Assembly: GCF_023277925.1 (NCBI RefSeq)
Contig: NZ_CP063832.1
Coordinates: forward strand, 124,001 to 188,000
Direction of reading: 5' to 3'
DNA length: 64,000 bases
Source of the DNA: Pseudomonas entomophila
GTDB taxonomy: Bacteria > Pseudomonadota > Gammaproteobacteria > Pseudomonadales > Pseudomonadaceae
The position numbers and the translations under genes were made by a program. The notes under the pieces are model-generated. The model made no database searches and was not told the DNA's origin. It worked only from the letters and a program-made list of their open reading frames with translations. Positions 1 through 64,000 of this stretch are shown one piece after another; the first letter of the stretch is position 1, and the number at the start of each line of letters is the position of its first letter.

Positions 1-1265
1 TAGCGCGACCAGGAAAAGCGCGTGAGCAGGGTGGCGGCGATGGCGATGCCGACGCTGCCGCCGAGCTGGCGCATCAGGTTGAGCACGCCGGAGCCGACCG
101 AGATCAGCCCTTGCGGCAATTGGCGCATGGCCAGGTTGGTCAGCGGCACGAAGATCATGCCCAGGCCGAAGCCACGGATGACCAGTGGCCAGAACAGCGT
201 GTCCGGGTTGCTTTGCAGGGTGAACTGGGTGTGCAGGTACATGGCGTAGCCGTAGATCAGGATGCCCAGGCAGATGAACACCCGCTCGTCGATACGGTTC
301 TCCTGGGACAGCTTGCCGATCACCAGGGTGCTGACGGCGCTGGCCAGCGCGCCGGGGAAGATCACCAGACCGCTTTGGTAGGCGCTCTGCTCGAGCAGGG
401 TCTGCAACAGCAGCGGCACCATGAACAGGGTGCTGTACAGGCCGAAACCCACGCAGAACGCGCAGACCGACCCCAGCAGGAACTCGCGGTGGGCGAACAG
501 CGACAGGTTGACGATCGGGTTGGCGACTCGCCGCTCCCAGTAGCAGAACCCCGCCAGGCCGAACCCCGACAACAGCAGGCACAGCACGGTGAGGTCCGAC
601 TCCAGCCAGTCCCAGTGCTCGCCGCGCTCCAGTAGAATCTGCAGGCTGCCCACCCCAAGGGCGAGCAGGATGAACCCGAGATAGTCGATGCTCTGCGGGC
701 GCCGCTCGTGGCGTGAATCGTCCACGCACAGCCAGGCCAGCAGCAGGGCCAGCGCGCCGATCGGCAGGTTGATCAGGAAGATCCAGTGCCAGGAAAACGC
801 ATCGATCAGGTAGCCGCCCACCGATGGGCCCAACGTCGGCCCCATCATCACCCCGACACCGTACACCGCCATGCCGGCGCTGACCTTCTCCTTGGGGAAC
901 ACGTCGTAGATGATCGCCTGGGAGATCCCCAGCAGGCCGCCGCCGGCCAGGCCCTGGACCACCCGGCACAGCACCATCTGCCACAGCTCCACCGACAGCG
1001 CGCAGCCCAGCGAGGCGACCACGAACACGGCGGACGACACCAGGTAGTAGGCGCGCCGGCCGAACCAGGCCGACAGCCAGCCGCTGGCCGGCAGGATCAC
1101 CACGTTGGCGACGATGTAGCCGGTCGACACCCAGGAGATCTCGTCCACCGACGCTCCGTAGCTGCCCATCAGGCTGGGGATCGCGACGTTGACGATGGTC
1201 ACGTCGAGCAGCTCCATCATCGAGATCAGCGTGACCGTCAAGGCCACCAACCAGGGTGATTTCAT
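1..1265 (-). CDS. MFS multidrug exporter, DHA2/EmrB family (3' end outside window)
   Basis: This is the inner-membrane proton-coupled drug exporter of an EmrAB-type pump. The frame stays open from an ATG at 1265 to the left edge, about 421 codons. The N-terminus (MKSPWLVALTVTLISMMELL) and the following DVTIVNVAIPSL stretch are typical of the 14-helix DHA2 group, and many hydrophobic segments follow, including a GPTLGPSVGGYL stretch (motif C type). Its start overlaps the stop of the HlyD gene by 4 bases (ATGA), so the two are translationally coupled. As last visible gene of the operon it probably exports the pathway product or gives self-resistance. No outer-membrane factor is visible, so the pump may use one encoded elsewhere or beyond the edge. 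The transported substrate is inferred only from context. Confidence 0.9.
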   Translation of the reverse strand, partial: MKSPWLVALTVTLISMMELLDVTIVNVAIPSLMGSYGASVDEISWVSTGYIVANVVILPASGWLSAWFGRRAYYLVSSAVFVVASLGCALSVELWQMVLCRVVQGLAGGGLLGISQAIIYDVFPKEKVSAGMAVYGVGVMMGPTLGPSVGGYLIDAFSWHWIFLINLPIGALALLLAWLCVDDSRHERRPQSIDYLGFILLALGVGSLQILLERGEHWDWLESDLTVLCLLLSGFGLAGFCYWERRVANPIVNLSLFAHREFLLGSVCAFCVGFGLYSTLFMVPLLLQTLLEQSAYQSGLVIFPGALASAVSTLVIGKLSQENRIDERVFICLGILIYGYAMYLHTQFTLQSNPDTLFWPLVIRGFGLGMIFVPLTNLAMRQLPQGLISVGSGVLNLMRQLGGSVGIAIAATLLTRFSWSR

Positions 1266-2329
1266 AGGGTCTGGCCCTTGTCGTCACGGGTGTCGACCTC
1301 GACGAACACGCTCATGCCCTGGCTGATGGCGTCCTTCAGCCCGGCGGGCAATTCCTTGAACTCGATGCGCGTCTGTACCCGCTGCACCACCTTGGTGAAG
1401 TTGCCTGTGGCGTTCTCCTGGGGCAGCAACGAGAAGCGCGCGCCCGTGGCCGGCACCAGGCTGTGCACCACGCCTTCGAAGGTCTGGCCGGGGAAGGCGT
1501 CGACGCTGATCCGCGCCGGTTGGCCGACCCGCACGCGGCCGATCTGGGTCTCCTTGAAGTTGGCCACCACCCAGACGTGATCGGTGCTCACCAGGCTCAG
1601 CAGTTTCTGCCCGGCCACCACGAACTGCCCGGGCTGCACATCCTTGTGCACGATGAAGCCGGCCCGTGGCGAGGTCTGTCGGGTGTCTTGCAGGTTGATG
1701 CGCGCCAGGGCCAGCTCGGACTCGGCGGCCTTGATGCGGTATTCCTCCACCTTGAGTGCCGCCTGGTTGGCCAGGGTGCCCTCACGGGCGGCGTTGGAGT
1801 TGTCGCGCGCGCCCTGCAATTGGTGGCTCAGGGCGCTGTAGCGGGCGCGCGCGGCTTCCAGGTCCTGGGTGCTGACCACACCCTGTTGGGCCAGGCGCTG
1901 GGTGCGCCGGTAGTCGCTGTCGGCCTGTTCGACGTTTGCCACCAGCTGCCCGATCATGGCCTTGGCGGCCTGGCTGCGGGCGACGGCGCCGCGCACCTGG
2001 CTGTCCATCAGCCCGGGCATGCCGCCCTGGCCAGTGGCTACCAAGGCGCCGAGGTAGTTGGCCTCGGCCCGCTCCACACGCTGGTGGTATTCATCCTCGC
2101 GCACCTGGAACAGCAGGTCGCCTTTGCCTACCCGAGTGTTTTCGCGCACGGGTACCTGGACCACCACGCCGCTCAGCTTGGCGCGGATCGGGATGATGAT
2201 CCCTTCCACTTCGGCGTTGTCGGTGCTGACGTACTGCCGCGCATACTGCCAGCGCTGCCAGCCCAGCAGCGCCAGGCCCGCGAGCACCGCCGAGCAGACC
2301 GCCAACTTGGCATGCTTGCCTTTCAACAT
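1262..2329 (-). CDS. HlyD/EmrA-family membrane fusion protein
   Basis: Periplasmic adaptor (355 aa) that links the adjacent DHA2 permease to an outer-membrane channel. There is one N-terminal membrane helix (residues ~8-24), then a lipoyl/barrel-sandwich half motif (STDNAEVEGIIIPIRAKLSG), a long alpha-helical hairpin, and the EmrA hallmark near the C-terminus (GARFSLLPQENATGNFTKVV). The ATG at 2329 is preceded by GAGG at good spacing; the open frame continues further upstream, but that stretch has no adaptor-like sequence. The stop overlaps the permease start. A 73-base gap separates it from the diiron enzyme gene, but the strand and order fit one operon. Confidence 0.92.
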   Translation of the reverse strand: MLKGKHAKLAVCSAVLAGLALLGWQRWQYARQYVSTDNAEVEGIIIPIRAKLSGVVVQVPVRENTRVGKGDLLFQVREDEYHQRVERAEANYLGALVATGQGGMPGLMDSQVRGAVARSQAAKAMIGQLVANVEQADSDYRRTQRLAQQGVVSTQDLEAARARYSALSHQLQGARDNSNAAREGTLANQAALKVEEYRIKAAESELALARINLQDTRQTSPRAGFIVHKDVQPGQFVVAGQKLLSLVSTDHVWVVANFKETQIGRVRVGQPARISVDAFPGQTFEGVVHSLVPATGARFSLLPQENATGNFTKVVQRVQTRIEFKELPAGLKDAISQGMSVFVEVDTRDDKGQTL

Positions 2330-2402
2330 GGCATACACCCTCGTTCGTGTTGCAAGGGGACAGGGACCCTTGCCCGCCGCAGCGGTGGGCAAGGGCATGG
2401 GT

Positions 2403-3203
2403 TCACACGGCGGCGGCGACGCTCGCCTGGCGGGCCTTGTGCGTCGCGCGCTGGTCGAGCTGTTCGAGTACGCCCTGCCACAGCAGCGTGCGGGCGACCA
2501 GGGCGTCGCGCGCGCTGTGCACCAGTTCTTGCTGCTGCTCTGGCTGGTCGACGATCTCGGCGATGATCCGCTTGGCCGCCGGGCCGTGGTCGTCGCCATC
2601 CATCTCGATGTGGCGCTTGAGGTAGTAGGTCAGCATCGGCACGTTCGACTCGTCGATCGCCCATTGCTCGAGCAGGCGGCCAAACATGTCGGGGATGATG
2701 TCTTCGCGGCCGAAGAAGAAGTACGCCAGCACCTGCACGGTCGAGCCATTCAGGGCCACGTCCAGGGTCTTGCTGACGAACACCCGGGCCGGCGCTGGAA
2801 TGTCGGCGCTGTCCAGGGCATGGGCCAGGGAAGTGCCGGCCTGCAGCAGGGCCTGGAAGTGGCGGAACGGCCCGGTGTCGGCGCCGATCTCGTCCATGGC
2901 CTGCAGGTACAGCTCCAGGTGGCTGATGAAGCCGCCGCCCGGGCGCTCGTCGGTTTCCTCGCCGGTGACGATCTCGTTGATCAGGCGCGCGGCCAGGGTG
3001 TGGCGCGGTGGCAGCCAGGGCAGGTCGACGCAGGTCAGGTCGCGCTGGATGCGCTTGAGCAGGGTCATGAAGTCCCAGACGGCGAACACGTGGTTCTCCA
3101 TCAGCAGGCGGACATCCTCCACTGTGCTGATGCGGGCGAACAAGGGGTGTTCCAGCAGGGTGCGGCGTTCATGCTGGATCAGGTTATCGACTTCGAAGGA
3201 CAT
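2403..3203 (-). CDS. DUF3050 family, haem-oxygenase-like diiron enzyme
   Basis: A 266-residue all-helical protein of the DUF3050 group, which belongs to the haem-oxygenase-like diiron oxidase/oxygenase fold. Candidate metal ligands are spread as expected: E36 and H38 (ENHVFAVWDF), E77 (NEIVTGEE), H95/E97 (SHLELY), E167 (FGRED), and H198, D205 and H206 (KRHIEMDGDDHG). Characterised members of this fold use O2 to desaturate, cleave or hydroxylate amine, amino-acid or fatty-acid substrates; no specific reaction can be assigned here. The ATG at 3203 has GGAG six bases upstream. An in-frame ATG at 3215 is possible, but the GGAG would then lie inside the gene. It follows the desaturase gene with a 40-base gap. 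Confidence 0.8.
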   Translation of the reverse strand: MSFEVDNLIQHERRTLLEHPLFARISTVEDVRLLMENHVFAVWDFMTLLKRIQRDLTCVDLPWLPPRHTLAARLINEIVTGEETDERPGGGFISHLELYLQAMDEIGADTGPFRHFQALLQAGTSLAHALDSADIPAPARVFVSKTLDVALNGSTVQVLAYFFFGREDIIPDMFGRLLEQWAIDESNVPMLTYYLKRHIEMDGDDHGPAAKRIIAEIVDQPEQQQELVHSARDALVARTLLWQGVLEQLDQRATHKARQASVAAAV

Positions 3204-3243
3204 ACTCGGCTCCATGAGTGTGATTGTCGTGTGTTGGGGCATT

Positions 3244-4215
3244 TCAGTGTTCTTGTGGGGCCTGCTGCGCAACCGTCTGCCAGGTGCCGGAGTAGGGGAA
3301 GCGCGCCTGGCAATAGCGCAAGGCGCCGAAAAAGCGGGGCTCGAGCAGCGCCCGGCGGCCTTCGTACCAGCCGCTGGCCAGCAGTTGCCGGTGCAGCTGC
3401 GGCAGGCGCCAGCACGGCACCCGTGGGTACAGGTGGTGTTCCAGGTGGAAGTTCGAGCCCAGGTGCAGCAGGGTGCTCATCAGGTCGGTGCGCGAACGGG
3501 CGACCGGCTGCTCGACACCGACGTCGAAGGCATGCTCCTGGTAGGCGTTGAGCGCCGACACCAGCAAGGCGACCAGCAGGCAGGCCAGCAGGGCCGGCAA
3601 CAGCACCGGCCAGCGCATCACCAGCCACAGCCAGAACAGCGGCCACAGCACCTGGCAGGCCAGGTTGAACCTGGCCAGCAGGCGGATCTGCCCGGCCGGC
3701 AGCGGCAGCGCGCCTTCGACCTTGGCGCCGGGCAGGGCCAGGCGCAGGGTCTGCAGCAGGTAGCGCGCGGTGGCATGCAGGCGCGACACCAGCAGCCGGG
3801 TCGCGGCCAGCCGGTAGCGCCGCAACAAGCGCCAGTCCGGGTCCTTGGGGCCGCCGTTGTAGCGGTGATGCTGCCAGTGGTCGACGAAGTAGCCGGTGGC
3901 GCAGAAACCGCACAGCAGCGAGCTCAGCAGCACCGCCAGCAGGCAACTGAGCAGGCGGTTGTGGCTGAGGTTGAAGTGCAACCCCTCGTGCCCGAGGATG
4001 CCTTGCACGAACAGGCCGTAGCCGGCCGGCAGCAGCAGCGGCCAGGCCAGCAGCCACGCCCAGGGCGCCTGTTCGGCGGCCACCACGAACAAGGCCAGGG
4101 GCACGCCGAACAGCAGCAGCGCGTAGCCGATCACCAACGCCGATTCCAGCGCCGATGGCGTGAGCAGGCGGCGGTCCGGGCGCAAGGTGGGCTTGTCCAG
4201 CGGCAGGTGCTTCAT
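3244..4215 (-). CDS. Membrane fatty acid desaturase / hydroxylase
   Basis: Integral membrane non-haem diiron enzyme of 323 aa. All three histidine clusters of the family are present: HEGLH (76-80), HWQHH (113-117) and HLEHH (257-261), with the extra YQEHAF element at ~225-230. Hydrophobic stretches before the first box, between the second and third boxes, and around residues 185-222 are the expected membrane hairpins. Members insert double bonds in, or hydroxylate, acyl chains or terpenoids at the cytoplasmic face. The start is supported by GAGG upstream and lies 10 bases after the SDR stop. Substrate is unknown; in this operon it probably acts on the aliphatic part of the product. Confidence 0.9.
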   Translation of the reverse strand: MKHLPLDKPTLRPDRRLLTPSALESALVIGYALLLFGVPLALFVVAAEQAPWAWLLAWPLLLPAGYGLFVQGILGHEGLHFNLSHNRLLSCLLAVLLSSLLCGFCATGYFVDHWQHHRYNGGPKDPDWRLLRRYRLAATRLLVSRLHATARYLLQTLRLALPGAKVEGALPLPAGQIRLLARFNLACQVLWPLFWLWLVMRWPVLLPALLACLLVALLVSALNAYQEHAFDVGVEQPVARSRTDLMSTLLHLGSNFHLEHHLYPRVPCWRLPQLHRQLLASGWYEGRRALLEPRFFGALRYCQARFPYSGTWQTVAQQAPQEH

Positions 4216-4225
4216 CGGCCTGGCC

Positions 4226-5053
4226 TCAGTCGATCAGTTCGGGCTTGAGCGCCAGTTGCCCGGCCTTGCTCAAGCTGCGCAGGCGCAGGCCGATGAAGGC
4301 GTCGACCAGGCTCGGCAGCCAGCGCGCGGTGTACATCGCCACGCTACCGAGGAAGGTCAGGCCACGGTTGCGCAGGCCGTGCTTGAGGCAGGCCCGCAGC
4401 AGCCCGTTGCTGGCGTCGTCGAGATTCTCCTCCAGCGACAGCAGCACGCGGTCACCCCGCTTGAAGCTGACCAGGCGCTTGACCGACAGCCCCACCCGCT
4501 CGGCCGGGTCGTGGATGGCGGTGTCGATGAAACCGGGGAACACCGTGACCACGTCCAGTTGCCCCGGGTACTGCATGCGCAGCACGTCGGAGTAAGCGCT
4601 CATGGCGCGTTTGCTGGTGGCATAGGCGGCGACATAGGGCGCGTTGACCAGGGCGAACAGCGAGGACACGTTGACCACCTTGCCGTGGGTGCGCAGCAGC
4701 GCCGGCAGGAACCGCGCGGTCAACTGCCAGGGCGCCAGCAGGTTGACTTCAAGCGCGCGGCGCACTTCATCGTTGACCCCGGTTTCGCCACGCTCGAGGG
4801 TGAGCACGCCGGCGTTGTTCACCAGGATGTCGATGTCGCCGAAGCGCTGCTGGATTGCATCGACGGTCTCGTTCACTCGGGCCTGGTCGCACAGGTCGAG
4901 CTGGAAGTAGGCGTCGAAGTCCACGGCGGCCTGCGGTTCGAGGCGATCGATGCCGATCACCGTCGCGCCCTGGCGCTTGAGTTTGCGCGCCGTTTGCAGG
5001 CCGAGGCCGCGCGCCGCGCCGGTCATGACGACGATCTTGTTGTGCAGTTTCAC
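4226..5053 (-). CDS. Classical SDR oxidoreductase
   Basis: A 275-residue NAD(P)-dependent short-chain dehydrogenase. It shows the cofactor motif TGAARGLG (11-18), NNAG (79-82), N104, and the catalytic S130/S131-Y144-K148 set (YATSK). The C-terminal ~80 residues extend past the Rossmann core and are basic and hydrophobic, suggesting membrane or lipid contact, as in SDRs acting on long-chain substrates. It begins with GTG at 5053, preceded by AGGGAG; the GTGA overlaps the stop of the acyl-CoA dehydrogenase-like gene, so translation is coupled. A role as ketone reductase or alcohol dehydrogenase in the pathway is inferred. Confidence 0.9.
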   Translation of the reverse strand: MKLHNKIVVMTGAARGLGLQTARKLKRQGATVIGIDRLEPQAAVDFDAYFQLDLCDQARVNETVDAIQQRFGDIDILVNNAGVLTLERGETGVNDEVRRALEVNLLAPWQLTARFLPALLRTHGKVVNVSSLFALVNAPYVAAYATSKRAMSAYSDVLRMQYPGQLDVVTVFPGFIDTAIHDPAERVGLSVKRLVSFKRGDRVLLSLEENLDDASNGLLRACLKHGLRNRGLTFLGSVAMYTARWLPSLVDAFIGLRLRSLSKAGQLALKPELID

Positions 5054-6195
5054 GGGTTGGCTCCCTTGGCGATGCTGAAGGTGGCGGTGTGCAGGTAGTG
5101 GTCGAGGTTGGCCGACATGCTGAAGCGCCCCGGCGGGTGGAATTGCAGGCCGCGGGTGCTGTTCAGCCAGTTGCTGGTGTCGTTGGAGCGGATGAACGCC
5201 AGGCCGCCCAGCATCTGCTGGGCCAGGTCCGAGGCCCGGGCCAGCTGTTGCTCGATGCCGTAGCGGGTCAGCAGCAGGCGCGCCAGCAGGTCGTCCGCGC
5301 CGTCGTCCAACTGCTCGACTTCATGGGCCAGGCCTTCGACGGCGCTCAGGCACAGTTGCAGCTGGCTAGCCAGCTCGACACGTTGCTGGTCGTTCCAGCG
5401 CCGCTCGCCGACCACGGTCTCGGCCATCCCTAAGCAGGCGCCCAGGTAGGTGGCGCAGATCAGCAGCTCGAACCAGACGAAGCCGATGGTCTGCACTTCG
5501 CCCAGCTGCGCCTTGAGCCCGGCCGAGAAGATCATCTTGTCGCTGACGTAGACGTCCTCCAGGCGCAACTCCAGGCTCTGCGCCCCGGCCAGCGCGCTGT
5601 TGGCCCAGAACGGGTGGCGGCTCAGGCCCGGCGCGGAAGCCGGAATCAAGGCGATCATCAGCTCTTCACCCTGGTCGGTGTCGCGGCTGAAGCTGGCGGT
5701 CAGCAAGTCCATGGAACTGGCCAGGCTGCAGGGTTGCTTGCTGCCGTTGAGGCGCACACCGTCGGCCAGGCGCACCGCATCCATGCCGGCATCGAGAATG
5801 CCGCCACCCGGCACGCCCTCGGCGAAGCCCGAGGCCACCAGCAGGCGTTGCTGGGCAATGGCCGACAACAGCAAGCCTTCGGCGCCCGCGCCCTTGGCCG
5901 CCACGGCGACCAGGCTGGCGACGGAGAACTGGTGCATGGTGCTGGCGATCGCCAGCGAGGGCGACAGGGCGCCGATGGCCACCTGCACCCGTACCGCCTC
6001 GAGCGCCGTGGCACCCAGGCCGCCAGCCGCCTTGGGCACCAGCAGGCCCACCGGGCCGGTGCGCTTGAACCAATCCACGACCGGGCTGCCGTGGGCTTCG
6101 CGCTGGTCGAAGGGCAGCTCCGCCAGCAAGCGGGCGAAGCCGGGGGCGAAGTGTTCCAGGGTCTGCCTGGATCGCTGTAGCAATGACAAGGGCAT
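5050..6195 (-). CDS. Acyl-CoA dehydrogenase-fold flavoprotein
   Basis: A 381-aa protein with the three-part acyl-CoA dehydrogenase layout: helical N-domain (PKAAGGLGATALEAV), a beta middle domain (VRLNGSKQPCSLAS; DVYVSDKMIF) and a helical C-domain (QQMLGGLAFIRSN). The C-terminus reads STRGLQFHPPGRFSM and lacks the RYEGT-like segment that carries the catalytic glutamate in typical medium- and short-chain enzymes. It may therefore be a desaturase with a relocated base, or a flavin-dependent monooxygenase of the same fold. The ATG at 6195 has AAGGA eight bases upstream; sequence before it does not resemble the family. It lies 4 bases after the SRPBCC gene. Confidence 0.85.
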   Translation of the reverse strand: MPLSLLQRSRQTLEHFAPGFARLLAELPFDQREAHGSPVVDWFKRTGPVGLLVPKAAGGLGATALEAVRVQVAIGALSPSLAIASTMHQFSVASLVAVAAKGAGAEGLLLSAIAQQRLLVASGFAEGVPGGGILDAGMDAVRLADGVRLNGSKQPCSLASSMDLLTASFSRDTDQGEELMIALIPASAPGLSRHPFWANSALAGAQSLELRLEDVYVSDKMIFSAGLKAQLGEVQTIGFVWFELLICATYLGACLGMAETVVGERRWNDQQRVELASQLQLCLSAVEGLAHEVEQLDDGADDLLARLLLTRYGIEQQLARASDLAQQMLGGLAFIRSNDTSNWLNSTRGLQFHPPGRFSMSANLDHYLHTATFSIAKGANP

Positions 6196-6199
6196 TACA

Positions 6200-6643
6200 T
6201 CAATCCTTGATATGACTGTTCGGGAACAGGCCATTGATGATGGCGCTGATGTTGTCGCGGATCGCCTGGCGGGCCACGGGGTCGAGCATGTCGGCGAGCA
6301 TCGGCATGCCCAGGTCGAAGCAGGAGTGGAAGGCGATGCTGGCGCCCTCGGGCGCTTCGCTGACCTGCCAGTACCCCGAGAAGTGGTCGATGTCGCCGGC
6401 GGTCTGGCGGAAGTGGATGTGCAGGTTGGCGGGGTCGAAGACATCGCGCTCCTGCCACTTGAGAATGCCGCTGTGGAAGTTCACCTCCCAGTTGCTGAGC
6501 ACCTGGTTGTCGTCGATCGATTCGATCTCGATGTTGCGCACCGACTCGCACAGTTGTGGGTACAGGCTGAAGTTGCTGATGGCGGCATACACCTGCTCGG
6601 CGCTCTGGCTGGGAACGTAGGCGTTGAGGCTGACTTCTTTCAT
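6200..6643 (-). CDS. SRPBCC (START/Bet v1-like) protein, aromatase/cyclase-like
   Basis: A 147-residue single-domain protein with the helix-grip pattern of polyketide cyclase/COQ10-type SRPBCC proteins: early helix with SAEQVYAAISNFSLYPQLC, a set of beta strands (NWEVNFHSGILKWQERD), and a long C-terminal helix (ARQAIRDNISAIINGL). The family binds hydrophobic ligands in a deep cavity; some members catalyse cyclisation or dehydration, others carry lipids. The start is fixed by AAGGAG six bases upstream, which itself overlaps the TAA of the aminotransferase gene. In this operon it may bind the aliphatic intermediate or guide ring closure; this is inference. Confidence 0.82.
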   Translation of the reverse strand: MKEVSLNAYVPSQSAEQVYAAISNFSLYPQLCESVRNIEIESIDDNQVLSNWEVNFHSGILKWQERDVFDPANLHIHFRQTAGDIDHFSGYWQVSEAPEGASIAFHSCFDLGMPMLADMLDPVARQAIRDNISAIINGLFPNSHIKD

Positions 6644-6653
6644 GTCGCTCTCC

Positions 6654-7913
6654 TTATTGGGCGAAAGTGCGGGCGAGGGCGGTGGCGAGGCCGTCGAGCA
6701 GCCAGGCCACATCGCTGTCGCTGTACAGCGCGGGCGGGGTCAGGCGGATCACCCGGTGATCGTTGAGCGAGTGGTTGACCACGATGCGCTGGTCGATCAG
6801 GTGCATGACCATGTTGGCGGCCAGCCCGGCGTCGGCGAACTCAAGCCCCAGCAGCAGGCCGGCGCAGCGCAGGCGCACCTGGTCGGCGCGGGGCTGTTCG
6901 CGCAGCACGGCTTGCAGGCCGTTTTGCACCTGTTGGCCCAAGGCTTCGGCCCGCGCCACCAGGTTGTCGCGCTGCATGACCTCCAGCGTGGCCAGCACCG
7001 CGGCCATGGCCAGCGGGTTGGCACCGAAGGTAGTGGTGTGCATCAACGGGTTGCGGTTGAGCGGTGCCTGGATGTCGGGGGTGCAGACCATGGCGCTGAC
7101 CGGCACGCAGCCGCCGGACAGGCTCTTGCCCACCAGTAGGATGTCGGGCACCACGCCTTCGTGGTCGCAGGCCCACCAGCGCCCGGTGCGGCCCAGCCCC
7201 GACTGGATCTCGTCGGCGATCAGCACCGCGTTGTGGCGGTCGCACAGGTCGCGCACCTGGCGCAGGTAGCCGGGCGGCGGCAGGATCACGCCGGCTTCGG
7301 CCTGCACCGGCTCGAGGATCACGCAGGCCCGCTCAGGCAACCCTTCGAGGGTGTGACGCAGCGCCTCGACATCGCCAAACGGCACGAACTGGCTCTCGCC
7401 CAGGCGGTTGGCGAACGGCGAGCGATAAAGCTCCCGGCCGGTCACCGCCAGCGCGCCCAAGGTCTTGCCGTGGTAGCCGCCGACGGTCGAGATCACGTGC
7501 TTGCAGTCGTTGAGCCAGGCCAGCTTGAGCGCCGCCTCGGTGGCCTCGGTGCCGGAGCTGCAGAAATACACGTACTGCAAGTCGCCGGGGCAGACCGCGG
7601 CCAACGCGGCGGCGGCCCGGGCCTGGTAGGGGTTGAGCAGCAGCTTGCTGGCCAGCGGATGGCTGTGCAGCTGGTGGCTGACCCGCTCGAGCACGTCGGG
7701 GTGCCCGTGCCCCAGCAGGAACACGCCGTAGCCGCCGGCGTCCAGGTAACGATTGCCCTGGCTGTCGAACAGGTACACCCCGGCGCTCGAGGCCTCGATC
7801 GGCAGGTTCATCATCGAGGCCAGGCGGGCGTAGCCGGCGTTGACGTGATCACGGTACTGCTGCTGGATCAGCGCCGAGTCAAAAACATCGGGCATTGTGC
7901 TGAAGCTGTTCAT
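6654..7913 (-). CDS. Class III PLP-dependent aminotransferase
   Basis: A 419-aa fold-type I aminotransferase of the acetylornithine/omega-amino acid group. It shows the phosphate-binding SSGTEA (119-124), the PLP-contacting D234/E235 (ADEIQSGLGRTG) and the Schiff-base lysine K263 (LLVGKSLSGG), followed by TTTFGANPLA. Class III enzymes move amino groups onto aldehydes or ketones away from the alpha position. Next to a thioester-reductase-like gene (5-base gap) it would fit conversion of a fatty aldehyde into a primary amine, the chemistry assigned to the reductase/aminotransferase pairs of the tambjamine and prodigiosin pathways. The reaction here is inferred; the family call is firm. Confidence 0.93.
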   Translation of the reverse strand: MNSFSTMPDVFDSALIQQQYRDHVNAGYARLASMMNLPIEASSAGVYLFDSQGNRYLDAGGYGVFLLGHGHPDVLERVSHQLHSHPLASKLLLNPYQARAAAALAAVCPGDLQYVYFCSSGTEATEAALKLAWLNDCKHVISTVGGYHGKTLGALAVTGRELYRSPFANRLGESQFVPFGDVEALRHTLEGLPERACVILEPVQAEAGVILPPPGYLRQVRDLCDRHNAVLIADEIQSGLGRTGRWWACDHEGVVPDILLVGKSLSGGCVPVSAMVCTPDIQAPLNRNPLMHTTTFGANPLAMAAVLATLEVMQRDNLVARAEALGQQVQNGLQAVLREQPRADQVRLRCAGLLLGLEFADAGLAANMVMHLIDQRIVVNHSLNDHRVIRLTPPALYSDSDVAWLLDGLATALARTFAQ

Positions 7914-7918
7914 CGTGC

Positions 7919-8992
7919 TCAGGCCTCCAGGGCGACGTCGGCGCGGCGTTGCGCCGGGGTGGGCACTTTCAGCATGCGTTGCATGGCCGAGAGCTTGGGC
8001 GACAGGCGAGCGAGGGTGAGCGCCAGCTCTTCGCGCGGCGAGCGTTGCGCCAGGCGCCTGGCCGGCAGCAGCTGGGCCAGCGAGCTGGGGAGTGGCTGCA
8101 GCAGGCTGGCGTAGCGGCACAGCTGGGTGGCCCGGCCAAGGGCCGCGCGGATGTTTTCCTCAAGCGCAGGCAGGAACACCGGGCGCACCAGGCGCTCGTA
8201 GATGTCGGGGTTCATGCAGCGCGGGCGCTGGAACGGCTTGCCCTGCTGAGCCATCTCGGCGCACATCAGGTCCAGCAGCGTGCGGATGTCCAGCGCTTGC
8301 GGGCCATTGCTGAGGAAGTAGTCGTCGCCGATCAGGCGCTGGTCCAGCGCGCTGACGATGGCCGCGGCGGCGACGTCGCGGGCGATCACGTCGACCCGCC
8401 CGTCCTCGGGGCACGGGATGATCGGCAGGTAGCCCGACATCATCAGCCCCATGGTCAGGTGGAAGCCTTGCAGGATGGGCATGTGCCCGGTCTGGCTGTC
8501 GCCGATGATGATCGACGGGCGGAAGATCGACACCGGGACACCTGCCTCGCGCACCAGGGTCTCGGCCTGGCGCTTGACGATCTCGTAGGGCGTCGAGGGC
8601 ATCACGCCGGGGTGGTAGTCGCACGGGTGGGTGAACGCGGTGCTGATGTGGTAGAGCGGCACCTGGGCGTCGCGCACCAGCTGCAGCACCTGCTCGGTAC
8701 CCTGGTAATTGACCGAGAACACGGCTTCGGCGTGGCCGTCCAGGCGGGTGATGGCGGCGCTGTGGATCACCCAGTCGATGCGTGGCAGCAGGGCCAGGTA
8801 GTCGGCGGCGCTCAGGCCCAGGCGTGGTTGGCAGATGTCGCCGCGCAGGGTCTCGACGCCGGGGTGGCGAATGGCGCTGCGCCGGGTCAGGCAGATCAGG
8901 TCGTAGCGCTCGGCCAGTTGGTCAATCAGGGTATCGCCCAGTACGCCGGCACCGCCGGTAAGGAAAACAGTCATCCGTGAGGGACCGGACAT
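7919..8992 (-). CDS. NAD-binding_4 (acyl/thioester reductase-like) extended SDR
   Basis: A 357-residue Rossmann protein with TGGAGVLG (12-19), the HSAAITR and NYQGTEQVL stretches, ISTAF, Y136/K140 (YEIVK), and RPSIIIGDSQTGH. This combination is typical of the thioester-reductase domains of NRPS/carboxylic-acid reductases and of fatty acyl-CoA reductases, but here the domain stands alone without a carrier. It would release an acyl thioester as aldehyde, or it could be an epimerase-like oxidoreductase. First gene of the operon; AAGGAG nine bases before ATG 8992. A later ATG at 8974 has no Shine-Dalgarno sequence. Confidence 0.85.
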   Translation of the reverse strand: MSGPSRMTVFLTGGAGVLGDTLIDQLAERYDLICLTRRSAIRHPGVETLRGDICQPRLGLSAADYLALLPRIDWVIHSAAITRLDGHAEAVFSVNYQGTEQVLQLVRDAQVPLYHISTAFTHPCDYHPGVMPSTPYEIVKRQAETLVREAGVPVSIFRPSIIIGDSQTGHMPILQGFHLTMGLMMSGYLPIIPCPEDGRVDVIARDVAAAAIVSALDQRLIGDDYFLSNGPQALDIRTLLDLMCAEMAQQGKPFQRPRCMNPDIYERLVRPVFLPALEENIRAALGRATQLCRYASLLQPLPSSLAQLLPARRLAQRSPREELALTLARLSPKLSAMQRMLKVPTPAQRRADVALEA

Positions 8993-8994
8993 GT

Positions 8995-9069
8995 GCTTGC
9001 ACTCCTTGCTCGCAGAAAGTGGGTGAATTGGCAGTTTTCATGGGCGGCCGCCCGCACGCCTGTGCAAGC
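8995..9069 (-). promoter_or_regulatory. Leader of biosynthetic operon with inverted repeat over the start site
   Basis: The promoter of the biosynthetic operon must lie between the araC terminator and 8992. Within it an 8-base inverted repeat (GCTTGCAC at 8995-9002 and GTGCAAGC at 9062-9069) brackets a perfect 12-base palindrome (GGGCGGCCGCCC, 9042-9053). The start-proximal arm fills the spacer between the Shine-Dalgarno sequence and ATG, so a transcript carrying both arms could fold over the start. The arms could equally be regulator half-sites. No -10/-35 pair could be named with confidence. Confidence 0.4.
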
Positions 9070-9088
9070 GACCACGTGATCGAAACGA

Positions 9089-9112
9089 AGAAAAAAGCCG
9101 GCCTGGGCCGGC
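9089..9112 (-). terminator. Rho-independent terminator of the araC gene
   Basis: On the minus strand a GC stem (GCCGGC, loop CCAG, GCCGGC; 9112-9097) is followed directly by six T. It lies between the AraC gene stop and the start of the biosynthetic operon, so the regulator and the operon are separate transcripts. Confidence 0.8.
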
Positions 9113-9178
9113 GGCAATGCCTGCGCTAGGAAGTGGAGATCCCGATCAGCGGAGGTCGGAAGGGATGATGGCGTTTCA

Positions 9179-9913
9179 CTACTGCTGATTCTTGAACGAA
9201 TCGCTCGTATTGCGTAGCACCACGGCGACGCGGCTGGGCGACATCCCGACCATGCGCCGCATCATGCGGGTGAGGTGGGCCTGGTCGGCGAAACCGCCGG
9301 CCATGGCCGCGTCGCTGAGGCTGGCATCGTGGGCGAGGGCGTGGCAGGCACGCTCGAGCTTGCGCCAGATGATCCATTGCGAGAGGGGTACGCCCATGTG
9401 GCGGGTGGCGAAGAAACGCAGGCGCGGGCTGGAAAGGCCTACGGCGCTGGCTGCGCGGGAGATTGCGCCGATCCCCGCGCAATCGTCGCGCAACAGGTGC
9501 AGGGCATTGGAGAGCCGGGGGTCGAAGGCATCGTCGGTCACCAGCAGGCGCTCCAGGGTCTCGACCACCTCCTGGAAGCTGTCGGCCTGGCGGATGCAAT
9601 TGACGATCTCGGCGCTGGCCACTGCCGTGCCGCTGGCGTCGACCAGGGCATTCAGCGCCCGGCCCAGTGGCGCGTCGGGGTAGAGATAGAGGAACGCGAT
9701 GCGGTCGGGGCTGGGCAGGGAACGGTGGTCGACGAAGGGGCCGATGATCACCCCGGCCCCGGTCAGCGTGCGGCCGGCGAGCTCCACGGTGATGTCGCCG
9801 CGCAGGCCGATGCAGAGCTGGATGGCAACATGGGCATGGGCGCTGGTCTGGTCGGCCTTGCCGGTATAGCCCAGCCAGTAGTCACCGAAAGTCACCTCGC
9901 CATCCCATCTCAT
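9179..9913 (-). CDS. AraC-family transcriptional regulator
   Basis: A 244-aa regulator with a cupin-like N-terminal half (HAHVAIQLCIGLRGDITVEL) and a C-terminal double helix-turn-helix (ISRAASAVGLSSPRLRFFAT; SLSDAAMAGGFADQAHLTRM), ending with the typical FRRMVGMSPS-like element (MRRMVGMSPSRV). It lies immediately upstream of the biosynthetic operon on the same strand and is separated from it by an intrinsic terminator, so it is the likely pathway-specific activator. The ATG at 9913 follows a GGGAC stretch. Its effector is unknown. Confidence 0.92.
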   Translation of the reverse strand: MRWDGEVTFGDYWLGYTGKADQTSAHAHVAIQLCIGLRGDITVELAGRTLTGAGVIIGPFVDHRSLPSPDRIAFLYLYPDAPLGRALNALVDASGTAVASAEIVNCIRQADSFQEVVETLERLLVTDDAFDPRLSNALHLLRDDCAGIGAISRAASAVGLSSPRLRFFATRHMGVPLSQWIIWRKLERACHALAHDASLSDAAMAGGFADQAHLTRMMRRMVGMSPSRVAVVLRNTSDSFKNQQ

Positions 9914-10171
9914 CGCACGTCCCTGAAGCCCGTCCCTGACAGGCTGGCCATCCCTCGGCCAGCCGTTGAATCGCCGGCAATGATAGCGGTCTGATATATG
10001 CCGGTCGATACAATTCGCAACATATAATCATTTGCACTGACGCTGACCGTTTCAGCACTGGAACTTCTTGGACTTTTGTCGCTCTCATGCCGGTAGCCAT
10101 TGGTCGTGGCCGCCTGATAAGCTCGCGGCTTTACCCTGATTGCCCCTATGGCGCATGAACAAGGAAATAGC

Positions 10172-10900
10172 ATGAAACAGCATCGTTTGGCGGCTGCGGT
10201 TGCCCTGGTAGGCCTGGTCCTGGCCGGTTGCGACGCCCAGACCAGCAGCGTCGAGCTGAAGACTCCGGCACAGAAAGCCTCCTACGGTATCGGCCTGAAC
10301 ATGGGCAAGAGCCTGGCTCAGGAAGGCATGGACGACCTGGACTCCAAAGCCGTCGCCCAAGGTATCGAAGACGCTGTCGGCAAGAAAGAACAGCGCCTGA
10401 AGGACGAAGAGCTGGTCGAAGCCTTCAGCGCCCTGCAGAAGCGCGCCGAAGAGCGCCTGGCCAAGGCCAGCGAGGAAGCGGCCGCCAGCGGCAAGAAATT
10501 CCTCGAGGAAAACGCCAAGAAAGCAGGCGTGGTCACCACCGCTTCCGGCCTGCAGTACGAAGTGGTCAAGAAGGCCGACGGCCCGCAGCCCAAGCCAACC
10601 GACGTGGTCACTGTCCACTACGAAGGCAAGCTGATCGACGGCAAGGTATTCGACAGCTCCGTCGAGCGCGGCAGCCCGATCGACCTGCCGGTCAGTGGCG
10701 TGATCCCGGGCTGGGTCGAAGGCTTGCAACTGATGCACGTCGGCGAGAAGTACAAGCTGTACATCCCGGCTGAACTGGCCTACGGCGCCCAGAGCCCGAG
10801 CCCGCTGATCCCGGCCAACTCGGTACTGGTGTTCGACCTGGAACTGCTGGGCATCAAGGACCTGAGCAAGGCTGAAGTCGAAGAAGCTCCAGCCAAGTAA
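10172..10900 (+). CDS. FKBP-type peptidyl-prolyl isomerase, lipoprotein
   Basis: A 242-residue Mip/FkpA-like isomerase that speeds folding of exported proteins. A signal peptide ends in a lipobox (LVLAGC, Cys20), so it should be lipid-anchored in the cell envelope. The N-terminal helical dimerisation domain (~30-125: YGIGLNMGKSLAQEG, KKFLEENAKK) is followed by an FKBP domain (~135-235) with VTVHYEGKLIDGKVFDSS, GVIPGWVEGL and LAYGAQ, keeping the aromatic pocket residues. The ATG at 10172 has AAGGA upstream; an earlier in-frame ATG at 10148 would spoil the signal peptide. A strong terminator follows. Confidence 0.95.
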   Translation: MKQHRLAAAVALVGLVLAGCDAQTSSVELKTPAQKASYGIGLNMGKSLAQEGMDDLDSKAVAQGIEDAVGKKEQRLKDEELVEAFSALQKRAEERLAKASEEAAASGKKFLEENAKKAGVVTTASGLQYEVVKKADGPQPKPTDVVTVHYEGKLIDGKVFDSSVERGSPIDLPVSGVIPGWVEGLQLMHVGEKYKLYIPAELAYGAQSPSPLIPANSVLVFDLELLGIKDLSKAEVEEAPAK

Positions 10901-10919
10901 GCCCCGGCTTGCAATCTCT

Positions 10920-10951
10920 GGCGCCCCGTTTCGACGGGGCGCCGTCGTTTT
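10920..10951 (+). terminator. Rho-independent terminator after the FKBP gene
   Basis: A perfect 10-bp stem (GGCGCCCCGT / ACGGGGCGCC) with a TTCG tetraloop is followed by GTCGTTTT, 20 bases after the FKBP stop. Confidence 0.9.
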
Positions 10952-11131
10952 CAGGGGCGCTTGACGCGAACGGATGGCCTGCGTCACTGTCGCAAGCAAT
11001 GCCGGGGCGTGAACGCGGGTGTTGTTGTCGCAAAACGTTTGCGTCATTGAAACGACTGTGTAAAAAACGCCCGATCCGTGCCCGGCCCTTGCCTGACGGG
11101 CACCTTGTGCCGTGAAGGCGACCCTGTTCAC

Positions 11132-11162
11132 AAGGTTATCCACAAATTTTGTGGATAACCTT
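11132..11162. promoter_or_regulatory. Perfect palindrome of two DnaA boxes
   Basis: A 31-base perfect inverted repeat (15-base arms around one T at 11147). Each arm contains the consensus DnaA box: TTATCCACA at 11136-11144 and its reverse complement TGTGGATAA at 11150-11158, 5 bases apart. It ends 22 bases before the ATG of the YkvA-family gene, so DnaA bound here could act on that gene. No AT-rich unwinding region or further boxes are seen nearby and neither dnaA nor other usual oriC neighbours are present, so it is not read as oriC. Confidence 0.7.
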
Positions 11163-11183
11163 CCTGGCTCCTCTGGAGGTTTC

Positions 11184-11624
11184 ATGAGCGCACCCTGGAA
11201 TTTTGCCCGCTTCCTGCCACTGGCCGAGCGCCTGCTCAGCCGCGGGCGCTTGCCGGCGCTGCTGTTCGCCGTGGCTCGCAAGGGCCCCAAGCTTGGGCAA
11301 TTGCGCGAGGATGTGCGGCTGATGCAGGCGTTGTGCCTGGCCTGGTGGCGTGGCGAGTACCGTGCCGTGAGCCCCAAGGCGCTGGTCACCATCGTCGCCG
11401 GGCTGCTGTACTTCGTCAGCCCGTTGGATGCGATCCCGGACTGGTTGCTCGGTGTGGGTTTGCTCGACGACATCGCCGTGCTGGGCTGGGTGCTCAAGAC
11501 CGTCGCCGACGAACTGGGCCGTTTCAAGGCCTGGCGCGACAACCAGGCCCCGGAGAAACTGCGGGTGGTCGAGCGCCTGCCGAAAACCCCTGAAGCCCTG
11601 CGCTTGGAACGACCTGGCAACTGA
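11184..11624 (+). CDS. YkvA family protein (DUF1232)
   Basis: A 146-aa protein with the DUF1232 core at ~65-105, whose hallmark is a hydrophobic stretch with YFVSPLDAIPDWLLGVGLLDD. The family is small, membrane-associated and of unknown function. GGAGG lies four bases before ATG 11184; the frame is open further upstream, but that part would run through the DnaA-box palindrome and has no family sequence. The C-terminal tail is charged (KAWRDNQAPEKLRVVERL). It stands alone between the FKBP terminator and the HTH gene pair. Confidence 0.9.
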   Translation: MSAPWNFARFLPLAERLLSRGRLPALLFAVARKGPKLGQLREDVRLMQALCLAWWRGEYRAVSPKALVTIVAGLLYFVSPLDAIPDWLLGVGLLDDIAVLGWVLKTVADELGRFKAWRDNQAPEKLRVVERLPKTPEALRLERPGN

Positions 11625-11650
11625 GTTCACCGGATCCCCAAGGTTGGTAA

Positions 11651-11674
11651 TATAATTGGCATAAGCGTTATGCC
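11651..11674 (+). promoter_or_regulatory. Promoter -10 and palindromic operator of the HTH gene pair
   Basis: A perfect -10 hexamer TATAAT (11651-11656) is followed after one base by a perfect palindrome GGCATAA-GCG-TTATGCC (11658-11674) lying over the expected transcription start, about 40 bases before the HTH gene. This is the usual place for an autorepressor operator. A -35 match is weak (TTCACC around 11626-11631, spacer long). Confidence 0.6.
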
Positions 11675-11714
11675 TACGGATTACATGCCGTGATCCAACG
11701 TCAAGGGGGTTGTT

Positions 11715-12059
11715 ATGGGTATTCAGGTCATCAGCCGGGACGGTCAGCCCGAGTACGCCGTCGTGCCCTGGGAGCAGTACCAGGCGCTGCTCGTGGCCGC
11801 AGGCCAGGCACCTGCCAGTACATCAAGCGCCACCGACAACAGCGAAAGCACACCTCAGAACGCCAGCTTGTCTTCATTGGACCAGCTGGCGTCGTTGCGT
11901 CAGGCGAAGGGGCTTGCGCCTGAACAACTGGCGCGCACGGTTGGCATCAGCCCGGCTTATCTCGCCATGATCGAGGCCGGCGAGCGTCGCCCGGATGCGG
12001 CGATCCTGCGCAGCCTGGCTTGGCACCTGGGTGTGGCGGGCTGGAGCGAACCGTCATGA
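11715..12059 (+). CDS. XRE-family helix-turn-helix protein
   Basis: A 114-residue protein in two parts. Residues 1-28 (MGIQVISRDGQPEYAVVPWE then QYQALL) resemble the start of Phd/YefM-type antitoxins, and a low-complexity Ser/Thr/Asn linker (~34-52) leads to a Cro/C1-type HTH (~55-108: LRQAKGLAPEQLARTVGISP, IEAGERRPDAAILRSLAWHL). GGGGG precedes the start. Its stop overlaps the next gene's start (ATGA). The palindrome in front suggests autoregulation. It could be the DNA-binding partner of a two-protein module; whether that is a toxin-antitoxin pair cannot be told from sequence alone. Confidence 0.8.
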   Translation: MGIQVISRDGQPEYAVVPWEQYQALLVAAGQAPASTSSATDNSESTPQNASLSSLDQLASLRQAKGLAPEQLARTVGISPAYLAMIEAGERRPDAAILRSLAWHLGVAGWSEPS

Positions 12060-12430
12060 GCCAGGTCAGGATCAGCCGTCAGCAATGGGAGAACCTGTTG
12101 ACCGAGCTCGACCTGGCCCGCCGTCAACGCCACCTGCTCACCTACCGGGCGCTGCTCGAGCGTCTGCAACTGCCCAGCCCGGCCATGCAGACCCTGACCG
12201 CCGCCCTGGAGTACCTCGCCGTGCTCGATGCCCGTGCCGAGCAACCCTTGCGCAGCTCGCTGGTGATCAGCCAGGGTGCCAGCCGCTTGCCGCGCACCGG
12301 GTTCTTCGAGTGTGTCGAGCGGCTGGGGCGGTTCTCGGGGCCGGTGGATGGCATGGAAGCGGCGTCCTGGCATGCGTCCGAGGTGGTGCGGGTGTTCGAG
12401 TACCGCTATCCGGAAGCTGAGCGGGCCTGA
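12056..12430 (+). CDS. Unrecognised 124-aa protein coupled to the HTH gene
   Basis: I do not recognise a family. The protein is soluble, mostly helical at the N-terminus (ISRQQWENLLTELDLARRQR), Arg- and Leu-rich, with a more mixed C-terminal half (GFFECVERLGRFSGPVDGME) and no signal peptide or membrane segment. Its ATG overlaps the TGA of the HTH gene, so the two are co-translated, which suggests they act together or in balance. It ends just before a REP element shared with the convergent EAL/GGDEF gene. Confidence 0.75.
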   Translation: MSQVRISRQQWENLLTELDLARRQRHLLTYRALLERLQLPSPAMQTLTAALEYLAVLDARAEQPLRSSLVISQGASRLPRTGFFECVERLGRFSGPVDGMEAASWHASEVVRVFEYRYPEAERA

Positions 12431-12462
12431 GGCGCGTGCCACGGGAGCACGCAACACACCTC

Positions 12463-12544
12463 TGTAGGGGCGGTTTTAGCCGCGATGCAGGCAACGCGGT
12501 ACCTGGCACCCGCTGCGCGGGTGATCGCGGCTAAAGCCGCTACA
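12463..12544. repeat. REP pair (family A)
   Basis: Two inverted REP units, left arm reading TGTAGGGGCGGTTTTAGCCG and right arm the inverse ending GGCTAAAGCCGCTACA, with a central segment containing GGCACCCGCTGCGCGGGT. It sits between two convergent genes, and its right arm contains the TAG stop of the EAL/GGDEF gene. Confidence 0.9.
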
Positions 12545-14291
12545 GCGTGGTATCGATCAGGCTCAGGCTCGGCCCGCGGGTATCCTTGGCCTGGCGCTTG
12601 GCCTGGGAGGCCAGCTCCGCCAGTTGCCCGGCATCCAGCTCGAGGCTGCTCTCGGCCGCCAGCCACACCACCCCGATCGAGAGTGACAGCAACGCAAAGG
12701 TTTCGCGCTGCCCCTGGCGGTTGTGCGAGGTGAAACACCCAGCCTCCAGGTGTTCGCTGCGGTAGAAGCGCCGGCACTGCCGGGCAAAGGCTTCCAGCAG
12801 CAGTTGCAGACGTGCCTGCCAGTCCCTGGACCCCAGCACCAGCATGAAGTCGTCCCCGCCGATATGCCCGACGAAGTCACGGCTCGGGTCCACGCAATCG
12901 TTCAGGCACTGGGCCAGGCACAGCAGTACTTCATCGCCCCGGGCGTAGCCGTAGATATCGTTGAACGGCTTGAAGCTGTCGATATCGACGTAGCACACCG
13001 CCGCCTCGCGCCGCTGTTCCAGCACACGGGCCAGGCACTGCTGGATCGGCACGTTGCCCGGCAGCAGGGTCAACGGGTTGGCATGCCGGGCCTGCTGGAG
13101 CTTCTGCTCGGTGATCAGCTTGAGCACGTCGATTACCCGCCCCAGCCCCAGGTAACGGCCGCTCTGGGTAATGATGAAATCTTCCTCGATACGCTGGCGG
13201 GCACGGCTGGTGAGCAGGCGGCTGACCTGTTGCAGCGATTGGCCGCGCTCGACGGCCAGGTAGTCCTGGCTCATCAGCCGGCTGATCGGCTTGCGCGCGA
13301 ACAGGTCGGTACCGAAGGGCTTGAGCAGTGCAGCGGAGAGCGAATGGCGATGCACGATGCCGCAGGGCTTGCCGCGCTCGTCCAGCACTGCCAGGGAGTT
13401 CAGGTTGGCCTGGCGGCGAAAGGCCTCGAGCACGTGTTGCGTGGCAGTGTCGAGGGTCACCGCCGGTTGCTCGATGAGCAAGGCGCTGAGGTCGCGGCTG
13501 TCTTCGCCCAGGGCCACGCCGCTACCCGGCGCCTGGGGCAGCAGGGTGAGGGTGTCGCGTGGTGGAAACTCCTGGGGACGGCCAAGCAGGTAGCCCTGAA
13601 CCAGGTCGACACCCATCTCGCCGAGCACCGTCAGTTCCTCTTTCAGCTCGATACCCTCGGCGATCACCTGGGCGCGGGAGGCGCGGGCGATCTGCAGGAT
13701 GGAGCCGACGAATTCGCGCTTGAGCGGGTCAAGGTGAATACCGTCGATGAAGTGGCGGTCGATCTTCACGTAGTCGGGGCGCAGTTCTGACCACAGGCGT
13801 AGGCTCGAATAGCCGGCCCCGAGGTCGTCGAGGGCGATGGAGAAACCCATGTCACGGTAGTGGTGCAGGGCGTTGTACAGCAACTGGAAGTCTTCGGTGG
13901 GCGTCTGTTCGGTCAGCTCGATGACCACGCGGCTGGGCGGCAGGCCGACCTGTTCGAGCATCTTCAGGGTGCGCCCGGACGGGTAATGGGGTTCGAGCAG
14001 CGACTCCGGCGAAATGTTGAGGAACAGTTTGCCCTCAAGGCCTTGCTCGCTGAAGCGGCGGCAGGCGCTTTCGCGGCACAGTACTTCCAGCTCGCTCAGG
14101 CGCCCGGCCTGGCGGGCGATGGCAAACAGGTTCAGGGGCGAGTGCAGCGGACTGTTGGATGGGCCGCGGCTGAGGGCTTCGTAACCGAGGATGCGGCGTT
14201 CGGAAAGGCAGACGATGGGCTGGAACAGGCTGTGGACGCTGCGTTGAGCCAGGATGGCGCTCAACGCGCTAAGCTGTTCGGTGACGGTCAT
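12540..14291 (-). CDS. EAL - tandem CBS - degenerate GGDEF protein
   Basis: A cytoplasmic 583-aa cyclic di-GMP signalling protein with no membrane segment. The EAL phosphodiesterase domain comes first (~15-245) and keeps EAL (38-40), NIS (92-94), the glutamate of IELTEQ, DDLGAG (155-160), VKIDR, AEGIE and QGYLLG, so it is probably active. Two CBS repeats follow (~270-395) and may sense adenine nucleotides. The C-terminal GGDEF domain (~405-570) has GGDDF (478-482) in place of GG(D/E)EF, so cyclase activity is doubtful. AGGAAG precedes ATG 14291. I recall the same domain order next to prc in other pseudomonads. The stop codon lies inside a REP element. Confidence 0.93.
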   Translation of the reverse strand: MTVTEQLSALSAILAQRSVHSLFQPIVCLSERRILGYEALSRGPSNSPLHSPLNLFAIARQAGRLSELEVLCRESACRRFSEQGLEGKLFLNISPESLLEPHYPSGRTLKMLEQVGLPPSRVVIELTEQTPTEDFQLLYNALHHYRDMGFSIALDDLGAGYSSLRLWSELRPDYVKIDRHFIDGIHLDPLKREFVGSILQIARASRAQVIAEGIELKEELTVLGEMGVDLVQGYLLGRPQEFPPRDTLTLLPQAPGSGVALGEDSRDLSALLIEQPAVTLDTATQHVLEAFRRQANLNSLAVLDERGKPCGIVHRHSLSAALLKPFGTDLFARKPISRLMSQDYLAVERGQSLQQVSRLLTSRARQRIEEDFIITQSGRYLGLGRVIDVLKLITEQKLQQARHANPLTLLPGNVPIQQCLARVLEQRREAAVCYVDIDSFKPFNDIYGYARGDEVLLCLAQCLNDCVDPSRDFVGHIGGDDFMLVLGSRDWQARLQLLLEAFARQCRRFYRSEHLEAGCFTSHNRQGQRETFALLSLSIGVVWLAAESSLELDAGQLAELASQAKRQAKDTRGPSLSLIDTTL

Positions 14292-14307
14292 GGACTGCTT
14301 CCTGAAT

Positions 14308-14340
14308 GAAAAAGGGCCGGACGTTTGCACGTCCGGCCCT
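14308..14340 (-). terminator. Rho-independent terminator of prc
   Basis: A perfect 12-bp stem (AGGGCCGGACGT / ACGTCCGGCCCT, loop of four) is followed on the minus strand by TTTTTC. It lies just after the prc stop and before the start of the EAL/GGDEF gene, insulating the two. Confidence 0.88.
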
Positions 14341-14399
14341 TCTATTTCACGACAGCCCGATGACTGTTTGATGACAGGTCACATTATTCTGCCATCACG

Positions 14400-16481
14400 T
14401 CAATGCTTGGCCACCGAAGTGCTCAGGCCCAGGTAGTCGAGCAGGATGCGGCCCGTCTCGGACAGGTAGGCGTCGTCCTCGGGCTTGGTGTCTTCCGGTT
14501 CGGCGGGCAGTGCGTCCTCGTCTTCCTTCTTCAGCTCCTTGAGCGGCTCCTCGCCCTTGGCCTTGCGGCGGATGTTCTCCAGGGCCAATTGCTTGGTCTC
14601 GATCTCGTCGTGGCGGGCGCGACGCTCCTGTTCGTTGAGACTGACGGTCTTCTCGTTCATCAGCTTTTGCGTCAGCGCCAGGCGGTCGCGGATGTAGACG
14701 AACTCGGCATCCTTGTCGCTACGCGCGTCATGCTGTGCCTTGAGCTGGGCCAGGAATGGCTTGAACGGGTCGGAAGCCGGCTTGACCACTGGGCGGATGG
14801 TGTCCCATGGCATGGCTTCAGGCAGCGCGCTTTCGCCGATTTCCTTCGTGTCAATAATCGACGGGTAGGCGATGTCCGGCAGCACGCCCTGGTGCTGGGT
14901 GCTCTGCCCGGAAACCCGGTAGAACTTGGCCAGCGTGAGCTTGAGCTCGCCATGGTTGAGCGGCTGGATGGTCTGTACGGTGCCCTTGCCGAAGGTCTGG
15001 CCACCGATGATCAGCGCGCGGTGGTAGTCCTGCATGGCACCGGCGAAGATCTCCGAGGCGGACGCCGAGAGGCGGTTGACCAGCAGCGCCAGTGGCCCCT
15101 TGTAGAAGGCGCCGGGGTTCTCGTCCTCGAGCACGTCGACACGGCCGTCGGCGTTGCGCACCAGCACGGTCGGGCCTTTCTCGATGAACAGGCTGGTCAG
15201 TTCGGTAGCTTCCTGCAGTGAGCCGCCACCGTTGTTGCGCAAGTCGATGACCACGCCGTCGACCTTTTCCTTCTGCAGCTCGGTCAGCAGCTTCTTCACG
15301 TCGCGGGTGGTGCTCTTGTAGTCGGGGTCACCCGCGCGGTAGGCCTTGAAGTCGAGGTAGAAGGCCGGGATCTCGATGATCCCCAGCTTGTAGTCGCGGC
15401 CGTCCTGCTTGAGCTTGAGCACCGACTTTTTCGCCGCCTGCTCCTCGAGCTTCACGGCTTCGCGGGTGATCGCGACGATCTTGCTGGTCTGGTCGTTCGG
15501 TGCGTTGCTGGCCGGGATGACCTCCAGGCGCACCACCGAGCCTTTCGGGCCGCGGATCAGCTTGACCACTTCGTCCAGGCGCCAGCCGACCACGTCGACC
15601 ATTTCCTTGTTGCCCTGGGCGACGCCGATGATCTTGTCGGCGGGGGCGACCTGCTTGGTCTTCGCTGCCGGGCCAGCCGGCACCAGGCGTACGATCTTGA
15701 CCTGGTCGTTGTCGCTTTGCAGCACCGCGCCGATGCCTTCGAGCGACAGGCTCATGTTGATGTCGAAGTTCTCGGCGTTATCCGGCGACAGGTAGTTGGT
15801 GTGCGGGTCGTAGGACTGGGCGAAGGTGTTGATGTAGGCCTGGAAGATGTCTTCGGCACGGGTCTGGTCCAGGCGCGACAGTTGGTTCTTGTAGCGCTTG
15901 GTGAGGGTTTCCTGGACCTGCTTGAGCTCCTTGCCGGAGATCTTCTGGCGCAGCACCTCGTCCTTGACGCGCTTGCGCCACAGGTCGTCGAGCTCGGCCT
16001 GGTTCTTCATCCATGGGGCGTCCTTGCGGTCGACCAGCAGGTCTTCCTTCACCGTGAAGTCGATCTTGTCGACGCCTTTGTTCAGTTCGCCAAGGGCGAA
16101 GTCCAGGCGCTGCTTCACGCGATCCAGGTAACGCTTGTAGATGGTGAAGCCGGGGTCGAGATTACCGCTCTTGAGGAAGTCATCGAATTGAGTTTTCCAC
16201 TTGTCGAACTCGGCGATGTCCGCGGCGGTGAAGTAGCTGCGCGAGGGGTCGAGCAGCTTGATGTAGCTGTCATAGATGATGACCGAACGGGCGTCGTCCA
16301 GTGGCGGCTTGCTGTAGTGGTGGCGCTTGAGCAGCTCGACGATGTTGAGGCTGGCGACGACCTCGTCGCGGTCTGGCTGCAGGCTGTCCCACTTGTTGGC
16401 GGCGGCCGCATTGCCACCGAGCGTGAGGCTGCCGAGCCCGATCACCAGGGCGAGGGCGGTGCTGGGGAGGAAATGCTTCAT
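14400..16481 (-). CDS. prc: Tail-specific (carboxy-terminal processing) protease Prc
   Basis: Periplasmic S41 serine protease (~693 aa) that trims or destroys proteins with non-polar C-termini and, in Pseudomonas, influences envelope stress signalling. A signal peptide (MKHFLPSTALALVIGLGSLT..., cleavage after GNAAA) is followed by a long N-domain, a PDZ domain (IGAVLQSDNDQVKIVRLVPA), and the protease core with RNNGGGSLQEA, the catalytic serine in SASASEIFAGAMQDY and lysine in TFGKGTVQ, as in E. coli Prc, then the DUF3340-like tail. An in-frame ATG at 16514 would give 704 aa with a longer basic n-region; neither start has a strong Shine-Dalgarno sequence. Confidence 0.95.
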   Translation of the reverse strand: MKHFLPSTALALVIGLGSLTLGGNAAAANKWDSLQPDRDEVVASLNIVELLKRHHYSKPPLDDARSVIIYDSYIKLLDPSRSYFTAADIAEFDKWKTQFDDFLKSGNLDPGFTIYKRYLDRVKQRLDFALGELNKGVDKIDFTVKEDLLVDRKDAPWMKNQAELDDLWRKRVKDEVLRQKISGKELKQVQETLTKRYKNQLSRLDQTRAEDIFQAYINTFAQSYDPHTNYLSPDNAENFDINMSLSLEGIGAVLQSDNDQVKIVRLVPAGPAAKTKQVAPADKIIGVAQGNKEMVDVVGWRLDEVVKLIRGPKGSVVRLEVIPASNAPNDQTSKIVAITREAVKLEEQAAKKSVLKLKQDGRDYKLGIIEIPAFYLDFKAYRAGDPDYKSTTRDVKKLLTELQKEKVDGVVIDLRNNGGGSLQEATELTSLFIEKGPTVLVRNADGRVDVLEDENPGAFYKGPLALLVNRLSASASEIFAGAMQDYHRALIIGGQTFGKGTVQTIQPLNHGELKLTLAKFYRVSGQSTQHQGVLPDIAYPSIIDTKEIGESALPEAMPWDTIRPVVKPASDPFKPFLAQLKAQHDARSDKDAEFVYIRDRLALTQKLMNEKTVSLNEQERRARHDEIETKQLALENIRRKAKGEEPLKELKKEDEDALPAEPEDTKPEDDAYLSETGRILLDYLGLSTSVAKH

Positions 16482-16565
16482 GCTGATTCGACGTGGAGGC
16501 AATTGATCACGCATAGTAGGCCGTCTTTTCCGTTCGCCGGTTCCATGAAACCGGACGCATACTGC

Positions 16566-16594
16566 AAAAAGCCTGGGACGTGCTCGCCCAGGCT
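16566..16594 (-). terminator. Stem-loop with T tract on the minus strand, upstream of prc
   Basis: An 8-bp stem (AGCCTGGG / CCCAGGCT, 9-base loop) with TTTTT after it on the minus strand lies between the prc and oxidoreductase starts. It would stop antisense transcription entering prc from the right; no minus-strand gene directly ends here, so its purpose is inferred. Confidence 0.5.
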
Positions 16595-16623
16595 CAGTCA
16601 TATGATTCAACTATGGAGGCACT

Positions 16624-17586
16624 GTGAAGGCATTGCAAGGCGTTGACGGACATGTGGCCTGGGTCGAGGCCGATCGTCCGGCCTGTGACGCGGGGCAGGT
16701 GCGTATTCGCGTGGCCGCTGCAGGGCTGAACCGCGCTGACCTGTTGCAGATGAAGGGGCTGTATCCGCCACCGCCAGGCGCCAGCCCGTACATGGGCCTG
16801 GAGTGCGCCGGTGTGGTCGAAGAGGTCGGTGCCGGCGCCGACTGGCGTGTGGGCGACCGGGTGTGTGCACTGCTGGCCAGTGGGGCCATGGCCGAGGAAG
16901 TGGTGGTCGATGCCCGCCATGTGCTGCCGGTGCCCGAGGGCCTGAGCCTGCATGAGGCGGCGGCGCTGCCAGAGGTGTATGCCACGGCCTGGTTGAACAT
17001 TTTCCAGCTCGGTGGCCTGAAGGCCGGCGAGAAGGTGTTGGTGCATGCCGGCGCCAGTGGCGTGGGCTCGGCGGCCATCCAGCTGTGCAAGGCTTTTGGC
17101 AGCCCGGTGTGGGTCAGCGTGGGTTCGCCGGAGCGCCTGGCTTACTGCCAGGGCCTGGGCGCGGCGGGCGGCGTGGTGCGCAACGCCAACCTCGACGAAC
17201 TGGAGCAGCTTGGGCCGTTCGATGTGATCCTCGATCCGGTGGGTGCTGGTTACGGGCAGTTGAACCTCAAAGTGCTGGCCCGCGACGGGCGCTGGGTGAT
17301 CATTGGTTTGATGGGCGGACGCAAGTTCGAGCTGGACCTGGCGCTGGTGCTGGGCAAGCGTCTGGAAATCACCGGGTCGACCCTGCGCAACCGGGACGAT
17401 GGGTTCAAGGCCGAGTTGCTGCGCGAGCTGCAGCAACAAGTGTGGCCATTGTTCAGTGAAGGACGGTTATCGCCGCAGCTGGTCGATACCTACCCGGTGG
17501 AATTCGCCCAGGCGGCATATGCCGAGCTCGAGAGCAACCAGGTATCGGGCAAGCTGGTCATGGTGATCGATCCGAGCCTGCGCTAG
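16624..17586 (+). CDS. Zinc-free NAD(P)H quinone oxidoreductase (PIG3-like MDR)
   Basis: A 320-aa medium-chain dehydrogenase/reductase of the zeta-crystallin/PIG3 group, expected to reduce quinones with NADPH. It shows the GroES-like fold (VRIRVAAAGLNRADLLQMKG, then YPPPPG), the conserved ALPEVYATAW and the cofactor motif HAGASGVGSAAIQLCKA. Zinc-binding cysteines of alcohol dehydrogenases are absent. It starts at GTG 16624 with GGAGG four bases before. It is divergent from prc and convergent with the HAD gene; a REP pair separates the last two. Confidence 0.92.
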   Translation: MKALQGVDGHVAWVEADRPACDAGQVRIRVAAAGLNRADLLQMKGLYPPPPGASPYMGLECAGVVEEVGAGADWRVGDRVCALLASGAMAEEVVVDARHVLPVPEGLSLHEAAALPEVYATAWLNIFQLGGLKAGEKVLVHAGASGVGSAAIQLCKAFGSPVWVSVGSPERLAYCQGLGAAGGVVRNANLDELEQLGPFDVILDPVGAGYGQLNLKVLARDGRWVIIGLMGGRKFELDLALVLGKRLEITGSTLRNRDDGFKAELLRELQQQVWPLFSEGRLSPQLVDTYPVEFAQAAYAELESNQVSGKLVMVIDPSLR

Positions 17587-17589
17587 GCC

Positions 17590-17648
17590 TGTTCGCCGGC
17601 AAGCCGGCTCCTGCAGGTTCCGTGTAGGAGCCGGCTTGCCGGCGAACA
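17590..17648. repeat. REP pair (family B)
   Basis: Perfect inverted arms starting TGTTCGCCGGCAAGCCGGCT and ending in the inverse, with a short centre. It lies between convergent genes and is likely to act as a bidirectional transcript end. Confidence 0.92.
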
Positions 17649-17654
17649 GCGGCG

Positions 17655-18308
17655 TCACGACCAGCTCAGGATCGGCCAGCCATTGATCTGGGCATGCTCA
17701 CGCAACACTGAATCCGGATTCACCACATGCGGGTGATCCACCTTCAGCAATAACGGCAAGTCGTTCCTTGAATCGGAATAGAAACTCGCCCCCTCCAGGT
17801 TCTCCTGCTCCTGGTCCAGCCACTCCAGCAACCGAGTGATCTTGCCTTCACGGTAGGTCAGCACGCCGTGGGTCTTGCCGGTAAACACTCCGTTCATCGC
17901 CTCCAGCTCGATCGCCAGGTATTCATCCACGCCCAGGCGTGCCGCGATCGGCCCCACCAGGTGCGTACCACTCGCCGAGATGATCAGGATCCGGTCGCCA
18001 CGCTTGCGGTGCTCGGCGATGCAGCGGCAGGCATCGCCATAGATGATCGGCTCGATCACATCCTCCACCCACGGTTCGACCAGGTGCTCGACCTCTTCCA
18101 GCGTGCGCCCGGCGATGGGCTCCAGGCTGAAGGCCATGTAGTCCTCCATGGCCAGGTGGCCCTTGCCGTAGGCCTCCATCAGGTCATGGTCGCGCTTGAG
18201 GAACGCCTTGCCGTCGACCCAGCCCAGCCGGGCCATCTGCTCGCTCCACAGCGATGCACAGTCGCCATGGATGAGGGTTTCGTCCAGATCGAAAATTGCC
18301 AGTGCCAT
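17655..18308 (-). CDS. HAD-IB (phosphoserine phosphatase-like) phosphatase
   Basis: A 217-aa HAD phosphatase with motif I FDLDET (nucleophile D7, acid D9), motif II ISASG, and motif III/IV SDSRND near residue 185; a helical cap lies between motifs I and II. It removes phosphate from a small phosphomonoester. It begins 13 bases after the ABC ATPase stop and is the last gene of an operon that also encodes an alkaline phosphatase-superfamily enzyme and a transporter, so its substrate may be the monoester left by that enzyme. This coupling is inferred. Confidence 0.9.
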   Translation of the reverse strand: MALAIFDLDETLIHGDCASLWSEQMARLGWVDGKAFLKRDHDLMEAYGKGHLAMEDYMAFSLEPIAGRTLEEVEHLVEPWVEDVIEPIIYGDACRCIAEHRKRGDRILIISASGTHLVGPIAARLGVDEYLAIELEAMNGVFTGKTHGVLTYREGKITRLLEWLDQEQENLEGASFYSDSRNDLPLLLKVDHPHVVNPDSVLREHAQINGWPILSWS

Positions 18309-18321
18309 GCGTTTGTGCTCC

Positions 18322-19311
18322 TTAGGCTACTTCCCGTAGCGCCGTGGGGTCGATCGACAAGGATACCCGCTGGCCGTCGGTGTGCAGGTCGGCCGCCGAA
18401 CGGTTGAGTACGTCGACCACCAGTTCCACGCCGCGAACCTGCACCCGATAGCGGATGACGTTGCCCAGCAGGCTGTGGCTGCGCACCTCGCCGTCCAGCT
18501 CACCGTTCAAGCCGAGGGTGATGGACTCCGGGCGGATGGCCAGGCGGCTGGCCACCGGGCGTTGCAGCAGGCGGCTGGCGCTGTCGGCGTCGAGCAGGTT
18601 GTAGTTGCCGATGAAGCCCGCGGCGAACAGGTCGACGGGGGCGGTGTAGAGGGTCTCGGCATCGCCGCTCTGGACGATGCGGCCCTGGTTCATCAGGACG
18701 ATGCGGTCCGACATGGTCAGCGCTTCTTCCTGGTCGTGGGTGACGAAGATGGTGGTCAGCCCCAGCTCGCGCTGGATCGCGCGGATCTGTTCGCGCAGGT
18801 GCTTGCGGATGCGCGCATCCAGCGCCGACAGCGGCTCGTCGAGCAGCAGCAGGCGCGGGCGGGTAACCAGCGAACGGGCCAGGGCGACGCGCTGGCACTG
18901 GCCACCGGACAGTTGATGCGGGTAGCGCCCGGCAAAGCTGCCCAGCTCCACCAGCTCGAGCACCTCGCGCACCCGGGCCTGGCTTTCGTCGGGTCTGACC
19001 TTCTGCATGCGCAGGCCGAAGGCGACGTTCTGCTCCACGGTCATGTTGGGGAACAGCGCGTAGCTCTGGAACACCATGCCGATCCCGCGCTTCTGCGGGC
19101 TGAGCGGGACGATGTCCTGGCCATCGAGCAGGATGCGGCCGTTGTCCACCGGCGTCAGCCCGGCGATGCAGCGCAGCAGGGTGGACTTGCCACAGCCGGA
19201 GGGGCCGAGCAGGGTGACGAACTCGCCACGCTCGATCTGGCAGTCGATGTTCTCGAACACCGGGCTGCCGGCGTAGCTTTTTTGCAGTTTCTGTACGCTG
19301 ACGAAGCTCAT
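18322..19311 (-). CDS. ABC transporter ATP-binding protein
   Basis: A 329-aa ATPase of the spermidine/iron/2-aminoethylphosphonate import group. Walker A GPSGCGKST (36-44), Q-loop FQSYALFPNMT, signature LSGGQCQR (Cys replaces the usual Gln), Walker B LLLLDEP and the H-loop THDQEEA are present, followed by a TOBE-type C-domain (~245-325). Its start lies one base after the stop of the downstream-type permease, so it is tightly coupled to it. Confidence 0.94.
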   Translation of the reverse strand: MSFVSVQKLQKSYAGSPVFENIDCQIERGEFVTLLGPSGCGKSTLLRCIAGLTPVDNGRILLDGQDIVPLSPQKRGIGMVFQSYALFPNMTVEQNVAFGLRMQKVRPDESQARVREVLELVELGSFAGRYPHQLSGGQCQRVALARSLVTRPRLLLLDEPLSALDARIRKHLREQIRAIQRELGLTTIFVTHDQEEALTMSDRIVLMNQGRIVQSGDAETLYTAPVDLFAAGFIGNYNLLDADSASRLLQRPVASRLAIRPESITLGLNGELDGEVRSHSLLGNVIRYRVQVRGVELVVDVLNRSAADLHTDGQRVSLSIDPTALREVA

Positions 19312-19312
19312 G

Positions 19313-20107
19313 TCAGGTCTTGTCCTTGTTCAAGCGGTTGGCGACCCAGGTCAGCACCAGCACGAAGGCGAAGTAGGAGATCACCAGGGCGCTGTTGAAG
19401 TGGCCGCTGCTGTTGCGCATGTTGTTCAGGTACACCTGCAGGGTCTCGTAGCGGGTACCCACCAGCAGGTTGGCGAACACGAACTCGCCGAACAGGAACG
19501 AGAACGACAGCAGCAGCGCCACCATCAGGCCCTTGCGCAGGTTGGGCAGCACTACCAGGAAGGCGGCCTGCCAGGTGCTGGCGCCCAGCAGTTGGGCGGC
19601 GTCCATCAGGTCGCGCAGGTTGATGGCTTGCAGGTTGTTGGTGATGGCCCGGTACATGAACGGCAGGGCGATGGTGAAGTAGCAGCCGATCAGGATCCAC
19701 GGCGTGCCGACCATCGCCATCGGCCCGCTGCCGTACAGCTGCAGCAGGCCCACCGAAGACACCACCGGCGGCACCGCGAACGGCAGCAGGATTAGCACGT
19801 TCATCAGTGCGTCGAGCTTCGGGAAGTGGTAGTGCACCACGAACAACAGCGGCAGGATCAGCACCACCGACAGCAGCAGCGCACCCACGCACACCAGCAG
19901 CGACTGGCCGAACGCGGCGAGGAAGCGCGATTCGCTCCACAACGCGACGTACCACTTGAAGGTCAGGCCACTGGGCAGCAGGGTCGCCGACCAGCTGGTG
20001 GCCAGCGAGTAGAGCAAAGTGCCGGCCAGCGGTAGCAGCAGGATCAGGAACAGCAGGTACACCACCACCCGGTGGTAGAGCCCGCCTGCGTTGTGTTCAG
20101 CGCGCAT
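19313..20107 (-). CDS. ABC transporter permease (second subunit)
   Basis: A 264-aa inner-membrane subunit with about six helices and the EAA-loop DAAQLLGASTWQAAFLVVLP that contacts the ATPase. It belongs to the PotC/PhnV-like binding-protein-dependent permeases. It overlaps the preceding permease gene by 11 bases and ends one base before the ATPase start. Confidence 0.93.
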   Translation of the reverse strand: MRAEHNAGGLYHRVVVYLLFLILLLPLAGTLLYSLATSWSATLLPSGLTFKWYVALWSESRFLAAFGQSLLVCVGALLLSVVLILPLLFVVHYHFPKLDALMNVLILLPFAVPPVVSSVGLLQLYGSGPMAMVGTPWILIGCYFTIALPFMYRAITNNLQAINLRDLMDAAQLLGASTWQAAFLVVLPNLRKGLMVALLLSFSFLFGEFVFANLLVGTRYETLQVYLNNMRNSSGHFNSALVISYFAFVLVLTWVANRLNKDKT

Positions 20108-20936
20108 GGTAGCTCCTCTTGAGCAGCCATTGATGGACCACCGTGACCACGGTCATCAACCCCACCAGCACCATTGCCAGGGCACTGGCCAGGTTCGGGT
20201 CGAGGCTGATGTCGCCGGCCACCAGCCCGGCGATGCGGATCGGCAGCACGTTGAAGTTGCCGGTGGTCAGGGCGTAGACGGTGGCGTAGGCACCCAGGGC
20301 ATTGGCCAGCAGGATGACGAAGGTGCCCAGCAGTGCCGGGGTGAGCACCGGCAAACCGATGTGCCGCCAGAACTGCCAATGGCTGGCGCCGAGCAGCGCG
20401 GCAGACTCGCGCCAGTCTTCGCGCAGGGCGTCGAAGGCGGGGTAGAGCAGCAGCACGCCCAGGGGAATCTGGAAGTAGGTGTAGACCAGGATCAGGCCGG
20501 TCTTGGAATAGATGCTGAAGTCACCGAGCAGGCCCATCTGCTTGAGCAGCAGCGTCAGTGCGCCGTTGAAACCCAGCAGGATGATGAAGGCGAACGCCAG
20601 CGGCACACCGGCGAAGTTGCTGGTCATGTTGGCGAAGGCACTGACGAAGTCGCGCAGCTTCGAGTCGACCCGGCGCAACGAATAGGCGCCCAGCGTGGCG
20701 ATGACAATGCCGAACAGGCTCGACCAGAAACTGATCTCCAGGCTGCGCTGCAGCGCCTGAAGGTAGAACTTCGAGGCGAAGATCTTGCTGAAGTTGGCCA
20801 GGCCCCAGCCGCTTTCGCTCTGCAGGCTGTTGATGGCGACCCAGGCCAGCGGCGCGACCTGGAAAATGATAAAGAATACGGCGAACGGCAGCAGGCAGAG
20901 CAGGGCCAGGTAGCGGCCGCGATGGCTTGCATTCAC
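20097..20936 (-). CDS. ABC transporter permease (first subunit)
   Basis: A 279-aa permease with about six helices and an EAA-loop (ESAALLGASHWQFWRHIGLP). It starts at GTG 20936, whose last bases overlap the TGA of the phosphodiesterase gene, with GGGAG upstream. A longer reading from 21002 would run into the preceding gene and lacks membrane-protein sequence, so the GTG is preferred. Confidence 0.9.
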   Translation of the reverse strand: MNASHRGRYLALLCLLPFAVFFIIFQVAPLAWVAINSLQSESGWGLANFSKIFASKFYLQALQRSLEISFWSSLFGIVIATLGAYSLRRVDSKLRDFVSAFANMTSNFAGVPLAFAFIILLGFNGALTLLLKQMGLLGDFSIYSKTGLILVYTYFQIPLGVLLLYPAFDALREDWRESAALLGASHWQFWRHIGLPVLTPALLGTFVILLANALGAYATVYALTTGNFNVLPIRIAGLVAGDISLDPNLASALAMVLVGLMTVVTVVHQWLLKRSYHAR

Positions 20937-21739
20937 TTGAGCAACTCCCGGCAGACCGGCTTGTCGTGGGGCGCCCCCAGCAGCTCGCAAATGGTCCCGC
21001 ACAGCTCGGTCTGCAACGGCTTGGCCGCCGGGTCCAGGCTGAATGCCTCGCCGAAGACGAACAGCGGCACTTCACGCTCCTCGGCCAGCAGGCCGTTGTG
21101 CGAGCGGTCGTTGTTCATGCCGTGGTCGGCGGTGACCAGCACCTGGTAGCCCTCTTCGAGCCAGCGCGGCAGGTAGTCGGCCAGCAGGATGTCGGCGCTG
21201 CGCGCGGCGTTGCGGTATTGGCTGCTGTCCAGGCCGTGGCGGTGGCCGGCGTCGTCGATGTTCATCGGGTGCACCAGCAGGAAATTCGGTGCGTGGCGGC
21301 GGCGCAGGTACTCGGCGTCGGCCAGCAGGTGTGAGTCGGGGTAATGGTCGGCGTAGTAGAACAAACCGTGCTGAATCGGCAGCTTTGGCGCATGGGTGTG
21401 GCGGTCGCGCAGCGGGTCGAACGGCGAGCGGTTGTACAGCTCGCTCATCCAGTGATAGGCCGCCGCCGCGGTACCCAGGCCCGCCTCGCGGGCGTAGTGG
21501 AACACGCTGCGCTGGTTGGACAGGCGGTTGACGTTGTTATGGACGATGCCGCTGTCGATGGGCGGCACGCCGGTGAGGATGCATTCGTACAGCGGCCGCG
21601 ACAGCGACGGCAGTTCGCATTCGACGCGGTACAGCGCGGCGCGGTCGGCCTCGACGTAGGCGTGCAGGTGGCCCATGGCGTGGTGCGCGACCTGGTGGTT
21701 GAGGCCGTCGAGCAGGACCAGGATGACGTTGTGTTGCAT
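20933..21739 (-). CDS. Alkaline phosphatase-superfamily phosphodiesterase/pyrophosphatase
   Basis: A 268-aa enzyme of the nucleotide pyrophosphatase/phosphodiesterase branch. Metal ligands are seen as D11 (LLDG), IDDAGHRHG (around 178-186) and TADHGM; the nucleophile position is Ser in PSLSRP (44-49) where many relatives have Thr. There is no signal peptide, so it should act in the cytoplasm after uptake. GGAG lies five bases before ATG 21739. Standing between the binding-protein and permease genes, it probably opens an imported phosphodiester or phosphonate, with the HAD enzyme finishing the job; substrate unknown. Confidence 0.88.
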   Translation of the reverse strand: MQHNVILVLLDGLNHQVAHHAMGHLHAYVEADRAALYRVECELPSLSRPLYECILTGVPPIDSGIVHNNVNRLSNQRSVFHYAREAGLGTAAAAYHWMSELYNRSPFDPLRDRHTHAPKLPIQHGLFYYADHYPDSHLLADAEYLRRRHAPNFLLVHPMNIDDAGHRHGLDSSQYRNAARSADILLADYLPRWLEEGYQVLVTADHGMNNDRSHNGLLAEEREVPLFVFGEAFSLDPAAKPLQTELCGTICELLGAPHDKPVCRELLK

Positions 21740-21770
21740 GTTTGCTCCGGGAGGATCTGTGGTTGGGTCT

Positions 21771-21831
21771 TTCGCCGGCAAGCCGGCTCCTACAAGAGTG
21801 CGGAACCCGTAGGAGCCGGCTTGCCGGCGAA
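21771..21831. repeat. REP pair (family B)
   Basis: Inverted arms starting TTCGCCGGCAAGCCGGCTCC (21771) and ending in the inverse at 21831. It lies inside the transport operon, after the binding-protein gene, a position that can protect the upstream mRNA and raise binding-protein output. Confidence 0.92.
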
Positions 21832-21836
21832 TGGCC

Positions 21837-22892
21837 TTACTCCATCTCGATGATCACTTGCTCCTGCCACTTCTGCGGCAGGGCCTTGGAGGTCGCTTCC
21901 CAGGCCTCGGCGTTCTTGATCGGTTGGGCTGCCTTGTACTGCTCGTTGGGCAGCAGCTTGGCCTGCACGTCTGCTGGCAACTTCAGGTGCTCGGCACGGA
22001 TCGGCCGGGCGTTGCCGATGGCCAAGTTGGTCTGGCCGGCATCGCTGAAGATGTACTCACGTGCAAGTTTCGCCGCATTCGGGTGTTTGGCGTACTTATT
22101 GATGATGGTTGTGTAGCCCGAGATTACCGAACCATCAGCGGGGATTAGCACCTCGAAACGCTTGGGATCAATCTGTTCACGGTAGCTCAGACCGTTGAAG
22201 TCCCACACCACGCCGACCTCTACCTCGCCCTTCTCCAATGTCTGGATGGTAGGGTTGGACATCGACAAGCGGTTCTGCTTGGCCAGGTCTGCGAAGAACA
22301 GCAGGCCCGGCTGGATATTCGACTCGTTGCCACCGTTGGCGATGGCGGCTGCCAGTACGCCATTGGCTGCTTGGGCTGCGGTGCTGACGTCGCCAATGGC
22401 AACTTTGTACTTGCCGGTCTTGAGGTCCGCCCAGGACTTCGGCGCGTTCTCTTTCACCAGGTCTTTGTTGATGATGAAGGCGATGGTGCCGGTATAGGCC
22501 AGGGCCCAGTGGCCGTCCTTGTCCTTGGCCCACGCCGGGACCTGCTCCCAGGTGCTCGGTTTGTACGGCTGGGTCACGCCCTTGGTGGCGGCGATCGGGC
22601 CAAAGGCGGCACCGACGTCGCCGATGTCGGCGCTGGCGTTGTCTTTTTCCGCATCGAACTTGGCGATTTCCTGGGCCGAGCTCATGTCGGTGTCGCTGTG
22701 CTTGAGGCCGTATTTCTTCGCCAGGTCCTCCCAGGTGCCTTTCCAGTTGGCCCAGGCATCGGGCATGCCCACGCTGTTGACCGTGCCTTCCTTGCGGGCG
22801 GCGTCTTCAAGGGCCTTGAGGTCCTCGGCCATGGCCGTGGTGCAAAAAGCGATGGCCGAACCGAGCAGTGACGCCATGAACAACTTTTTCAT
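21837..22892 (-). CDS. ABC transporter periplasmic substrate-binding protein
   Basis: A 351-aa binding protein with a signal peptide (MKKLFMASLLGSAIAFCTTA, cleavage near MA|ED). It belongs to the Fe3+/2-aminoethylphosphonate/polyamine-type cluster, with ALAYTGTIAFIINKDLV and VVWDFNGLSYR shaping the ligand cleft. AAGGAG lies six bases before ATG 22892. It is the first gene of the operon that continues with the phosphodiesterase, two permeases, the ATPase and the HAD phosphatase. The ligand cannot be read from sequence; the enzymes beside it point to an organophosphate. Confidence 0.92.
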   Translation of the reverse strand: MKKLFMASLLGSAIAFCTTAMAEDLKALEDAARKEGTVNSVGMPDAWANWKGTWEDLAKKYGLKHSDTDMSSAQEIAKFDAEKDNASADIGDVGAAFGPIAATKGVTQPYKPSTWEQVPAWAKDKDGHWALAYTGTIAFIINKDLVKENAPKSWADLKTGKYKVAIGDVSTAAQAANGVLAAAIANGGNESNIQPGLLFFADLAKQNRLSMSNPTIQTLEKGEVEVGVVWDFNGLSYREQIDPKRFEVLIPADGSVISGYTTIINKYAKHPNAAKLAREYIFSDAGQTNLAIGNARPIRAEHLKLPADVQAKLLPNEQYKAAQPIKNAEAWEATSKALPQKWQEQVIIEME

Positions 22893-22956
22893 CCGAAGCT
22901 CCTTTGGTGGGTGCCTTGCATTCGTTGTTATGAATGGACCTGCGCTTGCGAACCGT

Positions 22957-22968
22957 TGGTCTAGGTCA
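22957..22968. promoter_or_regulatory. Candidate GntR/UTRA operator before the transport operon
   Basis: TGGTCTAGGTCA matches the HutC-subfamily consensus TGGTCTAGACCA at 10 of 12 positions and lies about 65 bases before the binding-protein start. A second version of the motif sits in front of the divergent GntR gene. Confidence 0.5.
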
Positions 22969-23189
22969 GCAAACCTTGAGCCAAGGTAGGCCTGTTGCGT
23001 GACAGTTTGATGTAAGGCGGACGCCGCCAAGGGCGGCGACGGCCCTGGAAATACAGCGTAGACCACATCGAAAGGCCCGGATTTACGGGGGATGGCCCGA
23101 ATCTGGCAGGTAGGGTTCAAGGCTTTGTCACAGGATGTTCATCAGCTGTGCCTAGGCTTGCACTATTCTCCGAATGCCCTGTCATGGGG

Positions 23190-23203
23190 CTGGACTAGTC
23201 CAG
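23190..23203. promoter_or_regulatory. Palindromic operator before the GntR gene
   Basis: CTGGACTAGTCCAG is a perfect 14-base palindrome ending 14 bases before the GntR start. Its TGG-CTAG-CCA skeleton matches HutC-subfamily operators, so autoregulation is likely. The intergenic region (22893-23217) also holds a 7-bp GC hairpin (23022-23038) of unknown role and no gene. Confidence 0.65.
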
Positions 23204-23217
23204 ATAGGTAACCTTTG

Positions 23218-23931
23218 ATGCAAGCGACGCCACCGCGCGCGGTAACAGCCATCTGCCAGGCCCTGCAGGAGCAGATCGAACATGGCCTGCTGGCACCGGG
23301 CGGCAAACTGCCGGCCGAGCGCAAGCTCAGCGAGGTGTTCGACACCACGCGCATCACCCTGCGCGAGGCGCTGGTGCAGTTGGAAGCGCAGGGCCTGATC
23401 TATCGCGAAGAGCGGCGTGGTTGGTTCGTAGCCCCCGAGCGGCTGACCTACGACCTGATCCAGCGTAGCCACTTCCATGCGATGGTCCGTGACCAGGGGC
23501 GCGAGCCGTGCACCGAGCTGCTCTCGGCGCGGCTGCAGCCGGCGCCGGCGGCGATCTGCGCGCGCCTGCGCCTGCCGGCGCTGTCCAGCGTGGTGTGTAT
23601 CTGCCGCCTGCGGCGCATCGATGGGCGGGCGGTGCTGTATGCCGAGCACTATCTCAATCCGCGTTACTTCCCCGGGATACTCGAACTGGACCTGGCGCGG
23701 TCGCTGACCGAGATCTATGCGCGGGAGTATGGGATTCGGTATGGGCAGGTGTGTTTCGAGATTGTGCCGACTGCGTTGCCGGTGGCGGCGGCCGCTGCGC
23801 TGAAGATTTCGGCGGGGAGTCCGGGGTTGCATATCACCCGGGTCAACTGCGACCAGCATGGGCATCTGATCGACTGTGACCTGGAATATTGGCGGCATGA
23901 TGCGATCCGCATCCGCGCCGAGGCCGGTTAG
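23218..23931 (+). CDS. GntR-family regulator, HutC/UTRA type
   Basis: A 237-aa repressor with an N-terminal winged helix (~8-72: AICQALQEQIEHGLLAPGGK, LPAERKLSEVFDTTRITLRE) and a C-terminal UTRA ligand-binding domain (~85-230: RLPALSSVVCICRLRRIDGR). The ATG at 23218 is preferred over an in-frame TTG three bases earlier. It is divergent from the transport/phosphatase operon and both genes have a TGG-CTAG-type motif in front, so it probably controls the operon in response to the imported compound. Confidence 0.93.
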   Translation: MQATPPRAVTAICQALQEQIEHGLLAPGGKLPAERKLSEVFDTTRITLREALVQLEAQGLIYREERRGWFVAPERLTYDLIQRSHFHAMVRDQGREPCTELLSARLQPAPAAICARLRLPALSSVVCICRLRRIDGRAVLYAEHYLNPRYFPGILELDLARSLTEIYAREYGIRYGQVCFEIVPTALPVAAAAALKISAGSPGLHITRVNCDQHGHLIDCDLEYWRHDAIRIRAEAG

Positions 23932-23940
23932 GGCGGTCTT

Positions 23941-24025
23941 TGTAGGAGCGGTTTCAGCCGCGATGCAGGCAGCGCGGTGCCTGGCACCCGCTTGGCGGGT
24001 GATCGCGGCTGAAGCCGCTCCTACA
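23941..24025. repeat. REP pair (family A)
   Basis: Arms TGTAGGAGCGGTTTCAGCCG and the inverse ending GGCTGAAGCCGCTCCTACA around a GGCACCCGCTTGGCGGGT centre, between convergent gntR and mscS-type genes. Confidence 0.92.
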
Positions 24026-24036
24026 GGGAACTGGCT

Positions 24037-26181
24037 CTACTTCGTTTCGCCCATGGCGCCACCGCCAGCGGTCACCACCTGCACCGACAACCGCGGCGTC
24101 GCCAGGTCCAGCCCGGCTTCATCCAGCTGGCGCTTCAGCGCCAGGTTGAACGCCCGCGAGACTTCCCACTGTTTGATCGGCGCGGTCTTGAACCGCGCCC
24201 GCAGGATCGCCGAGCCCGACTCGAAGCTCTCCACCCCCTGCAACTCCAGCGGTGACCAGATGTTGCGGCGCATCAGCGGGTCGTTGCGCAGTTTCTGCCC
24301 CACCTCGCGGATCAGCGTGATGGCCTGGTCGATGTTCATGCTGTGGGGGATGGCCACGCGGAAGATCGCGTAGCCGAACTCCCGCGAGTAGTTTTTGATG
24401 CTCTTGATCTCGCTGAATGGGATGGTGTGGACGATGCCGTCGATGTCGCGCAGGCGCACGGTGCGGATGGTCAGCCCCTCTACGGTGCCCAGGTGGCCGC
24501 CGACGTCGACGTAGTCGTCGATGGCCAGCGAGTCCTCGATGATGATGAACAGCCCGGTGATCAGGTCGGCCACCAGCGACTGGGCGCCGAAACCGATGGC
24601 CAGGCCGATGACACCGGCACCGGCCAGCAACGGGGTGACGTTCATGCCCATGTTGGCCAGGGCGACGATCACCGCGATGATGAAGATCACCACGAACATC
24701 ACGTTGCGGATCAACGGCATCATGGTCTGCGCCCGGGCATTGGCCAGGCCCCGGCGCGAGCGCACCAGGGCGTGGTGCACGGCGGTGTCGGCAAGGATCC
24801 ACACCAGCCAGGCGACGATCAGCGTGCCGGCAAGGCCCAGCAGGCGCAGGCTCACTTCATGGCCGTCGCCTTCGGCGAAGCTGATCATCGAGTGGCCCCA
24901 CACGCGCAGGCCCAGCTCGATGAACGCCAGCCAGATGAACAGGTGCACCAGCATATAACCAAAGTTGCGCAGGCGTTCGGTGTAGACCGCCTGGCGCTTG
25001 TTGGCGCGCTTGGGGTTGGCGGCGTGGCGGCGTACCAGGCCGTTGAGCACCATGCACACCACCACCAGCACCGTGCACATCAGCGACTGGCGCAGGGCGG
25101 TGCTGGTGTCGCCGGCGGAGACGAAGGTGGCGAACAGCGAGATCGCCACCAGGATCAGGGCCGGGATGTACCAGAAGCTGCCGAGGATCTCGATGGTGTC
25201 GCTCAGAGTACGGCGGGTCAGGCGCCGGGCCAGCGGCTGGTTGCGGATCAGGTGGGCGATCGGGCGGCGGAAGCGCAGGATGAACAGACCGGTGCACACG
25301 GCGGCGATGACGTTGGCGAGGGTGGCCAGGGCGTGGGCCAGGTGGCTGCCCAGGGCGGTGGTCAGGCGGGGGTCGCTCATCGCCTCGCCGAACGCGGCGA
25401 AGCTGCCGATCATCCACAGCGGGCGAAACGCCTGGTGGCGCAGGATATGCAGCGCGCGGCGGCGGTGCGGGCCGTCGAGCAGGGAGAAGGCGATCACGCA
25501 GATGGCCGAGAACAGTGTGCCGACCACCAGGGCATACGCCAGGACCATGGCCATGGACTTGCCCAGCGAGGAGGGCAGGGCAAAGCTCAGGTAGACGGTG
25601 AAGATGAGGGCCACCAACCAGGGGCCGAGCTTGCGCAGGGCGAAGCGCACCAGGTCCCAGGTGCGCGGGTGCTGGGGCAGTTCCTCGCTCAGGCCGAAGC
25701 GCACCCGCAACTGGTGGCCGACCCAGTTGAAGGCATAGGCCAGCAGGCTCCACACCGCGATGATCGCGGCGAAACCGAACAGCATCGCCGGCCATTGATG
25801 CACCGGCACCACCAGCGCGGTCAGTTCGTCACGCGCCAGGCTGATCTCCAGCGACCAGCGGTTGAACGGGCTGGCCTCGCCGCTGAACTGTTGTTCGAAG
25901 TCATGCAGGGCGCCGCCGATCAGCCCGAGAACGCCTTGCTCGACGGTGGGTTGCGATTGTTTGCTGGCGTCGCGCAGTTTCTTCAGGTCGGCCAGCAGCT
26001 TGGCCCGCTGCTGGTCGTTCTCCAGGTTCTTGATCACCTCGTCCAGGGATTTGCCCAGGGGTTCGCTGGCTTCGGGCTGGCTGGGTGCGCTCGAACCGAG
26101 CAGGCCGGGCAGGCCGGCGGCGTGGGCCGGGGTGACGAACAGGAACAACAGAAGGGTCAGGCAGCGCAGGAATGCAGGCAC
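24037..26181 (-). CDS. Large MscS-family mechanosensitive channel
   Basis: A 714-aa inner-membrane channel of the YbiO/MscM-like class. A signal peptide (cleavage after THPAHA-like VTPAHA) precedes a periplasmic coiled region (LDEVIKNLENDQQRAKLLAD), about ten membrane helices, the Gly/Ala-rich pore helix and MscS beta domain (VADLITGLFIIIEDSLAIDD, VGGHLGTVEGLTIRTVRLRD), and a cytoplasmic C-domain. Such channels open on osmotic downshock. The start is GTG at 26181 with GAGG 11 bases upstream, which is somewhat far; no better start is seen. Confidence 0.93.
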   Translation of the reverse strand: MPAFLRCLTLLLFLFVTPAHAAGLPGLLGSSAPSQPEASEPLGKSLDEVIKNLENDQQRAKLLADLKKLRDASKQSQPTVEQGVLGLIGGALHDFEQQFSGEASPFNRWSLEISLARDELTALVVPVHQWPAMLFGFAAIIAVWSLLAYAFNWVGHQLRVRFGLSEELPQHPRTWDLVRFALRKLGPWLVALIFTVYLSFALPSSLGKSMAMVLAYALVVGTLFSAICVIAFSLLDGPHRRRALHILRHQAFRPLWMIGSFAAFGEAMSDPRLTTALGSHLAHALATLANVIAAVCTGLFILRFRRPIAHLIRNQPLARRLTRRTLSDTIEILGSFWYIPALILVAISLFATFVSAGDTSTALRQSLMCTVLVVVCMVLNGLVRRHAANPKRANKRQAVYTERLRNFGYMLVHLFIWLAFIELGLRVWGHSMISFAEGDGHEVSLRLLGLAGTLIVAWLVWILADTAVHHALVRSRRGLANARAQTMMPLIRNVMFVVIFIIAVIVALANMGMNVTPLLAGAGVIGLAIGFGAQSLVADLITGLFIIIEDSLAIDDYVDVGGHLGTVEGLTIRTVRLRDIDGIVHTIPFSEIKSIKNYSREFGYAIFRVAIPHSMNIDQAITLIREVGQKLRNDPLMRRNIWSPLELQGVESFESGSAILRARFKTAPIKQWEVSRAFNLALKRQLDEAGLDLATPRLSVQVVTAGGGAMGETK

Positions 26182-26225
26182 TGGGAAATCTACCTCAGGT
26201 CAAACGATTGCCCGAGTGTAGAGCT

Positions 26226-26393
26226 TTATGTGGGGAGTTTCTCGAGGATCTTCCAACAGGTGAGGCCGAAGATGCCCAGGGTGCCGATCCACATCATCAG
26301 CACGCCGATGTTGCGCTCGCGCAGGCTGAAACCGATGGTCAGCAACATCAGGAACAGGAAGACGGGCACGAACAGGGAGAGGAAGGGGGACAT
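26226..26393 (-). CDS. Small two-helix membrane protein (55 aa)
   Basis: A short frame starting MSPFLSLFVPVFLFLMLLTI, with a central loop FSLRERN, a second helix (GVLMMWIGTLGIFGLTCW) and a KILEKLPT tail. AAAGGA lies about nine bases before the ATG at 26393 and the stop is TAA. Both helices are strongly hydrophobic and the protein resembles small inner-membrane proteins of unknown function in pseudomonads. It is 44 bases upstream of the MscS-type gene on the same strand and may be co-transcribed with it. Function unknown. Confidence 0.75.
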   Translation of the reverse strand: MSPFLSLFVPVFLFLMLLTIGFSLRERNIGVLMMWIGTLGIFGLTCWKILEKLPT

Positions 26394-26498
26394 GTACGGC
26401 AATCCTTTTGCTTCGAGGGCATGTCCTAAGCATAGCGGGTTGCGGCGGAGGGGTATTGACCCGCGGCATCCTCTCTCGCGCAGGGAACAAGGGCCTTC

Positions 26499-26569
26499 GT
26501 AGGAGCGGCTTCAGCCGCGATGCGGGCAACGCAGTGTCGCGGGTGATCGCGGCTCAAGCCGCTCCTACA
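26499..26569. repeat. REP pair (family A)
   Basis: Arms GTAGGAGCGGCTTCAGCCGC and the inverse ending CAAGCCGCTCCTACA; shortened centre. It lies between the apeB stop and the small membrane protein gene. Confidence 0.9.
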
Positions 26570-26606
26570 GAGGTCATGCCAGATCAATGGGCTACTGTTT
26601 CTGGCC

Positions 26607-27896
26607 TCAAGGCAGTTCGCGGCTGCGGTAGAAGGCCGTGAGCACTTTCACCAGGTGCGCCAGGTCATGGCTGCCGCACAGCTCGCGGATCGAGTGCATG
26701 GCGAAGGTCGGCAGGCCGATATCGACGGTGCGCACGCCCAGGTGGCTGGCGGTGATCGGGCCGATGGTCGAGCCGCAGCCCATGTCGCTGCGCACCACGA
26801 AACTCTGCACCGGCACTTCCTCGGCCATGCACAGGTGGCGGAAGAAACCGGCGGTTTCGCTGTTGGTGGCGTAACGCTGGTTGTTGTTGACCTTGATCAC
26901 GGGGCCGGCGTTGAGCTTGGGCCCGTGGTTGCCGTCGTGCTTGTCGGCGTAGTTGGGGTGCACACCATGGGCGTTGTCGGCCGAGACCATCAGCGAGCGC
27001 TGGATGGCACGCACGTAATCGTCGCCGTCCGGCAGCAGGCGCTGCAAGGTCTGCTCGAGCATGGGGCCGTCGGCGCCGCAGGCCGAGCAGGAGCCGACTT
27101 CTTCATGGTCGTTGCACACCAGCACGCAGGTTTCGTCGCTGTCGGCAGCGAGCAGCGCCTGCAGGCCGGCATAGCACGACAGCAGGTTGTCCAGGCGGGC
27201 GGCGGCGATGAAGTCGCCGTTCAGGCCGATCAGCGCGGCGTCTTGCGTGTCGTAGAAGCTCAGCTCGTAGTCGAGCACCACGTCGGCGTTGAGGTCGTGC
27301 TCGCGGGCCAGTTGCTCGGTGAGCAGGGCGCGGAAGTCGACCCGCTCGTCGCCGGCCACTTGCGCCAGGATAGGGGGCAGCTCGGTCTGCGGGTTGATCT
27401 GCCAGCCTTCGTTGGCGGTGCGGTTGAGGTGGATCGCCAGGTTCGAGATCACCGCGATCGGCAGCTTGAAGTCGATCAGTTGGCTTTCCACTTTGCCGTC
27501 ACGGCGGAAGGTGACCCGGCCGGCCAGCGAAAGGTCACGGTCGAACCAGGGGGCGAGCAGGGCGCCGCCGTATACTTCAACGCCCAGTTGCAGGAAACCC
27601 TGGCGCTGCAGTTCAGGCTGCGGCTTGACCCGCAGGCAGGGGCTGTCGGTGTGGGCGCCGACCATGCGGATCCCGCCCAGCAGCGGCGAGAGCTTGCCCA
27701 GCTTGATGGCGATGATCGAGGAATCGTTGCGGGTCACGTAGTAGCGACCGCCAAGCACCATGGCCCAGCTGTCGCGCTCGTCCAGGCGCTGGTAGCCAGC
27801 GGCCTCGAGGCGTTGCACGAGGCTGGCGGTGGCGTGGAAGGGCGTCGGGGAGGCCTTGAGGAATTCGATCAGGCCGGTATTCAGGGCGTCGCGCAT
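26607..27896 (-). CDS. apeB: M18 family aminopeptidase
   Basis: A cytosolic 429-aa di-zinc aminopeptidase that removes N-terminal residues, often acidic ones, from peptides. Metal-binding and catalytic elements are [27 protein letters not shown] and [10 protein letters not shown], with the late [12 protein letters not shown] histidine. Length matches the family (~429). TGGAG lies six bases before ATG 27896. It heads the minus-strand block apeB-rluA-minE-minD-minC seen in pseudomonads. Confidence 0.95.
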
Positions 27897-27959
27897 AAGT
27901 CACTCCAGACAGCAGTGGCGCGAGTTTAGCGTAATTGCTCGACAAATTGTGTCGGCCTA

Positions 27960-28017
27960 TTCGCCGGCAAGCCCGCTCCTACTGTGGGCAATCTGTAGGA
28001 GCCGGCTTGCCGGCGAA
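27960..28017. repeat. REP pair (family B)
   Basis: Arms TTCGCCGGCAAGCCCGCTCC (one change from the family) and the inverse ending in GCCGGCTTGCCGGCGAA, between the RluA-family gene start and the apeB region boundary: it ends 6 bases from the RluA stop. Confidence 0.9.
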
Positions 28018-28022
28018 CCGCA

Positions 28023-28658
28023 TCAGAACGGTGCCGGGCACTCGAATTTCAGGCGTTCGCCCGTCACCGGATGGGTAAAGCTCAGCATCGACGCATGCAG
28101 GCACAGCCGTTCATGGGCCGCCAGCGCCTCGGGGTTGGCGTACAGCCGATCCCCCAGCAGCGGGTGCCCGATCGACAGCATGTGCACACGCAACTGGTGC
28201 GAGCGCCCGGTGATCGGGGTCAGCTCGACCCGGCAATGATCACCGCAGCGTTCGACGATGCGCCAGAAGGTCAAGGCATGCTTGCCCTGCTCGTGGTCGA
28301 CCACATGCCGCGGTTTGGTGGGTGGGTCGTAGCGCAGCGGCAGGTCGATGCTGCCGCTGTCTAGCGCCGGTTGGCCCCAGCACAGCGCGGTGTAGGCCTT
28401 TTCTGTCTCGCGATCGTGGAACTGGCGCGACAGCTCGCGGTGGCTGTCGGCGTCGCGGGCCAGCAGGATGATCCCCGAGGTTTCCCAGTCCAGGCGATGG
28501 ACGATCAGGGCGTCGGGGTAACCGTTTTCCTGCAGGCGGGTGATCAGGCAGTCCTTGTTGTCCTCGGCGCGGCCTGGCACCGACAACAGCAGGGTCGGCT
28601 TGTTGATCACCAGGATGGCGGCGTCTTCGTGAAGGATCTGGATGTTCGACAACGGCAT
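28023..28658 (-). CDS. RluA-family pseudouridine synthase
   Basis: A 211-aa enzyme that turns uridine into pseudouridine in rRNA or tRNA. The RluA signature HRLDWETSG holds the catalytic D57, and TPITGRSHQLRVHMLSIGHP and GDRLYAN follow. There is no N-terminal S4 domain, as in E. coli RluA, which modifies 23S U746 and tRNA U32; which site this one modifies is not certain. It lies upstream of apeB on the same strand, separated by a REP pair, and downstream of the min operon. Confidence 0.92.
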   Translation of the reverse strand: MPLSNIQILHEDAAILVINKPTLLLSVPGRAEDNKDCLITRLQENGYPDALIVHRLDWETSGIILLARDADSHRELSRQFHDRETEKAYTALCWGQPALDSGSIDLPLRYDPPTKPRHVVDHEQGKHALTFWRIVERCGDHCRVELTPITGRSHQLRVHMLSIGHPLLGDRLYANPEALAAHERLCLHASMLSFTHPVTGERLKFECPAPF

Positions 28659-28680
28659 TGCAGGTTCTCTTAATAGCCAT

Positions 28681-28785
28681 TTGGGGCCGCTTTGCAGCCC
28701 ATCGCCGGCAAAGCCGGCCCCTACAGAGGAATGTAATACCTGTAGGAGCCGGCTTTGCCGGCGATGGGCTGCAAGGCAGCCCCAA
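28681..28785. repeat. Extended REP pair (family B variant)
   Basis: Inner arms ATCGCCGGCAAAGCCGGCCC / GGAGCCGGCTTTGCCGGCGAT, with extra flanking arms (TTGGGGCCGCTTTGCAGCCC and near-inverse) that lengthen the hairpin to about 45 bases per side. It lies between minE and the RluA-family gene. Confidence 0.88.
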
Positions 28786-28807
28786 TGATCAATTGCTTGG
28801 CGCTCTA

Positions 28808-29062
28808 TCAGCGCTCAGGCAGGGTGATGTTCAGCTCGAGGATCGAGCAGCTACCCTGGTTCTCCAGCGCCACCTGCACGTCGTCGTTGCCGATGTTGAC
28901 GTACTTGCGGATCACCTCGACCAGCTCCTTCTGCAGCGCCGGCAGGTAGTCCGGGGTGCTGCGCTGGCCGCGCTCGTGCGCCACGATGATCTGTAGACGC
29001 TCTTTCGCTACCGACGCGCTGGTCTGTTTCTGCCTGCCACGAAAGAAGTCAAAAAGGTTCAT
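28808..29062 (-). CDS. minE: Cell division topological specificity factor MinE
   Basis: An 84-aa protein that stimulates MinD ATPase and drives pole-to-pole oscillation. The N-terminal membrane/MinD-binding helix ([20 protein letters not shown]) and the topological domain ([31 protein letters not shown]) are intact. It starts three bases after minD. Confidence 0.97.
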
Positions 29063-29065
29063 GGT

Positions 29066-29878
29066 TTACTTGCCTCCAAACAGACGCGCAAAGAATCCTT
29101 GCTTCTGCACGTCGATGAACCGCAGGGGCTTCTCTTTACCCAGCAGACGGTCGACGGTGTCACTGTACGCCTGGCCGGCATCGCTCTGGTCGTCAAGGAT
29201 GACCGGGATGCCTTGGTTGGAGGCCTTGAGAACGGCTTGCGACTCGGGAATCACACCCTTGAGCTTGATCGCCAGGATCTCTTCGACGTCGGCGATGCTG
29301 AGCATCTCGCCCTTTTCGACGCGCTCGGGGTGGTAACGGGTGATCAGCAGGTGTTCCTTGATCGGCTCCTCGCCGTTCTCGGAGCGACGCGACTTGCTCG
29401 ACAGGATGCCCAGCATGCGGTCGGAGTCACGTACCGACGACACTTCGGGGTTAGTTACGACGATGGCTTCGTCGGCGAAGTACATCGCCAGGTGCGCGCC
29501 TTTCTCGATACCGGCCGGCGAGTCGCAGATGACGTAGTCGAACTGCTCCTTGAGCTCCATCAGCACCTTCTCGACGCCTTCTTGCGTCAGGGCGTCCTTG
29601 TCGCGGGTCTGGCTGGCGGCCAGCACGAACAGGTTCTCCAGGCGCTTGTCCTTGATCAGGGCCTGCTGCAGGTTGGCTTCGCCATTGACCACGTTGACGA
29701 AGTCGTACACCACGCGGCGCTCGCAGCCCATGATCAGGTCGAGGTTACGCAGACCGACGTCGAAGTCGACGATGACCGTCTTGTAGCCGCGCAGTGCGAG
29801 GCCGGTACCGATGGCGGCGCTGGTGGTGGTCTTGCCCACACCCCCCTTGCCGGAAGTGACGACGAGAATCTTGGCCAA
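29066..29878 (-). CDS. minD: Septum-site determining ATPase MinD
   Basis: A 270-aa deviant-Walker ATPase. SGKGGVGKTTTSA at residues 9-21 carries the two lysines; DFDVGLRNLD, CDSPAGIE and the C-terminal amphipathic membrane helix (RFIDVQKQGFFARLFGGK) are present. It recruits MinC to membrane regions away from midcell and cycles with MinE. minE follows after three bases and minC precedes it. Confidence 0.97.
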   Translation of the reverse strand: MAKILVVTSGKGGVGKTTTSAAIGTGLALRGYKTVIVDFDVGLRNLDLIMGCERRVVYDFVNVVNGEANLQQALIKDKRLENLFVLAASQTRDKDALTQEGVEKVLMELKEQFDYVICDSPAGIEKGAHLAMYFADEAIVVTNPEVSSVRDSDRMLGILSSKSRRSENGEEPIKEHLLITRYHPERVEKGEMLSIADVEEILAIKLKGVIPESQAVLKASNQGIPVILDDQSDAGQAYSDTVDRLLGKEKPLRFIDVQKQGFFARLFGGK

Positions 29879-29974
29879 GGTGTTTCACCCCTAAATAATC
29901 GGGACGCAGGTCCCTGCAAATACAAAAAACGGCAACGGGAAAAAAGTTGCGCTAAAAATGCCGGCAAGTATCCG

Positions 29975-30727
29975 TTAAAGACGGGTGATGTTCAACACGT
30001 CGCCGGACAGGCTGACCTGCACGCCCGAGCCCCACAGCGGGTCGCGGCGCAGGTCTTCGCAGACCTTGTACTGGCCGGCGATGGAGACCATTTCCGCGGT
30101 CATCTGCTGGCAGAAGATGCGCGCTTTGGTATTGCCCTTGATTCCTGCCAGGGCACGGCCGCGCATGGCGCCGTACACATGGATGTTGCCGTCGGCGAGA
30201 AGTTCCGCGCCTGGGCTTACGGAGCCGGTGACCACCAGGTCGCCGCCCTGGGCGTAGATCTGCTGGCCGCCACGCACCGGTGAGGTGATGATGCGCGTCG
30301 GGCGCACCTCAGGTTCGGCCGGCGTCGGCGGCGGGGTGGGCTCTGGCTCGGGCTTCTTCACTTCTGGCTCGGGCTCCAGCGGGCGCTCGCGGGCACCTGA
30401 CGGGGGCAGCACCGGCAGGTCGATGGCGATCGCCGCGGCGATGTCCTCGATGCGGCTGGCGCGGATCGCCAGGGTGCGCAGGCCATGGTGACGGCAGATG
30501 CGCATCAGCCCGGGCAGGTCGATGGCGCCTTCGTCAGCAGGCAGCTTGTCCAGGGCCAGCACCAGCGGGGTGTTGCTGAAGAAATTCGGCGCCTGCGCCA
30601 CCTTCGCCGCCAACTGGCGGTCGAGGGATTCGAGGTCGTTGCGCGCCAGTTCCAGCACGGTGATGGCAAGCATGCTGCCCTTGAGCTGGAACACGGGGGC
30701 GTTGTCGGGTGTCTGGTTGGGGCTCAT
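29975..30727 (-). CDS. minC: Septum-site inhibitor MinC
   Basis: A ~250-aa inhibitor of FtsZ ring assembly. The N-domain (to ~110; [15 protein letters not shown]) is joined by a Pro/Glu-rich linker ([20 protein letters not shown]) to the C-terminal beta-helix that binds MinD and self-associates ([34 protein letters not shown]). The linker is acidic and proline-rich. An ATG at 30736 would add three residues; no clear ribosome site favours either. A ~96-base gap separates it from minD. Confidence 0.95.
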
Positions 30728-30836
30728 GGTCTGCATAGACGGCTTGTTGCGAAAAAAGTGCCCTGACTTATAGCGATAAGACCGTTTGCCCGCAACCGAT
30801 GTAGAATGCCGGGCTCATGTCTTGCCGGAAGCTTCA

Positions 30837-31772
30837 ATGGAACGCCCGCGTTTTCGATCCTCTTTCCTTCACCCGCGATTCTGGGGCCTGTGGCTGGGGC
30901 TGGGGCTGCTGTGGCTGGTCGCGCAACTGCCGTACCGAGCCCTGCTGGCGCTGGGGCGTGCCCTGGGCGCGGTGATGTACCGTGTGGCCGGCGAGCGCCG
31001 GCGCATCGCCGCGCGCAACCTCGAGCTGTGTTTCCCGGAACTGTCCGGCGACGAACGGCAGCGCCTGCTCAAGGAAAACTTCGCCTCCACCGGCATCGCC
31101 TTCTTCGAAATGGCCATGAGTTGGTGGTGGCCAAAGGCCCGGTTGGCACGCCTGGCCCATATCGAGGGCATCGAGCACCTGCAGGCCGCCCAGCGTGAAG
31201 GCGAGGGCGCCATCCTCATGGCCGTGCATTTCACCACCCTGGAGATCGGCGCCGCGTTGCTGGGGCAGGTCCACACCATCGACGGCATGTACCGCGAGCA
31301 CGGCAACGCGGTGTTCGACTTCATCCAGCGCCGTGGCCGCGAGCGCCACAACCTCGACTCACTGGCGGTGGAGCGCGACGACGTGCGAGGCATGCTCAAG
31401 TTGCTGCGCAAGGGGCGGGCGATCTGGTACGCCCCGGACCAGGACTACGGCATCAAGCAGAGCATCTTCGTGCCGCTGTTCGGTATCCCGGCCGCCACCG
31501 TCACCGCCACCACCAAGTTCGCCCGCCTTGGCAAGGCCCGGGTGATTCCATTCACCCAGAAGCGCCTGGAGGATGGCAGCGGCTATCGTCTGGTGGTGCA
31601 CCCGCCGCTCGAGGGCTTCCCGGGAGAGAGCGAAGAGGCCGATTGCCTGCGCATCAACCAGTGGGTCGAGGGTGTGTTGCGTGAGTGCCCCGAGCAATAC
31701 CTGTGGGCGCACCGGCGCTTCAAGTCGCGGCCCGAGGGCGAGCCGCGGTTGTACGACCAAAAAGCACGCTGA
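30837..31772 (+). CDS. Lipid A biosynthesis acyltransferase (LpxL/HtrB family)
   Basis: A 311-aa inner-membrane acyltransferase that adds a secondary acyl chain to lipid A. One N-terminal membrane helix (FWGLWLGLGLLWLVAQLP) precedes the catalytic H-X4-E (HFTTLE), the GMYREHGN stretch, and YAPDQDYG / VPLFGIPAAT elements of the family. It is divergent from minC; the start at 30837 has GGAA upstream and the sequence before it is not family-like. Confidence 0.94.
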   Translation: MERPRFRSSFLHPRFWGLWLGLGLLWLVAQLPYRALLALGRALGAVMYRVAGERRRIAARNLELCFPELSGDERQRLLKENFASTGIAFFEMAMSWWWPKARLARLAHIEGIEHLQAAQREGEGAILMAVHFTTLEIGAALLGQVHTIDGMYREHGNAVFDFIQRRGRERHNLDSLAVERDDVRGMLKLLRKGRAIWYAPDQDYGIKQSIFVPLFGIPAATVTATTKFARLGKARVIPFTQKRLEDGSGYRLVVHPPLEGFPGESEEADCLRINQWVEGVLRECPEQYLWAHRRFKSRPEGEPRLYDQKAR

Positions 31773-31780
31773 ATTGTCCG

Positions 31781-31845
31781 GCCCGTTCGCCGGCAAGCCG
31801 GCTCCTACGCTGCCCCTGTAGGGGCCGGCTTGCCGGTGAACGGGC
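31781..31845. repeat. REP pair (family B)
   Basis: Arms GCCCGTTCGCCGGCAAGCCG and the near-inverse ending TGCCGGTGAACGGGC, between two co-directional genes. Confidence 0.9.
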
Positions 31846-31864
31846 GAAGATCCAGGGAGGAACC

Positions 31865-33013
31865 ATGACCCCCACCACCGGCCTGATCCTCTCCGGCGGC
31901 GGCGCCCGTGCCGCCTACCAGGTCGGCGTGCTCGCCGGCATTGCCGAACTGCTGCCTGCCGGCGCGGCCAACCCGTTCCCGGTGATCGTCGGCACTTCGG
32001 CTGGCGCCATCAATGCCGTCAAGTTGGCCAGCGGCGCCACCCGCTTCGCTGAGTCGGTACAGCAGCTCACCACTTTCTGGCAACACTTTCGCAGCCATTT
32101 GGTACTGCGCAGCGACTGGCCGGGGGTGATCCGCCAGGCCAGCCGCTTCGTCGGGCACAGCCTGCTGGGGCTGGGTGGCCATGTACCCGTGGCGCTGGTC
32201 GACAGCCGCCCGTTGCGTGCTTTGCTGCACAAGCACCTCGACCTCGATGGCATTGGCCACTCCCTGGCGTCCAACCAGCTGCGCGCCGTTGCCGTCACCG
32301 CCTTCGGTTACGAATCGGGCCAGGCCGTGACCTTCTACCAGGGCCGCGACACCATCGAGCCCTGGCTGCGCCACCGCCGCATCGGCATGCCCACGCCGCT
32401 GACCATCGACCACTTGCTGGCCAGCTCGGCGATCCCGTTGCTGTTCGCCCCGGTGCGCCTGGGCGAGGAGTACTTCGGCGATGGCGCGGTGCGCCAGTCG
32501 GCGCCGATCAGCCCGGCACTGCACCTGGGCGCCAGCCGGGTGCTGGTGGTGGGGGTCAGCGGCAACCCACAGCGGCCCGCGCCGCCGTTGCCGACCCAGC
32601 GCGTGTTCAGCGGCCAGCAACCAAGCCTGGCGCAGATTGGCGGGCACTTGCTCAACAGCACCTTCATCGACAGCCTCGAGGACGACATCGAGCTGCTGCA
32701 GCGGCTGAACCACCTCAGTCACTTGCTGCCCGCGCACCTGGACACACGGCGCCTGGGCCTGGCGCCGATCGAGGTGCTGGTGGTGGCGCCCAGCCAGCCG
32801 CTGGATGAGATCGCCGCGCGGCACCGGCGCGAGCTGCCGGCGGCGCTGCGCCTGTTCCTGCGCGGGCCGGGGGCGACCAAGACCAGTGGGGCGGGAGTGT
32901 TGAGCTATCTACTGTTCGAGGCGAGTTACTGTAGTGAGTTGATCGAGCTGGGGCGCAAGGATGCGCTGGCAAAAAAACGGGAGCTCGCACAGTTTCTTGG
33001 ATTGGCGAGTTGA
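31865..33013 (+). CDS. Patatin-like phospholipase
   Basis: A 382-aa enzyme with a patatin domain: oxyanion loop GGGARAAYQ (11-19), nucleophile elbow GTSAG (S45) and DGA catalytic aspartate (FGDGAVRQ), forming the Ser-Asp dyad of lipid acyl hydrolases. A C-terminal DUF3336-like region is absent; residues 300-382 are helical. No signal peptide, so a cytoplasmic or inner-face lipase. GGAGG lies four bases before ATG 31865; longer readings run back through the REP element and the preceding gene. Confidence 0.92.
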   Translation: MTPTTGLILSGGGARAAYQVGVLAGIAELLPAGAANPFPVIVGTSAGAINAVKLASGATRFAESVQQLTTFWQHFRSHLVLRSDWPGVIRQASRFVGHSLLGLGGHVPVALVDSRPLRALLHKHLDLDGIGHSLASNQLRAVAVTAFGYESGQAVTFYQGRDTIEPWLRHRRIGMPTPLTIDHLLASSAIPLLFAPVRLGEEYFGDGAVRQSAPISPALHLGASRVLVVGVSGNPQRPAPPLPTQRVFSGQQPSLAQIGGHLLNSTFIDSLEDDIELLQRLNHLSHLLPAHLDTRRLGLAPIEVLVVAPSQPLDEIAARHRRELPAALRLFLRGPGATKTSGAGVLSYLLFEASYCSELIELGRKDALAKKRELAQFLGLAS

Positions 33014-33025
33014 CCGGTTCGCCTG

Positions 33026-33110
33026 TGTAGGAGCAGCTTCAGCCGCGATCACCGGCGAAGCGGGTGCCGGGCACCGGGTTGCCTGAATCGCGGCTGAAGC
33101 CGCTCCTACA
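33026..33110. repeat. REP pair (family A)
   Basis: Arms TGTAGGAGCAGCTTCAGCCG and the inverse ending GGCTGAAGCCGCTCCTACA around a GAAGCGGGTGCCGGGCACC centre, between convergent patatin and mlaA genes. Confidence 0.92.
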
Positions 33111-33121
33111 GCGAACAGTTG

Positions 33122-33937
33122 TTACTCGGCGATCTGCAACTTGCGCGCTTGGGTGTACACGTAGCGCAGCTTCTCGTACTCGAACGGCGAATTGGTCTGC
33201 CCGTAACGGAAGTTGTTGGTGTAGCGCCGGTCGATGACACGCAGCAGGGTGATCTCGGGGTGGCCCTCGGCCGCCTCGGCCATGTTGAGGTAGTTGAGCT
33301 CCCGCTCGCCCACGTAGTCCACCACCAGCCCGGTGGTGTCGCGCAGGTTCGACGGCCCCAGGATCGGCAACATGATGTACGGCCCGTCCGGCACGCCATA
33401 GACGCCCAGGGTCTGGCCGAAGTCCTCGTTCTGTTTCGGTAGGCCCATCTTCGTTGCCGGGTCCCACAACCCACCGACGCCAATGAGGGTGTTGAACATC
33501 AACCGCGCGGTGATTTCCGCCGAGCGCCTGGGCTTGAGCTGCAGCACGCTGTTGAACAGGTTGGGCACATCCCCAAGGTTGCTGAAGAAGTTGCTGACGC
33601 CGGTACGCACGAAGCCCGGTGTGACGTAGCGGTAACCGTTGACCACCGGCAGGAATACCCACTCGTCGAAGCGGTAGTTGAAGTGATAGATGCGCCGGTT
33701 CATCGACTCCAGCGGGTCGTACACATTCAGCGCGGCCAGGGTCGAGCGCTCGAACTCGCGCTGGTCCAGGCCCGGGTTGAATTTCAGCTCGCGCAGCGGG
33801 TCGAGGAAACCGTCGGTTTCCGCCGAGAGGGTGCCGATGGTGTCGGATTCGACCACGCTGGCACGCGGCGCGGTCTCCTCGGCCAGGGCGTAGCCGCTGG
33901 CGAGCAGGGCGGTGACGAGCAGCAGTCTGTTAACCAC
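33122..33937 (-). CDS. mlaA: MlaA/VacJ outer-membrane phospholipid retrieval protein
   Basis: A 271-aa protein of the Mla pathway, which takes misplaced phospholipids from the outer leaflet of the outer membrane. A signal peptide (ends GYALA) is followed by NVYDPLESMNRRIYHFNYRF, RTGVSNFFSNLGDVPNLFN, MFNTLIGVGGLWDPA and DFGQTLGVYGVPDGPYIMLP, all family hallmarks. There is no lipobox cysteine, unlike E. coli MlaA. It starts at GTG 33937 with GGAG seven bases upstream, overlapping the stop of the hydrolase gene by eight bases, so the two are coupled. Confidence 0.95.
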   Translation of the reverse strand: MVNRLLLVTALLASGYALAEETAPRASVVESDTIGTLSAETDGFLDPLRELKFNPGLDQREFERSTLAALNVYDPLESMNRRIYHFNYRFDEWVFLPVVNGYRYVTPGFVRTGVSNFFSNLGDVPNLFNSVLQLKPRRSAEITARLMFNTLIGVGGLWDPATKMGLPKQNEDFGQTLGVYGVPDGPYIMLPILGPSNLRDTTGLVVDYVGERELNYLNMAEAAEGHPEITLLRVIDRRYTNNFRYGQTNSPFEYEKLRYVYTQARKLQIAE

Positions 33938-35228
33938 GGAAGAACTCCAGCATGGCGTCGCTGTTGACGCGGTAATTGAGGTTGCCGCAATGGCCGCCAT
34001 GGGGGTAGAGCGTGAGACGGTCGCCGAACACCCGGCGCAGGAAACCGATATCGCCGGGGCCGAGGATCACGTCGTCGGCGTTGTGCATCACGGCGATCTT
34101 GGGGCTGTCGCGCAGGTAGTCTTCCAGGGCGTACAGGCTGACCTGGTCGATCAGTTGCAACACGCTGTTGCCGTCGGTGCGCGCACGCCACATCGGGATC
34201 ACCTGCTCGGTGATATAGCAGTCGAAATCACATTGCAGTGCGCGCTTGAAGAACGGTTCCAGGCTGCTGCCCTCGGTGATCGGGAGCTTCGGCGGAATGA
34301 TCAGGCCACGGCGGTTGATCAGGTCGGAGGTGAAGGCGATGTCGGCCGCCGAGAAACGGAACGACGTGCCGATGAGCATGGCCATCTGTTCGTTGGACAG
34401 GTGCTCGCGGGACCTCTGGAAGTCGTACAGCAGCGCGTCGTTGAGGTCGATGTAGCCCTTTTCCTGGAAGTAGCGGGTGAGCTTTTCCAGCATCAGCTCA
34501 TAGAACGTGGTGCTTTTGTCGATGCCCTTGACCCGGGTCTGTACCAGCTTGTCCAGGTTGGTGACCGAGGTGTACAGGTTCACCGGTGGATTGAGCAGCA
34601 GCACGCGCTTGAAGTTGAAGCTCTTGCGAGTTTCGTCCAACTTGCTGACGAATGCCGCGTCCAGCGCCCCCAGGCTGTAGCCGGTGAGGTAGTACTCGCT
34701 GATCGGCAGGCGTGGGTGTTGCGCGCGCACCGCCTGCATGACCCGGTACAGGTCCTTGGCATCTTCGCTGGTCACCCCTGGGGTGGCGAAGCGCGAGGCG
34801 GCGCTCATGAAGTCCCAGCTGGTCGGCGAAGACAGCTGCACCACGTGGTAGCCGGCCTGGTAGAACAGTTTCTTCAGGTATTCGTTGATGCTGCTGGAGT
34901 AGGGGGCGCCGGTGCCGGCGATCAGGAAGATCAGCGGCGCCTCGTGGTCCTGCCTGGCCAGGCGATAGCGCAGCTTTTTCACCGACCAGAAGTTGTCGGG
35001 CAGGGTGAATTCGCGCTCAGGGCGCAGCGTCAGGCTGTAGTCGGCCTGATCAATGTCGTCGTCGCTGGGCAGCGCCGGGCGATGATCTGGCGGCGTGGTG
35101 GCGATGGTCGCCTCGAATGGGTTGGTCAGCGGAAAGCCGTAGCTCGCGGCGTCGATGTCCCGCGCCAGGGCGGCCGCCGCCATGAGCAGGCCGCCAAGCA
35201 GGGCGGCGAGGCGCAAAGGTCGAAGCAT
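33930..35228 (-). CDS. Exported alpha/beta hydrolase coupled to mlaA
   Basis: A 432-aa protein with a signal peptide (MLRPLRLAALLGGLLMAAAA, cleavage near ALA|RD) and an alpha/beta hydrolase fold: oxyanion region LIAGTGAPYSSS, nucleophile GYSLGA (S185), acid in NADDVILGPGD and HGGHCGN histidine. A periplasmic serine hydrolase, possibly a lipase or esterase. The overlap with mlaA suggests a shared role in outer-membrane lipid upkeep; this is inference. The ATG at 35228 is chosen because the signal peptide starts there, with GGGGGA upstream. Confidence 0.85.
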   Translation of the reverse strand: MLRPLRLAALLGGLLMAAAALARDIDAASYGFPLTNPFEATIATTPPDHRPALPSDDDIDQADYSLTLRPEREFTLPDNFWSVKKLRYRLARQDHEAPLIFLIAGTGAPYSSSINEYLKKLFYQAGYHVVQLSSPTSWDFMSAASRFATPGVTSEDAKDLYRVMQAVRAQHPRLPISEYYLTGYSLGALDAAFVSKLDETRKSFNFKRVLLLNPPVNLYTSVTNLDKLVQTRVKGIDKSTTFYELMLEKLTRYFQEKGYIDLNDALLYDFQRSREHLSNEQMAMLIGTSFRFSAADIAFTSDLINRRGLIIPPKLPITEGSSLEPFFKRALQCDFDCYITEQVIPMWRARTDGNSVLQLIDQVSLYALEDYLRDSPKIAVMHNADDVILGPGDIGFLRRVFGDRLTLYPHGGHCGNLNYRVNSDAMLEFFRG

Positions 35229-35447
35229 GTAGTCCCCCAGGTAAACGCAAGGTCGTGCAATCAATACGCAGGCTAGGACCACGGTTGGCGGGGCAAAGTT
35301 GCCCGCCGTTCATGCCTTTGTCGCGCCAGATGTTGTCACGCCAGGCAATGTTGGTCTTGTGCAACATAGCTGCAGGCGGGTGATTTTGCCTTACACCGGG
35401 CCTTGGGCGATCATGCGGCGTTTCGATTACCACTATTGGAGAACGGG

Positions 35448-35816
35448 ATGCCGCGGTCGCTTCCGGTCGTTGCCTTGATGCTGTTCCTGGCCCTGTGGCT
35501 GGCCGCCAGTTATGGCGTGCGCTACGAATTGATGGAGGATGCCCGTTGGGTGGGCTTGTGCACCGTGCCGGCCGAGTACTGGCAGTGCCAGGTGCGTTCG
35601 TGGCTGGGCCTGGCGATTCATTTCCAGGTGATTGCCTGGGCCGGGCTGGCGGTGGCCTTGGTTGCCCAGGTGCTTCCGGCAAGGCTGGGTTGGTGGTTGG
35701 CGGTGCTGGCCTTGGTATTCGGTGTTCCGGCGCTGGTGCTCTATACCGCAAGCATCGCGGTGTTTACGGTGGTGCTGGCGGGGTTGCGCCTGGTTCGGCA
35801 AGTGCGGGGCGGTTGA
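35448..35816 (+). CDS. Small integral membrane protein (122 aa), function unknown
   Basis: About three membrane helices (PVVALMLFLALWLAASYGV; LAIHFQVIAWAGLAVALVAQ; GWWLAVLALVFGVPALVLYT then AVFTVVLAGL), with a periplasmic-looking loop containing two cysteines (GLCTVPAEYWQCQV). GGAG lies six bases before ATG 35448. I do not recognise a named family. The 219-base region before it (35229-35447) holds no other gene that I can support. Confidence 0.8.
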   Translation: MPRSLPVVALMLFLALWLAASYGVRYELMEDARWVGLCTVPAEYWQCQVRSWLGLAIHFQVIAWAGLAVALVAQVLPARLGWWLAVLALVFGVPALVLYTASIAVFTVVLAGLRLVRQVRGG

Positions 35817-35820
35817 TGAC

Positions 35821-35887
35821 GCGTTCCCCGGCAAAGCCGGCTCCTACACGTGTGCGCGGGCCGGCAGGAGCCGGCCTTGCCGGCGAA
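35821..35887. repeat. REP pair (family B)
   Basis: Arms CGTTCCCCGGCAAAGCCGGC and near-inverse ending GCCGGCCTTGCCGGCGAAC, between convergent genes. Confidence 0.88.
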
Positions 35888-35889
35888 CT

Positions 35890-37425
35890 TCACGTCGAGC
35901 GCACACGCAGGCTGCGCCACAATGCCCCGGTCATCATCACGCTGACCACCGCCCAACCCCAGGCCTGCTGATTGCTCAATCCCTCCTGGAACAGCTGTGG
36001 TGCAATGCCTGCTCCGATGATGAACGCCAACAACGCCACTTCCGCTCGCCGTGCCGTCACCGGTCGCAGCAGGTACACCACTGCCGGGAGCAGCAGCGCC
36101 GCACTGGGGAAGCTGCGATAGCGCGGGTCGAATACCATCGCCAGCATGCTCACCGCCGCGGCGAACCCAGCCACCAGCAACCACGTGCCGCCATGGCGCT
36201 CGAGCCAGGCGGACAAACGCTGGCGCCAACCCGCGCGACGGGCCAGGGCCAGCGCGCCCTGGGCCAGCACCAGCAGGTTAAGCCCGGCCAGCGCCACGGC
36301 CCACAGCCATTCCCCGGCAAAACGGGCGTTGGCGCGCATCAGCTCGCCCCACAACCCCAGGCTGCCGGCGCCCAGGGCCGCCAGCAGCGGTAGCAGCAAG
36401 GCGGCGCGGGCATTGGCCGGGCGCCCGGCCAGGGCCAGGGTGGCCAGCATCAGCAGCACGCTGGCCAGCAACCATTGCGGCCACAGTGCCAGGTTGCTCA
36501 CCGGCCCTTCGAGCACGCCTTTGTCCCGACGGTCGGCATCGTACAGGCCCCAGTAGCCGCCCACGGCACCTTCGCTGGCGCGTTTCCACGGTTGGTCGAA
36601 AGCTTCGATCAGGTTGTAGTGCCAGCCATTGGCTTCAGCCAGGGCCACGAAACCACGGACGAAGCGCGCTTCGTTGACCCGGCTGGGAATGGCCGTCTCG
36701 CGTTGGCGACCCTCGCTGGGCCAGCCGGTCTCGCCGATCAGCACATCCTTCGGGGCGAAGCGATTGCCGAATACCTGGCGCACCTCGGCCACATGGGCCA
36801 GGGCCGCGTCGATACCACGCGGGTCGTCCTCCCAATAGGGCAGCAGGTGGATGGTGAGGAAGTCCACCGCCGGCGCCACCTGCGGGTGCTGCAGCCAGAA
36901 CTCCCAGACATCGGCGTAGGTTACCGGCACACTCACCTGGCTTTTCACCTTGCCGATCAGTGCCGCCAGGCGCTCGCCGGTCACTTCCTTGCGCAGCAGT
37001 GCCTCGTTACCGACGATTACCGCGCTGACCACGTCCGGGTTGGCGTTGGCCGCGGCGATCAACAGGTCGATCTCCTGGTCGGTGTCCACCGGGTTGGCAT
37101 TGACCCAGGCACCTAGCATCACCTTCAGGCCATGCTTGCGCGCCAGCGCCGGGATCGCCTCCAGGCCGGTCATCGAGTAAGTGCGGATGCACTGGAAGCG
37201 CTCGGCCAGCAGTGCCAAGTCGGCGTCCATGCGCGCCGGGCGCAGGCGGAACGGCTGGTCGAACGGCGACTGGTCCTTGTCGAACGGGGTGTAGGAGGCG
37301 CACTGCAGCTTGTGCGTCGGGCTGGCGGCATCGGGCAGGTGCACCGGCTTGCCCAGGCCGTACCAGAGGGCACCCAGGCAGGTGAGGGCGAGCAGGCAGG
37401 CGAGCAGGTAGGTCGTGCGGAGCAT
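35890..37425 (-). CDS. GH17-like beta-1,3-glucan-active membrane protein
   Basis: A 511-aa fusion of a glycoside hydrolase family 17 domain and a membrane domain. An N-terminal helix (LACLLALTCLGALWYGLG) anchors the GH17 barrel (~40-320) with the acid/base E141 (VGNEALLR) and nucleophile E232 (GETGWPSEG). The C-terminal ~185 residues hold about seven or eight hydrophobic helices. Related bacterial GH17 enzymes act as beta-1,3-glucosyltransferases on periplasmic glucans. Substrate and product here are unknown. No strong ribosome site before ATG 37425; longer readings lack family sequence. Confidence 0.87.
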   Translation of the reverse strand: MLRTTYLLACLLALTCLGALWYGLGKPVHLPDAASPTHKLQCASYTPFDKDQSPFDQPFRLRPARMDADLALLAERFQCIRTYSMTGLEAIPALARKHGLKVMLGAWVNANPVDTDQEIDLLIAAANANPDVVSAVIVGNEALLRKEVTGERLAALIGKVKSQVSVPVTYADVWEFWLQHPQVAPAVDFLTIHLLPYWEDDPRGIDAALAHVAEVRQVFGNRFAPKDVLIGETGWPSEGRQRETAIPSRVNEARFVRGFVALAEANGWHYNLIEAFDQPWKRASEGAVGGYWGLYDADRRDKGVLEGPVSNLALWPQWLLASVLLMLATLALAGRPANARAALLLPLLAALGAGSLGLWGELMRANARFAGEWLWAVALAGLNLLVLAQGALALARRAGWRQRLSAWLERHGGTWLLVAGFAAAVSMLAMVFDPRYRSFPSAALLLPAVVYLLRPVTARRAEVALLAFIIGAGIAPQLFQEGLSNQQAWGWAVVSVMMTGALWRSLRVRST

Positions 37426-37443
37426 CGGGTGGTCACGTTCCCC

Positions 37444-37468
37444 TGTAGAGGCCGGCCTTGCCGGCGAA
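37444..37468. repeat. Single REP unit (family B)
   Basis: One unit, TGTAGAGGCCGGCCTTGCCG continuing to CGAA, without an inverted partner. It lies in the 249-base region 37426-37674, where nothing else was recognised. Confidence 0.75.
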
Positions 37469-37674
37469 AGGGCCGGTACAGGCCGGCCAAGGCCTGTGAT
37501 AGTAGCCCGGCGCCAAGCCTTTGGCATGCAAGGATCGCGCAGGCCCTCATCGCGCGATGACGTTAATGGCACAGTGCTGTCGCTGATCGTTCGTTAGAGG
37601 TCGCTGACAGAGCAGGTCGCGCGCGGGTGCAGGTCGATGATGCAATCTCCAAGACCTGACGAGGGGATGCTTTG

Positions 37675-38523
37675 ATGAGTATGCGACGTTTCCTGGGGGT
37701 GGGCACCGCCCTGGTATTGGCCATGAGCACTGCGCAGGCAATGGCCAAAGAAGTGAGCATCGGTTACGTGGATGGTTGGTCCGACAGCGTGGCGACCACC
37801 AACGTGGCTGCCGAAGTCATCAGGCAGAAGCTCGGCTATGACGTGAAGCTGCAGGCCGTGGCCACCGGGATCATGTGGCAGGGCGTGGCCACCGGCAAGC
37901 TCGACGCCATGCTCTCGGCCTGGCTGCCGGTCACTCACGGCGAGTATTGGGCCAAGAACAAGGATAACGTCGTTGACTACGGGCCCAACTTCAAGGACGC
38001 CAAGATCGGCCTGATCGTCCCCGAGTACGTCAAAGCCAACAGCATCGCCGACCTCAAGACCGACCAGAGCTTCAAGCAGAAGATCGTCGGCATCGACGCA
38101 GGTTCTGGGGTGATGCTCAAGACCGAGCAGGCGATCAAGGACTATGACCTCACCGGTTACAAACTGACGGCCAGTTCCGGTGCGGCGATGACTGCCGAGC
38201 TGGGTCGCTCCTACGCCAAGAACCAATCCATCGCCGTGACCGGCTGGGTACCGCACTGGATGTTCGCCAAGTGGAAGCTGAAGTTCCTCGAGGACCCGAA
38301 AGGCGTATATGGCGCGGCCGAGACAGTCAACAGCATCGGCAGCAAGGAGCTGGCGGGCAAGGCCCCGGAAGTGGCCGAGTTCCTGAAGAAATTCCAGTGG
38401 CAGTCCAAGGACGAGATCGGCGAGGTGATGCTGGCGATTCAGGAAGGGGCCAAGCCTGAGGCGGCGGCCAAGGACTGGGTGGCCAAGCATCCGGAGCGCG
38501 TCAAGGAGTGGACCGGTAAGTAG
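37675..38523 (+). CDS. Glycine betaine/choline-type ABC substrate-binding protein
   Basis: A 282-aa OpuAC-family periplasmic binding protein. A signal peptide (FLGVGTALVLAMSTAQAMA|KE) is followed by VSIGYVDGWSDSVATTN, ATGIMWQGVATGKLDAMLSA, AWLPVTHGEYW and TGWVPHWMFAKW; the repeated tryptophans can form the aromatic cage for a quaternary amine. No permease or ATPase lies beside it, so it probably serves a transporter encoded elsewhere. The ATG at 37675 is preferred over the TTG three bases earlier; GAGGGG lies upstream. Confidence 0.9.
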   Translation: MSMRRFLGVGTALVLAMSTAQAMAKEVSIGYVDGWSDSVATTNVAAEVIRQKLGYDVKLQAVATGIMWQGVATGKLDAMLSAWLPVTHGEYWAKNKDNVVDYGPNFKDAKIGLIVPEYVKANSIADLKTDQSFKQKIVGIDAGSGVMLKTEQAIKDYDLTGYKLTASSGAAMTAELGRSYAKNQSIAVTGWVPHWMFAKWKLKFLEDPKGVYGAAETVNSIGSKELAGKAPEVAEFLKKFQWQSKDEIGEVMLAIQEGAKPEAAAKDWVAKHPERVKEWTGK

Positions 38524-38556
38524 CTCGATTTGGCCCATTGACCTGTTACGACCGCA

Positions 38557-38640
38557 GTAGGAGCGGCTTCAGCCGCGATCACCCGCGAAGCGGGTGCCAG
38601 GCACCGCGAGGCTCACATCGCGGCTAATGCCGCTCCTACA
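38557..38640. repeat. REP pair (family A)
   Basis: Arms GTAGGAGCGGCTTCAGCCGC and near-inverse ending GGCTAATGCCGCTCCTACA around GCGGGTGCCAGGCACCGC. Confidence 0.92.
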
Positions 38641-38684
38641 GGGCGAACGGTTGTTGCGAAATCTGTAAAACACCGTTGCATCTA

Positions 38685-38699
38685 AGACTAAGGTCGTCT
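38685..38699. promoter_or_regulatory. Short inverted repeat before yjcH-actP
   Basis: AGAC-TAAGGTC-GTCT, with perfect 4-base arms, lies about 70 bases before the DUF485 gene in its likely promoter region. It could be an activator site for the acetate genes. The arms are short and chance is not excluded. Confidence 0.3.
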
Positions 38700-38768
38700 G
38701 GTTGGCGTCCAACGGCAGCATAAAGTGGAGTTGGGTTCTCCCTACTCTGTGCTGCTAGGACAAAAACA

Positions 38769-39080
38769 ATGAACGACAGCATTTACCAATCGATACAGAA
38801 CAGTCCGCGCTTCAAGGAACTGGTCACCAAGCGCGAGCGTTTCGCCTGGATTCTCTCGGCGATCATGCTCGGCCTCTACTGCGCCTTCATCCTCCTCATC
38901 GCCTATGGCCCGCATGTGCTGGGTGCCAAGCTCAGCCCTGGATCGTCGATTACCTGGGGCATCCCCCTGGGCGTCGGGCTGATCGTCTCGGCATTCGTGC
39001 TTACCGCCCTCTATGTGCGCCGCGCCAACGGCGAATTCGACGAGTTGAACAAGGCGATCCTCGAGGAGGCCAAGCAATGA
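38769..39080 (+). CDS. yjcH: DUF485 membrane protein (YjcH)
   Basis: A 103-aa protein with two membrane helices ([40 protein letters not shown]) and a basic/acidic C-terminus. DUF485 proteins are encoded directly before ActP-type acetate symporters. Its stop overlaps the actP start (ATGA). AGGA lies 11 bases before the ATG. Confidence 0.93.
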
Positions 39081-40741
39081 TCCGACACTTGAAAAAACTG
39101 GCCATCCTGGCCTGCGGTGCCTTCGCACCCGCCGTGTGGGCCGGCGAAGCGCTTACCGGCGAGGTGCAGAAACAACCACTGAATGTCTCGGCGATCGCCA
39201 TGTTCGTGGCCTTCGTCGCCTTCACCCTGGGTATCACCTACTGGGCCTCCAAGCGCAACAAGTCGGCCGCCGACTACTATGCGGCCGGCGGCAAGATCAC
39301 CGGTTTCCAGAACGGTCTGGCGATCGCCGGTGACTACATGTCGGCGGCCTCGTTCCTGGGTATTTCCGCGCTGGTGTTTACCTCCGGCTACGATGGCCTG
39401 ATCTACTCCATCGGCTTCCTGGTCGGCTGGCCGATCATCCTGTTCCTGATTGCCGAGCGCCTGCGCAACCTGGGCAAGTACACCTTTGCCGACGTAGCCT
39501 CGTACCGCCTCGGGCAGAAGGAGATCCGCACCCTGTCGGCCTCGGGCTCGCTGGTGGTGGTGGCCTTCTACCTGATCGCGCAGATGGTCGGTGCCGGCAA
39601 GCTGATCCAGCTGCTGTTCGGCCTGGACTACCACATCGCGGTGATTCTGGTCGGTATCCTGATGTGCTTGTACGTGCTGTTCGGCGGCATGCTCGCCACC
39701 ACCTGGGTGCAGATCATCAAGGCGGTGCTGCTGCTCTCCGGTGCCAGCTTCATGGCACTGATGGTGATGAAGCATGTCGGCTTCGACTTCAACACCCTGT
39801 TCTCCGAAGCGATCAAGGTGCACGCCAAGGGCGAGGCGATCATGAGCCCGGGTGGCCTGGTCAAGGACCCGATCTCGGCGTTCTCCCTGGGCCTGGCGTT
39901 GATGTTCGGTACCGCCGGCCTGCCGCATATCCTGATGCGCTTCTTCACCGTCAGTGACGCCAAGGAAGCCCGCAAGAGCGTGCTCTACGCCACTGGCTTC
40001 ATCGGCTACTTCTACATCCTGACCTTCATCATCGGCTTCGGCGCGATCCTGCTGGTCAGCACCAACCCGGACTTCAAGGACGCTGCCGGTGCCCTGATCG
40101 GTGGCAACAACATGGCGGCGGTGCACCTGGCCGATGCTGTGGGCGGCAGCGTGTTCCTCGGCTTCATCTCGGCAGTGGCTTTCGCCACCATCCTCGCGGT
40201 GGTCGCGGGCCTGACCCTGGCCGGCGCCTCGGCGGTGTCCCATGACCTGTACGCCAGTGTCTGGCGCAAGGGCAAGGCCAACGACAAGGACGAGATCCGC
40301 GTCTCGAAGATCACCACAGTCGCCCTGGGTGTGCTGGCGATCGGCCTGGGCATCCTGTTCGAGAAGCAGAACATCGCCTTCATGGTGGGGTTGGCGTTCT
40401 CCATCGCCGCCAGTTGCAATTTCCCGGTGCTGTTGCTTTCGATGTACTGGAAAAAGCTGACCACCCGTGGCGCTATGATCGGCGGCTGGATGGGCCTTGT
40501 CAGTGCGGTGGGCTTGATGATCCTCGGGCCGACCATCTGGGTGCAGATCCTCGGTCACGAGAAAGCCATCTACCCGTACGAGTATCCGGCGCTGTTCTCG
40601 ATGATCATCGCCTTCGCCGGTATCTGGTTCTTCTCGGTCACCGACAAGTCCAAGGCCGCTGAAAACGAACGGGCGCTGTTCTTCCCGCAGTTCGTCCGCT
40701 CACAGACCGGCCTGGGGGCCAGCGGGGCTGTTTCTCACTGA
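39077..40741 (+). CDS. actP: Cation/acetate symporter ActP
   Basis: A 554-aa sodium:solute symporter that takes up acetate and related short carboxylates. It has an N-terminal signal-like helix ([20 protein letters not shown]) and 13 or so membrane helices, with [40 protein letters not shown] and [15 protein letters not shown] typical of ActP. Length fits the family. Translation is coupled to yjcH and a strong terminator follows. Confidence 0.95.
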
Positions 40742-40758
40742 TACCTTGAGCGGTACGC

Positions 40759-40792
40759 ACAACGCCCCGGCTCATGCCGGGGCGTTGTGTTT
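40759..40792 (+). terminator. Rho-independent terminator after actP
   Basis: A perfect 13-bp stem (ACAACGCCCCGGC / GCCGGGGCGTTGT) with a TCAT loop, followed by GTTT. It separates actP from the pilus locus. Confidence 0.88.
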
Positions 40793-40817
40793 CCAGAACT
40801 GTCATGGTCTCAGCTGC

Positions 40818-40852
40818 TAGGAAATTTCTTAGGCTCGCTCGGAACGGTCTTA
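40818..40852 (+). promoter_or_regulatory. Candidate BvgA/RcsB-type heptad sites before the pilin gene
   Basis: TAGGAAA-TTTCTTA (40818-40831) is an inverted pair of heptads matching the BvgA half-site TTTC(C/T)TA and resembling the RcsB box. A weaker pair, TCGGAAC-GGTCTTA (40839-40852), is centred 21 bases further on, close to the 22-base spacing of successive BvgA dimers. They lie about 90-120 bases before the pilin start. The locus encodes its own NarL-type regulator, the probable binder. Confidence 0.55.
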
Positions 40853-40940
40853 GTCATCGCTGCAGTGCGTTCACCAATACTTCTCCTCACCCGCTGGCCA
40901 TGCGCCGGCAGGTATTGACCACTTCAAGGAGATCAGATTC

Positions 40941-41420
40941 GTGAAACGTACGTTACTCGCCCTTCCCCTGGCCATGTTCTTCGCCGGTTCCGCCTTTGCG
41001 TTGGACCCGATCGAGAAACAGGTCCAGGTGACCGCCCAGGTGCCGACCGACGCCTTCTTCGTCGAACCGGTGGGTGGCAACTGGATGAACGACCCGCAGG
41101 AAATGGCCTGGAACTCGTATCAGGCCAAGCTCGATCCGATCCGCAAGGAATTGCAGGTCAAGAGCACCGTGGGCCCGATCACTGCCTATCTGGTTTCGCC
41201 GGCGGTCATTGCCAGCGGCAGCGAAAACATCGGCCTCAACGTCAAGGTCGGCGACACCGTGCTGCAGACCACCCCGGCCGAAGTGGTCAGCGCCGCCCAG
41301 GCGGCGCCGGGCGCGATCATCGGCTTCGAGGTAGCGGCGCAACCGGCGCCACCTACCGGCTATGTGCCAGGCAATTACCAGGGTTTGGTCAGCATGATCT
41401 TCGAAACGGCCGCGCCCTGA
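40941..41420 (+). CDS. CS1-type (alpha) fimbrial major subunit
   Basis: A 159-aa pilin with a signal peptide (MKRTLLALPLAMFFAGSAFA|LD). The mature start, with DPIEKQVQVTAQVPTDAFFV, and the C-terminal GNYQGLVSMIFETAAP strand match the CFA/I-CS1-cable pilus major subunits, which have an N-terminal donor strand and no cysteines. It begins with GTG at 40941, nine bases after AAGGAG. First gene of the pilus locus; a stem-loop follows before the usher gene, which should keep subunit amounts high. Confidence 0.92.
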   Translation: MKRTLLALPLAMFFAGSAFALDPIEKQVQVTAQVPTDAFFVEPVGGNWMNDPQEMAWNSYQAKLDPIRKELQVKSTVGPITAYLVSPAVIASGSENIGLNVKVGDTVLQTTPAEVVSAAQAAPGAIIGFEVAAQPAPPTGYVPGNYQGLVSMIFETAAP

Positions 41421-41448
41421 GCCCCGTCTCTTCGTTTATCCGTTGTTG

Positions 41449-41487
41449 CCCGCCTTGACCCTCTGCGCCTGCCGAGGGGCTGGCGGG
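41449..41487 (+). other. Nested stem-loop between pilin and usher genes
   Basis: An outer stem CCCGCC / GGCGGG encloses an inner stem CCCTC / GAGGG. There is no T tract, so it looks like an mRNA-stabilising or partly terminating structure, as often seen after major pilin genes. The usher gene after it has a poor ribosome site. Confidence 0.5.
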
Positions 41488-41509
41488 TATTGCCTGCAAG
41501 CGATAGCTC

Positions 41510-44017
41510 ATGACCAATCATTCCTCCCTGGCGGCCGTCGGCCGCTGGTTGCTGCTGCCGGCCTGGCTGGCCTCCCATACGCTCGCCAGCCAGGCGGCCG
41601 GCACCGCCTTGGGCGCCATCGAGGGCCTGCCGCGTGAGTTCGAAGCACACTTTTTCGATGTGCCGCTGGCGGTGCGGGTCGACCTCGATGGGCGCTATCT
41701 CGGTGATGCCATGGTCGTACTCGGCCGCGATCAACGGGTACAACTGCTGGCGTTCACCGACACCCTCGACAGCCGCGAACCGGAAAGCCTGCGCCGCCGC
41801 TGGCGCGAGCGCCTGATTGATGGTCGCCCTTTAGGTGACTGCCACACCGATTGCCCCGACGGCCTGCGAGCCGTGCACTACAGCCTGGTGAACTCGCAGC
41901 TGTCGCTGTTGACCGACCAGGCTGAGCTCACCGACATCGGTGAACGTTTTCATCGCCAGCCGGAGCAGGGCAGCTATGGGCTGCTGCTGCGCAACCAGCT
42001 CAACCTGGTCAATGACGGCCACGCAACCAGTGGGCGTTACGCCTTGCAGGGCCAGGCCAGCGTGGGCAGCTGGACGACTTTGGCTGACGGCCAGCTCGAC
42101 CGCGGCAACGACAGCCGGCAGGGCACGCGCCACAGGGTCGACCAGCTGTATGCCGAGCGCCTGGTCGAGAACCAGTTCTACCGGTTGGGCTACTTCACCC
42201 CCAGTGCCCAGGGGTTGACCCGCCAGCCCCGGTTGATGGGGAGTACCACCGATACCACCCTTGGCTTGATGTTGGGCAGCAGCGACAGCCTGGCCATCGA
42301 CACTGGCGCACCCAGTGCCACACCCATCTACGTCACCCCCAACCGGCCGGCCGTCGTCGAGATCTACCGCAACGGCGTGCTGATCAACAGCCAACCGGTG
42401 CAGCCCGGCCTGCAGACCCTCGACACCAAGGTCCTGCCGGGTGGCATCTACGAAGTCGAGGTACGCCTGGTCGAAGATGGCCAGGAAACCTCGCGCAGCC
42501 AGGAGTTCATCTACAAGCCCAGTAACTGGCGCAGTACCGATGCGCCTTGGCGCTACAACCTTTACCTGGGGCGCCAGAGCACGTTGTTGAGCAACTGGGA
42601 GCGTGACGACGACAGTCTCGCCGCAGGCGTGCTGGCCAACTACATGCTGCATCCGCGGGCGATCCTGGGCTTGTCGGCGCAGCGTGTCGATGACGTGATG
42701 CAGTATGGAACGTCGTTGGACTGGGACGTGCGTGAGCGCTTCAAGTTGTACGCCAACCTGTTCCAGACGCAAGGCCAGGGCAATGGCTACGACTTCCAGC
42801 TGATCCATGCCTACGACAGCGGCTCGCTGGTTGCCAGCCACAGTCGAACCTGGCTAGCGCGCCCTGACTGGCGTCGCCTCGACGATGAGCCGTCGTCGCA
42901 GCCATTCCAGGCGCGCCAGACACAATCGTCGCTGTCGCTGAACCATCGCCTTGACCGGCGCAATACCGCCAGCGTGCGCCTTTCCCATGCTGAAGGCGCC
43001 AATCCCGGCACTGGGCTAGACCTGGGCTGGTCGTACTACGGTCAACTGCTGGGTTCGGATGCCAACTGGCGACTATCGCTGTTCGATCGTCCGGGTACGG
43101 CGGCCACAGGCGAGTCCCGCAGCCGAGGGGTCAACCTGAGCCTGAGCATGAGCCTGGGTGGCGGCAGTGGGCGACGGGTGTCGGCCAGTCTCGGCAGCCG
43201 CACTTCGAGAGAGGGTGGGCGCGACCTCAATGCCTCGCTGGCCTACCAGCAGGATGTCGAGATCGGCCCGCTGCGCAGTGTCGGTGCTACCGTCAGCGCC
43301 GATCGCTATGGCGCAGGGCTGGGCGGCGATACCCAATTCGAGACCCCGCTGCTGCATGGCGATGCGTACGTGCAGCGCTCGTCGTACAACGGCGACTTCA
43401 GTGGTGGTGTCAACCTGCAGAGCCTGGTCGCCGTGGGCGCGGGCAGGGCAGCAATGAGTGGCCAGTACCTACCACACCAGGCGGGGCTGATCGTCGATGT
43501 CGAAACTGATATCGACGGCCTCAAGCTGCGTGCCGAGGACCGTCACGGTAGCACCGCCAACCTGCACCCAGGACGCAATGTCGTGCCGGTGGCGGCTTAC
43601 AAAGCCGGGCATGTGCAATTCGACTTCGAGGGCAGTGCGGCCACCGCGGCTGTCATTCAGCCGTCGAGCCTGGACTACCACCTCAATCGCGGAGGCATCG
43701 AATATCGCCAACTGCGCGTGTTGCGCACAGTGACCGTGCTGGGGCGGCTGCTTGATGGCCAGGGGCGACCGCTGCGTGGGGCCCAGGTGATCAACCATGC
43801 CAGCCGCAGCGTCAGTGAGACCGATGGTTTCTTCGCGGTCGAAATGAGCGAATCGACCCCCACGCTGGAAATCCGCCAACAGGGGCAGGCGGTATGCCTG
43901 CTCAGCCTGGATATGGCCACTCTGGTTCGCGAGGACGACGTGTTGCTGGCCGGCGACCAACGCTGTGCGCCTGACGTGGCGCAGGTTGTCTCTGCCACTG
44001 GCAACGAACAGGGCTAG
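41510..44017 (+). CDS. Outer-membrane usher of the alternate chaperone-usher pathway (CooC/TcfC-like)
   Basis: An 835-aa usher that secretes and assembles pilus subunits through the outer membrane. The N-terminus carries a signal-type segment (WLLLPAWLASHTLASQAAG). Family elements include TPNRPAVVEIYRNGVLINSQ, LPGGIYEVEVRLVEDGQETS, a long run of barrel strands (~350-690) and C-terminal beta domains with GHVQFDFEG and VLGRLLDGQGRPLRGAQVIN. Four cysteines are visible, as two pairs (DCHTDC and two near the C-terminus). The ATG lacks a clear Shine-Dalgarno sequence, so low expression relative to pilin is expected. Confidence 0.92.
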   Translation: MTNHSSLAAVGRWLLLPAWLASHTLASQAAGTALGAIEGLPREFEAHFFDVPLAVRVDLDGRYLGDAMVVLGRDQRVQLLAFTDTLDSREPESLRRRWRERLIDGRPLGDCHTDCPDGLRAVHYSLVNSQLSLLTDQAELTDIGERFHRQPEQGSYGLLLRNQLNLVNDGHATSGRYALQGQASVGSWTTLADGQLDRGNDSRQGTRHRVDQLYAERLVENQFYRLGYFTPSAQGLTRQPRLMGSTTDTTLGLMLGSSDSLAIDTGAPSATPIYVTPNRPAVVEIYRNGVLINSQPVQPGLQTLDTKVLPGGIYEVEVRLVEDGQETSRSQEFIYKPSNWRSTDAPWRYNLYLGRQSTLLSNWERDDDSLAAGVLANYMLHPRAILGLSAQRVDDVMQYGTSLDWDVRERFKLYANLFQTQGQGNGYDFQLIHAYDSGSLVASHSRTWLARPDWRRLDDEPSSQPFQARQTQSSLSLNHRLDRRNTASVRLSHAEGANPGTGLDLGWSYYGQLLGSDANWRLSLFDRPGTAATGESRSRGVNLSLSMSLGGGSGRRVSASLGSRTSREGGRDLNASLAYQQDVEIGPLRSVGATVSADRYGAGLGGDTQFETPLLHGDAYVQRSSYNGDFSGGVNLQSLVAVGAGRAAMSGQYLPHQAGLIVDVETDIDGLKLRAEDRHGSTANLHPGRNVVPVAAYKAGHVQFDFEGSAATAAVIQPSSLDYHLNRGGIEYRQLRVLRTVTVLGRLLDGQGRPLRGAQVINHASRSVSETDGFFAVEMSESTPTLEIRQQGQAVCLLSLDMATLVREDDVLLAGDQRCAPDVAQVVSATGNEQG

Positions 44018-44087
44018 CACGCTTGGTCGGGCTGACACGGACTTGCTCGGGCGGTAGCCCTGTCCAGTGCAAAGGTCTAATGCGATT

Positions 44088-44101
44088 TGAGAACTTTCTT
44101 A
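44088..44101 (+). promoter_or_regulatory. Second candidate BvgA/RcsB-type heptad pair
   Basis: TGAGAAC-TTTCTTA: one perfect heptad and one with two mismatches, 95 bases before the chaperone gene in the 178-base gap after the usher. A small hairpin (TGGGA-AGGA-TCCCA, 44110-44123) follows it. It may mark a second promoter inside the locus. Confidence 0.4.
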
Positions 44102-44195
44102 ATGCCGTGTGGGAAGGATCCCACCGGGTCAGCCATGGCCTCAGGGCTACTCCCCATCAATACTTTCCCGTCAACCACGCACGGAGCTTCGCATC

Positions 44196-44930
44196 ATGAA
44201 AATCTTCCGCCTGCTGGCCCCAGTGCTGCTGGCCCTGCCCCTGGCTGCCAGCGCCACCCCCGAACTGAATATCGGCGCGTTGTACGACTACCTCGATGGT
44301 GACAAAAGCACCTTGCTCAAGCGGGTGCGCAATAGCGGCGACACCACCGCATTCGTCAAGATCAGTGTCGCCGAACTGGTGTACGACGCAGCCGGTGTTG
44401 CCCGTGAAATCGACACCGATGGCCTACCCTTGGAACAGCGCGGCCTGGTCGCCAGCCCGGCGCGGCTGATCGTGCCGGCCCAGGGCATGCAGGCGGTGCG
44501 CTTGCTGTACCGTGGCGCGCGTGGGCAGGAACGCTACTTCCGCCTGCGCTTCGTGCCGGTACTGCCGGAGCAGGGCGATGGTTTCGCCGTGGATGAGCAA
44601 GAGGCTGAAAAGTACCGGGACAGCCTCAAGGCCGGGGTCAACCTGCTGGCTGGGTATGGTTCGTTGCTGTTTGTCAGGCCCGCCGAGACACATTTCCAGA
44701 CTCCGGTACGGCGTGAAGGCGGGCGACTGATTGTCGCGAACCAGGGCAACGCCACGGTCGTGCTTGATCATTTCCGCCAGTGCCAGGTAGCGGGGCAAGA
44801 CTGCGACTCGGCCACCAAGCATCACCTGTTGCCCGGCCGCAGTCGCCAGTTCGAGGGCCAGCCAGATGGGGTGCACCAGTTCCAACTGCATGAAGGGGGT
44901 GAGCTCACCGAGATGGTGGTGGAAGGATGA
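44196..44930 (+). CDS. Periplasmic pilus chaperone (alternate CU family)
   Basis: A 244-aa chaperone with a signal peptide (MKIFRLLAPVLLALPLAASA|TP), then two immunoglobulin-like domains. It matches the CooB/CfaA/CblB type: LNIGALYDYLDGDKSTLLKR, PARLIVPAQGMQAVRLLYRG and RYFRLRFVPVLP (G1 strand region), with an ordered C-domain. It donates a strand to unfolded subunits and brings them to the usher. GGAG lies nine bases before ATG 44196. The stop overlaps the adhesin start (ATGA). Confidence 0.9.
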   Translation: MKIFRLLAPVLLALPLAASATPELNIGALYDYLDGDKSTLLKRVRNSGDTTAFVKISVAELVYDAAGVAREIDTDGLPLEQRGLVASPARLIVPAQGMQAVRLLYRGARGQERYFRLRFVPVLPEQGDGFAVDEQEAEKYRDSLKAGVNLLAGYGSLLFVRPAETHFQTPVRREGGRLIVANQGNATVVLDHFRQCQVAGQDCDSATKHHLLPGRSRQFEGQPDGVHQFQLHEGGELTEMVVEG

Positions 44931-46117
44931 AGCTGTTTCAACCGAGGCGTGCAGCGACCGCCTGTTTGCTGATGCTCGCCTGTACTCATGCTTGGGGGCT
45001 GGAGTCCACTATTAGTGCAAGATACCGTGGCGAGGCTGCCGGCCACTTTCAGGACACCACCCCTCCTGCTGCATTTTGTGTGCGTTGGCCCGTCATGTGC
45101 CAAGGGGGAGGGGCGGCGGCGTTGCCGATTTCCTTTGTGAAGTCGTCCACCCGAGGCGCGAGCGATCCACGTGACCAGTTCTTCATCAAGCTTCCCGGAC
45201 GCCGAGAGATCGATGTTTATCATCTCCAGACCGGTGAATCACACCGCCTGACGATCGAGTTCACTGCGGTGGGTCAGTCGGTCTACGAACGGACGCTGAA
45301 CTACAACCCGGTTTTCAACGCATCCCTTCAAGGAGGCTGCAGTACGAATCAGGCCTGGGGCTACCCCAGCCAACCCAGCTATGCGATGTACCTATGGAAC
45401 ATTCGCAATCCCCAGTCACCAGCAGCCTGCAACTCTACCAGTTGGCGAGCTCCGGCAGGTTACGTGGCCACCGGCGAGGTGAAGGAAATGGGTGTGCGGT
45501 ACAACCTCCAGATGCCTGCACCCTATCGCATGAAACCGGGTATCTATACAGGAAGTTCGGCTTTTAGCGTAGGGCCGGGGGGCGATTTCGATTTTGGCAA
45601 CGGTGTGACCGAGCTGAACGGCAACAGCTTGACAATCAACTTCGAGCTGGATGTCGAGCATGCGTTTTTCTTCGACTTCGCTCCAGGTTCCGAGCGCGCT
45701 GTCCTTGAACCTCGCGAGGGGTGGCAGGCATGGATGGGCGGTGGGCGCGCGCCGCAAAGGCTCTACCGCGATCTACCGTTCCGGATTTGGTCCACAGGTC
45801 CGTTCAAGGCTTACAAGTTATGCCAGCACTACATGGATCAGAAATGCGGTATTCGCAATACCCAAGGAGATCTGGTTCCAGTCGACGTTGCCTTGTCCCT
45901 GCCTGCGGGCATTCAGCATGGCAATCAGCCTGTGCAGCGTCTCACTTTGCCGAGTGGGCGTGGAGCGCCCTTGCAGTTCGAGTCGGCGATGCCAACGCTG
46001 AATCGACCAGGACAGCTGCACTTCGAAGTGGATCGCGCTGGAGTGCAGGCCATGCTCCAGCATCCCGGCAGCACTTACACCGGCCAGGTCACCGTGGTCT
46101 TCGACGCCGAGCTGTAG
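44927..46117 (+). CDS. Minor pilin / tip adhesin (CooD/CfaE-like)
   Basis: A 396-aa protein with a signal peptide (cleavage near AWG|LE). It has cysteines in FCVRWPVMC, GGCSTNQ, AACNST, LCQHYMDQKC, fitting the disulphide-bonded adhesin domain of CS1-type tip proteins; the C-terminal ~170 residues are a pilin-like domain ending in VTVVFDAEL. It would sit at the pilus tip and determine what the cell binds. The gene has lower GC and uses codons such as AGA and ATA more than its neighbours, suggesting recent transfer or rapid evolution. Coupled to the chaperone gene. Confidence 0.85.
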   Translation: MKLFQPRRAATACLLMLACTHAWGLESTISARYRGEAAGHFQDTTPPAAFCVRWPVMCQGGGAAALPISFVKSSTRGASDPRDQFFIKLPGRREIDVYHLQTGESHRLTIEFTAVGQSVYERTLNYNPVFNASLQGGCSTNQAWGYPSQPSYAMYLWNIRNPQSPAACNSTSWRAPAGYVATGEVKEMGVRYNLQMPAPYRMKPGIYTGSSAFSVGPGGDFDFGNGVTELNGNSLTINFELDVEHAFFFDFAPGSERAVLEPREGWQAWMGGGRAPQRLYRDLPFRIWSTGPFKAYKLCQHYMDQKCGIRNTQGDLVPVDVALSLPAGIQHGNQPVQRLTLPSGRGAPLQFESAMPTLNRPGQLHFEVDRAGVQAMLQHPGSTYTGQVTVVFDAEL

Positions 46118-46147
46118 CCGGCTGATATGGTGCACGAGGAAAACGCC

Positions 46148-46774
46148 ATGCACAGAGTCCTGGTGGTCGACGACCATCCCTTCATCCGCAGTACTGTCTG
46201 CATGCTGCTGCGCCAGCAACATATGGAGATTGTCGGCCAGGCCGACAACGGCATCGATGCGGTGCGTTTGGTGCGTGAGCAGGCGCCGGACCTGGTGATT
46301 CTCGATATCGCCATGCCCGGCCTGGACGGGTTGGAGGTCATCGCCCGAATCAAAGCGTTGAGGAAGTCGACGCGCATCGTGGTGCTGACGTCGCAACTGG
46401 CCGAAACCTACTCGTTGCGATGCATGCAGGCTGGGGCCATGGGGTTCTTGTCCAAGACCGATGACCTGGAAGAACTCGGCAAGGCGGTGCGCGCGGTGCT
46501 GTCGGGCTACACCTATTTTCCCGAGGTAGCGCTCAGTTCGGTCAACCGCCAGGACCTGCAAGCCAGCGAGGTGCAGTGCATCGCCAGCCTGACTGATCGC
46601 GAGCTGATGGTCCTGCAACACCTGGCGCGAGGCTTGAGCAACAAAGCCATCGGCGAAACGATGCTGTTGAGCAACAAGACCATCAGCACCTACAAGATCC
46701 GCCTGCTGGAAAAGCTGCGACTCAGTTCGTTGATCGACCTGGCGGATTTCGCCCGTCGCAACGCGCTCATCTGA
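46148..46774 (+). CDS. NarL/FixJ-family response regulator (BvgA-like)
   Basis: A 208-aa regulator with a receiver domain (DDH at 8-10, phospho-acceptor D53 in ILDIAMPG, K in FLSKTDD) and a LuxR-type HTH at ~143-205 (LTDRELMVLQHLARGLSNKA, SNKTISTYKIRLLEKL). GAGG lies eight bases before ATG 46148; an earlier in-frame ATG at 46127 adds seven residues. It sits between the adhesin and the hybrid kinase, and probably acts on the heptad sites in front of the pilus genes. Confidence 0.93.
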   Translation: MHRVLVVDDHPFIRSTVCMLLRQQHMEIVGQADNGIDAVRLVREQAPDLVILDIAMPGLDGLEVIARIKALRKSTRIVVLTSQLAETYSLRCMQAGAMGFLSKTDDLEELGKAVRAVLSGYTYFPEVALSSVNRQDLQASEVQCIASLTDRELMVLQHLARGLSNKAIGETMLLSNKTISTYKIRLLEKLRLSSLIDLADFARRNALI

Positions 46775-46787
46775 GCGCTGTCGCCCC

Positions 46788-49700
46788 GTGTTCCTGCGTG
46801 CCTTGTTGTTAGGGATACTGGGTTGCCTGGCATGCCTGCCAATCTCTGCCGCTGTGCAGTTGCATGCGCGCCCGGTGCCGCAGGTGCAGCGCCTGACCCT
46901 GGACAACGCCGAGCTGCGTTGGCTGTGGGAGCATCGCCAACTGCGCCTCGGCGTGATTGCACGGGACAACCCGCCGTTCGACATCCTCACCACGGGGCAG
47001 GCCTACGAGGGCATGACCGCCGACTACGCCGGGCTGCTGGCCAGCCAGCTACGGCTCGAGGTGCGCCTGATGTTGTTCGCATCGTTCGCCGAGGCGGCGA
47101 CAGCCCTGCGCCAAGGCAGTATCGATCTGCTCGGTTCGGTCAGCCCACAGCAGGCGCTCGAGGCCGGGTTGCGTCTGTCATTGCCATATGCCCAGGATTC
47201 CCCTTTGTTGATCGCCCCGCAGCAGAACGCGCGTGAGCGGATCCGCAGTGGCACCGGTTTCAGGTTGGCCATGGTCGATGGGTATCGTCCGCGTCGGCAG
47301 GTCCAGGCGTTGTATCCCATGGCCGAAATCCAGCTTCATCCTTCGCCCTTGAGCGCCCTGGCGGCGCTGGCGCTGGGTGACGCCGACCTTTATCTGGGGA
47401 GTGCGCTGGGTAGCCGATATCTGCTGGGCCGCAACCAGTGGAGCGGTGCCGAGGAAATTGGCCATGCGGCCCTGGCGCGGCAAGCTGTCGGTTTTGCCAT
47501 GGTCCCTGACAACAGGCCTTTGATCGACCTGGTCGATCAGGTGCTGGAAGGCCTTGGGGATCAACAGGCGGATATTCATGAACGCTGGCATACACGGCCT
47601 ACCGCCGCGCGCAGGCCATCAAGCATTCCGCTGAGCGATGCCGAACGACACTGGGTGGCGGAAAACCCTCGTGTCAGTGTGCTGGTGGACGAACAGGCGA
47701 TGCCCTTGAGTTATCGGGATGGCAAGGGGAAGCTCCAGGGGCTGAGTCTCGATCTGTTGCAATTGATCGGTCGGCGAACCGGCCTGGATTTCCAGATCGA
47801 GTCGGGCGGCAATGTGGCGCAGATGGTCGAGCAGGTGCGCCTGGGAAAGGCACAACTGATTGCCGGCTTGCCCTACAGCCCGGCGCGTGGGGAGCTCCTG
47901 CGATTCACTCGTGGTTACCTGAGCTCGGCACATGTGCTGATAACACTGGAACAGGCCAATCGACCGGCTGACCTGGCGCGGCTGGATGGGCAACGGCTGG
48001 CACTGGTCGAGGGTAGCGTGGCGCAGGATCTGCTGGCCCAGGCATACCCGGGTGTCTTGCAAGCGCCGGTCGGCAATGCGCTGGAGGCGGTGCATGCAGT
48101 AGCCGCCGGGAGGGCCGCGGCCGCCGTGCTGCCACTCGACCAGGCCCGCTTGCTGGTTGCACGGTGGTACCCAGGGCGGCTGCGGATCAGCAGCCTGGCC
48201 TTGCCCGTGGCGCATTTTGCGTTTGCCAGCGGCCAGGGGGCGGTCCACCTCCAGGGCATCCTCGACAAGGCGTTGCTCGACCTGGCCCCACGGGAAACCG
48301 ATGCGTTGGTGCGGCGTTGGCGTGGTCCGCTGATCATTGCCGCCAGCGGCTTGCAGCGTTACCGAACCCACCTGCTGGTGGGGTTTCTCGGCGCCTTCGT
48401 CACTTTGGTCATCGCACTGTTGTGGATCCGCTACCTGCGTCGTCTGCAGGTGCAATTGCGCCGTGCCAAGCAGGGGGCCGAAGCGGCCAATCAGGCCAAG
48501 ACGCATTTCCTGGCCGCCATGAGCCATGAAATCCGCACGCCGTTGCACGCCCTGCTGGGCATGCTGGAGTTGGCCCAACGCAAGGCAGGTCAAGGTGAGC
48601 TGGATCACTTGGCGCTCGACGTGGCCGCCGATGCCGCCCGGGGGTTGCAGGAGCTGATCGGCGATATCCTCGACGTAACCCGTATCGAGGCGGGCCAATT
48701 GCAGTTGACGCCGATGGTGGTATGCCTGCGTGAGCAGGTGGCGCAGGTTATCCAGTTGTTCGAGCACCAGGCGCGTGGCAAGGGGTTACGGCTCGGTCTT
48801 ACTGTCCAGGGCGAGGTGGACCAGCCAGTCCTGCTCGACCCGGTGCGCTTCAGGCAAGTGTTGGCCAATCTGCTGAGCAATGCGATCAAGTTCACGCCCC
48901 AGGGGCAGGTGCATGTGGGCTTGCGCGCCCGGATCAATGGCGATCGCCTGGTGGTGCGCCTGGCCGTCGAGGACACGGGTATCGGTATTGCCAAGGCAGA
49001 GCTGGCGCAGTTGGGCCAGCCATTTCGTCAGGCCAGCAACCAGCGCCAGTCGCCACGCAGCAGCACAGGCCTGGGCCTGGGCATTTGCCGAAGCTTGTGC
49101 CAGTTGATGGGGGGGCGCTTGCAGTTGAGTAGCGAGCTGGGCAAGGGAACCCGGGCGGAAATCCGTCTTGAGCTGGCACTGCAGGTACTGGACCTTTGCG
49201 TACCCCTCTTGTCGCCGCGCAGCGATGTTCAACCCAGCGAAGTGCGATTGCGCGTGCTGGTGGTTGATGATTACCCGGCCAATCGCTTGCTGCTGGCTCA
49301 GCAACTCGATTATCTCGGGCATCATGCCCGGGTCGCGGAGGACGGGGCGCAAGCGTTGCGGTTGTGGCTGAAAGGGCATTTCGATGTGGTGATCAGCGAC
49401 TGCAGCATGCCAGGGTTGGACGGTTATGGCCTGGCCAGGGCGATCCGTATCCATGAGCGGCGCAGTGGCAGGGCGGTATGTCGGATCGTGGGCCTTACTG
49501 CCAGCGCGCTGGCAGACGAACGGCGTCGTTGCCGTGCGGCCGGCATGGATGATTGCCTGTTCAAGCCGCTCGGGCTGGAGGCACTGGTAGGCGTGTTGGC
49601 CAGCAGTTCGAAAAGCCAGGATAACCTTCCCCCAGCTGCAGCGGCGCGTGAAGCCCCATTCGATATCGAGCATTTGCGTCGTCTGGTGGGCAACGATCAA

Positions 49701-49988
49701 TGTGCGTTGAATGCACTGCTGGCCGATTTGCGCCGGGGCAACCATGAAGATATCGCCCGCCTGGAACGCTCAGGCGAAGACCCTGAGGCATTGGCGTCGT
49801 TGGCGCATCGGGTCAAAGGTGGCGCCCGCATCCTGCGAGCTGTCGGCCTGCTCACGGCGTGCGAGCGACTGGAGGCCAGTTGCGCCAGCGAAGCGCTGCA
49901 TGGCGAGCGACTGCGGCGCGATGCCCAGGCCCTGCATGCCGTGATGCAGGACCTGGAGCGCTACCTGGGTGACTGCAGTCAGGGCTGA
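46788..49988 (+). CDS. BvgS-like hybrid sensor kinase
   Basis: A 1066-aa phosphorelay kinase. After a signal peptide come two periplasmic venus-flytrap domains (~40-270 and ~290-515; WLWEHRQLRLGVIARDNPPF, HWVAENPRVSVLVDEQAMPL), a membrane helix (~528-548), a short coiled linker, HisKA with H580 (MSHEIRTPLH), HATPase (NLLSNAIKF, DTGIGI, GLGLGI), a receiver with D871 (SDCSMPGLDG) and an Hpt domain with H1007 (LAHRVKGGA). Unlike BvgS there is no PAS domain between membrane and HisKA. It starts at GTG 46788, 13 bases after the regulator stop. It should phosphorylate the neighbouring regulator; the periplasmic ligand is unknown. Confidence 0.95.
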   Translation: MFLRALLLGILGCLACLPISAAVQLHARPVPQVQRLTLDNAELRWLWEHRQLRLGVIARDNPPFDILTTGQAYEGMTADYAGLLASQLRLEVRLMLFASFAEAATALRQGSIDLLGSVSPQQALEAGLRLSLPYAQDSPLLIAPQQNARERIRSGTGFRLAMVDGYRPRRQVQALYPMAEIQLHPSPLSALAALALGDADLYLGSALGSRYLLGRNQWSGAEEIGHAALARQAVGFAMVPDNRPLIDLVDQVLEGLGDQQADIHERWHTRPTAARRPSSIPLSDAERHWVAENPRVSVLVDEQAMPLSYRDGKGKLQGLSLDLLQLIGRRTGLDFQIESGGNVAQMVEQVRLGKAQLIAGLPYSPARGELLRFTRGYLSSAHVLITLEQANRPADLARLDGQRLALVEGSVAQDLLAQAYPGVLQAPVGNALEAVHAVAAGRAAAAVLPLDQARLLVARWYPGRLRISSLALPVAHFAFASGQGAVHLQGILDKALLDLAPRETDALVRRWRGPLIIAASGLQRYRTHLLVGFLGAFVTLVIALLWIRYLRRLQVQLRRAKQGAEAANQAKTHFLAAMSHEIRTPLHALLGMLELAQRKAGQGELDHLALDVAADAARGLQELIGDILDVTRIEAGQLQLTPMVVCLREQVAQVIQLFEHQARGKGLRLGLTVQGEVDQPVLLDPVRFRQVLANLLSNAIKFTPQGQVHVGLRARINGDRLVVRLAVEDTGIGIAKAELAQLGQPFRQASNQRQSPRSSTGLGLGICRSLCQLMGGRLQLSSELGKGTRAEIRLELALQVLDLCVPLLSPRSDVQPSEVRLRVLVVDDYPANRLLLAQQLDYLGHHARVAEDGAQALRLWLKGHFDVVISDCSMPGLDGYGLARAIRIHERRSGRAVCRIVGLTASALADERRRCRAAGMDDCLFKPLGLEALVGVLASSSKSQDNLPPAAAAREAPFDIEHLRRLVGNDQCALNALLADLRRGNHEDIARLERSGEDPEALASLAHRVKGGARILRAVGLLTACERLEASCASEALHGERLRRDAQALHAVMQDLERYLGDCSQG

Positions 49989-50018
49989 ACATCAGCCAAC
50001 GTCCAACTCCGCAGACGT

Positions 50019-50171
50019 TCAGATTCTACCCAGCAACAAGAGGACCAACAGGACCACCAGCACCACGCCGACGATGCCGGACGGGCCGTAGCCCCATGAG
50101 CGCGAGTGAGGGAAGACCGGCAAGCCACCGATCAGCAGCAGGATCAGGATGATGATGAGGATCGTGGTCAT
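50019..50171 (-). CDS. DUF3309 small membrane protein (50 aa)
   Basis: A 50-residue frame beginning MTTILIIILILLLIGGLPVF, with PHSRSWGYGPSGIVG in the middle and a second helix (VVLVVLLVLLLLGRI). This two-helix layout with the central HSRSWGYGPSG is the DUF3309 family, of unknown function. AAGGA lies seven bases before ATG 50171. It is convergent with the hybrid kinase gene. The 216 bases between it and the next gene hold nothing else that I can support. Confidence 0.85.
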   Translation of the reverse strand: MTTILIIILILLLIGGLPVFPHSRSWGYGPSGIVGVVLVVLLVLLLLGRI

Positions 50172-50387
50172 GGTGGAGTCCTTGCGTGGTTGAGGGTCAA
50201 GGGCCTCGGAATACTGGGCGCTTACTGTGTGCGACTACCGCAGGTGGGCAAAGATTCAATCGGATCGTGACCACGGGCCAGCGATGCCCCCGATATCCCC
50301 TTATTCAGCAGCCTGATGCCGCACCGCGGCCCCATGAGTTGTGGCTAGACTCCAGCCCATTCCCTCCGATCAGGATCAGGCTTCCCC

Positions 50388-51203
50388 ATGCACAACCGAA
50401 TGATGATTACCGGCGCCGGATCCGGTCTCGGCCGCGAGATTGCATTGCGCTGGGCCCGTGATGGCTGGCGCCTGGCCCTGGCCGATGTCAACGAAGCAGG
50501 GTTGCACGAGACGCTGGAGCAGGTGTGCGAGGCGGGTGGCGACGGCTTTATCCAACGCTGCGACGTGCGCGACTACAGCCAGCTCACGGCCCTGGCCCAG
50601 GCATGTGAGGCGAAGTTCGGCGGCATCGACGTGATCGTCAACAATGCGGGAGTCGCCTCGGGCGGTTTCTTCGCCGAGTTGTCGCTGGAGGACTGGGACT
50701 GGCAGATCGCGGTCAACCTGATGGGAGTGGTCAAAGGCTGCAAGGCCTTCCTGCCGCTGCTCGAGCGCAGCAAGGGGCGGATCATCAACATCGCCTCCAT
50801 GGCCGCGCTGATGCAAGGGCCTGGCATGAGCAACTACAACGTGGCCAAGGCCGGCGTGCTGGCGCTGTCGGAAAGCTTGCTGGTGGAACTGCGCCAGGTC
50901 GAGGTGGCGGTGCATGTGGTCTGCCCGTCGTTCTTCCAGACCAACCTGCTCGACTCGTTCCGCGGGCCGGACCCGGCAATGAAGGCACAGGTCGGCAAGT
51001 TGCTGGAAGGCTCGCCCATCAATGCCAGCGACATTGCCGAGCACATTCATGGGCGGGTGGCCGCGGGCGAGTTCCTGATCCTGCCCCATGAGGCTGGGCG
51101 CCAGGCCTGGCAGCTCAAGTGTCAGGCACCGCAGCGTCTGTATGACGAAATGGCGGACATGGCCGTGAAGATGCGGGCGAAGGCCCGCAGAGTTGGCCAT
51201 TGA
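50388..51203 (+). CDS. Classical SDR oxidoreductase
   Basis: A 271-aa short-chain dehydrogenase with TGAGSGLG (8-15), NNAG (86-89 region), catalytic Ser in NIASMAALMQ, and YNVAK (Tyr and Lys). The C-terminal part (~190-271) is helical. It is not part of an operon. Substrate is not evident; the group is annotated as general SDR dehydrogenase in pseudomonads. Confidence 0.9.
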   Translation: MHNRMMITGAGSGLGREIALRWARDGWRLALADVNEAGLHETLEQVCEAGGDGFIQRCDVRDYSQLTALAQACEAKFGGIDVIVNNAGVASGGFFAELSLEDWDWQIAVNLMGVVKGCKAFLPLLERSKGRIINIASMAALMQGPGMSNYNVAKAGVLALSESLLVELRQVEVAVHVVCPSFFQTNLLDSFRGPDPAMKAQVGKLLEGSPINASDIAEHIHGRVAAGEFLILPHEAGRQAWQLKCQAPQRLYDEMADMAVKMRAKARRVGH

Positions 51204-51215
51204 ATGGCGTTTTTT
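51196..51215 (+). terminator. Short hairpin with T tract at the SDR stop
   Basis: GCCAT-TGA-ATGGC followed by GTTTTTTG; the loop is the stop codon of the SDR gene. The stem is only 5 bp, so its strength is uncertain. Confidence 0.5.
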
Positions 51216-51328
51216 GTAGGATCTTTTACTGGTATGCGTGGGATCGGTCTATTTGTTTGGCGAACGATTGTGTAGGCAAAAGCCCTAAGTGCAGTCTCCG
51301 ACTTTCCCTATAGCTGGAGGATCGGAGC

Positions 51329-51514
51329 ATGCTGGTAATCGGACGCGAGATCGGCGAGGTGATCGTCATCGCCGATGACATCAAGATTCAGGTCATGGCG
51401 GTGGAAAACGGCCAGGTACGCTTCGGCATCCAGGCCCCTCGTGATGTTGAAGTGCACCGGGTCGAGGTGTACAAGCGGATCAAGGCGTTGGCCCAGGAGA
51501 AGCAGCGAGCCTGA
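51329..51514 (+). CDS. rsmI: CsrA/RsmA-family RNA-binding regulator (RsmI-like)
   Basis: A 61-aa post-transcriptional regulator that binds GGA motifs in mRNA leaders. The CsrA fold is intact (VIVIADDIKIQVMAVENGQV, FGIQAPRDVEVHRVEVYKRI) with the RNA-binding R44. The N-terminal strand is divergent: MLVIGREIGE in place of MLILTRRVGE, that is changes at positions 4, 5 and 7. This pattern and the neighbourhood fit RsmI, the third paralogue beside RsmA and RsmE in P. putida; the name rests on memory of that group. GGAGG lies upstream of ATG 51329. Confidence 0.85.
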   Translation: MLVIGREIGEVIVIADDIKIQVMAVENGQVRFGIQAPRDVEVHRVEVYKRIKALAQEKQRA

Positions 51515-51520
51515 CGGGCG

Positions 51521-51748
51521 TCAGTCCAACAGTTCGCGCGGTACGTCATGCCTTGCCAGTAGCTGGCATTGCTGGCTTTCCACGTCGAACAGGATGAACG
51601 CCTGGCCCTTGGCCAGCGCCTGGCGCACGCGCAGCACGCGGGTTTCCAGGGGCGTGTCGTCGCCGTTATCGGTACCGTCGCGGGTGACGAAGTCCTCGAT
51701 CAGGCGGGTCAGGGTTTCGGCTTCGAGTTGGTCGTAGGGGATCAGCAT
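51521..51748 (-). CDS. yheU: YheU/UPF0270 family protein
   Basis: A 75-aa protein starting MLIPYDQLEAETLTRLIEDF and continuing VTRDGTDNGDD, the conserved core of UPF0270. The rest is helical with no membrane segment. Function is unknown. It is convergent with rsmI, with only six bases between the stops. Confidence 0.92.
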   Translation of the reverse strand: MLIPYDQLEAETLTRLIEDFVTRDGTDNGDDTPLETRVLRVRQALAKGQAFILFDVESQQCQLLARHDVPRELLD

Positions 51749-51833
51749 GGTCTGGGCAGCAGTGGTGGGCGTGGGCGCATGCTACGTGAAATTTGCGGAC
51801 ATGCGCAGTCACGCATTGATCCAGCACGACCGC

Positions 51834-51904
51834 TGTAGGCGCGCCTTCAGCCGCGATCAGCCGCGAACCGCGTCGCTTGCATCGCGGCTGAAGCCGCTCC
51901 TACA
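51834..51904. repeat. REP pair (family A, left arm degenerate)
   Basis: Left arm TGTAGGCGCGCCTTCAGCCG, right arm the inverse ending GGCTGAAGCCGCTCCTACA, between the yheU start and the M42 peptidase stop. Confidence 0.85.
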
Positions 51905-51913
51905 GAGATCGTG

Positions 51914-53098
51914 TCAACCCTTGTTACCCACCAGGCTGTCCACCGCCGGTACCCGTGTCTCGCTCTCCATCTGTGCGTCGTGCTCCAGCTGGTGGCTGAA
52001 GCGCTCCAGTGAGGCATTGGCCGGCTGCGAGTCGCTGGCGAACACCGGCGGGCTGAGCAGGTAGCCCGAGAGCAGGCGGCTGAGCGCGGCCAGGCTGTCG
52101 ATGTGGGTGCGTTCGTAACCGTGGGTGGCGTCGCAACCGAAGGCCACCAGGGCAGTGCGGATATCGTGTCCAGCGGTCACCGCCGAATGGGCGTCGCTGA
52201 AGTAGTAGCGGAACAGGTCGCGGCGCACGGGCAGGCCCTGATCGCCGGCAAGCTTCAGCAAGTGGCGTGACAAGTGGTAGTCGTAGGGACCCGACGAATC
52301 CTGCATGGCCACGCTCACCGCATGTTCGCTGGAGGCTTGCCCCGGCGCCACCGGGGCGATGTCGATACCGACGAACTCGCTGACATCCCAGGGCAGGGCG
52401 GCTGCGGCACCGGAGCCGGTTTCCTCGGTGATGGTGAACAGCGGGTGGCAGTCGATCAGTGGCTGACGCCCACTTTCCATCACGGCCTTGAGCGCGGCCA
52501 GCAGGGCCGCCACGCCAGCCTTGTCGTCCAGGTGGCGGGCGCTGATATGGCCGCTTTCGGTGAATTCCGGCAGTGGGTCGAACGCCACGCAGTCACCGAT
52601 GGCGATACCCAGCGCCTCGCAATCGGCGCGGGTGGCGCAGTAGGCGTCCAGGCGCACTTCCACATGGTTCCAACTGATCGGCATCTGGTCGATGGCGGTA
52701 TTGAACGCGTGCCCACTGGCCATCAATGGCAGCACGCTGCCGCGAAACACGCCGGTATCGGTGAACACGCTGACCCGGCTGCCTTCGGCGAAGCGGCTCG
52801 ACCAGCAGCCAACCGGGGCCAAGGCCAGGCGACCGTTGTCCTGCAACTGGCGCACGCTGGCGCCGATGGTGTCCAGGTGCGCGGACACAGCGCGGTCGGG
52901 CGAGCTCTGGCGGCCCTTGAGGGTGGCGCGGATGGTGCCGCGGCGGGTCAGTTCGTAGGGGATGCCGAGCTCGTCCAGGCGTTCGGCCACATAGCGCACG
53001 ATGGTGTCGGTGAAACCGGTGGGGCTGGGGATGGCGAGCATCTCCAGCAGGACCTTCTTGAGGTAGTCGAGGTCGGGTTCGGGGGGGCATGAAGGCAT
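51914..53098 (-). CDS. NAGGN-system M42 family metallopeptidase
   Basis: A 394-aa di-metal aminopeptidase of the M42 type: AHLDTIG, ARHLDDKAGVAALLAAL and TITEETGSG hold the metal ligands and the catalytic glutamate, with late DATHGYERTH. It follows ngg by 90 bases on the same strand. This third gene accompanies asnO-ngg in many proteobacteria and is thought to take part in turnover of the dipeptide osmolyte. AAGGAG lies six bases before ATG 53098. Confidence 0.92.
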   Translation of the reverse strand: MPSCPPEPDLDYLKKVLLEMLAIPSPTGFTDTIVRYVAERLDELGIPYELTRRGTIRATLKGRQSSPDRAVSAHLDTIGASVRQLQDNGRLALAPVGCWSSRFAEGSRVSVFTDTGVFRGSVLPLMASGHAFNTAIDQMPISWNHVEVRLDAYCATRADCEALGIAIGDCVAFDPLPEFTESGHISARHLDDKAGVAALLAALKAVMESGRQPLIDCHPLFTITEETGSGAAAALPWDVSEFVGIDIAPVAPGQASSEHAVSVAMQDSSGPYDYHLSRHLLKLAGDQGLPVRRDLFRYYFSDAHSAVTAGHDIRTALVAFGCDATHGYERTHIDSLAALSRLLSGYLLSPPVFASDSQPANASLERFSHQLEHDAQMESETRVPAVDSLVGNKG

Positions 53099-53137
53099 GG
53101 GGCACTCCTTGGGCTTGGTGTCGTGTCTGCTGGCCCG

Positions 53138-53164
53138 TTCGCCGGCAAGGCCGGCTCCTGCAGG
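53138..53164. repeat. Single REP unit (family B)
   Basis: TTCGCCGGCAAGGCCGGCTC continuing CTGCAGG, without a partner, between ngg and the M42 peptidase gene. Confidence 0.75.
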
Positions 53165-53187
53165 TGCGGCGCCGATGGCGAGGCGGT

Positions 53188-54933
53188 TCACACCAATGGC
53201 CGGCTATGGGGGAACAGCAGGTCGACGAATCGTTCGGCGGTAGGCTGTGGTTCATGATTGGCCAACCCTGCGCGCTCGTTGGCTTCGATGATCACGTAGT
53301 CCGGGTGCTCGGCATCGCGGACCATGAAATCCAGCCCAACGACGGGTATTTCCAGTGCGCGGGCGGCGCGCACGGCGGCATCGGCCAGCACGGGGTGCAG
53401 GCGCGCGGTGACGTCCTCCAGCGTGCCGCCGGTGTGCAGGTTGGCGGTGCGGCGCACGGCCAGGCGCTGACCGGCCGGCAGCACATGGTGGAAGCCCAGG
53501 CCCGCGGCCTTGAGTGTGCGCTCGGTCTCGTCGTCCAGGGGGATGCGGCTTTCGCCGCCCGTGGCGGCCTGGCGCCTGCGGCTCTGGGCGTCGATCAGCG
53601 CGCGGAGGTTGTGCCTGCCGTCGCCAGTCACCTGCGCCGGATGGCGGATGGCAGCGGCCACTACTTCGTAGCCAATCACCAGGATGCGCAAGTCACTGCC
53701 TGGGTGAAAACTCTCCAGCAACACGCGGCTGTCGAAGCGCCGGGCCTGCTCGATGGCCTGGTCGAGTTCGTCGATCTGGCTCAGGTTCACCGCTACACCC
53801 TGGCCTTGTTCGCCGTCCACCGGCTTGACCACCACCGCGCCATGCGCGTCGAGGAACGCCTGGTTGTCGTCGGCGGCGCCTGCCAGTTGCTGCGCCGGTA
53901 CTTGCAGACCGGCAGCGTGCAGCACCTTGCGGGTCAGGCACTTGTCCTGGCAGAGGGTCATGGTCACGGCGCTGGTCAGGTCGCTGAGCGACTCACGGCA
54001 ACGAATGCGTCGCCCGCCAAGGCTCAGGGTGAACAAGCCGCTGGCGGCATCGTCCACTTGCACTTCGATGCCGCGACGCAGGGCCTCGTCGACGATGATG
54101 CGGGCATAAGGGTTGAGCCCGGCTTCCGGCCCCGGGCCCAGGAACAATGGCTGGTTGATGCCGTTCTTGCGCTTGATCGCGAAGGTCGGCAGGTTGCGAA
54201 AACCGAGCTTGTGGTACAGGCGCTTGGCCTGGCGATTGTCGTGCAGCACCGAGAGGTCGAGGTAAGCCAGGCCCCGGCTCAGGTAGTGTTCGACCAGGTG
54301 GCGGACCAGTACCTCGCCGACACCCGGGCGCGTGCACTGTGGGTCGACGGCCAGGCACCAGAGGCTGCAGCCATGTTCGGGGTCGTCGAAGGCCTTGTGG
54401 TGGTCCAGGCCCATGACACTGCCGATCACCGCGTTGCTGTCTTCATCCTCGGCCAACCAGTACACCGGGCCACCGAGGTGGCGTGGGGTGAGCAACCGCG
54501 CATCGACCGGCAGCATGCCGCGGGCCTGGTACAGCGTATTGATCGCCTGCCAGTCCGCGGCGCTTTGCGCGCGGCGAATGCGAAAGCCGCGGAACACCCG
54601 TTGCGCCGGGCGGTAGTCGGTGAACCACAGGCGCAGGGTATCGGACGGGTCGAGGAACAGTTGTTGCGGCGCCTGGGCCAGTACCTGCTGAGGGGCGGCC
54701 ACGTACAGTGCAATGTCACGTTCACCGGTCTGTTCTTCCAGCAGGGCCTCGGCAAGGCTGACCGGGTCAGGGTAGGTGTGCCCGATCAGCAGCCGCCCCC
54801 AGCCACAGTGCACGGCGCGAGGCTGGTCGTGGGGTTGGTTGCCGTCACCGGCCAGGCGCGCCTGCAGGCGTTCGTAGGATGGCGCCTGGCCGCGCAGCAG
54901 GCGTTGCCCGTAGGCGATTTCATGCGCTTTCAT
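53188..54933 (-). CDS. ngg: N-acetylglutaminylglutamine synthetase (GNAT + ATP-grasp)
   Basis: A 581-aa enzyme that joins and acetylates glutamine units in NAGGN osmolyte synthesis. The N-terminal half (~100-290) is a GNAT acetyltransferase (LWCLAVDPQCTRPGVGEVLV, YLDLSVLHDNRQAKRLYHKL); the C-terminal half (~300-575) is an ATP-grasp ligase (VVKPVDGEQGQGVAVNL, VGLDFMVRDAEHPDYVIIEA). The start is 3 bases after the asnO stop, so translation is coupled. Such genes are induced by salt stress; no osmo-promoter element is visible here. Confidence 0.95.
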   Translation of the reverse strand: MKAHEIAYGQRLLRGQAPSYERLQARLAGDGNQPHDQPRAVHCGWGRLLIGHTYPDPVSLAEALLEEQTGERDIALYVAAPQQVLAQAPQQLFLDPSDTLRLWFTDYRPAQRVFRGFRIRRAQSAADWQAINTLYQARGMLPVDARLLTPRHLGGPVYWLAEDEDSNAVIGSVMGLDHHKAFDDPEHGCSLWCLAVDPQCTRPGVGEVLVRHLVEHYLSRGLAYLDLSVLHDNRQAKRLYHKLGFRNLPTFAIKRKNGINQPLFLGPGPEAGLNPYARIIVDEALRRGIEVQVDDAASGLFTLSLGGRRIRCRESLSDLTSAVTMTLCQDKCLTRKVLHAAGLQVPAQQLAGAADDNQAFLDAHGAVVVKPVDGEQGQGVAVNLSQIDELDQAIEQARRFDSRVLLESFHPGSDLRILVIGYEVVAAAIRHPAQVTGDGRHNLRALIDAQSRRRQAATGGESRIPLDDETERTLKAAGLGFHHVLPAGQRLAVRRTANLHTGGTLEDVTARLHPVLADAAVRAARALEIPVVGLDFMVRDAEHPDYVIIEANERAGLANHEPQPTAERFVDLLFPHSRPLV

Positions 54934-54936
54934 CGA

Positions 54937-56724
54937 TCAGATTCCTTGCTCGCTGAGCCACAGGTTCAGGGCCGCCAGCTGCCATAGTTTGGAGCCGCGC
55001 AGCGGGGTGAGCTGGCCGTGCGGGTTGCTCAGCAGACGATCAAGCATTGCCGGGTTGAACAGGCCGCGGTCCTGGCTGGGGTCGGTCAGCAGCTCGCGGA
55101 CCCAATCCAGGGTCGCACCCTGCAGGTGCTTCAAGCCGGGCACCGGAAAATAGCCTTTCTTGCGATCGATCACCTCATGGGGGATGACCCGCCGCGCTGC
55201 CTGCTTGAGCACCTGCTTGCCGCCATCGGGCAACTTGAAGCGCGCTGGGACGCGCGCCGACAGCTCCACCAGGCGATAGTCCAGGAACGGCGTGCGCGCC
55301 TCCAGGCCCCAGGCCATGGTCATGTTGTCCACGCGCTTGACCGGGTCGTCCACCAGCATCACCGTGCTGTCCAGGCGCAGGGCCTTGTCCACCGCGTCGG
55401 GGGCACCCGGGCGGGCGAAGTGTTCGCGTACGAAGTCACCTGCGGCATCGCTCTCCAGCAGCCAAGGCGCTTGCACGGTCTCGCGGTATTCGTCGTGGCT
55501 ACGGTCGAAGAAGGCGGCGCGGTAGGCGCCGAATGCGTCTTCGGCGCCGTCGACCTGCGGGTACCAGTGATAGCCCGCGAACAGTTCGTCGGCGCCCTGG
55601 CCGCTCTGCACGCCCTTGCAGTGCTTCGCCACTTCCCGCGAGAGCAGGTAGAAGGCGATGCAGTCATGGCTGACCATCGGTTCGCTCATGGCGCGAAACG
55701 CAGCCGGCAATTGCTCGATGATCTCGCGCTCGTCGATGCGCAGCTGATGATGGCGGGTGCCGTAGTGGCGGGCGATCAGGTCGGAATACTGGAACTCGTC
55801 GCCGCGTTCGCCACCGGCATCCTCGAAGCCGATGGAGAAGGTCGACAGGTCATCGACCCCGGCTTCGCGCAGCAGGCCGACCAGCAGGCTGGAGTCGACG
55901 CCACCAGATAGCAGCACGCCGACATCCACCGCCGCACGTTGGCGGATCGCCACGGCGTCGCGGGTGGTGTCGAGCACCCGGGTGGTCCAGCCTTCGAGGT
56001 CGAGTTCGCGCTCATCCGGGTTAGGGCCGTAGTGCAATTGCCACCAGGCTTGGCGTTCGACTTCACCATGGTGGTCGATACGCATCCAGGTGCCGGGTTC
56101 GAGCTTCTGCACATTGGCCAGCAGGGTGCGTGGCGCAGGGACCACGGCGTGGAAGTTGAGGTAGTGGTTGAGCGCCACCGGGTCGATCATCGGGTCGATA
56201 TCACCGCCCTTGAGCAGCGCCGGCAGCGTCGAGGCAAAGCGCAGGCGTTCACCGCTGCGCGACAGGTACAGCGGCTTCACGCCGAGGCGGTCACGGGCCA
56301 GGAACAGGCGCTGGTTGTCGCGCTCCCAGATGGCCAGGGCGAACATGCCGTTGAGCTTGGGCAGCAGCGCCGCGCCCCAGGCGTGGTAGCCCTTGAGCAG
56401 TACTTCGGTGTCGCCGTCCGAGTGGAAGTGATAGCCCAGGTCCTGAAGCTCCTGGCGCAGTTCGGGATAGTTGTAGATGGCGCCGTTGAAGGCCAGTGAC
56501 AGGCCCAGGGTGTTGTCGACCATGGGCTGGGCCGAGGCGTCGGACAGGTCCATGATCTTCAGGCGGCGGTGGCCGAGGGCGATCGGGCCCTGGCTATGGA
56601 AGCCCCAGGCGTCGGGGCCGCGTGGGGCCAGGTGGTGGGTGATGCGCTCCACCGCGGCGAGGTCCGCCGGGCGTGGGGCTTGGTCGAGGGGGGTGAAACG
56701 TAACTCTCCTGCTAATCCGCACAT
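54937..56724 (-). CDS. asnO: N-acetylglutaminylglutamine amidotransferase (AsnB-like)
   Basis: A 595-aa glutamine-dependent amidotransferase of the asparagine synthetase family that makes the terminal amide of NAGGN. Cys2 of the class II amidotransferase domain (MCGLAGEL) is intact, with ALGHRRLKIMDLS, and the ATP pyrophosphatase domain carries SGGVDSSLL. TAAGGA lies three bases before ATG 56724. First gene of asnO-ngg-M42. Confidence 0.95.
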   Translation of the reverse strand: MCGLAGELRFTPLDQAPRPADLAAVERITHHLAPRGPDAWGFHSQGPIALGHRRLKIMDLSDASAQPMVDNTLGLSLAFNGAIYNYPELRQELQDLGYHFHSDGDTEVLLKGYHAWGAALLPKLNGMFALAIWERDNQRLFLARDRLGVKPLYLSRSGERLRFASTLPALLKGGDIDPMIDPVALNHYLNFHAVVPAPRTLLANVQKLEPGTWMRIDHHGEVERQAWWQLHYGPNPDERELDLEGWTTRVLDTTRDAVAIRQRAAVDVGVLLSGGVDSSLLVGLLREAGVDDLSTFSIGFEDAGGERGDEFQYSDLIARHYGTRHHQLRIDEREIIEQLPAAFRAMSEPMVSHDCIAFYLLSREVAKHCKGVQSGQGADELFAGYHWYPQVDGAEDAFGAYRAAFFDRSHDEYRETVQAPWLLESDAAGDFVREHFARPGAPDAVDKALRLDSTVMLVDDPVKRVDNMTMAWGLEARTPFLDYRLVELSARVPARFKLPDGGKQVLKQAARRVIPHEVIDRKKGYFPVPGLKHLQGATLDWVRELLTDPSQDRGLFNPAMLDRLLSNPHGQLTPLRGSKLWQLAALNLWLSEQGI

Positions 56725-56867
56725 AAGTCCTTACCGGTTTTGCCGTTGGGGAGGTGTGCCCTTTACGCTGGGCACCTAGTGAAGGACATGGTTGAGTTGC
56801 GAGAGTTTTATATCGATCTGTTATATAGGGTGATGGCAGTTTGCTCGAGTGGTACGCGAGTGCCCTC

Positions 56868-56949
56868 TGTAGGAGCTTTAGCCGCGATGGGGGCATCACC
56901 GTGCCTGGCACCCGCTTCGCGGGTGATCGCGGCTGAAGCCGCTCCTACA
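56868..56949. repeat. REP pair (family A)
   Basis: Left arm TGTAGGAGCTTTAGCCGCGA (shortened), right arm the inverse ending GGCTGAAGCCGCTCCTACA, centre GGCACCCGCTTCGCGGGT, between the asnO promoter region and the mnmC stop. Nothing else is recognised in 56725-56986. Confidence 0.9.
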
Positions 56950-56986
56950 GAGGTCGTATCGGATCGCCCAACCGGCGAACAATCCG

Positions 56987-58951
56987 TTACTTGCCGCGAA
57001 TCAGGCGGCGCAAGGCAAAGCGGTTAGGATGGCACGCCTCGGCAATGGCCCTGGGGACCGGCAACGGTTCGCCGCAGACCCACGCCGCGACCAGCTCACC
57101 CGACAACGGCGCCGTGATCAGTCCGCGCGAGCCGTGCCCGCTGTTCACATACAACCCATCCAGCCACGGGCAGGCGATATCCGGCACCTGGCGGGCATCC
57201 TTGGCCAGCATGGAATAGGTTGCGTTGAACGCCTCGACATCAGCGACCGGCCCGACAATGGGCAGGTAGTCGGGGCTGGTGCAGCGAAACGCCGCGCGCC
57301 CTTCGAGCCGTTCCACATCAAGCTCGGTGACACCGAGACGTGTGGCCAGGTCGGTAGAGATGTCCTCCAGCAACCCCAGGTTGCCTTGGTGCTCCGTCGT
57401 GGTTGGCGTCAGGTCCTCGTTATGGAAGTCGAAACTGGCCCCGAGCGTATGTTCGTCGCCACGCGGCGGCGCGACATAGCCATCGGCGCAGACCACCGTG
57501 CGCAGCGCGCGGCTGGCCTCGGTGGCCGGCAGGCGCGTGATCTGCCCGCGAATACGCTTGAGCGGCAGCTCGGCGCAGGCTGGGAAGCGGCGTACGTCGG
57601 CGGCACCGGCCAGCACCACCAGCGGCGCACTGGCCAGCAGACGCTCACCATCCCATGCCTGCCACAGGTCGTCGGCCTTGCGCAGCTCGATCACCTCATG
57701 GTGGTTGAGCAAGCGGATATTCGGATGCCGCAGCTGCGCTCGGCACAAGGCCGGCGGATGCACCCAGCCGCCTTCGGGATAGAACAGGCCGCCACTGGCC
57801 AGGGTGATGCCGGCCACCGCCTCGGCCTGGTCGCGCTCGAGCCGCTGCAGCAGGCCTTCGTCGAACGCTGTGGCCAGCTTGGCCTGGCGTGCGGCTTCCT
57901 GGTCGTCGAAGGCCAGTTGCAGCACGCCGCAGGCATCCCAGTCCTGGCCGCGCTGCAGGCGTTCAAGCCAGCGGCGGGTGTAGCCAAAGCCCGAGAGGAT
58001 CATCTGTGACAGGGCGGTGCCATGGGCGGACAGCTTGAGGTACAGCACGCCTTGCGGGTTGCCCGAGGCCTCCTGGGCCGGGCCATCATGGCGCTCCAGC
58101 ACGCTGACCTGCCAGCCCCGGGCGGCCAGGCTGCTGGCCGTGGCGCTGCCGGCCAGGCCGGCGCCGATCACCAGCGCTTGGCGTGGGCCTGGAAGGCTGG
58201 ACGGGCGGGCGTACCAAGGGGCGCTGGGGGCTGGCGCGGCGCCGCTGTACACGCCGTGCATCACTTCCCACTTCTTGCCGATGCCCGGCACTTTCTTCAT
58301 GGCGAAGCCGGCCTCGATCAGCGAACGGCGTACCCAGCCGGTGGTGGTGAAGGTACCGAGTGTGGTGCCCTGGCGCGACAGGCGAGCCAGTTGATTGAAC
58401 AGTTCGGGGGTCCACATGTCGGGGTTCTTCGCCGGGGCGAAGCCGTCGAGGAACCAGGCGTCGATGCAGGCGTCGAGTTGGGGCAACTGCTCCAGCGCAT
58501 CGCCGATCATGAGGGTCAGGGTGACCCGGCCGCCGTCGAGGCTGAACTGCTGGAAGCCTGGGTGGATCGCTACGTACTGCGCGAGCAGCGGCTGGGTGAA
58601 GGCTGCCAGGTCCGGCCACAGCTGCATGGCACGAGCAAGGTCGTCGCGGCTGAGCGGGTACTTCTCTACGCTGACGAAATGCAGGCGCGCCCCGGCGGGG
58701 GCCTGCTCGGTGAACAGTTGCCAGGCGCAGAAGAAGTTCATGCCGGTGCCAAAGCCCGTCTCGCCGATCACCAGGCAGTCGTGCGGCGTCAGTTCGGCGA
58801 AACGCTGGCGCAGGTGGTTCTGCTCGATGAATACGTGCAGGGTTTCGTCGATGCCTTCGTTGATGGCGAAGTAGACATCGTCGTACTGCCGAGAGTGGGG
58901 GCGGCCCTGGTCGTCCCAGTCGATCTGGGCATGTTGAAGAACGGTGGACAT
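56987..58951 (-). CDS. mnmC: Bifunctional tRNA wobble-uridine enzyme MnmC
   Basis: A 654-aa fusion that finishes mnm5s2U34 in tRNA. The N-terminal MnmD methyltransferase domain (~1-240) has the SAM loop GETGFGTGMNF (63-73) and DAWFLDGFAPAKNPDMW. The C-terminal FAD oxidase domain (~255-640) carries VIGAGLAGSATASSLAARG and late YVNSGHGSRGLITAPLSGEL. Length and order match the two-domain protein. No strong ribosome site is seen before ATG 58951. Confidence 0.95.
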   Translation of the reverse strand: MSTVLQHAQIDWDDQGRPHSRQYDDVYFAINEGIDETLHVFIEQNHLRQRFAELTPHDCLVIGETGFGTGMNFFCAWQLFTEQAPAGARLHFVSVEKYPLSRDDLARAMQLWPDLAAFTQPLLAQYVAIHPGFQQFSLDGGRVTLTLMIGDALEQLPQLDACIDAWFLDGFAPAKNPDMWTPELFNQLARLSRQGTTLGTFTTTGWVRRSLIEAGFAMKKVPGIGKKWEVMHGVYSGAAPAPSAPWYARPSSLPGPRQALVIGAGLAGSATASSLAARGWQVSVLERHDGPAQEASGNPQGVLYLKLSAHGTALSQMILSGFGYTRRWLERLQRGQDWDACGVLQLAFDDQEAARQAKLATAFDEGLLQRLERDQAEAVAGITLASGGLFYPEGGWVHPPALCRAQLRHPNIRLLNHHEVIELRKADDLWQAWDGERLLASAPLVVLAGAADVRRFPACAELPLKRIRGQITRLPATEASRALRTVVCADGYVAPPRGDEHTLGASFDFHNEDLTPTTTEHQGNLGLLEDISTDLATRLGVTELDVERLEGRAAFRCTSPDYLPIVGPVADVEAFNATYSMLAKDARQVPDIACPWLDGLYVNSGHGSRGLITAPLSGELVAAWVCGEPLPVPRAIAEACHPNRFALRRLIRGK

Positions 58952-59083
58952 GGTTGGCTCGGTTGCAGCGGATGGGCGGATTTTATGTCATCCGTGGGAT
59001 TTGCGCAGGTTGTGCTGGCGCAAGGGGCGGTACAGGCGAAGCACAATTCCGCTAGTCTTGCTCATCCAATGAGGGAGCCATCC

Positions 59084-60574
59084 ATGTTCGAATCCGCGGA
59101 AATCGGTCACAGCATCGACAAGGAAACGTATGAAGCAGAAGTCCCCGCCCTGCGCGAGGCACTGCTCGAGGCCCAGTACGAACTCAAGCAGCAGTCGCGG
59201 TTTCCGGTGATCGTGCTGATCAACGGCATCGAGGGCGCTGGCAAGGGCGAGACGGTCAAGTTGCTCAACGAATGGATGGACCCACGGCTGATCGAAGTAC
59301 GCACCTTCGACCAGCAGACCGATGAAGAGCTGGCGCGCCCGCCGGCCTGGCGCTACTGGCGGGCGCTGCCACCGAAGGGGCGCATGGGCGTGTTCTTCGG
59401 CAACTGGTATAGCCAGATGCTCGAAGGCCGCGTGCACAGGCAGTTCAAGGATGCCGTGCTCGACCAGGCCATCGCCGGCGCCGAGCGCCTGGAGCAGATG
59501 CTCTGCGACGAAGGGGCGCTGATCATCAAGTTCTGGTTCCACCTGTCGAAGAAGCAGATGAAGGCGCGGCTCAAGGCGCTCAAGGAAGACCCGCTGCACA
59601 ACTGGCGCATCAGCCCGCTGGACTGGCAGCAATCGGAAACCTACGACCGTTTCGTGCGCTTCGGCGAGCGTGTGCTGCGTCGTACCAGCCGCGATTACGC
59701 GCCTTGGCACGTGATCGAGGGCGTCGATCCGTATTACCGCAGCCTCGCGGTGGGGCGCATTCTGCTGGAGAGCCTGCAGGCGGCGCTGGACAACAAGCCA
59801 CTCAAGCACCAGGGCAATGTGACACCGCTGGGGCGCAGCATTGACCAGAAGAGCCTGCTGGGCGCGCTTGACCTGAGCAAGCGCCTGGACAAACGCGATT
59901 ACGATGAGCAACTGGTCACCGAGCAGGCGCGCCTGGCGGGGCTTCTGCGTAACAAGCACATGCGCCGGCATGCGCTGGTGGCGGTTTTCGAAGGTAATGA
60001 CGCTGCCGGCAAGGGCGGGGCCATTCGCCGCGTGGCGGCGGCGCTGGACCCGCGCCAGTACCGCATCGTGCCGATTGCCGCGCCCACCGAGGAAGAGCGT
60101 GCCCAGCCGTACCTCTGGCGGTTCTGGCGGCACATTCCGGCGCGCGGCAAATTCACTGTCTTCGACCGCTCCTGGTATGGCCGGGTGCTGGTGGAGCGGG
60201 TCGAGGGCTTCTGCAGCCCGGCTGACTGGATGCGCGCCTACGGCGAGATCAACGATTTCGAGGAGCAGTTGCGCAATGCCGGCGTGGTGCTGGTCAAGTT
60301 CTGGCTGGCCATCGACCAGCAGACCCAGCTCGAGCGGTTCGAGGAGCGCGAGCAGATCCCGTTCAAGCGCTACAAGATTACCGAGGAGGACTGGCGCAAC
60401 CGTGACAAGTGGGATGTCTACGCGGAGGCGGTGGGCGACATGGTCGACCGCACCAGCACCGAGATCGCGCCGTGGACCCTGGTGGAGGCCAACGACAAGC
60501 GCTGGGCGCGGGTGAAGGTGCTGCGCACGATCAATGACGCCCTGGAGGCGGCGCTCGCCAAGGACAAGAATTGA
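59084..60574 (+). CDS. pap: Polyphosphate:AMP phosphotransferase (PPK2 class II)
   Basis: A 496-aa enzyme with two PPK2 domains in tandem, moving phosphate from polyphosphate to AMP. Walker A loops are GIEGAGKGE (48-56) and GNDAAGKGG (304-312); only the second keeps the full canonical form and the Walker B-like FTVFDRSWYGRVLVERVEG, so the C-terminal domain is likely the active one. GAGGGAG lies upstream of ATG 59084; the frame is open far upstream, but that is the antisense of mnmC. Confidence 0.93.
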   Translation: MFESAEIGHSIDKETYEAEVPALREALLEAQYELKQQSRFPVIVLINGIEGAGKGETVKLLNEWMDPRLIEVRTFDQQTDEELARPPAWRYWRALPPKGRMGVFFGNWYSQMLEGRVHRQFKDAVLDQAIAGAERLEQMLCDEGALIIKFWFHLSKKQMKARLKALKEDPLHNWRISPLDWQQSETYDRFVRFGERVLRRTSRDYAPWHVIEGVDPYYRSLAVGRILLESLQAALDNKPLKHQGNVTPLGRSIDQKSLLGALDLSKRLDKRDYDEQLVTEQARLAGLLRNKHMRRHALVAVFEGNDAAGKGGAIRRVAAALDPRQYRIVPIAAPTEEERAQPYLWRFWRHIPARGKFTVFDRSWYGRVLVERVEGFCSPADWMRAYGEINDFEEQLRNAGVVLVKFWLAIDQQTQLERFEEREQIPFKRYKITEEDWRNRDKWDVYAEAVGDMVDRTSTEIAPWTLVEANDKRWARVKVLRTINDALEAALAKDKN

Positions 60575-60580
60575 TCCGTG

Positions 60581-60660
60581 CCGCCTTCTGCTCGGGTAAA
60601 CCCGCCCCCACAGGTTTGCGACAATCCCTGTGGAGGCGGGTTTACCCGCGAAGAGGCCGA
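60581..60660. repeat. REP pair (family C, classical P. putida REP)
   Basis: Arms CTCGGGTAAACCCGCCCCCA and inverse with TGGAGGCGGGTTTACCCGCG continuing AAGAGGCC. This matches the well-known P. putida REP (core GCGGGTAAACCCGC). It is the only copy of this family in the window. Confidence 0.9.
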
Positions 60661-60777
60661 CATGCGTGTATCGGGCATGCCCTGAAGGAATGACCTGATG
60701 AAATCTTTTCCCGCCACTTTCCCCCCGCCAAGCCTTTAGACTGCACTTCCCCCGCTACCGGCCAGACCGAGGACACC

Positions 60778-61734
60778 ATGCACATCTCTTCCGGACGCTG
60801 GGTCCATGGCCTGTCGCTGGCCCTGTTGACCGCCTTTCTCTGGGGCATCCTGCCGATCAAGCTCAAGCAGGTGCTGCAGGTGATCGACCCGGTAACGGTC
60901 ACTTGGTACCGCCTGAGCGTCTCGGGTGGCCTGCTGTTCGCCTGGCTGGCGGCCAATCGACGGCTACCGTCGTTCAGGTACCTGGGCCTCAAGGGCAAAG
61001 GGCTGGTGGCGGTCGCGGTGGGTGGCCTGGTGGGCAACTATGTGCTGTACCTGGTCGGGCTCAACCTGCTCAGCCCCGGCACGGCGCAACTGGTGGTGCA
61101 GCTCGGGCCGGTGCTGTTGCTGGTGGCCAGCGTGTTCGTGTTCAAGGAGCGTTTCAGCCTCGGGCAAGGCCTGGGGTTGCTGGTGTTGCTGGCAGGCTTC
61201 GGGTTGTTCTTCAACCAGCGCCTGGAGGAGCTGTTCACATCGCTCGGCACCTACACCACCGGTGTGCTGACCATCATCCTCGCCACCAGCATCTGGGTGT
61301 TCTACGCCTTGAGCCAGAAGCAATTGTTGACGGTATGGAACTCGCAGCAGGTGATGATGGTGATCTACCTGTGCTGCGCGCTGCTGCTCACGCCCTGGGT
61401 GCATCCACTGGTGGCGCTGCAACTGAGCCCGGTACAGGGCTGGCTGTTGCTGGCCTGCTGCCTCAACACCCTGGTGGCCTATGGTGCGTTCGCCGAGGCG
61501 TTGGCGCATTGGGAAGCCTCACGCGTGAGCGCCACGCTGGCGCTGACGCCGCTGGTGACCTTTGTTGCCGTGGCATTGGCGGCCTGGGTGTGGCCGGAGC
61601 ATGTGCATGCCGAGGATATCAATGGCCTGGGGTATGTGGGTGCGGTGACGGTGGTGCTGGGTTCGGCGCTGGTGGCATTGGGGCCATCGCTGGTGGCGGG
61701 GTGGAAGGCGAGGAGGGCAGAAGTGTTGCGCTGA
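60778..61734 (+). CDS. EamA/DMT-family exporter
   Basis: A 318-aa membrane protein with ten helices in two EamA repeats (GLSLALLTAFLWGILPIKLK; GVLTIILATSIWVFYALSQK), typical of 10-TMS drug/metabolite exporters. GAGGA lies upstream of the ATG. It stands alone; substrate unknown. Confidence 0.92.
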   Translation: MHISSGRWVHGLSLALLTAFLWGILPIKLKQVLQVIDPVTVTWYRLSVSGGLLFAWLAANRRLPSFRYLGLKGKGLVAVAVGGLVGNYVLYLVGLNLLSPGTAQLVVQLGPVLLLVASVFVFKERFSLGQGLGLLVLLAGFGLFFNQRLEELFTSLGTYTTGVLTIILATSIWVFYALSQKQLLTVWNSQQVMMVIYLCCALLLTPWVHPLVALQLSPVQGWLLLACCLNTLVAYGAFAEALAHWEASRVSATLALTPLVTFVAVALAAWVWPEHVHAEDINGLGYVGAVTVVLGSALVALGPSLVAGWKARRAEVLR

Positions 61735-61738
61735 TCGG

Positions 61739-61798
61739 TTCGCCGGCAAGCCGGCCCCTACGGATGCGATCCCCTGCAGGGGCCGGCTTGACGGCGAA
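61739..61798. repeat. REP pair (family B)
   Basis: Arms TTCGCCGGCAAGCCGGCCCC and inverse ending CCGGCTTGACGGCGAA (one change), between convergent EamA and fumC genes. Confidence 0.9.
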
Positions 61799-61806
61799 TG
61801 TACAGA

Positions 61807-63201
61807 TCAGCCCTTGCCTCCCGGCGCCAGCATGTTCTCCGGCCGCACCCACTGCTCGAACTGCTCGTTGGTCAGGTACTTCAGCTCCAGCGCCGCCTCC
61901 CGCAGGGTCTTGCCCTCGCTGTAGGCTTTCTTGGCGATTTCCGCCGCCTTGTCGTAACCAATGTGCGGGTTCAGCGCCGTCACCAGCATCAGCCCGCGCT
62001 CCAAGTGCGCCGCCATCTGCCCGGCATCCGGCTCGATCCCGGCCACGCAATGCTGCTGGAAGTTGCTGCTGCCATCGGCCAATAGTTCGATCGATTGCAG
62101 CAGGTTGTGGATGATCACCGGCTTGAACACGTTCAACTGCAAGTGCCCCTGGCTGGCGGCGAAACCGATCGCCACATCATTGCCCAGCACCTGGCAGGCC
62201 AGCATCGACAGCGCCTCGCACTGGGTCGGGTTGACCTTGCCGGGCATGATGGAACTGCCGGGCTCGTTGGCCGGTAGACGGACCTCGGCAAGCCCTGCGC
62301 GCGGCCCGGAGCCCAACAGGCGCAAGTCGTTGGCGATTTTCATCAATGCCACGGCGAGGGTTTTCAGTGCGCCGGCCAGGCTGGTCAACGGCTCGTGGCC
62401 GGCGAGGGCGGCGAATTTGTTCGGCGCAGTCACGAACGGCAGGCCGGACAGGGCGGCCAGTTCGGCGGCGATGGCTTCGGCGAAACCGTGCGGGGCATTG
62501 AGCCCGGTACCGACGGCGGTGCCGCCCTGGGCCAGCTCGCAGACCGCTGGCAATGTCGCGCGGATGGCGCGCTGGGCGTAGTCGAGCTGGGCGACGAACG
62601 CCGAGACTTCCTGGCCGAAGGTGATGGGTGTGGCGTCCATCATGTGCGTGCGGCCGGTTTTCACCAGTTTTTCGTGGCGCTCCGACAGCTCCGCCAACCC
62701 TGAGGTGAGTTCGCTGATTGCGGGCAACAGCTTCGCGTGTACCGCCTGGGCCGCGGCAATATGCATGGCGGTGGGGAAGCAGTCGTTGGAGCTCTGCGAG
62801 CGGTTGACGTGGTCGTTGGGGTGGACCGGTACCTTGCCGCCTCGGCCTTTGCCGGCCAGTTCATTGGCGCGCCCGGCGATCACTTCGTTGACGTTCATGT
62901 TGCTCTGGGTGCCGCTGCCGGTCTGCCAGACCACCAGCGGGAACTGGTCGTCGTGTTCGCCATCCAGCACTTCATCGGCAGCCTGTTCGATCAGCCGGGC
63001 GATGTCAGCGGGCAGGTCGCCGTTGCGATCGTTGACCCGCGCCGCCGCTTTCTTGATCAACGCCAGGGCATGCAGCACCGCGAGCGGCATGCGCTCCTTG
63101 CCGATGGCGAAGTTGATCAGCGAACGTTGGGTCTGCGCACCCCAGTAGGCGTCCTCCGGAACTTCGACCGGGCCCAGGCTGTCTGTCTCGATACGGCTCA
63201 T
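61807..63201 (-). CDS. fumC: Class II fumarate hydratase FumC
   Basis: A 464-aa iron-free fumarase that interconverts fumarate and malate in the TCA cycle. Signature [11 protein letters not shown] (315-325) contains the catalytic serine loop; [14 protein letters not shown] and GRTHMMDA (H186) are intact. AAAGGAG lies ten bases before ATG 63201; the open frame continues upstream but without fumarase sequence. Confidence 0.96.
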
Positions 63202-63354
63202 GCTGCGCTCACTCCTTTGTAGTCCGAAATCGCAGTTTAGGCCCTGATTCGACAGCGCGGTTCCATCGCTCGTCGTGCCACTTGAGCACTTCGCCACCAC
63301 GGCGCAGAATGCTCTACTCTGAGGTACTCGCCTCTCTTTCTTGAAGGAAATGCA

Positions 63355-63873
63355 ATGACCCGTCTTCGTGTCCTCTGTGCCGCCGTTGCCCTGGTCTGCG
63401 CCAGCGGCCAGGTACTCGCTGCAACCCCCAGCCACAATGCCGCCGCCGAGAAATTCCTGACCCTCGCCAATGCCGACAAGCTGGGCACCCCGGTGTACAT
63501 GCAGGTCCAGCAGATGTTCGCCCAGCGTTTCGAGCAAACCAAGGCGCCAGCCTCCAAGAAGTCCGTCCTCGACAGCTACCAGGCCAAGGCCAACGCCGCC
63601 CTGGACAACGCCATTGGCTGGAAGAAGCTCAAGCCGAAGATGGTCGACCTGTACACCGCCACCTTCACCGAAGGCGAGCTGAACGACCTGGTCAAGTTCT
63701 ACGAGTCGCCGCTGGGCAAGAAAGTCCTGCGCGAAATGCCTAAAGTCACCCAGCAATCGGCGCAACTGACCCAGCAAAGCCTGGAACCGGCCGTGCCGGT
63801 GGTGAACAAGCTGCTCGACGACATGACCAAGGAACTCGACCCTAACGCCGGCAAGGCGCCAGCGAAGAAGTGA
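63355..63873 (+). CDS. DUF2059 exported protein
   Basis: A 172-aa periplasmic protein with signal peptide ([19 protein letters not shown]) and a DUF2059 core of amphipathic helices ([20 protein letters not shown]). The C-terminus is Lys/Ala-rich. Function unknown. AAGGAAATGCAATG gives a good ribosome site. Confidence 0.92.
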
Positions 63874-63883
63874 GCCTGACGCG

Positions 63884-64000
63884 ATGAGCATGCAGCAACG
63901 CATCGAACAGCAACTGGCGCCGCTGGCCACGCAACACCTTGAAGTGCACAACGAAAGCCACATGCACAGCCGCGGCCAGGAAACACACTACAAGGCGGTG
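63884..64000 (+). CDS. BolA-family protein (5' part only)
   Basis: The first 39 codons run to the right edge: [20 protein letters not shown], then [19 protein letters not shown]. The VHNESHMHS stretch is the BolA signature; BolA proteins work with monothiol glutaredoxins in iron-sulphur trafficking. It starts 10 bases after the DUF2059 stop and may be co-transcribed. Confidence 0.88.

Follow-up and report, generated by a model that had tools for sequence, protein, structure and literature searches.

Which compound is made and exported by a compact operon of Pseudomonas entomophila that joins a thioester reductase, an aminotransferase and several oxidative enzymes to an efflux pump? The operon lies at the left end of the window, i.e., the whole stretch of 64,000 nucleotides that was analysed. 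Its product is most likely an antibacterial compound, possibly with a rare nitrogen-nitrogen bond.

Structure of the operon

Nine genes occupy positions 1-8992 of the window, all on the minus strand. Gene calls and Pfam confirm the families and the gene order given in a sequence-only reading of this DNA. The tight spacing described there is also borne out: two of the eight junctions are 4-base overlaps and the others are gaps of 4-73 bases (5, 10, 4, 10, 40, and 73). The features are:

7919..8992, minus strand: stand-alone NAD(P)-dependent thioester/acyl reductase (TR); NAD_binding_4, 116.6 bits; YEIVK motif
6654..7913, minus strand: class III aminotransferase (AT); Aminotran_3, 295 bits
6200..6643, minus strand: SRPBCC protein, lipid-binding/cyclase-like; Polyketide_cyc, 59 bits
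5050..6195, minus strand: acyl-CoA dehydrogenase (ACAD)-like flavoprotein, probable amine N-hydroxylase of the VlmH/Ady3 type (tree and AlphaFold model)
4226..5053, minus strand: short-chain dehydrogenase/reductase (SDR); adh_short, 129 bits
3244..4215, minus strand: membrane fatty-acid desaturase family; FA_desaturase, 105.7 bits; three histidine boxes
2403..3203, minus strand: DUF3050 haem-oxygenase-like diiron enzyme of the HamA/MgoB/PvfA family; DUF3050, 274.8 bits
1262..2329, minus strand: EmrA-type periplasmic adaptor; HlyD_D23/HlyD_3; TIGR00998, 218 bits, below cut-off
1..1265, continuing left of the window, minus strand: EmrB-type MFS permease; MFS_1; TIGR00711, 395 bits, above cut-off
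9179..9913, minus strand: AraC-family regulator, upstream of the operon; conserved in all of the 15 named Pseudomonas loci

The EmrB gene runs 307 bases past base 1 to the left, to G000:C1:123694. The sequence-only reading suggested a look for further genes on this side, and a tenth gene is present there. It encodes an OEP/TolC-type protein (G000:C1:122378-123721) and overlaps the EmrB gene by 28 bases. A terminator-like hairpin (9112-9097) follows the AraC gene; two such sites were found, where 0.8 are expected by chance.

Conservation and earlier descriptions

Conserved co-occurrence of these genes in other genomes, proposed as a check in the sequence-only reading, is found. A block of 11 genes is syntenic in all 15 named Pseudomonas loci that were found, with protein identities of 53-100%. 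Because the whole block recurs in order, the linkage is not due to chance. An ACAD at least 61% identical occurs in only 6 of the 149 sampled Pseudomonas genomes, and matches of E 1e-60 or better in only 3 of 398 genomes of the phylum (this genome being one of the three).

The earlier claim that no cluster with this set has been described is mistaken. The set appears in reports on P. donghuensis P482 (PMC8154892) and P. putida W15Oct28 (PMC4219678). Cluster 17 of P482 (BV82_4236-4245) has the identical ten genes, order, and efflux system: epimerase/reductase, aminotransferase, SRPBCC, ACAD, SDR, desaturase, DUF3050, EmrA, EmrB, and TolC. P482 belongs to another species; the ACAD of P. donghuensis HYS is 69% identical to that of the window. 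The software used for P482 divides the cluster into two operons of seven and three genes. In the passages of the report that deal with the cluster, the authors offer just a vague polyketide link and give the product as unknown (PMC8154892). Mutants of cluster 17 lose antibacterial activity under some conditions. BV82_4240, the homologue of the SDR gene, is required for this activity on glycerol, while on glucose the SDR mutant has normal activity against D. solani, and on LB both the SDR and the EmrA mutants are near normal. The EmrA mutant also lacks the pyoverdine peak, and its antibacterial defect may therefore be indirect (PMC8154892). The ten-gene cluster of W15Oct28 has its set in common with the window operon, the AraC gene included, and this locus is 78-89% identical to the window across all 11 proteins. 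The parts of the report on this cluster name a VlmH-like N-hydroxylase, state that gene inactivation was unsuccessful, and treat the role of the cluster as hypothetical (PMC4219678). Among the matches listed from the open-licence PubMed Central literature, no product for the cluster was found. The present analysis gives testable chemistry to this orphan antibacterial cluster of plant-associated pseudomonads.

Proposed route from acyl thioester to amine

TR has MxaA as its nearest PDB chain, and AT has putrescine aminotransferase. AT carries a GKSLSGG motif, and its NCBIfam matches, every listed one below cut-off, include putrescine aminotransferase and PigE. From these family assignments TR is predicted to convert an acyl thioester to the aldehyde and AT to convert the aldehyde to the amine. 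The same logic of a reductase and a class III aminotransferase makes the amine tail of tambjamine and prodigiosin, where the enzymes are fused or carrier-bound. The window operon differs from these pathways in having no ligase, carrier, or pyrrole genes.

The route outlined in the sequence-only reading, from an acyl thioester of primary metabolism through aldehyde and amine to chain remodelling and export, gains support. The first steps proposed for azodyrecin (ady) are alike: acyl to aldehyde, amine, and hydroxylamine, with the enzyme types of the Pseudomonas operon and with a desaturase in both (PMC9379638). Compared with the ady and vlm azoxy pathways, however, the Pseudomonas operon lacks VlmA, VlmO, VlmB, and, among its own genes, a flavin reductase. 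It has DUF3050, the SDR, and a Gram-negative tripartite pump in their place. The desaturase has its histidine boxes HEGLH, HWQHH, and HLEHH at residues 76, 113, and 257.

Probable nitrogen oxidation by the ACAD-like flavoprotein

The ACAD had been likened to the tambjamine enzyme that desaturates the amine tail. This role is weakened by a tree of ACADs from 50 of 80 loci, from six loci outside this set, and from the window (the rows do not include VlmH or TamT, and the tree has long-branch warnings). The window copy groups (support 100/100; 51 of 57 rows) with ACADs from cassettes of the azoxy (Vlm) type and of the nitric oxide synthase (NOS) type, and the ACADs of three tambjamine-like ligase/amine clusters fall outside this clade. 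The AlphaFold model (pLDDT 87.6) has as its nearest folds flavin monooxygenases, including DszC and the amine N-oxygenases DnmZ and KijD3. Tree and model make a TamT-like desaturase improbable; the ACAD probably yields an N-alkylhydroxylamine. A hydroxylamine intermediate in the pathway is regarded as quite probable.

If the ACAD did desaturate the tail as in tambjamine, with DUF3050 and the membrane desaturase oxidising the chain, the product would be a fatty amine (or imine), either plain or desaturated. Residue E243 of the ACAD is invariant in 27 of 27 aligned sequences, which fits such a product; it may be a dehydrogenase-type base, and DszC has Q at that position. The same product is favoured by weak NCBIfam matches to the prolyl-carrier dehydrogenase RedW and to PigA, and by ACAD-like proteins, 30-34% identical, in ligase/amine clusters of other Pseudomonas. 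In fold score, dehydrogenases come close behind monooxygenases (just about 2 Z apart). The Pfam match, Acyl-CoA_dh_M, has 28.0 bits, under the cut-off of 33.3. Against a plain amine, the ACADs of the ligase/amine clusters lie outside the window clade, and the best matches in both sequence and fold are monooxygenases. Moreover, the double bond of azodyrecin is assigned to the membrane desaturase Ady9 in a pathway that also has a VlmH-type N-hydroxylase (PMC9379638). The plain amine is thus judged improbable, and the product is more likely N-oxidised. On this view the "acyl-CoA dehydrogenase" acts on nitrogen and does not desaturate the tail. Members of the ACAD family are also present in two Trinickia loci (L057 and L222) that lack the cassette.

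Possibly interchangeable second-nitrogen modules

AT, SRPBCC, and ACAD genes are found together in 70 of the best 80 (of 280) ACAD loci. The other ten lack AT or SRPBCC in the flanking stretch compared, and some of these are on short contigs. By tblastn with references picked by eye, partly checked with Pfam, the 70 cassette loci carry VlmA/O/B-type genes (45 loci), DUF3050 (17), NOS (7), or none of these modules (1). No locus among these 70 has two modules. One genus supplies 15 of the 17 DUF3050 loci. At one locus (L064) DUF3050 is about 9 kb off, behind unrelated genes, and probably outside the cassette, which makes the count 16 rather than 17. The Vlm-type loci look genuine in their protein features: D51, H82, H110, and D114, reported as essential in VlmO (PMC11705231), are kept in 18 of 18 gene-called VlmO homologues, and a VlmA-type protein and an adjoining flavin reductase match LPG_synthase_C and Flavin_Reduct in Pfam.

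Two NOS loci (L062 and L115) resemble the operon in having a gene of the SDR superfamily and one for a membrane desaturase or hydroxylase; therefore, DUF3050 stands where NOS stands. L062, which is cyanobacterial, has a desaturase 46% identical to that of a Lysobacteraceae DUF3050 locus (L076). Because genes in the neighbouring loci were called crudely, some families are shadow ORFs (e.g., F42 and F70) and were ignored. A search of the operon's own genome, run without a positive control, gave no match to NOS.

A possible though rather doubtful generalization is that a portable TR-AT-SRPBCC-ACAD cassette of Cyanobacteria, Actinobacteria, and Proteobacteria makes fatty N-alkylhydroxylamines, on which VlmA/O/B (azoxy), NOS, and DUF3050 are interchangeable modules, the latter two leading to lipid diazeniumdiolates. 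A HamA-type DUF3050 would therefore do the work of NOS, and it would generate or transfer an N-nitrosyl equivalent. DUF3050 and NOS on the same cassette offer a natural comparison for diazeniumdiolate formation in fragin and related signals.

An azoxy lipid could also arise without VlmA/O/B, e.g., if two alkylhydroxylamine or nitroso units were coupled. For malleobactin D, spontaneous azoxy dimerisation of aliphatic hydroxylamines has been envisioned (PMC9379638). VlmA, VlmO, and VlmB, however, have no tblastn match in any of the 17 DUF3050 loci, up to 10 kb on each side. The only VlmA-like match of the genome (25%, in a frame of 881 codons) is probably MprF. Such coupling would also leave DUF3050 without a role, and it is considered very unlikely.

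The DUF3050 enzyme

DUF3050 has HamA (PDB 9vwb) as its nearest solved structure, both by sequence (E 1.6e-73) and by fold (E 4.2e-18). Matches to its model fold include HamA, CADD, UndA, and HrmI. Residues E82/E83, H95, E167, H198, D202, and H206 are invariant in 30 of 30 aligned sequences and are taken as putative diiron ligands by analogy with a CADD-based model (PMC4520260). HamA is implicated in forming the diazeniumdiolate of fragin: hamA and hamE mutants fed preformed diazeniumdiolate make fragin and valdiazen, and HamA and HamE are stated to be non-essential for the hydroxylamine intermediates (PMC11659414). Valdiazen is reported to lose NO in MS/MS (PMC11659414), and neither fragin nor valdiazen can be made without hamE (PMC5878181). 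On the opposing side, an insertion in mgoB lowers mangotoxin without abolishing it (PMC3298696). The structure 9vwb has been deposited, and no paper on the enzymatic function of HamA was found in open-licence PubMed Central among the matches listed. DUF3050 is a candidate for the N-N bond step.

As a marker of N-N chemistry, DUF3050 alone is rejected, since in other members of the class its neighbours are unrelated genes. At 16 loci of such members (L154-L169), PvfB, PvfD, and the cassette genes are all absent, and two of these loci have a weak match (28-29%) to NRPS. The hydroxylated amine may give a product with no N-N bond, i.e., an oxime, nitrone, nitroso, nitro, or hydroxamate lipid; DUF3050 would then perform a further N- or C-oxidation. 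The ACAD evidence from tree and fold fits this product equally, and the haem-oxygenase-like N-oxygenase HrmI and the fatty-acid enzyme UndA are among the DUF3050 fold matches. Some DUF3050 genes have no recognised N-oxygenase in their surroundings. Yet HamA is the closest solved relative, and DUF3050 replaces second-nitrogen modules (NOS or VlmA/O/B) on the same cassette; a product of this kind is rather unlikely.

Proposed pathway

From gene content, linkage, protein families, and module distribution, which are direct observations, we infer every chemical step of the following route. Starting from a fatty acyl-CoA or acyl-ACP, TR would form the aldehyde, which AT would turn into a fatty amine. 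The ACAD-like flavoprotein would N-hydroxylate the amine with reduced flavin from a reductase encoded elsewhere. The membrane desaturase and SDR may alter the chain, perhaps at the position adjoining the nitrogen, in line with the proposal for azodyrecin. A second, oxidised nitrogen would be supplied or installed by the HamA-like DUF3050 diiron enzyme. SRPBCC may carry a hydrophobic intermediate, EmrAB-TolC would export the product, and AraC would regulate the genes. The exported product would be an amine with a lipid tail and an oxidised nitrogen. An N-nitrosohydroxylamine (diazeniumdiolate) with an alkyl or alkenyl chain is its most likely form, an assignment held with somewhat less than even confidence. 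The conditional antibacterial activity that others demonstrated for the P482 homologue counts in favour of this pathway (PMC8154892). Among the antibiotics of pseudomonads, lipid diazeniumdiolates that bind metal would form an unusual class.

Relation to ham, mgo, and pvf clusters

The window operon has a DUF3050 enzyme, an SRPBCC-superfamily protein, and a thioester-reductase function in common with the clusters ham (fragin/valdiazen), mgo (mangotoxin), and pvf. In contrast to these clusters, it has no NRPS and no AurF-type N-oxygenase among its ten genes, and its substrate appears to be a fatty acyl group rather than an amino acid. SRPBCC is not supported as an orthologue of PvfD. It has no significant BLAST similarity to the PvfD-like protein of the genome (best E 1.1), and the E of 0.0046 in an unfiltered HMM run comes from a search of only two sequences; SRPBCC and PvfD belong to the same superfamily. 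The DUF3050 enzyme belongs to the same family as those of ham, mgo, and pvf, yet it lies outside the pvf clade in a tree of the window copy, 9 of the 17 DUF3050 loci (the L064 fragment was dropped), 19 pvf proteins, 19 others, and 15 of 120 listed proteins. Of 20 hand-picked Pseudomonas DUF3050 copies from outside the cassette, pvf-type clusters contain 18, and the other two lie elsewhere. The genome has its own pvf-type cluster, located elsewhere than the operon, and the PvfA-like protein of this genome is 49-50% identical to the DUF3050 enzyme of the window.

A conserved ten-gene operon

The nine co-directional genes named by the sequence-only reading stand as listed, and their families were borne out by Pfam and NCBIfam:

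8992 to 1, minus strand: thioester/acyl reductase (TR), class III aminotransferase (AT), SRPBCC protein, acyl-CoA-dehydrogenase-like flavoprotein (ACAD), SDR, membrane desaturase, DUF3050 enzyme, EmrA and EmrB

Two of their junctions overlap by 4 bases, and the others are gaps of 4 to 73 bases. EmrB ends left of base 1, where it overlaps a TolC-type gene, which brings the unit to ten genes. Upstream are an AraC gene and a hairpin resembling a terminator. The window (bases 124001-188000) comes from a genome of one contig (5.76 Mb), and the nearest named relative among the matches listed is P. entomophila COR5 (ACAD identity 98%). Further left (L009:4099-8733), an Rhs/YD-repeat gene with small downstream genes is, by eye, likely a polymorphic toxin locus.

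The linkage proposed earlier is conserved. The 11 genes from AraC to TolC keep an identical order in each of the 15 listed loci from named Pseudomonas (L042-L056; 60-98% ACAD identity) and in five other genus-member hits, at least three of them from genomes already among the named loci. Since ACAD at 61% identity or more occurs in 6 of 149 evenly sampled Pseudomonas genomes, the window genome included, the distribution is patchy.

The sequence-only reading was aware of no described cluster with this set; two papers have reported it. In P. donghuensis P482 these ten genes are listed as "cluster 17" (excerpts of PMC8154892), and excerpts of PMC4219678 describe them, with AraC, in P. putida W15Oct28. 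Grown on glycerol, the SDR mutant of P482 had no remaining activity against Dickeya solani and had lost about 90% of that against P. syringae; with glucose, its activity against D. solani was unaltered. The EmrA mutant retained about 40% activity on glucose and 30% on glycerol and lacked the pyoverdine peak, and both mutants were near normal in LB (excerpts of PMC8154892). For W15Oct28, the authors named a VlmH-like isobutylamine N-hydroxylase, and inactivation attempts failed (excerpts of PMC4219678); a further paper lists the cluster only as an antiSMASH region (excerpts of PMC4880745). The cluster is real, conserved and previously noted as an orphan, with its VlmH resemblance on record since 2014. 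Searches of the open-licence literature turned up none of the chemistry suggested here beyond that resemblance.

ACAD resembles flavin monooxygenases

Pfam gave ACAD a sub-threshold Acyl-CoA_dh_M match alone, and a profile of 27 ACAD sequences matched DszC monooxygenases best in the PDB. The folds closest to its AlphaFold model (pLDDT 87.6) are DszC, the nitrososynthases DnmZ, KijD3 and one from Micromonospora (3mxl), TdsC and MsuC, with the top dehydrogenase-titled chain 17th and about 2 Z lower. This ranking is suggestive rather than conclusive.

Scanning the genome_contigs collection (84,980 species) by pattern gave 280 relatives, and the 80 best were used; in 70 of these, AT and SRPBCC lie near ACAD within the flanking stretch examined. 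A tree was built from 57 ACADs, taken from 50 of the 80 loci, six others and the window, without VlmH and TamT; it carries long-branch warnings for L041, L076 and others. The window ACAD falls inside a 51-row clade of scan ACADs (support 100/100). The six from other Pseudomonas contexts fall outside, and three of these come from ligase/amine clusters that look, by eye, like tambjamine supply genes.

By eye, loci L036, L037 and L039 of other Pseudomonas combine an acyl-ligase-like gene, a fused aminotransferase protein (~870-970 aa), ACAD, a membrane protein and a desaturase, with a carrier-like ORF in L037 and L039; they probably represent a different fatty-amine pathway.

A possibly interchangeable module beside the cassette

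Among the 70 loci, at least one of VlmA/VlmO/VlmB is found in 45, DUF3050 in 17, nitric oxide synthase (NOS) in 7 and none of these in 1; no locus of the 70 has two kinds together. These rows are non-independent, Pseudomonas contributing 15 of the 17 DUF3050 loci. L064 is doubtful as a DUF3050 locus because its DUF3050 lies 9 kb away. More convincing is L076 (Lysobacteraceae), where AraC, desaturase, SDR, TR, AT, SRPBCC, ACAD, envelope genes that include an RND-like exporter (by eye) and then DUF3050 share one strand. In the ACAD tree neither the NOS nor the DUF3050 state is a single clade (three changes each, at least two forced by well-supported branches), as expected if modules were exchanged.

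Pfam identified one VlmA-type protein as LPG_synthase_C, two NOS proteins as NO_synthase (544.8 and 524.8 bits) and one flavin reductase as Flavin_Reduct; the one VlmO-type protein scanned had no Pfam match. Four residues reported as essential in VlmO (excerpts of PMC11705231) are present in 18 of 18 gene-called VlmO-type members. VlmB-type genes were assigned by position beside VlmA/VlmO alone. Some Vlm-type loci have an aldehyde-dehydrogenase-like protein (by eye) where TR would stand.

The NOS cassettes occur in Streptomyces/Salinispora (L108, L111, L115, L119) and cyanobacteria (L059, L061, L062), with no VlmA/O/B match in any of these seven, which are candidate lipid diazeniumdiolate clusters. 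Three of the seven (L062, L111, L115) were inspected gene by gene. Pfam identifies FA_desaturase and an extended SDR of the Epimerase type in L062, and FA_hydroxylase in L115; classical SDR matches (31-32%) occur in L108, L111, L115 and L119. The L076 and L062 desaturases are 46% identical, and that of the window is more distant.

At L041:9355-15852, in Pseudomonas, ACAD is accompanied by a long aminotransferase protein and by a VlmO-like one that retains the YID, NGAH and HLFGD motifs; this may be an azoxy cluster.

Proposed chemistry and the possible role of DUF3050

For azodyrecin, a dehydrogenase and a transaminase are proposed to act before VlmH-type N-hydroxylation, and a membrane desaturase to add the 1,2-olefin (excerpts of PMC9379638). 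The steps of the operon as far as the amine would be the same, and the pathway probably passes through an N-hydroxylamine.

The window DUF3050 belongs to the HamA/MgoB/PvfA family; its nearest solved structure is 9vwb, "HamA, a Heme-Oxygenase-Like Enzyme" (E 1.6e-73 by sequence). The operon sets a cassette of the hydroxylamine type alongside this relative of HamA. It is reported that hamA and hamE mutants fed preformed diazeniumdiolate produce fragin and valdiazen, and that the hydroxylamine intermediates do not require HamA or HamE (excerpts of PMC11659414), which puts the action of HamA no later than the forming of the N-N bond. Against an N-N role in the operon, the window DUF3050 lies outside the pvf clade in a DUF3050 tree; P0138, source-named MgoB of Burkholderia ubonensis, groups with the window copy instead. 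The family is also widespread, occurring in 89 of 149 Pseudomonas genomes. Of 20 non-cassette Pseudomonas copies chosen for inspection, 18 lie in pvf-type clusters, and elsewhere in the class DUF3050 stands amid apparently unrelated genes. A diazeniumdiolate end product is put forward tentatively, at somewhat below even chances.

Nitrosoxacins come from Streptomyces and have alkenyl tails. They are cited among diazeniumdiolates that inhibit an iron enzyme (excerpts of PMC5878181); speculatively, a metal-binding group of this kind would be consistent with the iron-related phenotypes of P482.

The window genome has its own pvf/mgo-type cluster, assigned by similarity and by eye:

G000:C1 ~4516310-4522016 (L010:2311-8017): DUF3050, AurF-type N-oxygenase, A-T-R NRPS, SRPBCC

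In other class members (L154-L169) the DUF3050 neighbours appear, by eye, unrelated, e.g., siroheme-synthase-like (L155) and rubrerythrin-like (L158), which suggests a wider role for the family. In two Pseudomonas (L217:7085-8849 and L218:7008-8645), DUF3050 adjoins a methyltransferase-like gene, with neither the pvf genes nor the operon cassette. In the ACAD/DUF3050 pairs P0023/P0137, P0014/P0135, P0017/P0130, P0009/P0136 and P0002/P0122, both hits have an equal length for the longest contig (24449, 18975, 17388, 5792 and 31540, respectively), which hints at further co-located pairs.
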